Assembly (NCBI GenBank): GCA_903846015.1
Contig: CAIMZS010000360.1
Location: 1-37,666 of the forward strand
Length of the DNA: 37,666 nt
Reading direction: 5' to 3'
Source: an uncultured Anaerolineae bacterium
Lineage (GTDB): Bacteria; Chloroflexota; Anaerolineae; Anaerolineales; Villigracilaceae
Of this stretch, positions 1 through 37,666 are shown one piece after another (within the stretch, counting starts at the first letter, position 1; each line of letters starts with the position of its first letter). The notes beneath the pieces were generated by a model that was given only the letters and a program-made list of their open reading frames with translations, did not search any database and was not told the DNA's origin. A program made the translations under genes and the position numbers.

Positions 1-102
1 ACCGCCGAAAAGAAATACGCCAACCATAATAATAAATGCGATCAGAACAAGAAGAAACGCGTATTCCACCAGTCCTTGACCATCGAAATCCTGGGCTATC
101 AT
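1..102 (-). CDS. Flp/Fap-type pilin subunit (N-terminal part, cut by window edge)
   Basis: Thirty-four codons are visible and the gene runs off the left edge. The peptide has a short polar start, then GQGLVEYAFLLVLIAFI and a continuous hydrophobic helix. The G-Q-G-(L/M)-V-E-Y-A motif followed by a hydrophobic stretch is the signature of type IVb Flp pilins, which are cleaved by a TadV-type peptidase and assembled by the Tad machinery into adhesive pili outside the cell. The start ATG at 100-102 is preceded by a very strong Shine-Dalgarno, AAAGGAGGTGA (108-118), at good spacing. No other tad genes lie inside the window, so the rest of the locus, if present, is to the left. The call rests on the motif; the length cannot be checked. 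Confidence 0.85.
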   Translation of the reverse strand, partial: MIAQDFDGQGLVEYAFLLVLIAFIIMVGVFLFGG

Positions 103-142
103 TTGATTCACCTCCTTTCGAGAGTATTTCAACTCATTTTAT

Positions 143-171
143 ATTTTAATGACTATTAGAACACTTGGCAA
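143..171 (-). promoter_or_regulatory. Sigma-70-type promoter of the Flp pilin gene
   Basis: Read on the minus strand, TTGCCA (166-171) and TAAAAT (143-148) are separated by exactly 17 bases, each one mismatch from consensus. Transcription would begin near 136, giving a leader of about 34 bases that contains the strong ribosome binding site at 108-118. Confidence 0.7.
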
Positions 172-227
172 CAGGCAGAGTTTGCGAATAGTGAACGAAA
201 ACGCAAAGTTGGCGTAAATAATCCTTT

Positions 228-920
228 TTATTGCCCAAAATCACATTGCACCCGCAAGGGGCAAGCCGAGCAAAGCGGTTTGCGCGCATGACAGATTTCG
301 CGCCCAAGCCGGATAATATTTAGATGCGCAGCATAATAAGCCTGTGGCGGAAAAATCCCCTCCAGGTATGGGTGGGCGTCTTCGACAGAGATTTTCGCAG
401 GGCGCAAACCGATACGTCCAGTAACACGGTATACATGGGTATCGACGGGAAAAGCGGGCCGACCTAGAGAAAAACATAAGACGATGGCGGCGGTTTTAGG
501 ACCGACGCCGTTAAATTTTGTCAGCCACGCGCGAGCAACTTCGAGGGGTAAATCTTGAAGAAAAGATAGATCGAGAGTGCCGCGTTCGTCCGTGATCTGT
601 CTGAGAACCTGTTGGATACGCGGTCCCTTTTGGTTAGCCAACCCCGCCACGCGAATACAATCGACCACCTGGGAGCCAGATGCATCCCTGACTGCCTCCC
701 AGGTGGGAAATCCGGCACGTAAGGCATTAAATGCCTTGTCACGATTGATATCGTTTGTATTTTGGGAAAGAATAGTAGAAATGAGTTCATCGATTGGCGG
801 CAGTGGATTGCGCCAGATGGGCTCACCATAAAAATTCAGCAGGGTGGTATGGATCGACAAGGCGCGATCAGAAGGAGATGAGAACATTGGATGACCAGTT
901 GATGCAAAAGTGCAACGCAC
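228..920 (-). CDS. nth: Endonuclease III (HhH-GPD DNA glycosylase/AP lyase)
   Basis: Base-excision repair enzyme that removes oxidised pyrimidines and nicks the abasic site. The helix-hairpin-helix GVGPKTA (residues 138-144) carries the catalytic Lys142, and Asp160 sits in the following VDTH motif, as in the Nth family. The C-terminus has the 4Fe-4S cluster pattern Cys-X6-Cys-X2-Cys-X5-Cys (Cys210, 217, 220, 226). The length of 230 residues is slightly above the E. coli 211; the excess is at the N-terminus. The open frame begins with GTG at 918-920, with GAAGG directly adjoining. An in-frame ATG at 885-887 lacks a ribosome site, so the exact start is uncertain. It is the last gene of a packed minus-strand cluster, 36 bases after the asparaginase gene. 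Confidence 0.93.
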   Translation of the reverse strand: MRCTFASTGHPMFSSPSDRALSIHTTLLNFYGEPIWRNPLPPIDELISTILSQNTNDINRDKAFNALRAGFPTWEAVRDASGSQVVDCIRVAGLANQKGPRIQQVLRQITDERGTLDLSFLQDLPLEVARAWLTKFNGVGPKTAAIVLCFSLGRPAFPVDTHVYRVTGRIGLRPAKISVEDAHPYLEGIFPPQAYYAAHLNIIRLGREICHARKPLCSACPLRVQCDFGQ

Positions 921-956
921 CCTTCAAAAAGGTACGCTGCAGCAATGACAAACGAT

Positions 957-2003
957 TTATTTTTTATCCAGGATAAAAGATGGACGGGTCACGCCGACAA
1001 AGAGTTTGCGATAATTCTGCAGTTGGGTTTGCGGACCAAAAACAGACATCTGCGCAAGCTGGTCTTCATTCAGCAATCCGAGAGACTGCAGAATGGCCAA
1101 TGCAACACCCGAGCGAGCGCGATCAGTGGGATCGCCATCGCTGATCTTGATGGCAATGCCGATCCCGGGAGAACCTGCGCCCAGAGCACCAGGGAGCAGG
1201 CCGAGAGCCTGGAAACCCTCTGCGCCACCTTTAGACAGAATGCTGCCATTTCCGGCGCGCATGAGCAGGGTGTCGAAACGGCCCGGTCCGCCAATCATAT
1301 CGGGATGGCTGGTCATGGCCGAGGTGATGACGCGGCAGGCATCTGCCCGAGCGGGGAGCAGCTCATGCGGGTCACAGAGGCGGGCATAACCCAGGGCGGC
1401 ATTGTAAAGCGGAACAGCAAAATTTGGAGCGGAACAGCCATCTATGCCGAGTTCCACCTGTTCAGCTGGTATGGTGCACATATCGGCAAAAGTATTCAGG
1501 ATGCTCTCCTGAATTGGGTGGTGAAAATCGACATAGGTCGTAAGCGAAGCACCGCGCATTTTGGCATGCGCAAGCATACCGGTATGTTTGCCAGAGCAGT
1601 TGTGACGATCGGGCGTGAGGACTTCGCCGCGCAGTTTCATCGCATCAGTAGTTTCGTCATCGGTAGGGTAATGCATTCCGCACATCAAGTCAGCAGATGT
1701 GACACCGATCCTGGCCTGCATACCTTTTAGCACCGCAACATGTTCATCTGTGCCGGAATGCGACGAACACATTAACGAAATTTCGCGTTGGGTCAGGCCG
1801 AATTTCTCGTGCCCTCCGAGTTCGATGAAAGGGAGTGCCTGGAAAGGTTTGGCGCTTGAACGCAAAAAAGTGACCAGCTGCTGATCACCCAGAGACGCGA
1901 TCAAACGACCATGCGAATCCACAATCGCAGCAGCGCCGAAATGGAGTGACTCAACAATACGGCCGCGGGTTACTTCAAAAACTGGCTGGAACGGGTCTGT
2001 CAT
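957..2003 (-). CDS. Asparaginase of the Rhizobium etli (AnsA/ReAV, Pfam asparaginase_II) type
   Basis: Predicted to hydrolyse L-asparagine to aspartate and ammonia in the cytoplasm. The family is unrelated to E. coli asparaginases and uses a Ser-Lys pair plus a metal site. All the key positions are present: Ser49 and Lys52 in RSSAKPFQ, Cys136 and Lys139 in NCSGKH, and Cys190 in DGCSAPNF, offset by one from the residues described for the Rhizobium enzyme. CSSHSGTDEH (79-88) is also family-typical. The start chosen is ATG 2001-2003 (348 residues), because GAGGAATAAG precedes it and the longer frame has a non-homologous N-terminus. It follows the upstream stop codon by one base, so it is probably translationally coupled to the metallo-beta-lactamase-like gene. 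Confidence 0.88.
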   Translation of the reverse strand: MTDPFQPVFEVTRGRIVESLHFGAAAIVDSHGRLIASLGDQQLVTFLRSSAKPFQALPFIELGGHEKFGLTQREISLMCSSHSGTDEHVAVLKGMQARIGVTSADLMCGMHYPTDDETTDAMKLRGEVLTPDRHNCSGKHTGMLAHAKMRGASLTTYVDFHHPIQESILNTFADMCTIPAEQVELGIDGCSAPNFAVPLYNAALGYARLCDPHELLPARADACRVITSAMTSHPDMIGGPGRFDTLLMRAGNGSILSKGGAEGFQALGLLPGALGAGSPGIGIAIKISDGDPTDRARSGVALAILQSLGLLNEDQLAQMSVFGPQTQLQNYRKLFVGVTRPSFILDKK

Positions 2004-2004
2004 C

Positions 2005-2865
2005 TTATTCCTCTTCATTTTCATTGCTTGCAGTGGGGTGATAGTGACGGGTAAAATAATGGTGCAAGCCATGGGTAATGCGCTGAGAATACTGTCTTTG
2101 CCGCTCTGCGGGCATTTTGTAAGATGCAATCAATGGCGCTATCAGGCTTTCCACCGTGACTGTAGCAGCCTTGTTCTGTGTCAGATTTTTGATCTGTTCC
2201 TGGATGCTGGCGATCTTCTCGCGCTGAGCCTCCACGTTTGAAAGTGTGATAACACCGCCGCGCCCACAGACGATAGTAAATTCCTGATAACCAGCCATGA
2301 GAGCATCAAGCGATTTAAGCCATAATGGTAGATTACTGCTTGCAAGGAAGGGCGGCTGGTTTTTAACAACCAAATCGCCAATGAAAATGATCTTTGGTTC
2401 AGGCAGGATCACCCAGCACGCTCCCGGGGTTGGGCCAGGGTGATGCTCCAGGTAAACCGGGAAATTGCTCCACTCTATGGACATCCTACCCGTGAACGAA
2501 ATTTCGGGCGGCGCCCAGCGAATACTGCCCAGGCCGACAACGGATTCCCAATCGGAGCCAGTTTCATCGCCCTGGGCTTTAAAGGTGTTCGGGCGATTTC
2601 GAAAGGTTTCGGCGGTCTTTTCGTGCGCGACGATAGTGCAATCCATTGCACGCGCGCCAAGTGTGCGATCGGGGTGGCCGTCCAGATTGATCAGCAAACG
2701 TTCCACACCGCTGTTCAAATTCAACAGGGCAGCGCGCCATGAGCGCCCATCTTCAGGCGAGGGCGGCGCATCGATTTGGATCAACCCATGGGGCAAGGCG
2801 ATGACACCTAGAGTAACACCGGGATACTGTTCTTCAATATAAACCTGATTAGCAAGTGCCTGCAT
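2005..2865 (-). CDS. Metallo-beta-lactamase-fold protein with degenerate metal site
   Basis: The 286-residue sequence follows the layout of MBL hydrolases: an N-terminal beta-sandwich, a region matching the HxHxDH loop, a GHTPGS-like segment and a late Asp strand. The metal ligands are only partly kept. The HxHxDH loop reads D-G-H-P-D-R (two histidines replaced), the GHTPG segment reads GPTPG, and Asp in FIGDLV is retained. Enzymatic activity by the usual dinuclear mechanism is therefore doubtful; a binding or altered-chemistry role is possible. The C-terminal third is helical and polar, with a basic HHYFTRHYHP stretch. The start ATG at 2863-2865 has TAGGAG five bases upstream. It lies between the kinase and the asparaginase genes and abuts the latter by one base. 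Confidence 0.7.
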   Translation of the reverse strand: MQALANQVYIEEQYPGVTLGVIALPHGLIQIDAPPSPEDGRSWRAALLNLNSGVERLLINLDGHPDRTLGARAMDCTIVAHEKTAETFRNRPNTFKAQGDETGSDWESVVGLGSIRWAPPEISFTGRMSIEWSNFPVYLEHHPGPTPGACWVILPEPKIIFIGDLVVKNQPPFLASSNLPLWLKSLDALMAGYQEFTIVCGRGGVITLSNVEAQREKIASIQEQIKNLTQNKAATVTVESLIAPLIASYKMPAERQRQYSQRITHGLHHYFTRHYHPTASNENEEE

Positions 2866-2919
2866 TCGAACTCCTATAACATAAACCAGCAGGGTCTATG
2901 AAACCCAAATGGTCTTAAT

Positions 2920-4983
2920 TTATTTTTCGTTGGGTACCGGTAAGGTAAATACAAATTTCGAGCCACGTTGAGGGGCCGGTTCCACCCAAATCTTGCCACC
3001 GTGCCCTTGAACAGCCAGTTTGCAAAAAGCCAGGCCAACGCCCAATCCGCTGGCACCGGTTTTGTTTTTTAGACGGGTAAACTTATCAAAAACACGCTCG
3101 CGGTCAACATCGGGGATACCCAGCCCGTTATCCTGCACATAAAAACGCAGAAATTCGCCGCTGACTTCCGCGCCAACTTCTATGCTGCCACCCACAGGAG
3201 TATATTTGGCGGCATTTTCCAGCAGGTTGATCAGCACACGCCGAATCATATCTTCGTCCACAGATACAGATGGAAGACCGGATGATAGATTGATGGATAT
3301 GGTCTGTTCGCGACCCTCAACGGATGGTTTTATGGCTTCGAGAGAATCAGAAACAAGTGTGGCAACTTCCACAGATATGCGATCACCGACTGGATGATTT
3401 TGTTCGAGACGATTCAGATCGAGTAGAGAACTAACCAGGCGTTGGATGCGGTTGATCGAATGGTGGGCAATCTGTACAATCGGCCCGACCAGTTCTCTTT
3501 GTTCAGCAGGAAAAATATCATCGAGCATTTCCACGCTGGAAAGAATGTTGGCAAGCGGCGAGCGCAGATCGTGGTAGATCATGGCAGCCAAATCTTCCCT
3601 GAGTGAATCCAGTTCCTTGCGTTCGGTAATATCGCGCAAGATCCATTGGATCGACTCAGCGTTATCAAAAATCACCTTGCGGACATAAACTTCCACCGGG
3701 TGAGTACCGCCATGACTGTCATAAAGAGTGGACTCGTAGGTAAGGGCAAAATCGCTGATGTCTTCAAAGTGACGACCGGTCCTCTCAAAATTGAGGTCAT
3801 GCACCTGCTCGATGTTAAATTCACGCAAGGAAATGGCAGCATGGGCAGATAAAACAGCAGCTTGCTTATTAACCTCGATGATATGCCCTTGCAAGTCTGT
3901 AATAACAATGGGATCAATACTATCCTCGAATAAATCACGATAGCGCTTGCGGGCCATGTCCAGGCTTTCAAACAATTGGGCATTCTGAATAGTCGTCCCT
4001 GCCAGGGCGCCGAGACCTGTTAACACAAGCAGGGCATCCGGGTCAAAGATTCTATTGACCGGGTTGATCGCCTCGAGCACGCCAATCACTTTGCCCTGCA
4101 CATGGATGGGCGCACAGGCAAAAGCGCCAACTCTTATCCCGGGGATTTTTTCAACTTCTGCCAACAAAGGTTGTGTATCCGACGTCTTGGATGGAATAAT
4201 AATCCCACGCTCCTGGCGCACAACCATCCCGGCAATACCCTCGCGCAATTTTACGCGTTTGCCAATCAAACTGCTGGCATTACTGCTGGTTGCGCGGAAA
4301 ACCAGGTCTGATCCATCCACCAGGGCAAGGACAGTAACATCCACCTGCAAAGCCTGCTTGGTCTGAAGAAGGATATTCTCAAACAAATCATCGATACGCA
4401 CAAAGGAATTAATCCGTGCGGCGCCTTCGGCCAGGGCCGTCATCACGCGCGCCTGGCGCTGGCTCTCAGAGAAGAGACGCGCATTCAAGACTGCGATACC
4501 GGCCTGATCGGCAATGGCCTGCATCAACTCCAGGTGCTCACTGTTGTAGGCTTTTGGTATTGGATGAACCAGTGTCAATACGCCGACAAGCTTTTCACGC
4601 GCCATGAGAGGAACGCAAATGGCAGATTTTGCGCCAGAACGATCGACATGGTCATCTTCACGGCGCAGCCAACGCGAATCGAGGCTGGTATCGGGTACCA
4701 GGGCCCCTTTGCGACTGCGAACGACCCAGCCAGCCAGGCCACGATCAACAGTATCTTTTAATTGCATGGTGGCACTCTCACGCACTTGATTGCCGTATAC
4801 AAAAGCGGAATCAACAGCGCGACCGTGATCATCCATCACGACTACGCTACCGCGTTCCCCGCCGACATTCTTAATGGCGGAAAATAAGACGCGTGTCAGC
4901 ACGACCTTAAGGTCGAGAGCCGTAGCAAACTCACGACTAACCTGATATAGCAGTTCGAGGACTGCGCGTTGGTTTTGGGGCAT
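2920..4983 (-). CDS. Cytoplasmic sensor histidine kinase, GAF-GAF-PAS-HisKA-HATPase
   Basis: Signal transduction kinase of 687 residues without membrane segments, so it should sense an internal signal. Domain order: GAF 1 about 15-165, GAF 2 about 185-335, PAS about 345-455 ending in the usual DITERKEL linker, HisKA with the H-box MIYHDLRSPL (phospho-acceptor His471), then HATPase_c with the N-box (Asn590 region), DNGLGIP (618-624) and a GLGVGLAFC G2 box. No receiver domain or response regulator gene is adjacent, so the partner lies elsewhere. I chose ATG 4981-4983 because GAGGTG precedes it; an in-frame GTG at 5020-5022 would add 13 residues and would sit four bases past the threonine synthase stop. 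Confidence 0.92.
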   Translation of the reverse strand: MPQNQRAVLELLYQVSREFATALDLKVVLTRVLFSAIKNVGGERGSVVVMDDHGRAVDSAFVYGNQVRESATMQLKDTVDRGLAGWVVRSRKGALVPDTSLDSRWLRREDDHVDRSGAKSAICVPLMAREKLVGVLTLVHPIPKAYNSEHLELMQAIADQAGIAVLNARLFSESQRQARVMTALAEGAARINSFVRIDDLFENILLQTKQALQVDVTVLALVDGSDLVFRATSSNASSLIGKRVKLREGIAGMVVRQERGIIIPSKTSDTQPLLAEVEKIPGIRVGAFACAPIHVQGKVIGVLEAINPVNRIFDPDALLVLTGLGALAGTTIQNAQLFESLDMARKRYRDLFEDSIDPIVITDLQGHIIEVNKQAAVLSAHAAISLREFNIEQVHDLNFERTGRHFEDISDFALTYESTLYDSHGGTHPVEVYVRKVIFDNAESIQWILRDITERKELDSLREDLAAMIYHDLRSPLANILSSVEMLDDIFPAEQRELVGPIVQIAHHSINRIQRLVSSLLDLNRLEQNHPVGDRISVEVATLVSDSLEAIKPSVEGREQTISINLSSGLPSVSVDEDMIRRVLINLLENAAKYTPVGGSIEVGAEVSGEFLRFYVQDNGLGIPDVDRERVFDKFTRLKNKTGASGLGVGLAFCKLAVQGHGGKIWVEPAPQRGSKFVFTLPVPNEK

Positions 4984-5026
4984 AACACCTCGAAAATCGA
5001 TAAATTGTGGCAATCTGGCCACAAGG

Positions 5027-6193
5027 CTAAAGAGATTTAAGACCAGAACCTGTATTGAATAAAACTACACGTTCATCCTTGTTCAACCAACCAGATGCCA
5101 ATAGCTGCCTGGTGGCCGCCAGGGTGGCAGCGCCCTCTGGTGAAGCAAAAATTCCTTCACTGGCTGCCAATTCACGCTGACAAATTAGAATCGCATCATC
5201 TGAAACGGCAAGAGCGGTGCCGTTGCTTTCACGGATGGCGCTCAGTACCAACCGGTCCGCAAAAACGCCTGGGACCCGCAGCCCGGATGCAATCGTGCTG
5301 GCACCATCCCAAAACTGGGCGCGGTCGTTATTCCCGGTGAGCGCGCGAACGATGGGGGCGCAACCTTCCGCCTGGACAGAAACCATGCGTGGGCGCTTTG
5401 ACCCAATAAAACCCAACTGCTCTAACTCTTGAAAAGCCTTCCACATACCCACCAGGCCAGTGCCGCCTCCGGTTGGGTAGATGATAACATCGGGCAGATC
5501 CCAGGAAAGAGCTTCGGCTAATTCCAAGCCCAGCGTTTTTTTGCCTTCGCAGCGGTATGGTTCTTTGAAAGTGGAAACGTCGAACCAGCCATGCAATCTG
5601 GAAGCCTCGCCAGCCAACCTGGCGGCATCTGAAATAAGACCATCGACCAACACAAGTTCCGCGCCAAACATTTTCACTTCAATCTGGTTGGACATAGGCG
5701 CATCCACTAGCATGAATACATGCGCCTGTGCGCAGGCGCGAGCTGCATAGGCAGCCAATGCGCCGCCAGCATTTCCGGCAGTCGGGATAACAAAACTGCG
5801 CAACCCCAACTCCACGGCACGCGCAACAGCTATTGCCAGCCCGCGCGCCTTGAACGAACCGGTCGGGTTGGCAGATTCATCCTTGATGTATAATTCTGTC
5901 AGGCCCAGGGTTTGGCCCAAGTTGACGGCTTTTAACAAGGGAGTAGCGCCTTCACCGAGAGTCAGCCGAAAAGCAGGGGCGCGAACCGGCATAATCTCGC
6001 TCCAACGCCAGATGCCGCTGGGCCGGGTTACCAAAGACTCGCGGGTAAGGGTTGCCCGGGCAGAAACAAGATCGTAGCGTGCCAAAAGTGGTTCACAGCA
6101 ATCCTGACAAAAGCTTTGAACTTCATCAGCATTAAAATGCTTGCCGCAGTGCGGACATTCGAGATGGGTGAGCGCGCTCTCAGGATACCACAT
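5027..6193 (-). CDS. thrC: Threonine synthase-like PLP enzyme with zinc-ribbon N-terminus
   Basis: Fold type II PLP enzyme expected to convert O-phosphohomoserine to threonine. The first 35 residues form a Cys-X2-Cys...Cys-X2-Cys ribbon (CPHCGKHF, CQDCCEPL), as found in many bacterial and archaeal threonine synthases. The PLP lysine is Lys115 in NPTGSFKARG; the glycine-rich phosphate loop is IYPTGGGTGL and the C-terminal GSG is present near the end (NTGSGLK). The start ATG 6191-6193 gives 388 residues; the upstream extension of 13 codons is hydrophobic and unconserved in style. There is no Shine-Dalgarno, but TATACT lies seven bases before the ATG. First gene of the minus-strand cluster. Threonine dehydratase or another relative is less likely because of the ribbon. 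Confidence 0.85.
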   Translation of the reverse strand: MWYPESALTHLECPHCGKHFNADEVQSFCQDCCEPLLARYDLVSARATLTRESLVTRPSGIWRWSEIMPVRAPAFRLTLGEGATPLLKAVNLGQTLGLTELYIKDESANPTGSFKARGLAIAVARAVELGLRSFVIPTAGNAGGALAAYAARACAQAHVFMLVDAPMSNQIEVKMFGAELVLVDGLISDAARLAGEASRLHGWFDVSTFKEPYRCEGKKTLGLELAEALSWDLPDVIIYPTGGGTGLVGMWKAFQELEQLGFIGSKRPRMVSVQAEGCAPIVRALTGNNDRAQFWDGASTIASGLRVPGVFADRLVLSAIRESNGTALAVSDDAILICQRELAASEGIFASPEGAATLAATRQLLASGWLNKDERVVLFNTGSGLKSL

Positions 6194-6200
6194 GAAGTAA

Positions 6201-6206
6201 AGTATA
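6201..6206 (-). promoter_or_regulatory. -10 box TATACT seven bases before thrC start (leaderless candidate)
   Basis: On the minus strand TATACT is followed by seven bases and then the ATG. With no ribosome binding site available, a transcript starting at or one base before the ATG is the simplest reading. A TTGATA lies 20 bases upstream of the box, a poor spacing, so the -35 element is weak or absent. Confidence 0.45.
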
Positions 6207-6332
6207 GCACAACTGGAAAGTTTCCCTATCAAATTTGTAATCTGCGTGTAGTATTATCTGCCCGTACTGGAACCTGGGTATTAATCCCGCTCGAGCAGCA
6301 TTGCGCGTAAGGCAAGAACTGGAGAAACCTGC

Positions 6333-7013
6333 ATGACAATCGATATTCCCCGAATCACGGCGCTTTGTTTTGATGTAGACGGCACCCTGAATGACACGGA
6401 TGACCAGTATGCGGAACAAGCCGAACTTTATTTCAGATCTATTCGCCTACTGTTGCCAGGACAGGATCCCAAACGAGCAGCACGGCGATTTGTGATGTTT
6501 GCAGAGGCACCGGGCAATCTCCTGCTCGGGCTGCCGGACAGATTAGGGATTGACGATCAGCTGGCAAAACTGGCAAGCTGGATCAGCCAAAAACATAAGA
6601 CGAAGATAAGGCACTTTCGACCAATCCATGGCGTGCAAAACATGCTGGAAAGATTGTCCCGCCAATACCCGTTATCAGTTGTAAGCGCTCGAGACGAGGA
6701 GTCGACACGCAGGTTTTTACGCCAAACCGGGATGGAAAAATTCTTTGGCTGCGTGGCTGGATCGTTAACCGTGAGCCATACCAAGCCATACCCAGACCCA
6801 ATTTTTTGGGCAGCCCAACAAATGGGAGTGCGGGCTGAAAATTGCCTGATGATCGGTGATACCAGGGTGGATATCCGCGCGGGTAAGTCTGCTGGGGCGC
6901 AGACCGTGGGAGTGCTGTGCGGTTTCGGTGATGAAGCCGAGCTTCGCAAGCAAGGTGCGGATGAAATCTTGGAGAGTACCGCCATGCTGGCTGACCTGCT
7001 GTTGAAAGCGTAG
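6333..7013 (+). CDS. HAD-superfamily phosphatase, phosphoglycolate-phosphatase-like
   Basis: Phosphoryl-transfer hydrolase of 226 residues. Motif I is DVDGTLND (nucleophile Asp14, acid Asp16), motif II is the Ser in LSVVSAR, motif III is the Lys in TKPYPDP, and motif IV is GDTRVDIRAG. The helical cap between motifs I and II (about 20-95) is of subfamily IA type. The substrate cannot be read from sequence; phosphoglycolate, beta-phosphoglucose or a nucleotide are possible. The start ATG is preceded by CTGGAGAAACC. It is transcribed divergently from thrC with a 139-base spacer. Confidence 0.85.
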   Translation: MTIDIPRITALCFDVDGTLNDTDDQYAEQAELYFRSIRLLLPGQDPKRAARRFVMFAEAPGNLLLGLPDRLGIDDQLAKLASWISQKHKTKIRHFRPIHGVQNMLERLSRQYPLSVVSARDEESTRRFLRQTGMEKFFGCVAGSLTVSHTKPYPDPIFWAAQQMGVRAENCLMIGDTRVDIRAGKSAGAQTVGVLCGFGDEAELRKQGADEILESTAMLADLLLKA

Positions 7014-7052
7014 TGCGGCTGCAACCGGAAAGAGCAACGTTGACAGGATAAT

Positions 7053-7568
7053 TTACTTCACCAACAATTCACACTTGTCAGAAAGGGTTTCAGTCTCACT
7101 CTCCGGACCAAAAGTCTCGGAGCCATCGTCAATTTTATGTTTCCATTTCCCTACATACGCAACGAGATGGGTACCCGGCGATAAAACACCCACATCTGCT
7201 GTCCAAAAAACGGCAAACTTTTGATTAAGTGACTGGATAACGCCCTGGTTGACATTGGTCACAACCACTCCATCCAGGGTTACCTGTGTAATTTGAGCAT
7301 CCAGATAATCCTTTATTTGCTGTTCAGTATAAGCTGACCAGCCCCAGGTTATGCGCACTGACCTGCCAACCGGGACGGTTACTACCGCCTTTCCGCCCGT
7401 AAGGGTGCACATTGCGGATGCTTCAAAAATACCTGTAGCTGTATTTTGTGCGCTGCTGCCGGGCGTGACTATTCTTGCTGGGACCGGTTGACACAAAGTA
7501 AGCCCAATGACGGCGATCAACAATGCCACCAGCAGCTTGATACGGGCTTTGGTACCATCCTGGTTCAT
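7053..7568 (-). CDS. Small secreted protein of unknown function
   Basis: From ATG 7566-7568 the product has 171 residues. A positively charged start (NQDGTKARIK) and hydrophobic core (LLVALLIAVIGLTL) form a signal peptide, possibly cleaved after the PVPA segment. The mature part of about 140 residues is beta-rich, contains one Cys near its start and one near its end, and ends in a lysine. I recognise no family; it has the look of a single extracellular beta-sandwich (a segment reading SPGTHLVAYVGKWKH resembles the last strands of Ig-like folds). The longer frame starting ten codons upstream is unlikely because its codons overlap the promoter at 7576-7603. Confidence 0.65.
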   Translation of the reverse strand: MNQDGTKARIKLLVALLIAVIGLTLCQPVPARIVTPGSSAQNTATGIFEASAMCTLTGGKAVVTVPVGRSVRITWGWSAYTEQQIKDYLDAQITQVTLDGVVVTNVNQGVIQSLNQKFAVFWTADVGVLSPGTHLVAYVGKWKHKIDDGSETFGPESETETLSDKCELLVK

Positions 7569-7575
7569 CCTACAC

Positions 7576-7603
7576 AGTATACGCTCAGACCAATACAAAG
7601 CAA
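7576..7603 (-). promoter_or_regulatory. Promoter of the small secreted protein gene, leaderless geometry
   Basis: Minus-strand TTGCTT (7598-7603) and TATACT (7576-7581) are spaced by 16 bases. The -10 box is only seven bases from the ATG, the same distance as at thrC, so the transcript would have essentially no leader. Confidence 0.55.
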
Positions 7604-7663
7604 TATAATCGAGCGGAATCTCAATTAAAAAAAGACGTTGAGTGATATATCCGCCTTTACAGC

Positions 7664-8998
7664 CTACGCTGGCTGGGGTTGAGGCGCCTTAACCACACGT
7701 TGGGCAATGAACCACAACACCGCGAGAAGAACACCCCCCAGTAAAAAGGGAACGGGAGCGCCAAACCACTGAAACAGCGAGCCAAAAAAAAGCGGGGTGA
7801 TGGCGTTGGCAGCGCTGTAAAAACCGGCAGAAACACCCAGGATTCCTCCGATTTCGTCTTTCCCGGCTGATTTGGTGATCAGGCTGTTGATGGCCGGATG
7901 CAACACCCCACCACCCAAGGCGGCGGGAAAGGATGCAACCAGTACCCAAATGATACCCAGCCAGCCTTTGTTCGCTTCGGACGGCAAGGTGACATTAATG
8001 ATCTGTGTTGATGCTCTTCCTTGCATCTCGGCCTTGATCTTGGCCTCGTTATACCAGGGGACAGGCACCTGGGGGGTGGTGGCGGTCAAGAGCAGTCCGA
8101 TTGCAAGGGTGGAAAGACCGAGCATAACCAGCCAGCGGTCACCGTATTTCTTACTCCAACGACCGATAAAACCACCTTGAATTGCAACAATGAACAGGCC
8201 AGCCAGCACAAACAAACCTGAAGTGTCACGGGCGCCCATGCCCAGCCGGTTGAGCGCAAACAGCGAGAACATCTGCTCATAACCGCCGAAAGCCAACTGC
8301 TGAGCAAACATCAGTATCAACAGGATGCCGATGGTGGGGCGGTTAATAGATTGAAACATAGCCTGAAAAGAGAAGGGGGCCCGGGCGCGAGTGGTTTCCT
8401 TTTGAGGGTTGCGAGTTTCTGGCAGCCAGAAGAAGGTCAACATAAGCGAAACAAGCGAGAAGAAGGCCGCGGTAAAGGCGACCGCCTGGTAATTATCGCC
8501 AGAGATGATCAGAACCGAGAAGGCAATGATGGGCCCCAGGATAAAACCGATTCCAAAGGCAGCGCCGATGAGACCAAGCCCCTGGGTGCGCGTCTTATCG
8601 GTAGTCACATCGGTGACAACAGTCTGGGCAGTGGATATGTTCGCACCTGAAAGACCATCGATAATGCGCGAAATAAAAAGGAGTGGCAGCGCATTTGCAA
8701 AACCGAGCAAGATAAAACCGATAAAAGTGCCAACCTGGCTAACAAGCAAAACAGGCCGGCGGCCAACACGATCAGAAAGGCGGCCAAGAATTGGCGCGCC
8801 GATGAATTGCATGAACGGGTAAGTGGCTCCCAGCAAACCGATAACAAAAGCGTTCGCGCCGAAACGAGCTGCGTATAAGGGCATGAGCGGGATGATGATG
8901 GACAGACCGAGCAGATCCACCAGGATGATGACAAATACGGGGAGAACTTTTTTAAAGTCAAGTTTTTCTTCAGTGGCGGCTGGCGCATTAGTAGTCAT
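7664..8998 (-). CDS. MFS drug-efflux-type transporter (DHA1/TetA-like)
   Basis: Inner-membrane proton antiporter of 444 residues with about 12 predicted helices. Motif A, GRLSDRVGRRP (residues 72-82), lies after helix 2, and the antiporter motif C-like GAAFGIGFILGP lies in helix 5, so an export role by proton exchange is likely. The fourth cytoplasmic/periplasmic connection contains an unusually long polar insert (about residues 305-345, including PWYNEAKIKAEMQGRAS). The start ATG has CGGAGAAGTA upstream. It is the last gene of a PadR-controlled unit, which supports export of a toxic or signalling compound. The substrate is unknown. Confidence 0.88.
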   Translation of the reverse strand: MTTNAPAATEEKLDFKKVLPVFVIILVDLLGLSIIIPLMPLYAARFGANAFVIGLLGATYPFMQFIGAPILGRLSDRVGRRPVLLVSQVGTFIGFILLGFANALPLLFISRIIDGLSGANISTAQTVVTDVTTDKTRTQGLGLIGAAFGIGFILGPIIAFSVLIISGDNYQAVAFTAAFFSLVSLMLTFFWLPETRNPQKETTRARAPFSFQAMFQSINRPTIGILLILMFAQQLAFGGYEQMFSLFALNRLGMGARDTSGLFVLAGLFIVAIQGGFIGRWSKKYGDRWLVMLGLSTLAIGLLLTATTPQVPVPWYNEAKIKAEMQGRASTQIINVTLPSEANKGWLGIIWVLVASFPAALGGGVLHPAINSLITKSAGKDEIGGILGVSAGFYSAANAITPLFFGSLFQWFGAPVPFLLGGVLLAVLWFIAQRVVKAPQPQPA

Positions 8999-9052
8999 TA
9001 CTTCTCCGATTTATAAAATACAACCCAAAAGAAACCAATAGGAAACAAGGCG

Positions 9053-9472
9053 CTAAAACAACCCGGAGATGTGCCACCAGCGCACCCAGCCACCGAGTGA
9101 ACTAACCCCCAGGAAAACCAACAGCAAAGCGACTATTACCGCGATGAGCGTGTTGCGCGTACGAACAGTATCGGCTTTCTTTTTCCACATGGCAGGCAAA
9201 TGGGCAACGATGACAGCCAACAGCATGGTGGCAGCATGTTCCCAGCGAAAAAGCGGGAAGCCAGTTTTGCCAAGGCCGTCCAGTACAAAAAATAAAACAC
9301 CGAGCAGCATTTGGGTATCCATCAAGCCACCGAATGCTCCCAAAAGGGCATTGGCGGTTTTGTCAAAAGGCTGTTTCTTGATAAGCCCAAGGACGAGACG
9401 AACAATCAGCCCGATGGCCACCAGGGTAACAAGCCAGCGAGTGATGGAATGAATTGTCAGCAGAACGGACAT
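9053..9472 (-). CDS. Four-helix integral membrane protein
   Basis: A 139-residue protein with four hydrophobic segments (about 12-31, 48-65, 76-92, 108-127). The N-terminal HSITRW and later WEHAATMLLAVIVAHL place histidines inside helices 1 and 3. Proteins of this general shape in other bacteria are sometimes labelled cytochrome B, but no firm heme-binding pattern can be claimed here. The start ATG follows CAAGGAGATTAC, a good ribosome site. It lies 54 bases upstream of the transporter gene and 62 bases after padR, so the three form one unit. Function unknown. Confidence 0.75.
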   Translation of the reverse strand: MSVLLTIHSITRWLVTLVAIGLIVRLVLGLIKKQPFDKTANALLGAFGGLMDTQMLLGVLFFVLDGLGKTGFPLFRWEHAATMLLAVIVAHLPAMWKKKADTVRTRNTLIAVIVALLLVFLGVSSLGGWVRWWHISGLF

Positions 9473-9534
9473 GTAATCTCCTTGATTGAATAAAAACTGG
9501 TGGACGAAGGTTGACCTTTTTACACCTGGTCAAA

Positions 9535-10044
9535 TCAGGTCTTGCTGGTGATGCTCTCGATAATCTGCTCCAACCAATCCAATTCAGCTTTTAAGTGGTG
9601 AATCTGATGTGAAAAAATTAAACCCAGGCTGCCAGCATGTGCTGGAATCAAGTCGATCTCATCCAGGCGCGATTGTATCTGCAGTTTTTGCTTTTCAAGC
9701 AAAGGAAGTGCCTCACCTGGCAGCATCCAATCCATAAAAGCCAGGCCAATATCCCCGGGAAAGTTGATCGGCGTGTAGAGTGCCAGATTCTCACGCAGCA
9801 AACGTTGAAATACCAGCTCGCCGCTATTGGTCAAACAATAGACTTTTCGTGGCGGGCGATTACCTTCCTGTTCCAACTCGGACGAAATCCAACCATCCTT
9901 CGACATTCGGTCGAGCAAGTAATAAGCCGTTGGTTTTTTAAGATCTGTACACAGGGATAAATTATTATCAATGAACTCGTTCAATTGATAACCGTGCATT
10001 TCCTGGCGACGCAGCAAACCGAGTAGAAGTAGTTTCTTTTCCAT
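9535..10044 (-). CDS. PadR-family transcriptional regulator
   Basis: A 169-residue regulator. The N-terminal winged helix begins EKKLLLLGLLRRQEMHGYQLNEFI, with the PadR hallmark Gly-Tyr-Gln/Glu-Leu, followed by TAYYLLDRMSKDGWI and PPRKVYCLTNSG (wing). The C-terminal half is helical (SRLDEIDL...ELDWLEQIIESI), as in subfamily PadR proteins that dimerise through a coiled coil. PadR proteins commonly repress neighbouring transporter genes and are released by the transported compound, which fits its position ahead of the membrane protein and MFS genes. It probably also controls its own promoter at 10072-10100. Confidence 0.88.
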   Translation of the reverse strand: MEKKLLLLGLLRRQEMHGYQLNEFIDNNLSLCTDLKKPTAYYLLDRMSKDGWISSELEQEGNRPPRKVYCLTNSGELVFQRLLRENLALYTPINFPGDIGLAFMDWMLPGEALPLLEKQKLQIQSRLDEIDLIPAHAGSLGLIFSHQIHHLKAELDWLEQIIESITSKT

Positions 10045-10071
10045 GTTGAATAATCAATCCTGACTAATCAA

Positions 10072-10100
10072 ATTCTACTATTGATAGCGCACCCAGACAA
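10072..10100 (-). promoter_or_regulatory. Promoter of the padR-transporter operon
   Basis: Minus-strand TTGTCT (10095-10100) and TAGAAT (10072-10077) are spaced by 17 bases. The start point would be near 10065, leaving a leader of about 20 bases before the padR ATG. The AT-rich stretch between -10 and ATG, with the repeated words TTGATTA and TTGATTATT, is a plausible PadR operator region, but no clean palindrome is seen. Confidence 0.6.
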
Positions 10101-10103
10101 AAT

Positions 10104-10136
10104 CAGAACGGGTGATTTCAGGTATCACCCGTTCTG
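10104..10136 (-). terminator. Strong hairpin terminator between the restriction gene and padR
   Basis: A perfect 13-base inverted repeat, CAGAACGGGTGAT / ATCACCCGTTCTG, with a seven-base loop. On the minus strand it is followed by ATTTTG, so it most likely ends transcription coming from the endonuclease gene before the padR promoter. Confidence 0.75.
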
Positions 10137-10140
10137 AAAT

Positions 10141-10165
10141 GCCAGGCTGTTAAAAACAACCTGGC
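10141..10165. other. Second compact hairpin
   Basis: GCCAGG and CCTGGC pair, a single mismatch follows, then TGTT pairs with AACA around a three-base loop. It lies five bases from the stronger hairpin at 10104-10136 and 30 bases past the end of the endonuclease gene, so the two probably act together in termination or 3' end protection. Confidence 0.55.
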
Positions 10166-10194
10166 GATGGAATTTCATCCGGACTGAAGACTCG

Positions 10195-11193
10195 TTAGCG
10201 CATTCGCTTTACCAGGTTCCAATCTTTGACCCGCGAAAAAAGGTCTTCGAGAGAATGTAGATCACAGACCAGGACGGAAAGGGTGCTTGTCTGTGTTTTG
10301 CTATATTGGAATACCCGGCTGCCGGCGAAAATAGTGCTGGATTTTCGCCGGAATTCTTCGCGAGCCATATAACCTCCCATCCAAATTTCCATACCGTAAA
10401 CCCAGATATTGCCCCACTGATGCGGGTGAATGATATAGGGTTCGCCCTTGTTCGCACAGTGAATACCTATCCGCATATCTGGGATCATGCTTGAATGAAT
10501 ATATACCAGGCTGTAATAATTGTTAACTGCATAAATACGCTGCAGGTGATCCAGCGTGACATTTTCAACTATGAAATTCCTATCGCGATCCAGACCGCCA
10601 ATCTCAATATTGATTTGTTGGATACACTCACTTTTTAGTGCCAACCGCCCAAGCGGTGCCCAGATCTGCGGCTGTGACCAATTCGGCTGCATCGGATGAA
10701 TAAGATAGCTGCGCTGCCCTGCATTGACGGCTTTTTGAATTTCTTCAGGAGAGTTGGTTGTTAATCCAAGCAGGAAAGCAAAAAGGTTGAGGTCGTGTTC
10801 GCTATGGTTGGCAGATGCAAACTGACCCTCAGGGATCAGGGCAGGGGCGCGCAACACCAGTGCGGGGTTGGACCGCATGGCGATAATCTGATTGCGCTTG
10901 GATGTAAGGTAGGTGTGGATATCGCAGCGGTGCCCACCAAGCGATACGTCGTATCTGGCCGGCTCACTAAACGCTGTTGGGTTTTTCACGATGAATGGGA
11001 TGTCATTTTCACCCAGGTAACGGCGAAAAGCCAGTTCGACGGCAATACCAGCAACAATATGGCGCAGTCGCGAATAAACAGAGCCGCTCATACCATCCCC
11101 AACATGTTGAAGTGATCGAATCGCATAGGCGATGCCTCCTTCCGTAAGATCGGAAGTGTAAGGCAGCTTGATAAAATCAGCGGCGGTAATCAT
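10195..11193 (-). CDS. Probable type II restriction endonuclease
   Basis: I do not recognise a named family. The 332-residue protein directly follows a DNA methyltransferase gene in the same direction (49 bases apart), the classic restriction-modification layout. Residues 45-99 suggest a PD-(D/E)XK-like core: helix with Glu53 (AGIAVELAFRRYL), then Asp82 in ARYDVSLGG and DIHTYLTSK, where Asp91 and a downstream Lys99 could complete the site; the usual Lys of D-X-K would be His93. The C-terminal half is rich in aromatic residues and histidine (HPHQWGNIWVYGMEIW). The start ATG 11191-11193 lacks a good ribosome site; an in-frame TTG two codons earlier is the alternative. Terminated by hairpins at 10104-10165. 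Confidence 0.55.
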   Translation of the reverse strand: MITAADFIKLPYTSDLTEGGIAYAIRSLQHVGDGMSGSVYSRLRHIVAGIAVELAFRRYLGENDIPFIVKNPTAFSEPARYDVSLGGHRCDIHTYLTSKRNQIIAMRSNPALVLRAPALIPEGQFASANHSEHDLNLFAFLLGLTTNSPEEIQKAVNAGQRSYLIHPMQPNWSQPQIWAPLGRLALKSECIQQINIEIGGLDRDRNFIVENVTLDHLQRIYAVNNYYSLVYIHSSMIPDMRIGIHCANKGEPYIIHPHQWGNIWVYGMEIWMGGYMAREEFRRKSSTIFAGSRVFQYSKTQTSTLSVLVCDLHSLEDLFSRVKDWNLVKRMR

Positions 11194-11242
11194 GGGCAAG
11201 TATCCAGCAATTGGACCTCGTTTGTCAAAGGCTTAATATTTT

Positions 11243-12079
11243 TTAAGTTGAAACCTGGATCTCATTACGAAACTGCAAGCAATAATGATGAAAAGTATTG
11301 CTGACCCATGCGCTGCCTAATCCGTAAGGGGCGAGCGGTTGATTATCCTGCATCCATATCTTTTCATCTTTGAGCGTGTAGACTTTGCCCAACTCTCGGG
11401 CGATATCCCATGCCAACGGGTAAATTTTACCGCCCTTCTTGACATTCTTAACAATTATTGTCAGGTATGCTTTGTGACGCAGCAGCGGCTTGAGACCGGC
11501 ATAAATCTCAACCAGCTTTGCAAGAAATTGCTCGTAATCATGCAGATTGCCGACATCATTCGGGTCATCAGAATAAACCACATCCAGTTCGCTTGAATCG
11601 CGCCGTTTTTTTTGGTTCTGTGCACCCTTGGCGTGCAGCATATCCCAGTACGGTGGTGATGTAAATAAATAATCCACGCAAGGGATACCGTATTGGGATG
11701 CGAGATTGGCATCGCCCTGAATCATTTTTGCAACCAAACCTCCCTGCACACCGGCAGCATCTGATGAAAACAAATTTTCTTTTTCATCCTGCACAACCTG
11801 GGCAGCGATTTCAGCATATTGGGGATTCAATTCAATTCCGTAGGAATTCCTGCCACAGCGGAGCGCAGCCACCAACGTTGAACCAGTACCTGCCATTGGA
11901 TCGAGAACCGTCTCTCCGCTTTTGGTAAAGAATTCGATGAATTCTTGCGCCATCGTCTCGGGAAATTTGGCAGGATGGCGCAGCACCCCTTTTTTACGCG
12001 GCGGCGGATTGTGGATAAACCAGGACTTTTGAAATTTCAACCAGGTTTTTGGATCAAGATCATTCAATTTATTGGGCAT
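11243..12079 (-). CDS. DNA N4-cytosine/N6-adenine methyltransferase
   Basis: A 278-residue SAM-dependent DNA methylase. The SAM-binding motif I is DPMAGTGST (60-68), preceded by a HPAKFPE segment (motif X-like), and motif IV is TSPPYW (140-145), the form typical of N4-cytosine enzymes. The order motif X-I first and IV afterwards is the reverse of the common beta class, so the protein is circularly permuted relative to that group. The insert between 146 and 185 (KGAQNQKKRRDSSELD) may belong to target recognition. Its companion is the probable endonuclease downstream. The start ATG 12077-12079 has no Shine-Dalgarno; a TAAAAT box ends eight bases before it. Confidence 0.88.
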   Translation of the reverse strand: MPNKLNDLDPKTWLKFQKSWFIHNPPPRKKGVLRHPAKFPETMAQEFIEFFTKSGETVLDPMAGTGSTLVAALRCGRNSYGIELNPQYAEIAAQVVQDEKENLFSSDAAGVQGGLVAKMIQGDANLASQYGIPCVDYLFTSPPYWDMLHAKGAQNQKKRRDSSELDVVYSDDPNDVGNLHDYEQFLAKLVEIYAGLKPLLRHKAYLTIIVKNVKKGGKIYPLAWDIARELGKVYTLKDEKIWMQDNQPLAPYGLGSAWVSNTFHHYCLQFRNEIQVST

Positions 12080-12134
12080 GATATTTTATTTTAACCGATT
12101 TGGCACAAGTGGCGCGATGCAATGAAGGGGTAAA

Positions 12135-12998
12135 TCAGGGTGTGGGCCTGGGTGTTCGGGATGGTGTTGGTGTTTTTGATGGAGTGGGTGACGGTGTTGG
12201 GGAAAGATAATCAACCGAATTAACAGTTAGATCAGAGAAACTGACACTCAACCCATCAGGACTGCTGGAGCTGGCATATACCCCAAGACTGCCACTTTTG
12301 AAAAGCGGATCGATCACCGTGAACTGGTAACGCCCATTCAAGAAAAAACGCATTTCCACGCCTGATGCCCATACGCCCATTTTTACCTGCCCGGGCGCGC
12401 CGATAGGGGCATCTCCACTTGGAAGCCAATCTTGCAGGTGAATAGTAATGCTGTCACGAACACGTTCCACGCGCACGTTACCGCTGCAATTTAGCAAAAA
12501 CCGGTAACCAAAAGCCTGGTTCGCTGCACGGAATAATACCCCATAGTCATCTGCTCCAAAGCAGCGATTAACCGAAATAGTCATTTCGGCATAGAAATCG
12601 GTCAATAACAAGCCCGTATTCATGCTGGCAAGGGTCGCAGGTGAAACATTGATGGCAAGGGTTAAGCGGTTGCGATCCAGTATGATGTTGTTGCCGCCAC
12701 TACTGGCTGGCCGGGCAAGTGTCCACGCTTTTAGATCGCTAAAATCATCTAAACATACCTGTGCGCCCAGGCCTGGAAAGGGTTGAAGGGTGGCACCTGG
12801 TGCGATTGTTGGAATGGGCGTCCATGTAGCAGTGGCAGGAAACCATTCGATTGTGGCAGTCGCAGGAGCCGGGCTGCTTGTATCTGAAAGATATAATGGA
12901 GTAATATCCGACCCACCCGCAGAGATATTGCCTGCAGATGGTAGGCAAGCTGAAAGAGCAAAGGAAATTATTAGGAGAAGATAAATGATATGGCGCAT
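12135..12998 (-). CDS. Surface lipoprotein with lectin/LamG-like domain and Pro/Thr tail
   Basis: A 287-residue product. The signal sequence IIYLLLIISFALSAC is followed by a lipobox LSAC (Cys18), so it is probably lipid-anchored outside the membrane. A Thr/Pro/Ala linker (about 40-75) leads to a beta-rich domain (about 80-265: a CLDDFSDLKAWTL start, DYGVLFRA and MRFFLNGRYQF), the pattern of concanavalin-like jelly-roll (DUF1080/LamG) domains that bind sugars. The C-terminus is a low-complexity tail alternating Ser/Thr, Pro and Thr (last 22 residues), of the kind frequent in Anaerolineae envelope proteins. Substrate unknown. It is divergent from the threonine dehydrogenase gene. Confidence 0.75.
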   Translation of the reverse strand: MRHIIYLLLIISFALSACLPSAGNISAGGSDITPLYLSDTSSPAPATATIEWFPATATWTPIPTIAPGATLQPFPGLGAQVCLDDFSDLKAWTLARPASSGGNNIILDRNRLTLAINVSPATLASMNTGLLLTDFYAEMTISVNRCFGADDYGVLFRAANQAFGYRFLLNCSGNVRVERVRDSITIHLQDWLPSGDAPIGAPGQVKMGVWASGVEMRFFLNGRYQFTVIDPLFKSGSLGVYASSSSPDGLSVSFSDLTVNSVDYLSPTPSPTPSKTPTPSRTPRPTP

Positions 12999-13011
12999 TG
13001 ATGCTAAATGT

Positions 13012-13040
13012 TTGGTTATTTAAGGCTTGTAATGTAAAAT
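13012..13040 (+). promoter_or_regulatory. Promoter of the threonine dehydrogenase gene
   Basis: TTGGTT (13012-13017) and TAAAAT (13035-13040) with 17 bases between them. It lies in the 93-base spacer between the divergent lipoprotein gene and the dehydrogenase gene and gives a leader of about 45 bases holding AAGGAG. Confidence 0.6.
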
Positions 13041-13091
13041 CAAATTACCGTTTCGAAAAGATCCACTCCATTCTAGCACAAGGAGAAATAG

Positions 13092-14129
13092 ATGAGCGAA
13101 AAAGCCGTGTTGGTCACCGGCGCATGTGGTGAGATCGGTCAGGCATTGATCCAGAATCTTTCGGCCCAGGGTGGGTTTCGCATTGTAAGCGCAGATCTGG
13201 CTCCGCTGCCAGATGCGATCATGTCCCTGGTGGCGGAACACTTACAGGGCGATCTGGTAAACCGGGTGAAACAGTTTTACGATTATGATTTCGATGTTAT
13301 TTATCACCTGGCAGCTTCGCTCTCGTCAAAAGCAGAAATCGCCACTGAAGAAGCGCACCGTATCAACGTAGAAGGCACGATGCAGTTGTTAATGATGGCG
13401 GCCTACCGCTCAGAAAAGTACCAGAAGGAAATAAAATTCCTATTTCCCAGTTCAATCGCAGCGTATGGCTTCCCTAACATCGAAGCCAAGAAAGCCGCTG
13501 GCGGCGTGAAAGAAGATGAATACAACACCCCCCACACAATGTATGGTTGCAACAAGCTTTATTGCGAAAAATTGGGGTTGTATTACAGCCGCTATTTCGG
13601 CCAGCGTCACCTTGACGAAAAACCGCCAACCATGCTCGATTTTCGCGCCATCCGCTTCCCGGGGCTGATCAGTGCCTACACACTCCCAAGTGGTGGAACC
13701 AGCGATTATGGCCCGGAGATGCTGCACGCAGCGGCGCAGGGCAAGCCATATTCCTGTTTCGTGCGCGAAGATACAAAGATCTCCTTCATGGCGATGCCCG
13801 ATGCGATTAAGTCTTTGATCGCGCTGACGGAAGCCCCGCGAGAAAAATTGAGCCATGTTGTTTACAACATCGCAGCCTTCAGCCTGACGGCAGGTGAATT
13901 TCGAAAGCGCGCCCTGCATGCCTTTCCAGGACAAAAGATCACTTTTGATCCGGTTCAACGCCGGCAGGGTATCGTAGACTCTTGGCCGGAGGATGTGGAT
14001 GATACCCTGGCGCGCAATGAATGGGGCTGGGTGCCAGATTTTAACGCAGACCGCTTCTTCAACGATTATTTTATCCCTGTGATTAAAAAGCGCTATGCCA
14101 ACAAGCCGAGTTTGAGGACAAAAGAGTAG
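13092..14129 (+). CDS. SDR-type L-threonine 3-dehydrogenase (NAD-dependent epimerase family)
   Basis: A 345-residue extended short-chain dehydrogenase. The NAD-binding turn is GACGEIG (10-16) and the catalytic pair is Tyr151-X3-Lys155 (MYGCNK), with Ser120/121 in FPSSIAAYG. The segment RFPGLISAYTLPSGGTSDYGPEML closely follows the pattern of the SDR-type threonine dehydrogenases (RxPG-I-S-A...GGGTxDY), which oxidise threonine to 2-amino-3-ketobutyrate. A sugar-nucleotide epimerase is the alternative. Such enzymes act in threonine breakdown to glycine and acetyl-CoA, and a threonine synthase is also in the window, but far away. The ribosome site AAGGAGAAATAG precedes the ATG. A bidirectional terminator follows. 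Confidence 0.82.
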   Translation: MSEKAVLVTGACGEIGQALIQNLSAQGGFRIVSADLAPLPDAIMSLVAEHLQGDLVNRVKQFYDYDFDVIYHLAASLSSKAEIATEEAHRINVEGTMQLLMMAAYRSEKYQKEIKFLFPSSIAAYGFPNIEAKKAAGGVKEDEYNTPHTMYGCNKLYCEKLGLYYSRYFGQRHLDEKPPTMLDFRAIRFPGLISAYTLPSGGTSDYGPEMLHAAAQGKPYSCFVREDTKISFMAMPDAIKSLIALTEAPREKLSHVVYNIAAFSLTAGEFRKRALHAFPGQKITFDPVQRRQGIVDSWPEDVDDTLARNEWGWVPDFNADRFFNDYFIPVIKKRYANKPSLRTKE

Positions 14130-14174
14130 ACCAACCAAACCAGGAAAAGATTATCATCGTCGTCGAATGAAAAT

Positions 14175-14219
14175 AAAACGCAAAGCGGGTTGGATCTGGT
14201 CCAACCCGCTTTGCGTTTT
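14175..14219. terminator. Bidirectional terminator, perfect 20-bp stem
   Basis: A perfect inverted repeat of 20 bases on each side of a five-base loop (TCTGG). The outer part is AAAACGCAAAGCGGG on the left and CCCGCTTTGCGTTTT on the right, so each strand ends in a T-run. It sits between the converging dehydrogenase and purA genes and should stop transcription from both. Confidence 0.9.
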
Positions 14220-14235
14220 ACCAACCAATTTTAGA

Positions 14236-15528
14236 CTAACTATTGCTGACGATCTGATTACGTTCTGGGCCAACACTGACCAAACGCACCGGGACACCCG
14301 CCAACCTGGCAATTGAATCCAGGTAATCTTTGGCAGCCTGAGGCAGATCTGCCCACTGACGGATGGCGCTAACATCTTCCAACCAACCGGGGAGTTCCTG
14401 GTAAACTGGCTCATAATCTTCCAGATTGGATGGGCCAAAGGGCAAATCGCTGATTGTCTTTCCACCCTTGCGATAAGCAATACACAGCTTCAGGGTTTCT
14501 ATTCCTGAAAGGATATCCAATTTGGTGATAACCAGCTCGGTCAACCCGTTAATACGCACGGCATAACGCAGCAGTACGCCATCCAACCAGCCAACCCGAC
14601 GAGCGCGGCCAGTGGTCGTCCCATATTCATCCCAGGGGTTTTCACCTGTACCACGCAAACGCAGGGCAAGCTCGTCAAATACTTCCGTAGGAAATGGACC
14701 ACTCCCCACTCGCGTTTGGAAAGATTTGCAAACACCGCTTACTTCGGCATCGTTCGCGGCAGATATGCCAATCCCGAGACCAGGAAAAACACCCGATGCA
14801 ATGGTGGTGGATGATGTGACAAAAGGATAAGTACCATGATCGATATCGAGCAGAGTACCCTGCGCGCCTTCAGCCAAAACCCGCTGGCCCGCAGCCATGG
14901 CGCTGCACACTTCCAACGATGTATCGGCAATATAAGGCAGCAGCATTTTACGAAAATGTTGGTAAGCCTCAATGATATTGATAAGGTTGATCTGCGGCGC
15001 CCCAAGCAACCCCAACTGCTGATTGGCATCATCAACCAGGACGCTCAGGTGTTCAAAAAAATCTGCCGAAAGCAAATCTGCCATACGAAGCCCACGCCGG
15101 CTGGCTTTATCAGTGTAGGCCGGACCAATACCACGTCCGGTTGTGCCAATGCTGCCTTTACCGCGCGCCGCTTCTTGAGCTTTGTCGAGCGCCTGGTGTG
15201 CAGGCGTGATCAAGTGTGCAGCATGTGAAATGCGCAAGCGATCCGGGTTAACTTGTATTCCCGCCTTATGTAGCATTTCGATCTCGTCCAACAGGGACCT
15301 GGGGTTGATAACCATGCCATTTCCCAGGACTGCTACTGGTTTTGGATGGATGATCCCGGAAGGAATGAGATGCAGCTTAAAAAGTTTGGAACCTACTGTG
15401 ACCGAATGACCGGCGTTATCGCCACCGTTATAACGCGCGACGATATCCGAATTGGCAGCAAACCAATCCACAATGCGACCTTTACCTTCATCACCCCATT
15501 GGGTGCCAACAATTATCTGAAGCGGCAT
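14236..15528 (-). CDS. purA: Adenylosuccinate synthetase
   Basis: Purine biosynthesis enzyme joining IMP and aspartate with GTP to adenylosuccinate. Family signatures: WGDEGKGRIVD at the N-terminus (P-loop and catalytic Asp), NAGHSV (catalytic His), GTTGRGIGPAY, AEGAQGTLLDIDHGTYP, SGVCKSFQTRVGSGPFPTE, TTTGRARRVGW and TKLDIL near the guanine site. The length of 430 residues from ATG 15526-15528 is normal. The longer frame's extra ten residues (from 15558) are rejected because GGGAGAC lies directly before the internal ATG. On the minus strand, TATAAT is present about 50 bases upstream. Monocistronic, ended by the hairpin at 14175-14219. Confidence 0.97.
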   Translation of the reverse strand: MPLQIIVGTQWGDEGKGRIVDWFAANSDIVARYNGGDNAGHSVTVGSKLFKLHLIPSGIIHPKPVAVLGNGMVINPRSLLDEIEMLHKAGIQVNPDRLRISHAAHLITPAHQALDKAQEAARGKGSIGTTGRGIGPAYTDKASRRGLRMADLLSADFFEHLSVLVDDANQQLGLLGAPQINLINIIEAYQHFRKMLLPYIADTSLEVCSAMAAGQRVLAEGAQGTLLDIDHGTYPFVTSSTTIASGVFPGLGIGISAANDAEVSGVCKSFQTRVGSGPFPTEVFDELALRLRGTGENPWDEYGTTTGRARRVGWLDGVLLRYAVRINGLTELVITKLDILSGIETLKLCIAYRKGGKTISDLPFGPSNLEDYEPVYQELPGWLEDVSAIRQWADLPQAAKDYLDSIARLAGVPVRLVSVGPERNQIVSNS

Positions 15529-15638
15529 GATTGTCTCCCAAAAAAATATAACGAACAAGTAGATTATAAAGTAGAATCGGATATTCGCGCGAAGGGCTGC
15601 GCGACCGCATAAACAAACAACTGGTTTTCGGCCTGTTG

Positions 15639-15644
15639 TATAAT
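15639..15644 (+). promoter_or_regulatory. -10 box TATAAT of the LysM protein gene
   Basis: A consensus TATAAT in the purA-LysM spacer, 21 bases before the ATG, with GGAG between. No good -35 element is seen 16-18 bases upstream. Confidence 0.4.
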
Positions 15645-15665
15645 GAATGAGTGGAGCATCATGAC

Positions 15666-16478
15666 ATGAAACGATTATTATTTATACTAGGAATTACCTT
15701 CACCTTTTTACTGCTGGCAAGCGCGTCTTTTACGGCTGTGCGGGCATCTGAGCCCCAGCAAAACCTCGTTACCCCCACACCCGGGCCCGATGGACGCATC
15801 CTGTACACTGTACAGAGTGGACAAAACTGTACCCAGATCGCCTTGCTGGCAGGTATCACCATCTTTCAACTGCGTACTCTGAACAATTTGGATGAAATCT
15901 GCACACTGAGAGTCGGCCAGAAGCTATTGATCGGCATGGGTGGACCATCCGGCGGGCCACCAACCAGCAGCGCACCAGTAGCCAGCGCCACCCCACAGCA
16001 AGCAGCTACACCAACACCATCCGTTGGAGAAGCCTCCGTCTGCGTTCTGTTATATGAAGACATTAATGGTGACGCTTTGCGCGAGGATACCGAAGTAGCC
16101 ATTCCCAACGGCGCAGTCAGTGTGACAGGCACGTCCGGGCAGTTTTCACAAACTGCAGCCACAACGGCTGGAACCGACCCGATTTGTTTTGATAAAGTTT
16201 TACAGGGCACTTACAACATATCCGTTGCCGCCCCCGAAGGTTATAACGCTACCACACAGCAAAACTACACACTGGATATTAAGATCGGTGAACAAATTTA
16301 CGTTGATTTTGGTGCGCAGCTGGGCGGGAAAGCCAAGCCGCAGGATCCTGCGACTGAACCTGGCTCAAACAATTTACTCGGCATTGCCGGAGGAGCGTTG
16401 GTGCTGGTAGGGATCGGATTGGGACTTTATGCCTGGCTGGTATATGGACGGAAATCAAAATATAATGACCTGGGTTAA
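15666..16478 (+). CDS. Secreted LysM protein with SdrD/Cna-B-like domain and C-terminal anchor
   Basis: A 270-residue envelope protein. Signal peptide 1-28, then a LysM peptidoglycan-binding domain (about 45-92: YTVQSGQNCTQIALLAGITIFQLRTLNNL...VGQKLLIG), a Pro/Thr/Ala linker, and a domain starting VCVLLYEDINGDALREDTE, which matches the acidic (Y/F)-x-D-x-N-x-D-G start of SdrD-B/Cna-B Ig-like domains that often bind calcium. A single C-terminal membrane helix (about 236-258) with a basic end (YGRKSKYNDLG) anchors it. No LPXTG is present. The start is ATG 15666 with GGAG nine bases upstream; an earlier in-frame GTG (15651) is less likely. Confidence 0.82.
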   Translation: MKRLLFILGITFTFLLLASASFTAVRASEPQQNLVTPTPGPDGRILYTVQSGQNCTQIALLAGITIFQLRTLNNLDEICTLRVGQKLLIGMGGPSGGPPTSSAPVASATPQQAATPTPSVGEASVCVLLYEDINGDALREDTEVAIPNGAVSVTGTSGQFSQTAATTAGTDPICFDKVLQGTYNISVAAPEGYNATTQQNYTLDIKIGEQIYVDFGAQLGGKAKPQDPATEPGSNNLLGIAGGALVLVGIGLGLYAWLVYGRKSKYNDLG

Positions 16479-16520
16479 AGTCGCAACAAATTCCCGGGCC
16501 TGCGAACGTTCAAAAAGAAC

Positions 16521-17270
16521 ATGAACACAGCCGCTTTGCGTCAACTCACTGAGATCAATCGCCGTTTTTACGCCGATTTTGGCTCAAATTTTTCCGCCAC
16601 CCGGCAGCGAATCCAGCCCGGGGTGCGCCAGATCATGGCCCGGTTAACCGGAAACGAAAACCTGCTTGACCTGGGCTGCGGCAACGGTCAATTGGCGCGC
16701 AGCCTGGCTCAGAATAATTTCAAGGGCAGGTACCTGGGGCTGGATTTCAGCCAAGCGCTGCTCGCAGATGCCCGATCACAACCAGAAGGCTTTTCAGCAG
16801 AATTCCGCGAAGCAGACTTGCTGGCACAGGATTGGGATAATACACTCCTTCCAAATGGCTATACAGTGGTTACCGGGTTTGCAGTCTTGCACCATATCCC
16901 GGGAGCCAACACTCGCGTCAGAATTTTACAAAAGGTGCACCAATTACTGGCCGATGGCGGGAAGTTCATCCATTCGAACTGGCAATTCCTCAATAGCGAA
17001 AAACTGAAAGGGCGCATTCAACCCTGGGAAACAATCGGTTTATCCTCAACGGATGTGGATGAAGGCGACACCCTGCTTGATTGGCGCAGCGGAGGGCTAG
17101 GCCTGCGTTATGCGCACCATTTTTCGGCATCCGAGTTGGATACCCTCGCAAATGAAACCGGATTCAAAGTGATCGAATCGTTCTTATCAGATGGCGAAAA
17201 CGGACGTTTGGGCCTGTATCAAATTTGGGAGGTGGATCAAAATAATAACATTCACCCGGAAACTTCATAG
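16521..17270 (+). CDS. Class I SAM-dependent methyltransferase, Trm9-like
   Basis: A 249-residue enzyme. Motif I is LLDLGCGNGQLA (48-59), Asp in YLGLDFSQALL follows, and HHIPG lies after motif IV. The opening NRRFYADFGSNFSATRQRIQPGV, with F-S-x-T-R, and the C-terminal LGLRYAHHFSASELDTLA plus GLYQIW resemble the Trm9/ALKBH8 methyltransferase group that acts on wobble-uridine acetic acid derivatives in tRNA. Function in bacteria is not established, so the substrate is inferred only by resemblance. The start ATG has only a weak AAAAAGA upstream. It follows the LysM gene by 42 bases. Confidence 0.75.
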   Translation: MNTAALRQLTEINRRFYADFGSNFSATRQRIQPGVRQIMARLTGNENLLDLGCGNGQLARSLAQNNFKGRYLGLDFSQALLADARSQPEGFSAEFREADLLAQDWDNTLLPNGYTVVTGFAVLHHIPGANTRVRILQKVHQLLADGGKFIHSNWQFLNSEKLKGRIQPWETIGLSSTDVDEGDTLLDWRSGGLGLRYAHHFSASELDTLANETGFKVIESFLSDGENGRLGLYQIWEVDQNNNIHPETS

Positions 17271-17403
17271 GACCGTAAAATCGGACCTGGTAGACGATTT
17301 ACTTGAGCAAATCATACAGATATGATCAAAATAAACTGGCAGGGTTTGCAGGACTGCCCAGTTGACATTACATCAGAATAGATTGGGTCAAATAAAAGCA
17401 GCC

Positions 17404-18639
17404 ATGAAAAAATTCAAGTCTTTTTTTGAGCGCTGGTGGTTTGTATTGGTCCTTCTGGCCCTTTTGCCACTCTATGTCCTCATTGCGATAAATAACGAGC
17501 GGATCGTCGATTATGTGAATAATGGCTTTTTCACCTTCTGGCTGGCTGGCCATCTTCCCTGGATCGGCGGACATCCCTATTCACCCATTGACTGGGTGAA
17601 CGGCCATCAAGTCAATGGGGCCACATGGATCCCGAATAAAATTTTCCCTTACCCACTGCCGTTGGCGTTGATCACCGCTCCATTGGGGCTTCTACCCCTC
17701 AACCAGGCTTATATTGCCTGGGATGTACTGGCCCAGGTATTGATTGCGGTGTGCATATTGTGGCTTGCAACGCGCTGGGACGACGCAAACCGGCAGTTGT
17801 ATGCCATCTTCGTGCTGGCAGCCACCATTTTGAATGGAAACATCTACCTGGGATTGATGACCGGCACAATTTCTGCCTTGTTCCTGGTCTTTTTAACCCT
17901 GGGGTTGTATTTTATAGAAAAGCGCCATCCGATACTGGCAGGGGTGGCGCTGGCAGGGTTGGCGCTCAAACCGCCCTTGCTGACAGTAGTCGCATTGATA
18001 GGGTTGTGGCTATTGCTACGACACAATTGGAAAACCCTGGGCGGCATACTGATAGGCGGCCTGGGGCTGTTAGCCATTGGTTTAATTCAAGATGTACACT
18101 GGGTGGAAAAGTTCCGAGGAGCAAGCGAAAATTTGCTGAACATGCGGCTGGGCAATCAACCCACCATTATCAGCTATACGCGGCTGGCCTGTGCTGGAAA
18201 CTTAAGCTGCGCTTTTACCTGGTATGGCCTGATCGCCCTGGCCCTGATCGCCATTTTTACCTGGCTAATCTGGAAAAGACAGGAAACACTTTCACCCATG
18301 ATGGCTTTCAGCGCAGCAATTTCCCTGGGGGTATTACTGCCACCCTATTTGTGGTCTTACGATTATGTCGTACTGGTCATCCCGATTTGTTATATTTCTT
18401 TTGATCTGATCCGCCGGCGCAAAACCTACTTATACTCAACCATTTTCCTGCTCATTTTGGATGTATTATCAATCATAGGGTTGGCATTGTTCTGGATGAA
18501 CCCCGACAGCGAAGCGCTTACCATTCAGCGTGATATGTGGAGCATCTGGGTGGGACTGCTGGTGCTGGCCACCACCTGGTGGATGGTATTCCAGGCGCCA
18601 GATACCAGACCAGCTCATATCGAAAGTACTGAGGGATAA
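17404..18639 (+). CDS. GT87-family membrane glycosyltransferase (DUF2029-like)
   Basis: A 411-residue polytopic membrane protein with about ten helices. The first extracytoplasmic loop carries VDYVNNGFFTFWLAG and HPYSPIDW, the place where polyprenyl-phosphate-sugar glycosyltransferases of the GT-C fold (GT87, mannosyltransferase-like) keep the catalytic Asp, and ALKPPLL in the middle is typical of the DUF2029 family. Predicted role: transfer of a sugar from a lipid-phosphate donor outside the membrane, in wall glycan or glycolipid synthesis. The start is ATG 17404 with the basic KKFK; the earlier TTG frame coincides with a TTGACA and is rejected. The 133-base spacer before it holds that -35-like box but no matching -10. 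Confidence 0.78.
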   Translation: MKKFKSFFERWWFVLVLLALLPLYVLIAINNERIVDYVNNGFFTFWLAGHLPWIGGHPYSPIDWVNGHQVNGATWIPNKIFPYPLPLALITAPLGLLPLNQAYIAWDVLAQVLIAVCILWLATRWDDANRQLYAIFVLAATILNGNIYLGLMTGTISALFLVFLTLGLYFIEKRHPILAGVALAGLALKPPLLTVVALIGLWLLLRHNWKTLGGILIGGLGLLAIGLIQDVHWVEKFRGASENLLNMRLGNQPTIISYTRLACAGNLSCAFTWYGLIALALIAIFTWLIWKRQETLSPMMAFSAAISLGVLLPPYLWSYDYVVLVIPICYISFDLIRRRKTYLYSTIFLLILDVLSIIGLALFWMNPDSEALTIQRDMWSIWVGLLVLATTWWMVFQAPDTRPAHIESTEG

Positions 18640-18984
18640 AGCAAAACCCATCAATACAGCAATAAAGTGGCAGCGAATCGTATGCCCAATTCTAAATATT
18701 TATGAAGAATCGGCATTTTTACAAACCACAAAATGCCAATTTAAAAAAACATCTACGGAAAAAATTAAAATCATCAAAAATAACGCTGCTTTATTAATGA
18801 AAATAACGTCAATAAAAATATCCCCCCCCTTTAAGTCATAGATATTGATGAAAACATCAGCATCCCCTACCCTTTACATGGGGGAGGATTAATGTATTAT
18901 TGGTGTGTTGGCGTTTTCCTTGGTTTTTTCGAAATCGAGGGGGACGCTGATAATATTTAATATCCCAGAAAGGAAGTTTTATGA
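18640..18984. other. AT-rich intergenic region, no convincing gene
   Basis: A 345-base gap with clearly lower GC than its surroundings between about 18690 and 18830 (many A runs). It contains an eight-C run at about 18823-18831, a small hairpin TGATG-AAAA-CATCA around 18848-18861, and a second inverted repeat TCCCC...GGGGA (about 18868-18890). GATAAT and TTTAATAT near 18948-18963 could serve as a -10 for the SET gene. Short open frames exist but lack ribosome sites and a coding look. It may be the remnant of a lost gene or an untranslated regulatory leader. Confidence 0.5.
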
Positions 18985-19572
18985 ATGTACGATCAGCCGA
19001 GCTCGCATCTGTCGCCTAAGATCCAGGCCCGCCCGAAAGCCAATGGCATTGGAAACGGTATTTTTGCCCAACAAGTGCTTAATAAGGGTGAACTCCTGGC
19101 CGTTTTCGGGGGTGTCGTTTACGAATGGGACACCTTCATCAACCTCCCAGAACGTGACCGTAGTCTTTGCATCCAGGTGGAAGAAGACCTCTTCCTGGTG
19201 CCACGTCCAATTGGAGATGGGGATTACGTAAATCACAGTTGTGATCCCAATGCCGGGCTTTCGGGGCAGATTGCGCTCGTTGCCATGCGAGACATTCAAC
19301 CCGGCGAAGAAATTTGTTTTGACTATGCCATGAGTGATACTGCTGCATATGATGAGTTTGAGTGTGGTTGTGGCGCACCAAACTGCCGCCGCAGTGTCAC
19401 CGGAAGCGATTGGCAGTTGCCAGAAATTCAAAAACGTTACGCCGGGTACTTCGCTCCACACGTTCAGCGCAAGATCAACGCCCAACATAATGCTGAACGG
19501 GCCGCACATCGCGCCGAAAAATATCGTTATACCGGGTTAAAAAGTACTGGTCCAAACCTGCTTTACGAATAA
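18985..19572 (+). CDS. SET-domain protein-lysine methyltransferase-like
   Basis: A 195-residue protein consisting mainly of a SET domain, the fold of eukaryotic histone lysine methyltransferases. Visible signatures: GIGNGIFAQQ (21-30), YVNHSCDPNA (81-90, the SAM-knot motif NHSCxPN), GEEICFDY (107-114, containing the catalytic Tyr) and a post-SET-like zinc triad Cys127-X-Cys129-X4-Cys134 (ECGCGAPNC). All core motifs are intact, so activity on lysines of some protein is likely. The C-terminal 55 residues are basic and helical (QRKINAQHNAERAAHRAEKY) and could bind nucleic acid or substrate. The start ATG at 18985 has AAAGGAAG upstream; the ATG four bases earlier is out of frame and closes after 12 codons. 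Confidence 0.88.
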   Translation: MYDQPSSHLSPKIQARPKANGIGNGIFAQQVLNKGELLAVFGGVVYEWDTFINLPERDRSLCIQVEEDLFLVPRPIGDGDYVNHSCDPNAGLSGQIALVAMRDIQPGEEICFDYAMSDTAAYDEFECGCGAPNCRRSVTGSDWQLPEIQKRYAGYFAPHVQRKINAQHNAERAAHRAEKYRYTGLKSTGPNLLYE

Positions 19573-19614
19573 ACATAAGCCCCGCTTTCATCAGAAAGCG
19601 GGGCTTATGTTTAT
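19569..19614. terminator. Bidirectional terminator, perfect 21-bp stem, overlapping a stop codon
   Basis: A perfect 21-base inverted repeat with a four-base loop (ATCA). The core is AAGCCCCGCTTTC / GAAAGCGGGGCTT and the arms end in AT-rich ATAAACAT / ATGTTTAT. The left arm includes the TAA of the SET gene. It separates the converging SET and PP2C/propeller genes and should act in both directions. Confidence 0.88.
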
Positions 19615-19636
19615 ATGCGGTCACACCTGGCAAACA

Positions 19637-22168
19637 TTATGGGACATTTTGCGCAAAGAATATCTGGCCATTAACCGCAAAAAATAGAATCTTATTAGGG
19701 CTCAACGCCATGGCTGTGATCACTGCGCCCTTGGGCAGGTGATCATTCTTGCTCGTTCCAGCACGGATTTGATTTTGAAGCTCAAGCGAACGGGCGCCGA
19801 ATCGGTAAACAGCCTGGGAGCGGGGTTCAGGTTCAAGTAGTGCCACCGATGGGTCGGGGGCAGATGTAAAAGTAATTTGTGAAAAAACCGTATCACCCAA
19901 GCGCATTCCGCCCTGATAACCGGGACGCGGGTCGATATACACAGCCGGGTCATTACAACGAGTGGGAGATACATCCAGACGGCTAAATGTACAGGTGGTC
20001 ATATGACCATCCTGGTGAAGCAGGTAGAGATCATCACCATTGATGGCCATTCCGATAGCCTGTTCCATCATAACCGGTACCTGGTCTTGAAAGTAGAAGA
20101 ATGGCTTATCACGAAATTCAAACTCGGCATCACCATAATACATCCAAACCGCATGCCCGGCGGCATCCAGGACATACAGGCTGTTATAGGTATCATAAGC
20201 GATCGCTGTAATACCCATCCAACCCTTGTCCGGTATTTGAAGGAAGGATGTTGTAGGGGGTTTGCCAGGGATGCAGTATAACAAATTGCCGGAAGCATCA
20301 ATGCCCAGGATGGTGGCGGCTTTAGGATTGGAACGCGGCAAGATGATAATATCGATCAATTTTCCAACCTGGATTCCATCCCAATTTCCGGAACCGCATT
20401 TAAAACTTCCGTCGAGAGTGAAGTTATGGTTGTTGTACATGCCCCTTATCACCACGCCAGTGAGATTATCAAGCATGTAAATATCGGAATCAGATGCTAT
20501 CATTCGCGTGATCAGCAAGTTCTTAGGAAAAGTGCTGAGATCAAAAGCGGGCGAAAATTCAACACGGACAACACGGTCGAGACCATCCAATGCAGACTGG
20601 GCCTGCTGGCGCAATTGCTGAGACTCGGCGCTGGAGGTTGTCTGGTAAAGATCAGCTTTATCAAGCCAGCCAAGGGTTTCCTGCCATTGAACACGTTGGG
20701 TAGTTGGATTGGAATCAACAAGAGTCTGACTGGCGGCCAGGTTGGCGCGGTTAAAATAAATCTCGTATTGTGCCTTATAACCTAATTGAAAATAGACCAC
20801 CCTGGCCGCAACCACAAGCAAGACCGGGATGGCAATGGCAATAAACAACGGCCAGGAACGCGAGAACAAGGAATCCTGCTGGTCTTCATCATCACCGGGC
20901 AAGAGTCGGGCAATGTTTTTCTCACCCAGGGCAGTGAATTTTTGCGTTAAAGCTCGGCCACGCTGAATGAAAAGGGCCAGGGAACGAGCCGCAGCGCGCA
21001 GGCTATTTATTACTCCGGCGCGTATTTGAGGTGAGGTTGAAGCCTGTGTTTTCCGTGTCGTTCGGACGGGAACGGGAACCTGAACCTGTTCATCTGCTGC
21101 CGGCTGAAGCAGCGGTGTGGTCGTATTTTCGGGCAGGCTGGGTTCCGTGGTCAGCGCAGGGATTGTCTCAACCGGATTCTGATCTGCAAGAGTATCGATT
21201 TTGGCAGTTTCGACAGATTCTGGAGCACTTGGGCTGCTTTGAGGGGCCGGTTCACTGGCTTCTGGCGCCCCATCTCCAGCAGGCACGCTCTCAGCGGCTG
21301 GCTCAATCACTACAGGTTCGACGGCTGGTGGCTTTTCCTGAGCAGCATCGGGGGGAGATTGCAGTGTCACAGCGAGCGCGCTGCTCACTGGGACAGGGAT
21401 GGGAAGGGGCTGGGAGGCTGGCAGCGCTTCAGGTTCAACCAGAGCAGCGGGCTCGGCGGGCTGAAGCGGGGCATCCTTAACGGCGCGAATGATGTTCATC
21501 GCACCACTGCCTTCAGACACTTTAACCAACAGCGCGCCCACATCTGTATTGGTGATCGCCAATAATCGGCGCCGGGTGATATCGAGGGCTGCCGAGCTGC
21601 GTGCCTCACTCAGCGATTTGTCCCAATTAGGTGGCAGCGAAGCGCATAACAGCAAGCTATCGCCGGGTGCCAGGGTGATATGAGCAAAATACAGATGCGC
21701 TGTCTGGCTAAGGCCAAGTCCCTTGCCTGCCAATTGGGGATTGTTCAGATGTTGAGAGTCGCCGCTCAGATGATATACATGCGTAGGCCCGCACTGGACG
21801 ATATACATCGAATCACCGCGCAAACTGCACAATACCAGTGATCCGGTGCTGTACAATCCCTTACCCGTGGATTTCATATTCCGATCCACCAGATAGGTGT
21901 TGAGCGCCTCCGCAGCTGTCTTGAGCGCGAATGTCAAAGAACCGGCGGTATCGTAAAAGGTCTCCGCCACCTGTCCCACAATCTGCTCATATTCGCTGTT
22001 GGAATAGCTCACGTTACCCGCCATCGTCAGATAGACGAGCAGGCGGTCCTGGTCGCGTCCGCGCGCCAGTTTTTTGGGCGGGTTTTGGGCCAGCAGGCCG
22101 GGCAAAAGCGGCCATTCCTGGCCGTTAATGCGGTAAAGATTTAGGATAGTCAAATCGAAGGCGCTCAT
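19637..22168 (-). CDS. PP2C-like / transmembrane / beta-propeller protein
   Basis: An 843-residue protein. Residues about 1-225 resemble a PP2C phosphatase fold: GDSMYIVQCGPTHVYHL matches the GDSRxY strand pair and APGDSLLLCASLPPNWD the GDxLLLCSDGL motif, but the acidic metal ligands look degraded (no DGxG/SDG). A long Pro/Ala/Glu linker (about 230-380), a basic patch (RTTRKTQ), one transmembrane helix (438-463), a short helical stalk and a C-terminal region of repeating beta strands (about 550-840) resembling an NHL/YVTN propeller follow. The topology suggests a cytoplasmic pseudophosphatase-like head and an extracytoplasmic propeller, a sensor or scaffold. The start ATG 22166-22168 is chosen because the earlier ATG overlaps the TATAAT box. 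Confidence 0.75.
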   Translation of the reverse strand: MSAFDLTILNLYRINGQEWPLLPGLLAQNPPKKLARGRDQDRLLVYLTMAGNVSYSNSEYEQIVGQVAETFYDTAGSLTFALKTAAEALNTYLVDRNMKSTGKGLYSTGSLVLCSLRGDSMYIVQCGPTHVYHLSGDSQHLNNPQLAGKGLGLSQTAHLYFAHITLAPGDSLLLCASLPPNWDKSLSEARSSAALDITRRRLLAITNTDVGALLVKVSEGSGAMNIIRAVKDAPLQPAEPAALVEPEALPASQPLPIPVPVSSALAVTLQSPPDAAQEKPPAVEPVVIEPAAESVPAGDGAPEASEPAPQSSPSAPESVETAKIDTLADQNPVETIPALTTEPSLPENTTTPLLQPAADEQVQVPVPVRTTRKTQASTSPQIRAGVINSLRAAARSLALFIQRGRALTQKFTALGEKNIARLLPGDDEDQQDSLFSRSWPLFIAIAIPVLLVVAARVVYFQLGYKAQYEIYFNRANLAASQTLVDSNPTTQRVQWQETLGWLDKADLYQTTSSAESQQLRQQAQSALDGLDRVVRVEFSPAFDLSTFPKNLLITRMIASDSDIYMLDNLTGVVIRGMYNNHNFTLDGSFKCGSGNWDGIQVGKLIDIIILPRSNPKAATILGIDASGNLLYCIPGKPPTTSFLQIPDKGWMGITAIAYDTYNSLYVLDAAGHAVWMYYGDAEFEFRDKPFFYFQDQVPVMMEQAIGMAINGDDLYLLHQDGHMTTCTFSRLDVSPTRCNDPAVYIDPRPGYQGGMRLGDTVFSQITFTSAPDPSVALLEPEPRSQAVYRFGARSLELQNQIRAGTSKNDHLPKGAVITAMALSPNKILFFAVNGQIFFAQNVP

Positions 22169-22181
22169 ATATGTATCTAAC

Positions 22182-22197
22182 ATTATACTGGTAAAAT
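22182..22197. promoter_or_regulatory. Divergent -10 boxes between the propeller and GNAT genes
   Basis: Minus strand: TATAAT at 22182-22187, 13 bases before the chosen ATG. Plus strand: TAAAAT at 22192-22197, 19 bases before the GNAT ATG. The two start codons are only 48 bases apart, so the promoters face away from each other and overlap. The -35 elements are poor (a TTGTTT sits 19 bases from the minus-strand box). Confidence 0.45.
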
Positions 22198-22216
22198 CTT
22201 GCTGGGAAACAACCGT

Positions 22217-23236
22217 ATGGATTTTAAACTACACACAACTTTCGACACACTCGAACCCCTGGCCCCGGCCTGGAATGCCCTGGTAGAAAAAAGCGTCACC
22301 AACGCCCCCTTTTTGCGCTATGAATACCTATCCACCTGGTGGAGCACACGCGGCGGCGGCGAATGGCAGGATGCCAACCTGGCTGTCATTACAGCCACCC
22401 AGCATGGACTGCTGGTGGGCATAGCGCCGCTATTTTTGGCGATTAACCGTGATCATGAGCCGGCTTTGATGCTGCTTGGAAGCATCGAAATATCGGATTA
22501 CCTGGATGTGATCGTCCCAACGGATCAGCACGAAGCTTTTATGGCAGAGCTGCTGGATTGGCTGGGCTCAAACTATCCCTTTACCTGGCGCGCGCTCGAT
22601 TGGTACAACCTGCCAGAGAACTCTCCCAGCCTGGGCGCACTCAAAAAAGATGCCGAGCGCTATGGCTGGGCGTATACTCAGGAAGTGTACCAACCCAGCC
22701 CCTTCATCCCACTACCTGGTGATTTTGAAACCTACCTGGCTGGTATCGATAAAAAACAACGCCACGAAATCCGCCGAAAAATGAGGCGCGCCGAGGAAAG
22801 TGGGCGCGGGGTGCGCTGGTATCTAATCGACAAAGAAGACGATCTTGATGCCGCGATGGAGAGTTTTTTGAGCCTGATGGCGCATGACTCGGAAAAAGCT
22901 GCCTTTCTCACCGAGGTGATGCGCTCTCAAATGAAAGCATCCGTGCATGCCGCCTTCCGCGCCGGATATTTGCAACTGGCTTTTCTGGACGTAGATGGAG
23001 AAAAAGCCTGCGCATACTTGAATTTCGATTACGATAACAAGATATGGGTCTACAACTCTGGACTTGACCGCCGATTCATGGATCTATCGGTTGGCTGGGT
23101 TTTGCTGGGCTACCTGCTCGAATGGGCAAACAACCATCAGCGCGCTGAATTCGATTTTTTACGCGGCGATGAAGATTACAAATATAAGTTCGGCGGACAA
23201 AAACGGCACGTGATGCGCGTAAAGGTGACGCGCTAA
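22217..23236 (+). CDS. CelD/BioF2-like GNAT acyltransferase
   Basis: A 339-residue protein with the double-GNAT arrangement of the CelD (Pfam Acetyltransf_6) group. The second half shows IDKKQRHEIRRKMRRAEE (basic helix), YLQLAFLDVDGEKACAYLNFDYDNKIWVYNSGLD (central strands) and the family-typical end EFDFLRGDEDYKYKFG. Relatives act in polysaccharide or exopolymer modification, or transfer amino acids to wall peptides (FemAB fold). The substrate is not predictable. The start ATG 22217 has GGGA ten bases upstream; the TTG six codons earlier is less likely. A shared promoter region with the propeller gene suggests joint regulation with an envelope function. Confidence 0.8.
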   Translation: MDFKLHTTFDTLEPLAPAWNALVEKSVTNAPFLRYEYLSTWWSTRGGGEWQDANLAVITATQHGLLVGIAPLFLAINRDHEPALMLLGSIEISDYLDVIVPTDQHEAFMAELLDWLGSNYPFTWRALDWYNLPENSPSLGALKKDAERYGWAYTQEVYQPSPFIPLPGDFETYLAGIDKKQRHEIRRKMRRAEESGRGVRWYLIDKEDDLDAAMESFLSLMAHDSEKAAFLTEVMRSQMKASVHAAFRAGYLQLAFLDVDGEKACAYLNFDYDNKIWVYNSGLDRRFMDLSVGWVLLGYLLEWANNHQRAEFDFLRGDEDYKYKFGGQKRHVMRVKVTR

Positions 23237-23296
23237 TCATTCTGTTTTAATTATTTCGCAGTATCATTCGATTAAATAAATTGTACGGAGGCGATC

Positions 23297-24172
23297 ATGC
23301 AGCCCGATTTAACGGAAAAAATCCTGGAATTAATTCGCCGGACTTCGACAAGCCTGCCAGCGGACATTGAAGAACGCCTGCGCGCAGCCCTCGAAAAAGA
23401 AACTCCCGGTTCGGCAGCCCGCGGCGCAATAGAGACGATCATCAAAAATGTGGAACTCTCCCGCGCCAAGTCAACACCGATCTGCCAGGATACTGGAACT
23501 CCGATCTTTTATGTGTACTATCCAGAAGGTTGGAGCACGCTAAAGCTAAAAGCCCAGATCCGCGGCGCGATGGAACAGGCCACCCGCCTGAATTATATGC
23601 GCCCCAATGCCGTTGATGCCATTTATGACAAGAACAGCGGTAACAACCTGGGCGGCGATGAATTCCCATCGATCCACTTTGAAGAAATCGAAGATGATCA
23701 GTTGACCATCCAGTTAATGCTCAAAGGTGGTGGCTGCGAAAACGTGGGGGCGCAGTATTCCCTCCCGGACAGCCGCCTGGGAGCCGGGCGCGATCTGGCT
23801 GGGGTACGAAAGGTAACCCTGGACGCCGTTCAAAAGGCACAGGGCCAGGGCTGTGCGCCTGGTATCCTGGGTGTTGCCATCGGCGGTGATCGGGGTTCAT
23901 CTTATGCCAAATCAAAGGAAGTTTTGCTTGACAGGCTGGGAGTGCGCAACGAAGATCCCAAATTGGCCGAACTGGAAGAAAGACTGACCAGCGAAGCCAA
24001 CACACTGGGCATTGGCCCAATGGGCTTTGGCGGCCAAACTACCGTGATCGATACCAAAATCGCGGGCATGCACCGCCTGCCTGCGTCATTCTTCGTCTCG
24101 GTTTCTTACATGTGCTGGGCTTACCGGCGGCGCAAGATGACCGTAAAAGGCACAGATATCCAATACGATTAA
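23297..24172 (+). CDS. Class I fumarate hydratase (or tartrate dehydratase) alpha subunit
   Basis: The N-terminal half of an oxygen-sensitive 4Fe-4S hydro-lyase; in two-subunit enzymes this chain binds the cluster. The three expected cysteines are present: Cys63 in PICQDTGTP, Cys147 in KGGGCENVGAQ, and Cys186 in GCAPGILGVAIGGDRG. The length of 291 residues is standard. The ribosome site is ACGGAGGCG. The beta-subunit gene begins 60 bases downstream, so the pair forms one enzyme converting fumarate to malate in the TCA cycle or a reductive branch; tartrate dehydratase cannot be excluded. A cluster-based class I enzyme fits an anaerobic or microaerobic lifestyle. Confidence 0.93.
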   Translation: MQPDLTEKILELIRRTSTSLPADIEERLRAALEKETPGSAARGAIETIIKNVELSRAKSTPICQDTGTPIFYVYYPEGWSTLKLKAQIRGAMEQATRLNYMRPNAVDAIYDKNSGNNLGGDEFPSIHFEEIEDDQLTIQLMLKGGGCENVGAQYSLPDSRLGAGRDLAGVRKVTLDAVQKAQGQGCAPGILGVAIGGDRGSSYAKSKEVLLDRLGVRNEDPKLAELEERLTSEANTLGIGPMGFGGQTTVIDTKIAGMHRLPASFFVSVSYMCWAYRRRKMTVKGTDIQYD

Positions 24173-24232
24173 CCCATTTCCCTTGCCTGGAAGGATATCA
24201 CAGGGCATGCGCGAGATTTCAGGAGATAGAAC

Positions 24233-24859
24233 ATGCGAGAAATCAATATTCCCATCAGCGATGAAACCATCCGTGAACTGAAGGTTGGCGAACCGGCGCT
24301 GCTAAACGGCATCATGGTAACAGGCCGGGATGCCGCTCATAAATGGATGATCGAGACTTTTATCAAGAAGACCCGCCAACCGCAAGGTGATGATCTCGTG
24401 GCTTATGAAGATTTAAAAAAGCTGCTCAATGGCGCGGTGATCTATCACTGCGGCCCGGTTGTGGCTGGCCTGGAAAATAAAGAGTACCGCTTTGTGGCAG
24501 CCGGCCCGACAACCTCGATCCGCGAGGAGCCGTATCAGGCCGATGTTATGAAACACTTCAATGTGAAGGCTGTGATCGGCAAAGGCGGAATGGGGCCAAA
24601 AACCCTGGCGGGCTGTCAGGAAACACCGGCGGTGTACTTCCATGCCATCGGCGGCGCAGCATCCTTTATTGCCCAATCTGTCAAGAAAGTGCTGGGCGTG
24701 TATAAACTGGAATTCGGCGTTCCTGAAGCATTGTGGGTAATCGAAGTGAAGGATTTCCCCGTGGTGGTGACAATGGATGCACACGGACAGTCGCAGCATG
24801 CCGTAGTGGAGGCTGCATCCAAAAAAATACTCGAACAACTGCTTGCGCAACCGTACTGA
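24233..24859 (+). CDS. Class I fumarate hydratase (or tartrate dehydratase) beta subunit
   Basis: A 208-residue swivel-domain chain that completes the active site with the alpha subunit. Recognisable family segments are LLNGIMVTGRDAAHKWM, VIYHCGPVV, AAGPTTSIRE, AVIGKGGMG and FHAIGGAASFIAQSV, the usual beta-subunit pattern. The start ATG at 24233 is preceded by CAGGAGATAGAAC. It ends the unit; a hairpin at 24964-25001 lies about 105 bases after its stop. The expected reaction is reversible hydration of fumarate; the sequence alone does not separate fumarate from tartrate specificity. Confidence 0.92.
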   Translation: MREINIPISDETIRELKVGEPALLNGIMVTGRDAAHKWMIETFIKKTRQPQGDDLVAYEDLKKLLNGAVIYHCGPVVAGLENKEYRFVAAGPTTSIREEPYQADVMKHFNVKAVIGKGGMGPKTLAGCQETPAVYFHAIGGAASFIAQSVKKVLGVYKLEFGVPEALWVIEVKDFPVVVTMDAHGQSQHAVVEAASKKILEQLLAQPY

Positions 24860-24963
24860 TAACCCAGCTACCTTTTACCCATACATCCTGAAAGGGGCGC
24901 TCTGGGTGCACAGCGCGCATGTTTTCGATTGATTTATCTTTCCAAAAATAGTCCATAAAAAAT

Positions 24964-25001
24964 ACCTTTGGTCAGAGTGAGGGGGCACTCCGTCCAAAGG
25001 T
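24964..25001 (+). terminator. Terminator after the fumarate hydratase genes
   Basis: Outer stem ACCTTTGG / CCAAAGGT (8 bp), a three-base internal loop, inner stem GAGTG / CACTC, six-base loop. It is followed by GTAATTATTTTCT, moderately T-rich. The rest of the 24860-25150 spacer is AT-rich and shows no further feature. Confidence 0.6.
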
Positions 25002-25150
25002 GTAATTATTTTCTCTCATGTTTACTTAAATGTCAAGTATATTGGTTTACGTTGTAATGCATTTCTCATAAAAATGTTCTGTAAAAATGAACCGTTTGCT
25101 TCAGCCTGTCGCGCAAGTGGAACCTGAATATGCCCGACTGCCATAAGTGA

Positions 25151-25786
25151 TTAATCGCTCACAATAGGCCGGATAGGCATAGTTTTCAAATACCCCATCG
25201 CCGCCGAAAGCACCTCATCCACCATCTGATCGCGCAGCACCGGTTCAACCAGTTTGCCGCTGTGGAACAAAATAAAGGGGGCGTTGACCATTGCCAGCAC
25301 AGTTCCCGCCGCCAGGAAGGGGTTGCGCGGCACGAACGCGTCAGCTGCCATGCCCTTTTGCAGCAAAGTCGACAATTGCCCCACCGTCGCCTGCATCCGC
25401 AGACGGCTTTCTGCGGGTGTTTCACCGCCGACTTCGGGCATGACCCATGCCATGCGGTACAGGTTGGGATTTTCACGCGCAAAGGCAATAAAAAAACGCA
25501 GCAGGTCTTCCACCACCCTGGGAATGTTTTCCGTTTCGGCGCGCTGATCAAAAACCCGCTGCTGCGTCCGCCATTTTGCCATTTCGCGCTGGCTCAAGGC
25601 ACGCAGGATGGCGGCCTGATTCTCAAAATAGGTATACAGCGACATGTGCGCCACACCCATCCGTTCAGCAATCGCCCGGCTGGTGATGGCTTCCGGGCCG
25701 GATTGCTGCAAAATGGCGAGGGCGGTATCCAGGATTTGTTCACGGGTGGATTCGAGTTGGGCGGGGGTCATCTTCGGGCGGGGCAT
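25151..25786 (-). CDS. TetR-family transcriptional repressor
   Basis: A 211-residue regulator. The N-terminal HTH is standard: REQILDTALAILQQSGPEAITSRAIAERMGVAHMSLYTYFENQAAIL. The C-terminal ligand domain (about 85-205) is helical with AWVMPEVGGETPAESRLRMQ and a hydrophobic stretch AAGTVLAMVNAPFILF that could line a ligand pocket. The start ATG 25784-25786 has AAAGGA ten bases upstream. It is divergent from the hydrolase operon, and the 101-base spacer contains a 25-base palindrome overlapping the hydrolase promoter, the expected arrangement for autoregulation plus repression of the neighbour. Confidence 0.9.
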   Translation of the reverse strand: MPRPKMTPAQLESTREQILDTALAILQQSGPEAITSRAIAERMGVAHMSLYTYFENQAAILRALSQREMAKWRTQQRVFDQRAETENIPRVVEDLLRFFIAFARENPNLYRMAWVMPEVGGETPAESRLRMQATVGQLSTLLQKGMAADAFVPRNPFLAAGTVLAMVNAPFILFHSGKLVEPVLRDQMVDEVLSAAMGYLKTMPIRPIVSD

Positions 25787-25822
25787 ACGGTCAAAATCCT
25801 TTCAGAATTAATTTGCAAAACC

Positions 25823-25854
25823 TTGACACATTTATTATACCACGTATAATAAAT
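25823..25854 (+). promoter_or_regulatory. Near-consensus promoter overlapped by a perfect TetR-type operator
   Basis: TTGACA (25823-25828), 16 bases, then TATAAT (25845-25850): both hexamers match sigma-70 consensus fully. Across spacer and -10 lies a perfect inverted repeat, ATTTATTATAC (25830-25840) and GTATAATAAAT (25844-25854) around CAC. A third half-site, GTATAACAAAT with one change, follows at 25860-25870. A minus-strand TATAAT lies in the left arm and could serve the tetR gene itself, so one operator would silence both directions. Confidence 0.85.
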
Positions 25855-25887
25855 ACGCTGTATAACAAATAACCAAGGAGTGTTCGC

Positions 25888-26907
25888 GTGAAAAAATTTC
25901 TGAAATTTCTGGCAATTGTGCTGGGTGGTGCCATTCTGCTGCTGGCAGCATTTGTCTGGATTTATGCCCCCATCCGCGCCAAAAACCTGGCGGCGCAGTA
26001 CGACCAATTTCGCGCGGAACACCAATCCGAACATGACACAATTGACGCTCAGTTCAACCAGCACGATACCGTGGTGAACGGTCTCAAATGGCATTATGGT
26101 GAGCAGGGCAACCCGGATGGCCCGGTGATTCTGTTCCTGCACGGTTTGCCCGAAGGCTGGTATTCGTGGCGCTACGTCCTGCCGCTGATCGACCAGAACT
26201 ACCGCCTAATCGCCATCGATATGAAAGGCTATGGCCGTTCCGATCTGCAGGACGATAATTACAACTGGCATGTTGTTGCCGGGCAAACCCTGGATTTGAT
26301 GGACAGCCTGGGTGTCAAAAAGTTTTACGTCGTCTCGCACGATTGGGGCACGATCATTGGCAGCGTACTGGTCGGAGACCATCCCGAGCGCATCTTGGGC
26401 TATGTACGCATGGAAGCGGACTTAATCATGAAAGGGAACGGCAATACGCCGCCCATGTCAGTCTATCTGACCAAACCCCAATGGCTGCTCTTCCAAAACA
26501 ACTGGGTTGCAGCCTTCATGTACCAGGATGCGGGCTGGTTGATTGGAACCATCTACCCGGCGCGGATGAAAACCCCGTTTAAACAGGTTGACCGCGATTA
26601 CCTGACCTACGAGTATTCCCGGCCCGGTGTGGCGGCGATGAATCCCAAATATTTCCTGACAAAGAATTGGGACTTATACAGCGCCATCGGCAAAATCTGC
26701 AAAAACGATTTTCCCTTCCCCGTTCTGCAGCTCCAGGCTGACAGCGACCCCGCCCAACTCCCTGAGATCTTTGCCAACGCTGCCACCGAATGCCCGAACG
26801 TGACGATAGAATGGGTAACGAACGCCAGCCATTTTGACAACTTCGATCAGCCACAGCAAGTGGCTGACGCTATCAATCGCTTTATCCAAGCGCAAGCAGG
26901 AAAATAA
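25888..26907 (+). CDS. Membrane-anchored alpha/beta hydrolase, epoxide hydrolase/dehalogenase type
   Basis: A 339-residue enzyme. An N-terminal helix (about 4-26) with a basic start anchors or exports it. The oxyanion segment is FLHGLPEGWYSWR and the nucleophile elbow is SHDWGT, where Asp152 replaces the serine of esterases; this is the signature of epoxide hydrolases and haloalkane/haloacetate dehalogenases. His315 in NASHFDNF completes the triad; a catalytic acid is likely in the region LQADSDPAQLP. The start is GTG 25888 with AAGGAG seven bases upstream. First gene of a TetR-controlled operon, which suggests induction by a xenobiotic or lipid-derived substrate. Confidence 0.88.
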   Translation: MKKFLKFLAIVLGGAILLLAAFVWIYAPIRAKNLAAQYDQFRAEHQSEHDTIDAQFNQHDTVVNGLKWHYGEQGNPDGPVILFLHGLPEGWYSWRYVLPLIDQNYRLIAIDMKGYGRSDLQDDNYNWHVVAGQTLDLMDSLGVKKFYVVSHDWGTIIGSVLVGDHPERILGYVRMEADLIMKGNGNTPPMSVYLTKPQWLLFQNNWVAAFMYQDAGWLIGTIYPARMKTPFKQVDRDYLTYEYSRPGVAAMNPKYFLTKNWDLYSAIGKICKNDFPFPVLQLQADSDPAQLPEIFANAATECPNVTIEWVTNASHFDNFDQPQQVADAINRFIQAQAGK

Positions 26908-27010
26908 CATGAAAACTATTTTTTCTCGCCTGTCCCTGGCAACAATGAACAACAAAAAACTCAATCCCCGACAGTTTGGACTTTGAAAGTTACACACCAG
27001 GAAATAATTG

Positions 27011-27472
27011 ATGAAAAATGTTTTTGAAACCCTCCTGCCCGCCAAAATCGACAATGTCATCCACGGGACAAAACTCCCCTTCTACGTTTTCGCCCTGTAC
27101 GCCATCGTCAGCACCGCACGCAGCTGCATTCACCTGCTCTCACCCGATGGTGGCGCAGGAACTATAGCCGGAATGGATCTTTCGGGGACGGGCGCAGACG
27201 GGATCATCTTCGCCTTTGCGCTGTGGGGCAGCTCACAACTGCTGTTCGCCATCATCCAACTTTTGGTGGTCGTCCGCTACCGCTCGCTAGTTCCGTTCAT
27301 GTGGCTGATGCTCATCTTGGAAGTCCTGCTGCGTGAACTGGTTGGTAAAATGAAGCCGGTCACCTTTGCGCACACGCCGCCCGGCGCCATTGGCAACCAG
27401 ATCATTCTGCCGCTGGCTGTGTTGATGGTAGGATTGGCGCTGTGGAGCGCAACCCGGCAGCCAACTGGTTGA
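27011..27472 (+). CDS. Four-helix membrane protein
   Basis: A 153-residue hydrophobic protein with segments at about 23-43, 62-86, 91-110 and 130-147. No family is recognised. A loop with GGAGTIAGMDLSGTGADG is glycine-rich, and KPVTFAHTPPGAIGNQ lies before the last helix. The start ATG 27011 has CAGGAAATAATTG upstream; the in-frame TTG just before it is an alternative. It lies about 100 bases after the hydrolase and shares direction with the next gene, so it probably belongs to the TetR-controlled unit. Function unknown. Confidence 0.65.
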   Translation: MKNVFETLLPAKIDNVIHGTKLPFYVFALYAIVSTARSCIHLLSPDGGAGTIAGMDLSGTGADGIIFAFALWGSSQLLFAIIQLLVVVRYRSLVPFMWLMLILEVLLRELVGKMKPVTFAHTPPGAIGNQIILPLAVLMVGLALWSATRQPTG

Positions 27473-27549
27473 CATCAACCAGGACCTGAATCCCGAGAGC
27501 TCCGTCGCCGTGTCTGCGCTGCCGTAAAAGAAATCGAGGGAGAATTGCC

Positions 27550-28197
27550 ATGCTTACCGAACCCAGTATTTTGATAGCCATTTTTGTCGCCTTGTATCTG
27601 GCCTTTTTAGCCTGGTATGGGGGCAAATGCAAACCATTATCCCAGGCCGAAGTTGAAACCCTGCTCCTTGAAATGCAGCGGCGGGCGGGGAAGCTGGGGC
27701 AGAATGATGAAGAATCTCCCATCCTGCAAGAATTCCGCGACCTGGCAAAAAGCGACGATGGGCGGGAATACTACATGGTCAACCTGCTAAAATTCCGCAA
27801 AAAAGCCCTTTATCCAGAAGGAAGTTCTTTTGGGGATGACCCGCTGGCAGCCAACAAGCGCTACAACCAGGCCATCATTCCACTGCTGCTCAAACACGGC
27901 GGTCACCCCGTTTTCCTTGGCCAGGTTCAGGGACGGTTCATCCACCCGGATGGAAATGACGACTGGGACCAGGTCGGCATTGTGCGCTATCGCAGCCGTC
28001 GGGATATGTTCAACATGGCGATTGAAATTGCCGGACATCGGGTTGACATCCACAAGTGGGCTTCTTTGGAAAAAACGCAGGTTTTCCCTGTAAAACCTGT
28101 GGTCAATCTAACCTTCATCAAAGCGACAGCCGCTGTTTTCCTTTTTCTGATTGCAGCCCTTGTAACTCTGATTCTGGGCATATTCGGTATTTTTTAG
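27550..28197 (+). CDS. Membrane-tethered DUF1330-like (dimeric alpha-beta barrel) protein
   Basis: A 215-residue product with hydrophobic helices at both ends (about 6-23 and 188-214) and a soluble centre. The centre reads YYMVNLLKFRKKAL, then YNQAIIPLLLKHGGHPVFLGQVQG and DWDQVGIVRYRSRRDMFNMA, which follows the ferredoxin-like pattern of DUF1330/EthD proteins (a strand with VNLLKF, a helix and the R-Y/F strand). Some members act on small aromatic or polyketide compounds; no catalytic residue is firmly known. The ribosome site GAGGGAGAATTGCC precedes the ATG. Third gene of the TetR-hydrolase unit; the shared context hints at detoxification at the membrane. Confidence 0.65.
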   Translation: MLTEPSILIAIFVALYLAFLAWYGGKCKPLSQAEVETLLLEMQRRAGKLGQNDEESPILQEFRDLAKSDDGREYYMVNLLKFRKKALYPEGSSFGDDPLAANKRYNQAIIPLLLKHGGHPVFLGQVQGRFIHPDGNDDWDQVGIVRYRSRRDMFNMAIEIAGHRVDIHKWASLEKTQVFPVKPVVNLTFIKATAAVFLFLIAALVTLILGIFGIF

Positions 28198-28264
28198 CAG
28201 CGGGATTTGAACGACCCTGTAGAACACATATCAAAACGCATGCCGGGCAACAGCCTGCCTACTG

Positions 28265-28270
28265 TATAAT
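28265..28270 (+). promoter_or_regulatory. -10 box TATAAT five bases before the NYN nuclease gene
   Basis: A full TATAAT is followed by ACAGC and then the ATG. There is no Shine-Dalgarno between 28240 and 28275 at suitable spacing. This is the tightest of the leaderless-type arrangements in the window. Confidence 0.5.
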
Positions 28271-28275
28271 ACAGC

Positions 28276-28761
28276 ATGCCATATCTGATCGACGGTCATA
28301 ACTTGATCCCCAAACTGGGGCTGGACTTGAATTCATTTGACGACGAAACCCAACTGGTTGAGCTGCTCAATGAATTTTGTCGTCTTTCACGCCGCGGGCA
28401 GGTGGAGATCTATTTTGACAACGCGCCGCCTGCGATACCCGAGAAACGCCGGATTGGAATGGTAACCGCCCATTTTGTGCGCAAACCGGTGATTGCCGAT
28501 GACGCCATTGGTTTTCGTCTTAAAAAGCTGAAGAATGACGCCCAAAACTGGACAGTGGTCTCATCAGATCATCGTGTCCAAAATGAGGCCAGATCCGTCG
28601 GGGCAAAGGTGGTCTCTTCCGAGGAGTTTGCGCGCACCGTCGCCGAAACTTTGCGCGCCGCGCCGCCCGCTTCTGATAACAAACCAAAGATGAGTGCTGG
28701 CGAACTGAACGACTGGCTTACGCTTTTTGGTGAGGGCGGCGATGACCGGCATAAACTCTAA
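28276..28761 (+). CDS. YacP-like NYN-domain ribonuclease
   Basis: A 161-residue protein of the PIN-like NYN fold. The first motif is YLIDGHNLIP with Asp6 and Asn9, then EIYFDNAPP (acidic, strand 2), IADDAIGFRLKKL (paired Asp) and VVSSDHRVQNEARSVGAKVVSSEEF, the arrangement of YacP/Rae1-type endoribonucleases. The C-terminal 25 residues (SAGELNDWLTLFGEGG) are a short helix often seen in this group. Rae1 in Bacillus cleaves ribosome-bound mRNA; the role here is inferred. The start ATG 28276 has no ribosome site but a TATAAT box. Confidence 0.82.
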   Translation: MPYLIDGHNLIPKLGLDLNSFDDETQLVELLNEFCRLSRRGQVEIYFDNAPPAIPEKRRIGMVTAHFVRKPVIADDAIGFRLKKLKNDAQNWTVVSSDHRVQNEARSVGAKVVSSEEFARTVAETLRAAPPASDNKPKMSAGELNDWLTLFGEGGDDRHKL

Positions 28762-28911
28762 TCATCCGCTAATGTAATAGGGACTAATTTGGTGTAATAT
28801 ATCTTTAACGACACCTGCCTCCCTTTATTGGTATAAAAGGTGTTTCCACCGAATAAATTGATCTTGCATGCCCCCCCCATGCACCCAATCGGTGGTGTCT
28901 CTCCCCCCCAA

Positions 28912-28947
28912 GAATATGAGGTATGTCGCAAGACATATCTCATATTC
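28912..28947. other. 16-bp hairpin with GCAA tetraloop in front of the deacetylase gene
   Basis: GAATATGAGGTATGTC and GACATATCTCATATTC pair over 16 positions with one G-U wobble (in RNA) and the GNRA tetraloop GCAA. It ends 22 bases before the deacetylase start and there is no T-run, so it does not look like an ordinary terminator. Upstream of it lie two C runs (28871-28878 and 28903-28909), the first flanked by GCATG and CATGC arms. Confidence 0.75.
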
Positions 28948-28957
28948 GCTTTAAGGG

Positions 28958-28963
28958 TAGAAT
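28958..28963 (+). promoter_or_regulatory. -10-like TAGAAT six bases before the deacetylase gene
   Basis: TAGAAT, then CAATGC, then the ATG, the exact spacing for a leaderless start. The -35 position falls inside the hairpin at 28912-28947, so that palindrome could be an operator. Confidence 0.4.
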
Positions 28964-28969
28964 CAATGC

Positions 28970-29989
28970 ATGCAGACCATTTATACTTTCGTTCCGTCTC
29001 CCGAACACCACTTTCCCGACCATCCCGAAGCGCCTGCCCGGCTGGAACTGCTTGAACTGGCAGCCAACCCCGCTGCCCAGCCGTTCCCCTTTTCGATAGC
29101 CCGGACGGCTGACGTGACACGTGTCCATCCTGCCAGCATGCTCGAACGATTGCAATCAGCTTGCATGGATGGGCCTGGGCTAATCGACCCGGCCCCAACG
29201 TATGTAACGGCCGAATCTTACGACGCTGCCATGCTGGCGGCAGGGGCCTCGCTTGCAGCCACTCGCGCCGTCGTGAGCGGACAGGCACGCAACGCCTTTG
29301 CAATCGTCCGCCCACCGGGTCACCATGCCGAGCCGCTGCACCCAATGGGCTTTTGCCTGCTTAACAATGTCGCTATCGCCGCACAGGATGCCCTGGCTGA
29401 CGGCCTGGAACGGGTGATGGTGGTCGATTACGATGCGCATCACGGCAACGGCACCGAAAAGGCATTTTGGACTGAAGCCCGCGCGGGCTATTTTTCCACC
29501 CATCAGGAAAATATCTACCCGGGCAGCGGCAGCCTGCAGGGCGCACCGCACGCAAAGGGGCGTATCGCCGATTTTCCGCTGCCAGCACGCAGCGGCGACA
29601 AATGCTTTGTGCGCATCTTTGACGAGGTGCTTGCACCGCTGGTCAGAGCCTTCAAACCAGGCCTGCTGTTGGTCTCTGCTGGTTTTGATGCGCACTGGAG
29701 CGACCCGCTCACCTCGCTTGGGCTTTCCACCTCCGGGTATTACGCCATCTCGAAGAAGCTGGTTGACCTGGCGGATGAGCTGTGCAATGGCAGGATCGTA
29801 TTTGTGCTGGAGGGTGGTTATGATCCCCGCAACGTGGCCAATGGCATCCAGGCCGTTTTTGCTGCGCTGAGCCACACCTCGCCTGGAACCAGCAGCCAAC
29901 CGCTCAACCCCACCGACCCATCACCTTACCCCGAGCCGGATATCAGCAAACGAATCGAAGCCTTCAAAAACTGGCACAGTTTGCAGTAG
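28970..29989 (+). CDS. HDAC-family zinc deacetylase (acetylpolyamine/acetoin-type amidohydrolase)
   Basis: A 339-residue arginase/deacetylase-fold enzyme that removes acetyl groups from lysines, polyamines or related amines. All active-site elements are visible: RPPGHHAEP with the His118-His119 pair, VVDYDAHHGNGT with zinc ligands Asp155 and His157, AGFDAHWSDPL with zinc ligand Asp240, and EGGYD with the transition-state Tyr284. The C-terminus has a Pro-rich tail. Bacterial members usually act on acetylpolyamines or acetylated proteins; the substrate is not readable. The start is ATG 28970; another ATG four bases earlier is out of frame. There is no ribosome site. Confidence 0.93.
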   Translation: MQTIYTFVPSPEHHFPDHPEAPARLELLELAANPAAQPFPFSIARTADVTRVHPASMLERLQSACMDGPGLIDPAPTYVTAESYDAAMLAAGASLAATRAVVSGQARNAFAIVRPPGHHAEPLHPMGFCLLNNVAIAAQDALADGLERVMVVDYDAHHGNGTEKAFWTEARAGYFSTHQENIYPGSGSLQGAPHAKGRIADFPLPARSGDKCFVRIFDEVLAPLVRAFKPGLLLVSAGFDAHWSDPLTSLGLSTSGYYAISKKLVDLADELCNGRIVFVLEGGYDPRNVANGIQAVFAALSHTSPGTSSQPLNPTDPSPYPEPDISKRIEAFKNWHSLQ

Positions 29990-30033
29990 CGCTGGCTCAC
30001 TGGCTCTGGTTTCTCATTCTTTAAATAAAGCAG

Positions 30034-30069
30034 ACAAGGCTGAAGCGGTTAGTTGCGCTCCAGCCTTGT
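30034..30069. terminator. Hairpin between the converging deacetylase and giant-cytochrome genes
   Basis: ACAAGGCTGAAGCG pairs with CGCTCCAGCCTTGT over 14 positions with one mismatch, around an eight-base loop. It sits 45 bases after the deacetylase stop and 24 bases after the end of the minus-strand giant gene; neither side has a long T-run. Confidence 0.65.
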
Positions 30070-30092
30070 GTGAAATTTGAGTTTGATCAACA

Positions 30093-33000
30093 CTACGGAT
30101 AAGTGAAGTTATTGTGGTTTTGCCCGTGGCAGCTCAACGTGCAAGACTTGGTGGTGAAATTAATGGCAGTCAGGCTGTTACGTCCACCCGTAAAGGTGAC
30201 GTGGGCGGTGTTGAAGTTGACCAGGCGCTGGTTGGCGCTGCCGTGGCTGTCGTGACAATCGTAACAGGCAGCAAATTCATGGGTCTGGTGCAGACCATAA
30301 TTTCGGTCATTGGCGCCGTCTACATAAGTAGCATACTGGTGACACTTGAAACACAGCTCACCGGTATTATGGATCGCATTGGTATTGTTATTGTCCGCAG
30401 TGATATAAGCAGCGGTTCCGGCCAAAATGTGCAGGTTCGGTGAGCCATGCGGACCAGTGGCAGCAGCGTTGGTGTGGCAATCCGAACAGTATACCCGGCT
30501 GGTAGGCGTCCAGGGTGCCACGAAGGTATTCGCCAGGACGGTGGTATTCCGGCCCGCGGCGGCTACCGGATGGAAACTGGCAGTGGCATTCCCGGTTGCC
30601 GGATTGAACTCACTGGCCAGATCACGGCTTTCGCTCAGTTGTGACGTGCTGGTCAGCTTGGCAAGCCCGGTCGGTGCGTAAGTGGGCAGGTTGGTGTAAC
30701 TGGAATGGCACTTGAAACATACCTGGTACTCATTGACAGCCTGTGAAAGGAAGTTGAAACCCGTCGGTGCGCCGCCTGTCGCAGGCCAAATTGGGTCGAC
30801 GCCGGTTGCGCCACGCTGCGAGAGCTTGATGGCAGGCGCAGTGGCAGTGTTCGGATAGGCGTCGATATGCGCTTCATGACAGTCACCGCACTCGACATGC
30901 CGGCTGGGTCCAGCTGCAAAGCTGCTGCCAAAGATTTCCTTGCCGTGATTCAGCCCGGTATCCACACTGACATTGTGCTCGTAGATACTCGTGGCAGTAT
31001 TGGTAGTAATGGGATACGAGAATGAGGTCTCGATCGGGCGTCCGGGCCCGGCAGCGCCGTGGCAGCCAAAGCAGAAGCGTTCCTCCTGCAGCATCGCGTC
31101 CGGCGCAGTCTGTGCGGTCATATTCCAGGGCGCCAGCAGCTTGAGCTTGTTTGAACCATGCCCGCTGTCGTGACAATCGATACAGGTGCCTTTAAAGCTT
31201 CCCACCAGCAAATTATGCCGCGCAGAAGCCCACAGGCTGCTGATGGAAGGCACGACCTTTTTATCACTGAACGGCGTGGTGTTTCCGGCGCGTCCATTGG
31301 CGTCGTGGCAGGACGTGCAGAAGTTCTCAAAATCAGCCGGGTCATCAGTGGAGTTAATCACTGGGCTGAGAGTGTAAACCGTGGCGGGCGTATCCACATT
31401 GAACAGACGCACACTGCCAGATTTATGCTGGGTCATTTCGTGGCAGACCTGACAGTCGGCATCCGTCACGGCATCACTGCCGGTGATGTGATGCGAGCTG
31501 CGCGTGAAGTCACCACCGCTCGCGCCCACGATCTGCCGGCGTCCACCCGGCGGGACGTTATCGCCATTATCCTGGGGCTGGGAGTGGCAGGCGCGGCAGC
31601 CAGTCATAAACCCATCACGCGTGGAAGCGTTGGCATCCAGGCTGTGTGGGTGGCAGTTAATACAGTTCAGCCCGCGATAATCCGCCCCAGAAAAATGAAT
31701 ACCACCATTGTGCAGCGCCATCGGGTAGCCCGGGTTGCTGCTGTTGGAATGGCAGGTAACGCACAGATCATCGCTGTTGGCAGCTGCGCCTCCATCCAGA
31801 GGCGCCGGTCCATCAATCTCATCAAATGAATTCGCGCCGGTGGTGCTCGTGAAAGTTACATCGGCCTTGAGCAGCGGGCTGATGGTGATGCGCACGCCAG
31901 AATAAGCGTCATCCGTGCTTATGCCAGGATTATCAGGAACGCGAATAGCAGAAAGATTTGTACCACCATGCGGGTCATGACACTGCACGCACAACAGTTC
32001 AAATTGGGCCGGTTCCACGCGCGAAACAGAGTTACCCGGCCAATCGATATTGGAATGAGTCGAAACCGTTGGCGCGCCGTCGCTGCCAGTGCTGTGGCAG
32101 CTCATGCAGAAAGTATTCGAAGCCAGCGGCGACTGGTTGGAATTCAGGAGCGAGCCGCTCTGCCCGGTATGCGGCAGGTGGCAAATGGCGCACTTATCGG
32201 TTGTGCTTGTAAAGTTATAATGCGGGTTATCAAAGGAAAGCACGGTAAGCGTAATACTGGCCTGTGCTGTGCGCCCGTAGACATCCGTGACGCTGGCCGT
32301 GATGGTATGCATACCTGGGCTGAGCGAGCTAGTCGCAAAGCTGGCCCCACTGCCAATCGTACCGTCCAGGCTGGAGGTCCACTGCAAACTTCCGCTGATA
32401 TTGCCGTTGGTGGGGACAATCGCAGAACCCATCAACATGATGATGGTGTTCTGGTTGACAGTGGAACCGTTCAACGGAGTGATGATGCTGACCACCGGCA
32501 GTTGTGAACTAAAGGTGGATATAACCTGGGCAGCCGCGCTAATAATACTGGGCGATATTGCCATCACGCGCCAGGTATAGGTGGTGCCGGGAGTAAGCCC
32601 ACTGGCGTTATAGGTAACGATATTCGCAGCGGTCTGAGTCACCAGGTTGTAGGTCAGACCATCCGTGGAGTTGTAGATCAGGAAACCAGTTTCGTTGGAT
32701 GAGTTATCTGTCCAATTCAGCGTTAAAGATGTATTTTGAAGATTGCTAATACTCAGGCCGCCTGGAGCATTGAGGACTGGAGCCGAGCTCTGAGCGCCTT
32801 CGTTGACCGCCTGTACACGCCAATAAAGGTTGCTTCCCGCAGCCAGGCCGCTGACGGCATAGGCTGTGGCATCGACCGCAGCGCCGGCCACAAAATTCCA
32901 ATTAACACCGTCGGGTGAGTCGTAAACGGCATACCCGGTTTCATTGGTGGCGTTATCCTGCCAGGTCAGGTTAAGAGTCGTGCCAGTGATGGTGTTCACG

Positions 33001-36000
33001 TTCAAAGCGGTCACTGCGGCAGGAACCGGCAGCGGGGTGAAATTCCACTGCTGCCCACTGACAGGTCGCGTGGCAAGGCTGGCCAGCTCGGGGGTGGTAA
33101 GGGTCGGGCAGGTCGCAGCCGCGGCTGGGATGCTTTGCATGGAGCGGTAGACACCCGAGTTGAAACCGGTCAGACCAATCGAAGCACTGCCAGTGGCGGG
33201 ATCGGTACTGAGGGCGGGGAGGCCATACATAAAACGAACCACGCCTGTGTTCTCAAACAACACCACGCGGAAGTTGATATTGGGAGTGGTGTTACTCCAG
33301 GTCCAGTTCCACCATTCAATGGTGAATATACGGTTGGGGGTCGTGCCGGAGGTGGTATAACGCGCGGTGCCGCCCGTACCATTCAAGTCATCCCACAGTG
33401 GAGCGATGATCGGTCGGGCAGTTCCACCGGTGGTGTCCAAACTATTGATGGCGTAATTGTTTGCGCCCGGGCTGCTGAGTGAGATCCAGCCGTTGGAACT
33501 GGCATATACCTGGGTATAACGTGTGCCCATATACCAGAAATCGAAACCGATATTGAGCGCGCCAGAAACCGCATTATCCGCCTGGATGGCGGCAATATTC
33601 GTACCATTGAGCTCGGTGGTGTAAGCAGCCGCTGAGCAGGTCAGGCTGTAATTGGCGAGGTTGGCATTGGCTGCATCGGCAGCCATTATATAGATAGTGT
33701 CAGGGATCAAACCAGCGTCTGGGGTGGCAGTTTCGGTGGGGGGCAGCGCAGTGATACGCGGCGTGGGTGTTACCAGGCCGGTCGATGTGTAAGAGAGTGC
33801 ATCATAAGCGCGCGGCAAGCCATAGCCAAAGTTATCGTCACGCCCGGCCTGACCCAGGTCACGGGCCGTATTGACCAACGCCGCGCGAATTTTGTCGGGG
33901 CTGTCGAACTGCGGCTGGCTGGCAAGCAGGGCTGCAATACCCGTCACCTGTGCCGCCGACATGGAGGAACCGCTCATCAAACCATAAACGCCGCCAGGCA
34001 TCGTCGACTGGATGCCCACCCCAGGAGCGGCAAGCTCAACATACGAGCCATAAGAAGCAAAGGAAGCCTGATCAAAATTAAGATCGAGCCCCGCAACGGC
34101 AATGACATGCGGGTTGGCGGCCGGGTACAGGCTGATGCTGCTGGACCGGTTACCAGCCGCGGCGATCACGGTCACGTTATGAGCATAGGCATAGTCAGTG
34201 GCAGCCAGAAGCGCTGCGCTGTTTTGCTCACCGCCGAGACCCAGGTTGATAATCTTTGCACCGTGATCAACTGCATACACAATCGCCTCAGCCACCTGGG
34301 CAGACGAACCCTTGCCAGTATCATCCAATGCCTTGAGCACCATCAGACTGGAGGCAGGGGCAATACCAGCAATGCCCTGGCTGTTATCCATGCGGGCTGC
34401 GATCAGGCCGGCAGCGTGGGTGCCGTGGCCATGCAAATCTGAAACATCAGAACTGCTGGTCAGGAAGTTCCAACCCTGCCCATTGTCAACATAGCCATCG
34501 CCATCGTCATCCACACCATTGGAGCGTTTATCCTTGCCATTCGCATCAGTGCCGGTTTCTCCGGGATTGACCCACAGGCTGGCAGACAGTTCCGGGTGGG
34601 TCATGTCTACGCCGGTATCAATGATGGCGACCAGACTGTTTTCACCGTGGGTAACATCCCAGGCTTGCGGGATTTGCATATCAGCGTAATAGGTTTGGCT
34701 GACAAAATCCGGGTCATTCGGTGCATAGAATGCCTGCATGACGGAGTCTGGCTCGGCATATGCCACCATCAGGTTATTTTGTAAATCCTGCAACAGTTGG
34801 GGGGCCTGCCTGGCAGAAACACTGATAATGGTTAGACCCAATTGGCTAATTTCAGATTCGATCCGCGCGCCAGCGTTCTTAATGATCAGATCGGAGATGA
34901 GCGCAGGCACCAGGCTGCCAAACTTGACCAGCAGGCGGGTCTGGCTGTTGGTTTGCGGTTCGCTGGTCGGGATTTCAGGGATGGCAGTCGGTGTGGCAGT
35001 GGCGGGCTCAGACGTGGGGACCACAGGGGTCTCGCTCGGGGGGACAGCCGTGAGAGTCGCTGTGCTGGCTGCGATAGTGCCGGTACTAGCAAGGCTGGGC
35101 GTCTCACTCGGGGTGGCGGCAATGTTGTCTGGTGTGCTGGTGGCAAAAACATCACTGGCAACGGGAGTCGCGCTCAAGGTGGGCAGAACCGTCAGCGTCA
35201 TGGTCGCCGGGATGGCTGTACTGGTGGATTCAGGCGTCCCGCTCACCAGAGTTTCGCTCTGGGTGGGCTGGATGAGCGCTGTAGACTGCGGAGTCTGGCT
35301 GGGCATGGATGTGGCTGTCGATACCGCAGTGGGGCTGTTGGTTGGGGTAACAAACTGGCCGGGGTAGTCGATCTGCAAATAATAATACACCAGGGCACTG
35401 GCACGGCTTTCATCCTTAGCTGCGTTTGCCAGGGCCGTTGGATCAGCCGTTTGCACGTGGGTGACCGTTTCAATGTAATCGACGGTGGAATGACAGGCCG
35501 GATCAAACTGCGCGGCAACTTCCTTCCAGGTGGCATTGCTGCTGAGGGCGCGCGCGCGCGCCAGGGCGTTGGTGAGACAACCCGGACCGGCATTGTAGCC
35601 GGCCAGTGCAAAGCGCCACAGCATGTTCTGCCCAGGAGATGATTTTCCCAGGTTATCCGTCAACCATTTGGCATGAGTGTAATTAGCGCGCAGCACCTCA
35701 GCAATGGTGTTGATACTGCGCCGCGCAACTTGCAAACTTAAACCGCCGCGGCAATTGGAGCAGTCGGTGTTCAACTGCTGCATGACCATGCCACGCAAGG
35801 CTGCCTGTTGATCGACGGGCATAAACACGAAGGGTTTTTTGCAAGTATCCGGGCCAAAGACCGCCGGACAGATACCGGCTTCGTAGGCCGGGTTCCAGCG
35901 CAGCAGGGTATCCGCGCCCATCTCGGTCACGTGGCCCAGGCCCATTTCGGAATAACCATAAACTGTCGGACGGCTGGTCGGCCAAAACTGGGTTTCCTGC

Positions 36001-36431
36001 GCCAGCACGTTCTTGAGCAGGAAAGGCGGCACACCGCTCCGGTTGGATGCGTCAAGAATGGCCCTGTCGAACTGGTTTTGCCAGACAATCACGGCTGGTC
36101 GGGCTGCAATTTCACCGCATGGATTGGCGGCCCCATTTTTCAACAGCCCGTTATTCGGGCAGCCGCTGGCGTCCACCAATCCATTCAGGATCAATTTTCC
36201 GGCCAACAGTACCAGCGAGCGGTCTGAAGCCAGGGCTGAGGCGTTGGTGGGGAAAGAAAGCCAACCGTAATCCACCCCAGAGCCAGCTTCAGGTGTGGGA
36301 GCAGCCTGGGCCAATAAACCTCCGGCCTGAACCGGAAGGGTAAATACAGTTTGGAAAACGAAAAAAGCCATCAAACTGAGGTTGATGGTAAGAATAATGA
36401 AACCCTTTAGCGAGCTGATTGGACGTTTCAA
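30093..36431 (-). CDS. Giant secreted fusion: lytic-transglycosylase-like + subtilase + FN3 + multiheme c-type cytochrome
   Basis: A 2112-residue exported protein. Order: signal peptide (1-36, ending VQA); SLT-like lysozyme-fold domain (about 110-330; Glu146 in LAQETQFW, then ALAGYNAGPG); Ser/Thr/Pro linker (360-495); subtilase prodomain-like segment (497-570); S8 catalytic domain with Asp605 (IIDTGVD), a Ca-binding-like acidic loop (637-650), His669 (HGHGTH), Asn761 and Ser823 (SGSSMS); NIDO-like beta-sandwich (about 910-1110); two FN3 domains (1137-1310); Ig-like domain (1310-1400); then 700 residues with 15 CXXCH motifs and a final CX3CH, each a potential covalent heme site. The protease triad and heme motifs are intact and no stop interrupts the frame. 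The start is TTG at 36429-36431, overlapping a stop codon, with only a weak GGTG upstream; an ATG 20 codons inside would truncate the signal peptide. The hexaheme gene lies upstream in the same direction. Confidence 0.93.
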   Translation of the reverse strand: MKRPISSLKGFIILTINLSLMAFFVFQTVFTLPVQAGGLLAQAAPTPEAGSGVDYGWLSFPTNASALASDRSLVLLAGKLILNGLVDASGCPNNGLLKNGAANPCGEIAARPAVIVWQNQFDRAILDASNRSGVPPFLLKNVLAQETQFWPTSRPTVYGYSEMGLGHVTEMGADTLLRWNPAYEAGICPAVFGPDTCKKPFVFMPVDQQAALRGMVMQQLNTDCSNCRGGLSLQVARRSINTIAEVLRANYTHAKWLTDNLGKSSPGQNMLWRFALAGYNAGPGCLTNALARARALSSNATWKEVAAQFDPACHSTVDYIETVTHVQTADPTALANAAKDESRASALVYYYLQIDYPGQFVTPTNSPTAVSTATSMPSQTPQSTALIQPTQSETLVSGTPESTSTAIPATMTLTVLPTLSATPVASDVFATSTPDNIAATPSETPSLASTGTIAASTATLTAVPPSETPVVPTSEPATATPTAIPEIPTSEPQTNSQTRLLVKFGSLVPALISDLIIKNAGARIESEISQLGLTIISVSARQAPQLLQDLQNNLMVAYAEPDSVMQAFYAPNDPDFVSQTYYADMQIPQAWDVTHGENSLVAIIDTGVDMTHPELSASLWVNPGETGTDANGKDKRSNGVDDDGDGYVDNGQGWNFLTSSSDVSDLHGHGTHAAGLIAARMDNSQGIAGIAPASSLMVLKALDDTGKGSSAQVAEAIVYAVDHGAKIINLGLGGEQNSAALLAATDYAYAHNVTVIAAAGNRSSSISLYPAANPHVIAVAGLDLNFDQASFASYGSYVELAAPGVGIQSTMPGGVYGLMSGSSMSAAQVTGIAALLASQPQFDSPDKIRAALVNTARDLGQAGRDDNFGYGLPRAYDALSYTSTGLVTPTPRITALPPTETATPDAGLIPDTIYIMAADAANANLANYSLTCSAAAYTTELNGTNIAAIQADNAVSGALNIGFDFWYMGTRYTQVYASSNGWISLSSPGANNYAINSLDTTGGTARPIIAPLWDDLNGTGGTARYTTSGTTPNRIFTIEWWNWTWSNTTPNINFRVVLFENTGVVRFMYGLPALSTDPATGSASIGLTGFNSGVYRSMQSIPAAAATCPTLTTPELASLATRPVSGQQWNFTPLPVPAAVTALNVNTITGTTLNLTWQDNATNETGYAVYDSPDGVNWNFVAGAAVDATAYAVSGLAAGSNLYWRVQAVNEGAQSSAPVLNAPGGLSISNLQNTSLTLNWTDNSSNETGFLIYNSTDGLTYNLVTQTAANIVTYNASGLTPGTTYTWRVMAISPSIISAAAQVISTFSSQLPVVSIITPLNGSTVNQNTIIMLMGSAIVPTNGNISGSLQWTSSLDGTIGSGASFATSSLSPGMHTITASVTDVYGRTAQASITLTVLSFDNPHYNFTSTTDKCAICHLPHTGQSGSLLNSNQSPLASNTFCMSCHSTGSDGAPTVSTHSNIDWPGNSVSRVEPAQFELLCVQCHDPHGGTNLSAIRVPDNPGISTDDAYSGVRITISPLLKADVTFTSTTGANSFDEIDGPAPLDGGAAANSDDLCVTCHSNSSNPGYPMALHNGGIHFSGADYRGLNCINCHPHSLDANASTRDGFMTGCRACHSQPQDNGDNVPPGGRRQIVGASGGDFTRSSHHITGSDAVTDADCQVCHEMTQHKSGSVRLFNVDTPATVYTLSPVINSTDDPADFENFCTSCHDANGRAGNTTPFSDKKVVPSISSLWASARHNLLVGSFKGTCIDCHDSGHGSNKLKLLAPWNMTAQTAPDAMLQEERFCFGCHGAAGPGRPIETSFSYPITTNTATSIYEHNVSVDTGLNHGKEIFGSSFAAGPSRHVECGDCHEAHIDAYPNTATAPAIKLSQRGATGVDPIWPATGGAPTGFNFLSQAVNEYQVCFKCHSSYTNLPTYAPTGLAKLTSTSQLSESRDLASEFNPATGNATASFHPVAAAGRNTTVLANTFVAPWTPTSRVYCSDCHTNAAATGPHGSPNLHILAGTAAYITADNNNTNAIHNTGELCFKCHQYATYVDGANDRNYGLHQTHEFAACYDCHDSHGSANQRLVNFNTAHVTFTGGRNSLTAINFTTKSCTLSCHGQNHNNFTYP

Positions 36432-36570
36432 GCATTCACCAGCAGTGCAAAGATGCGTGCTTTCAGACCTTGAATACGGACAAGCCGGAAGATCTTAAGC
36501 ACAAAGGGTGTTAAAAAAGAACCAGAAATTCTTCCCCTGCCGTGCAGGAAGCGAGACCATGTACTGGAAG

Positions 36571-36605
36571 GGGGAAGAGCGGCGCAAACCCAACCGCTCC
36601 ACCCC
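36571..36605 (-). other. Hairpin between the hexaheme and giant genes
   Basis: Arms GGGG-AA-GAGCGG and CCGCTC-CA-CCCC pair with a two-base internal loop and an 11-base loop. It follows the hexaheme stop codon by ten bases on the minus strand. Without a T-run it may be a weak terminator or a processing and stability element that sets the ratio of the two cytochromes. The rest of the 183-base spacer shows no gene. Confidence 0.5.
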
Positions 36606-36614
36606 TTCTTGTGT

Positions 36615-37559
36615 TTATTTGTTATGACAGCTCTGGCAAACGCCGCGGTTGTCAACACGCAGTAAAGCGCTGTCGCCAGCAAGACTTGCGCTGTTCGCCA
36701 GCGCGGTCATTGCAGCGGATGATCCGTGTGCCACATGGCATGAAGTACAGGCCAGGCCATTAGGCGCGAGAACGGATGCAGCAGCATTGGTGGTATGCCG
36801 GTACATGAAGACCGCATCACCAGAGTTTGTGCTGCCGGAACCCGTAACGGTCAGGTTGCGGGTGTGACACTGCGAACACCAGTTGGTCAGCCCGGTCGAT
36901 TGGGCGGCAGCATAGGTCTGGGTGAAGTAGTTCCCAGTATTGGATGCGATGGAGTAAGTCTTGGCAACCTGGTCAGGGATCTCAACAGACGCGGTCAATG
37001 TCACGCCGGTGGGCTGTCCACGCAAGATACGATAGGTAGCGGTTTTTCCGGTACCTGTCTTGCCGTGCGGGTCATGACAGTTCATACAGCTCAGAGCAGT
37101 GCTAGCCTGACCGTTGTTGACCGTGGCGCTGATGGGACCATAAGACCAGACAGTTCCGGTTGTGCCAGTATAGATGTGCGATGATGTTGTAGTGACAGAA
37201 CCAACCGTGGTATCCAGGTTCGTATCCATCAAAGCAGCGCCAAAACCACCTGCCAGCAAACCGCGCCCTGGAACACCTTCGACAGGAGATTCGGTCGTAA
37301 GGTCACGCGCAGTATAGACACCGTCAATGACGTTGGTATCCGCACCTGTGCCGGTTTGGCCGTGACAGGCAGTACAAATCAAGTATCCAGCGCCGGTTAA
37401 CAGCTTGGGGCCAGTTGCGGTATGGGTACGGTGACAGCTGGCACAGGCATCCGTCGTCAGCGTAAATCCGCCGTGCGGGCCATTGTCAGCCAGGGCTGTG
37501 CCGGTGACGAGCAGCGTCAATGTAAAGACCAGCACAAGGGTGAAAAGCATTTTTTTCAT
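36615..37559 (-). CDS. Secreted hexaheme c-type cytochrome (paired CXXCH type)
   Basis: A 314-residue protein. The signal peptide (1-24, KKMLFTLVLVFTLTLLVTGTALA) is followed by a mature chain with six CXXCH motifs at residues 39, 62, 158, 228, 271 and 308 (CASCH, CTACH, CMNCH, CSQCH, CTSCH, CQSCH). The spacing in loose pairs and the CHDPHG and CHVAHG context are typical of the doubled-CXXCH cytochrome domain. A Thr/Ser/Gly-rich loop (about 100-155) separates the first two motifs from the others. It should be heme-loaded after export and act in electron transfer at the cell surface. The ribosome site GAAGGAG is eight bases before the ATG. It ends 183 bases before the giant gene and is probably cotranscribed. 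Confidence 0.93.
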   Translation of the reverse strand: MKKMLFTLVLVFTLTLLVTGTALADNGPHGGFTLTTDACASCHRTHTATGPKLLTGAGYLICTACHGQTGTGADTNVIDGVYTARDLTTESPVEGVPGRGLLAGGFGAALMDTNLDTTVGSVTTTSSHIYTGTTGTVWSYGPISATVNNGQASTALSCMNCHDPHGKTGTGKTATYRILRGQPTGVTLTASVEIPDQVAKTYSIASNTGNYFTQTYAAAQSTGLTNWCSQCHTRNLTVTGSGSTNSGDAVFMYRHTTNAAASVLAPNGLACTSCHVAHGSSAAMTALANSASLAGDSALLRVDNRGVCQSCHNK

Positions 37560-37624
37560 GGTTCATTCTCCTTCAAAACATATTCGCGCGCGCTAAAACG
37601 GAAGATTCCTTTTTTATTCTTCAA
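37556..37624 (-). CDS. Possible 22-codon leader peptide upstream of the hexaheme gene
   Basis: A TTG codon (37622-37624) lies ten bases after a full AAAGGAGGTGA ribosome site (GGAGG at 37635-37639). It opens a frame of 22 codons rich in Lys, Arg and Glu that ends with TGA overlapping the ATG of the hexaheme gene (ATGA). The geometry suggests translational coupling. Coding status is uncertain: the start is TTG, and the strong site might instead belong to a different start or be fortuitous. Confidence 0.3.
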   Translation of the reverse strand: MKNKKGIFRFSAREYVLKENEP

Positions 37625-37666
37625 TAATCAGTCACCTCCTTTGATTAATACGGTTTAATAAGACCA

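Follow-up and report, generated by a model that had tools for sequence, protein, structure and literature searches.

The window, by which we mean the whole stretch of 37,666 nucleotides that was analyzed, encodes a giant protein that joins a lytic transglycosylase (SLT) domain, a subtilase (S8) and 16 heme sites, next to a hexaheme cytochrome, P0002, that resembles OmcS. This suggests that the giant protein and its OmcS-like neighbor form a device dedicated to carrying electron wires across the wall, and we assign a probability of about 0.5 to the giant protein being secreted, acting on the wall and serving as partner of an OmcS-type wire in a host without an outer membrane. We know of no settled account of how cytochrome wires originate at the cell and cross its wall. 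The conserved cluster described here ties an OmcS-like protein to one bearing wall-cutting and protein-cutting domains, and the question thus becomes testable with two purified proteins. For the Anaerolineales, it provides a concrete candidate pathway of extracellular electron transfer. The octaheme family to which the end of the giant protein belongs is found beside nanowire-like genes in many phyla.

Organization of the giant gene

The giant gene is one uninterrupted frame on the minus strand, running from 36431 to 30093 with the start codon TTG, and the original prediction was right in its coordinates and in the single frame of 2112 codons. The features are as follows.

30093 to 36431, minus strand: giant gene, 2112 residues, with signal peptide, SLT domain, Pro/Thr linker, propeptide, subtilase, FN3/Ig domains and 16 heme sites
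36324 to 36431, minus strand: signal peptide-like N-terminal segment, residues ~1-36, read from the translation
35412 to 36266, minus strand: SLT, GH23-like domain, residues 56-340, catalytic Glu146 (Pfam, model, Foldseek, alignment)
34941 to 35339, minus strand: Pro/Thr/Ser-rich linker, residues ~365-497 (translation)
34746 to 34934, minus strand: subtilase propeptide, Fervidolysin_NPro-like, residues 500-562 (Pfam, E = 9.6e-4)
34725 to 34727, minus strand: Tyr569, predicted first residue after self-cleavage, aligned with residue 1 of thermitase 1thm
33819 to 34646, minus strand: subtilase, Peptidase_S8, residues 596-871, Asp605/His669/Ser823 (Pfam, alignment)
32547 to 33044, minus strand: two FN3 domains, residues ~1130-1295 (Pfam, in two stretches, the best at 1222-1293; outer ends approximate)
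32232 to 32519, minus strand: Ig-like domain, residues ~1305-1400 (weak in Pfam; limits approximate)
32067 to 32225, minus strand: first diheme segment, residues 1403-1455, resembling the start of the hexaheme protein (PH...CxxCHxxH)
31092 to 31991, minus strand: middle heme region, residues 1481-1780 (alignment), missing from relatives with seven CXXCH
30096 to 31085, minus strand: octaheme module, C-terminal part, residues 1783-2112, with six CXXCH and the CX3CH (family alignment)
30034 to 30069, minus strand: terminator-like hairpin of 14 pairs, 3' of the stop codon of the giant gene
36615 to 37559, minus strand: OmcS-like hexaheme cytochrome P0002, 314 residues, exactly 12 His (family profile)
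37526 to 37666, no strand: 141 bases shared exactly with the end of contig C300, whose TPR and NHL genes point the same way

The recount of heme sites confirmed the numbers read before, 15 CXXCH and one CX3CH, and placed the CXXCH at residues 1414, 1442, 1481, 1557, 1590, 1612, 1660, 1705, 1750, 1787, 1848, 1905, 1982, 2027 and 2056 and the CX3CH at residue 2097. The 15 motifs in residues 1401-2112 compare with 0.08 expected from composition, and no CXXCH was counted in residues 1-1400. The two FN3 domains that had been read were recovered by Pfam (two stretches, E = 3.7e-15), but the Ig-like domain was matched only weakly (Big_13, E = 0.98). The terminator-like hairpin is weak on its own because the region has 8 such sites compared with 7.4 in shuffles.

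Recurrence of the gene and its cluster

Relatives of the giant protein were collected by domain searches, and 11 complete genes with SLT, S8 and heme parts were found in 10 genomes, including a paralog in the window's own genome. The genome is a draft bin (662 contigs, 97.4% complete, 5.85% contamination), which would favor an assembly artifact having fused two or three genes. However, the architecture is the same in the 10 genomes, with two copies in the window's genome, and misassembly is excluded for practical purposes because the domain junctions recur in other genomes; the chance of such a fusion is negligible, and a misjoin around 32200-33800, which the original prediction had itself raised, is refuted. 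In the literature, a fusion of SLT, subtilase and multiheme parts was not found among the matches listed.

Upstream of the complete gene, a TPR gene, an NHL-propeller gene and the hexaheme gene were present in that order in all 11 cases, the TPR and NHL genes of the window being placed via contig C300. Sister clusters encode membrane cytochromes, namely a b561-like protein with a decaheme protein and a NapC-like octaheme protein, in line with the role in extracellular electron transfer proposed earlier, and genes for cytochrome c assembly are present in the window's genome. That the cluster serves electron transfer is well supported. A nine-heme gene located 3' in relatives was considered as a homolog of OcwA and rejected, since it matched 6i5b, which we take to be OcwA, only in part (E = 2.4e-6).

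Probable wall-cutting domain and protease domain

The SLT domain was weakly matched in the whole protein (Pfam, E = 0.038); the piece alone gave an E of 4.1e-4 with 20.3 bits, below the gathering cut-off of 21.3, and all 13 aligned members matched Pfam SLT with E values no higher than 1, the best being 1.2e-5. The domain profile had a single match in the PDB, a LysM-type lytic transglycosylase chain (E = 0.83). The structure model of the domain had a pLDDT of 90.9, and MltF and MltE led the Foldseek matches with a probability of 1.00 and a TM by target of up to 0.59; no match reached E 0.001 or better, the best being 0.024. Both Glu146 and Tyr279 were kept in 12/12 aligned proteins, including the giant protein of the window, and the Glu motif was kept in 29/29 and the YNAG-like motif in 26/29 of loci L016-L044, about ten genes being in both sets. 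The lytic-transglycosylase-like domain read initially was thus borne out, with Pfam below its cut-off, and the domain is probably a distant branch of the lytic transglycosylases with a predicted lysozyme-like fold. It likely cuts the wall, and the wall opening previously ascribed to the giant protein is likely in view of Glu146 being kept in the 12 aligned relatives.

An SNase gene follows the giant gene on its 3' side in L045, L046, L050, L054, L056 and L059, which would suit a surface complex that degrades the peptidoglycan, protein and, through the SNase, nucleic acid of dead or neighboring cells and disposes of the electrons on the spot. We consider such wired digestion very improbable: neither the window nor the C534 stretch gave an SNase match, and the SLT domain resembles a housekeeping wall enzyme more closely, its family being present in 142 of the 150 genomes examined.

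The subtilase was matched with an E of 1.6e-51 (Pfam), and its triad was confirmed as initially read, with the oxyanion Asn761 in addition; D605, H669, N761 and S823 were present in 11/11 aligned domain-bearing proteins. The propeptide of the giant protein scored 19.9 bits, the cut-off being 21, and those of relatives were stronger (E down to 2e-9). Self-proteolysis, as foreseen in the original prediction, is possible in view of the propeptide and of the alignment of Tyr569 with the mature N-terminus of thermitase, and the giant protein may cleave itself by its subtilase, with Tyr569 as the putative first residue thereafter.

The SLT and subtilase parts are optional, some relatives in the same cluster position being without SLT, S8 or both. 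Among them, L071 and L073 have S8 and the octaheme part without SLT, which, together with the retained triad and propeptide, would fit a subtilase that mainly processes the cytochromes of the cluster, as OzpA does OmcZ in Geobacter (PMC9473688), with SLT serving as a wall anchor with minor cutting. This is unlikely, in our estimation, because Glu146, needless for a mere anchor, is kept in 12/12, a protein with SLT and the octaheme part without S8 exists (L055), and P0002, as read from its sequence, has a signal peptide but no further segment that is obviously a propeptide.

The OmcS-like neighbor and the envelope

A search of the PDB with the P0002 family profile gave OmcS (6ef8) as the top match (E = 1.4e-10), almost end to end, with the six hemes collinear and a high composition bias of 29 bits; the profile also matched eight-heme nitrite reductases (2.7e-7), ahead of 7tfs (7.1e-6). 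The score against OmcS, 43.5 bits, was reached by 0/500 shuffles that kept CXXCH and 0/500 that kept C/H. Five other heme-family profiles from these loci scored 18.0 bits or less; among them, MHC7m, paralogous to the hexaheme family, was also above all shuffles at 18.0 bits. The ECN4 profile gave no signal against OmcS (9.3 bits, a score equalled or exceeded by 49 of 1000 shuffles). NCBIfam returned only doubled-CXXCH or distant decaheme kin for P0002. Its 12 His correspond to two per heme for six hemes, and OmcS has 12 axial His, one of which is supplied by the neighbor (PMC6584659). The AlphaFold model of P0002 had a pLDDT of 38.7 and gave no usable structure. His46 of P0002, invariant in 14/14, aligns with OmcS H16, presumably the His given to heme 5 of the neighboring subunit. 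P0002 may polymerize like OmcS.

Omp85 was not found in the window's genome by a search that detects it in 7/14 control genomes, and this Chloroflexota host appears to be without an outer membrane. The wall is therefore the likely barrier. A porin-cytochrome conduit of the MtrCAB type, which goes with an outer membrane and beta-barrel assembly, was rejected, no Omp85 having been found.

The original prediction had taken the giant protein alone as a self-installing extracellular conduit, and the 16 heme sites, wall domain and protease domain in one protein do favor a conduit that needs no wire. It had missed the OmcS-like hexaheme gene, however, and this part of it was not supported: the giant gene belongs to a conserved cluster with OmcS-like, TPR and NHL genes in fixed order and membrane cytochromes in sister clusters, some versions carry just seven or five CXXCH and hence shorter chains, and octaheme relatives of other phyla accompany OmcE-like proteins. 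We regard a conduit without a wire as quite improbable, and P0002, as the OmcS-like gene preceding the giant gene in the cluster, would be the stronger wire candidate.

The heme part of the giant protein

The profile of the first diheme (DOCK) scored 38.0 bits on the giant protein, the next best in the protein being 5.7, and the similarity was found in 12/12 giants. After eight loci repeating already-counted contigs were dropped, scores of at least 37 bits were obtained for 25/30 Chloroflexota octaheme proteins, 1/61 octaheme proteins of other phyla, 1/36 other Chloroflexota heme proteins (the L046 giant itself) and 0/109 other heme proteins, as well as for MHC6 (30/30) and MHC7m (4/4), which are kin by construction or paralogy. 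On these counts, a merely generic doubled CXXCH was rejected as an explanation. The first diheme is thus shared inside Chloroflexota; with OmcS scoring 9.6 bits, no match, we can only infer a docking role.

The C-terminal octaheme family spans more than 10 phyla, as titled in the sequence records. The module is fused behind an OmcE-like domain in 20 proteins, of which L110 matches 7tfs with an E of 1.4e-23, and in Geobacteraceae the octaheme gene adjoins a tetraheme gene matching 7tfs (E = 2e-17); 7tfs, named "Cytochrome c" in the PDB, is presumably OmcE. The octaheme profile itself found no OmcS, 7tfs or OmcZ among the 15 PDB sequences with an E no higher than 10, and homology to OmcZ was rejected accordingly. 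The best cytochrome (E = 0.086) ranked below two antibody chains, so that the module is without a solved relative by sequence. In a tree made by a quick method (80 rows plus three more, 82 kept after the short row L138 was dropped), the distribution of SLT+S8 takes 5 changes of label, of which starred branches force at least 3, with gains and losses indistinguishable.

Proposed mechanism

Electrons from membrane quinol-oxidizing cytochromes (b561-like with decaheme, NapC-like octaheme) would pass to P0002, which may polymerize as OmcS does. The giant protein would be exported, with the hemes then attached outside the cell, and its lytic transglycosylase would cut peptidoglycan locally to open up space. 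The subtilase would mature the giant protein, most likely by a cut near 568/569 that sets the wall enzyme apart from the fragment bearing protease and hemes. The heme part, from the first diheme to the octaheme module, could then sit at the wire end, base or tip, and hand electrons on. The domains, the catalytic residues, the recurrence, the gene order of the cluster, the likeness of the neighbor to OmcS and the failure to find Omp85 are computed results, whereas the direction of electron flow, filament formation, self-cleavage, the end-subunit role and local cutting are what we infer from these data.

More tentatively, the giant protein could be a terminal nanowire subunit that cuts its own port, cuts itself so as to release the wall enzyme from the heme part, and caps an OmcS-like filament with its first diheme; we hold this to be less likely than not. 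If true, an electron wire would have a dedicated peptidoglycan enzyme, there would be a candidate for the base or tip of cytochrome nanowires, and the octaheme module, which in many phyla is fused to or adjoins OmcE-like proteins, would be a general end piece.

Comparison with known systems

The model found for bacteria without an outer membrane is that of Thermincola, a wall pathway of Gram-positive extracellular electron transfer, ImdcA-PdcA-CwcA-OcwA (PMC7911101). As here, there is no outer membrane, the hexaheme OmcS homolog CwcA is the proposed wire through peptidoglycan, and decaheme cytochromes lie upstream of CwcA in the pathway; the CwcA wire is a homology model with 18% identity to OmcS. 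In contrast to our cluster, the sections of that article that were covered describe no protein uniting a wall-cutting, a subtilase and a heme part, and "transglycosylase" and "hydrolase" are absent from its main text. MHC-B, a giant cytochrome of ANME archaea (PMC9012536), likewise combines a heme chain with an envelope-layer and a peptidase-like domain as a proposed conduit of the outermost layer; it has an archaeal S-layer domain, an M6-like peptidase N-terminus and a C-terminal membrane helix, whereas the giant protein would act on peptidoglycan and has S8 and no evident helix, and neither an S-layer domain nor an M6-like peptidase is among the 13 Pfam families that it matches with an E of 1 or less.

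In the OmcZ/OzpA system of Geobacter, a subtilisin-like protease is paired with an octaheme surface cytochrome, although there the two are separate genes, and the octaheme module here has no OmcZ match in the PDB; homologs of the system occur in ANME archaea, Methanoperedens and Borgs. The Geobacter wires are alike in that the P0002 family is collinear with OmcS over six hemes, and that octaheme relatives adjoin or fuse with tetrahemes matching 7tfs, whereas by profile the octaheme module of the giant protein is no homolog of OmcS or 7tfs. We know of no wall or protease domains in the OmcS/OmcE wires and, likewise, of no specialized lytic transglycosylase for an electron-transfer system. VirB1 and FlgJ are specialized lytic transglycosylases of large envelope machines and are separate proteins; the giant protein would resemble them in cutting peptidoglycan locally for an envelope-spanning assembly.

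Domains of the giant protein

The original prediction, that one polypeptide joins wall lysis, proteolysis and a 16-site multiheme cytochrome, was evaluated with the following features:

30093-36431, minus strand: giant frame, TTG start, 2112 residues
Residues 500-562 of the giant: Fervidolysin-type propeptide (Pfam E 9.6e-4, slightly below cut-off)
Residues 596-871 of the giant: subtilase, S8 (Pfam E 1.6e-51)
36615-37559, minus strand: P0002, hexaheme cytochrome, 314 aa

The subtilase triad that had been read from the frame (Asp605, His669 and Ser823) was complete, and the 15 CXXCH and one CX3CH (at 2097) were all present, compared with 0.08 CXXCH expected by chance from the composition of the C-terminal 712 residues. 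Pfam also indicated two FN3 stretches, weak Ig-like and lytic-transglycosylase (SLT) signals and, from residue 1411 onward, multiheme families. A terminator-like hairpin follows the stop codon, such sites numbering 8 in the region versus 7.4 in shuffles. A histone-deacetylase-family gene (28970-29989) is convergent with the giant gene, and a second wall-related gene, encoding a LysM and SdrD_B-like protein, is present at 15651-16478.

The SLT piece of the window alone scored 20.3 bits, below the Pfam cut-off of 21.3, and SLT was matched at E values up to 1 by 13/13 members of the family alignment (best 1.2e-5). Glu146 and Tyr279 were conserved in 12/12 aligned proteins, and loci L016-L044 retained the Glu motif in 29/29 and a YNAG-like motif in 26/29. 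A structure model of the domain, built from 32 sequences, had a pLDDT of 90.9, and its top PDB matches were lytic transglycosylases (MltF and MltE) with a probability of 1.00 and a best E-value of 0.024; the sequence profile matched a single PDB chain (E 0.83). Judging from the family matches, the retained Glu146 and the model's resemblance to MltF and MltE, and despite the weak E-values, the domain is a distant lytic transglycosylase retaining its catalytic Glu. The domain was near-universal in the family (142/150 genomes examined; 88/88 good genomes), and, among the matches listed, most were in open frames roughly 550 codons long, so that it occurs there mostly in stand-alone proteins. At G000 C205:59606-60448 and 61829-69667 (locus L010), a stand-alone SLT-family protein was observed no more than about 10 kb from two cytochrome c assembly genes.

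Recurrence of the fusion

Fifteen stretches were fetched from among the SLT matches listed, and the window and contig C534 of the same genome, which encodes a 1496-aa paralog of the giant, were added. The architecture sought in relatives was found in 11 complete genes from 10 genomes.

Complete SLT+S8+heme genes
window, L009 (C534 paralog), L045, L046, L050, L051, L052, L053, L054, L056, L059

An assembly artefact is ruled out by this recurrence in 10 genomes and by the C534 paralog; contamination of the source bin, a draft, is 5.85%. Each complete gene had 15, 7 or, in L046, 5 CXXCH, and the octaheme module, the C-terminal heme module of the giant, had no match in L046. L058 (SLT and S8, ending at the contig end) and L047, L048 and L049 (contig ending inside the gene) were not counted as complete; L055 has SLT and hemes without the subtilase, and L057 is an SLT protein without hemes. 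The octaheme module was present in 8/251 genomes of the order (7/105 genera), and the distribution of the system, judged by this module, is patchy.

Gene cluster and octaheme module

Upstream of the giant, TPR, NHL-propeller and hexaheme genes occurred in this order in 11/11 cases and directly before it in 7/11, extra genes intervening in L051, L052, L053 and L059. The TPR and NHL genes that belong to the window's giant are located terminally on contig C300, which has an exact 141-base end in common with the window. Fuller clusters also encode a decaheme protein, a cytochrome b561-like protein, a NapC/NirT-like octaheme membrane protein, an SNase nuclease and a nine-heme protein. In other Chloroflexota, the position of the giant is held by S8+octaheme proteins (L071 and L073) or by octaheme proteins in which SLT and S8 were not found (L063, L074 and L079); therefore, both enzymes are additions to a shared heme module, which elsewhere can dispense with SLT and S8. 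Several architecture changes are required by the tree of the module.

Downstream of the giant, or of its octaheme relative, there is a staphylococcal-nuclease-type gene in L045, L046, L050, L054, L056, L059, L068, L072, L080 and L088. A family of about 190 aa also recurs in clusters (L051:6722-7294, L053:5529-6101, L055:6644-7207 and L059:10415-10993), with no Pfam match for the L059 member tested.

The octaheme module consists of seven CXXCH and one CX3CH. A scan of genome contigs gave 97 related stretches, of which 80 were kept, and their record titles named Chloroflexota, Bacteroidetes, Geobacteraceae and other Deltaproteobacteria, Nitrospirae, Verrucomicrobia, Planctomycetota, Acidobacteria, Calditrichota, Poribacteria, Zixiibacteriota, KSB1, Actinomycetota, Thiodiazotropha and others. 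In six Geobacteraceae-type loci, a stand-alone module is preceded by genes for an NHL protein and a tetraheme protein, and the one tetraheme protein tested matched 7tfs (E 2e-17), which we take to be the OmcE wire (the entry itself is titled only "Cytochrome c"). In 20 proteins, a tetraheme-family domain is fused N-terminally to the module, the L110 fusion matching 7tfs with E 1.4e-23.

Tetraheme-octaheme fusions (20 proteins of 540-668 aa; OmcE-like tetraheme domain defined by its own profile)
Loci: L096, L097, L099, L104, L107-L110, L115-L118, L120, L121, L127, L133, L134
Second copies: L086 (6059-8065), L095 (17936-19744), L113 (17875-19632)

Since the module lies beside or fused to 7tfs-like tetrahemes, it accompanies nanowire-like proteins across phyla. 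It is possible that it is a general end piece of cytochrome nanowires. In Chloroflexota, the first two hemes of the module are similar to the beginning of the hexaheme protein; this match scored 37-58 bits in 12/12 giants, with the next best place at ≤7.4 and shuffles at ≤22.8, and OmcS did not match the first-diheme segment profile (9.6 bits).

Other large heme proteins were also observed. Proteins that are about 1050 aa long and have 42 CXXCH are encoded near the octaheme gene in L101:13934-17083, L106:5060-8194, L122:13934-17173 and L124:13945-17079 (Nitrospirae-type and Geobacteraceae records), and a Coriobacteriia contig (L136:2-6928) has a frame that lacks its start, extends over 2308 aa or more and contains 44 CXXCH. 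A Bacteroidetes-type octaheme clade (L075, L077, L082-L087, L089, L090 and L119) reaches 2307 aa and 19 CXXCH, with PKD-like domains in L085; no SLT or S8 matches were seen in this clade, in which some frames are incomplete.

OmcS-like hexaheme neighbour

A search of PDB with the P0002-family profile (14 members) ranked OmcS first (E 1.4e-10), with an almost full-length alignment in which six hemes coincide, followed by 9yuq, a 16-chain "putative multiheme cytochrome c" (5.5e-8), eight-heme nitrite reductases (2.7e-7) and 7tfs (7.1e-6). Because heme motifs inflate profile scores, OmcS was shuffled with CXXCH kept or with all C and H kept (500 each); the true score of 43.5 bits was reached by 0 of 2 x 500 shuffles (highest 31.0), and the profiles of five further heme families from the same loci scored ≤18.0 bits. 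His16 of OmcS, presumably the His donor to the neighbouring subunit, aligns with His46 of P0002, which is invariant in 14/14. Of the twelve His in P0002, six belong to CXXCH motifs and six lie elsewhere, and twelve is exactly the number that bis-His ligation of six hemes would need; OmcS has twelve axial His, one supplied by its neighbour (PMC6584659). The AlphaFold model of P0002 was unusable (pLDDT 38.7), and the NCBIfam names for P0002 included no nanowire name. By its family profile, P0002 is OmcS-like.

Proposed mechanism and comparison with known systems

Omp85 was not found in the window's genome (control: found in 7/14), which encodes cytochrome c assembly proteins. According to one report, Anaerolineales have large multiheme proteins, and a porin-cytochrome complex was not found, probably owing to the lack of a Gram-negative envelope; enzyme domains are not mentioned in its passage on this point (PMC7399161).

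The domains, catalytic residues, recurrence, cluster and OmcS similarity of the neighbour are shown by the analysis. In the mechanism that we propose, membrane cytochromes would pass electrons to an OmcS-like wire, the transglycosylase would open a local gap in the peptidoglycan, and the subtilase would cleave the precursor, most likely near 568/569, Tyr569 aligning with residue 1 of thermitase. The heme part would then be positioned at one end of the wire; this docking is the weakest step.

No report of an SLT+S8+heme fusion was among the papers listed in our search, outside which lay most subscription papers and all preprints. Among the sources consulted, the published model that comes nearest is the Thermincola wall pathway, whose OmcS-like wall wire is CwcA (PMC7911101), and the nearest fusions are those of ANME MHC-B, proteins that carry S-layer and M6-like domains (PMC9012536), whereas OmcZ and OzpA are encoded by separate genes in their system (PMC9473688), in contrast to the fusion here.
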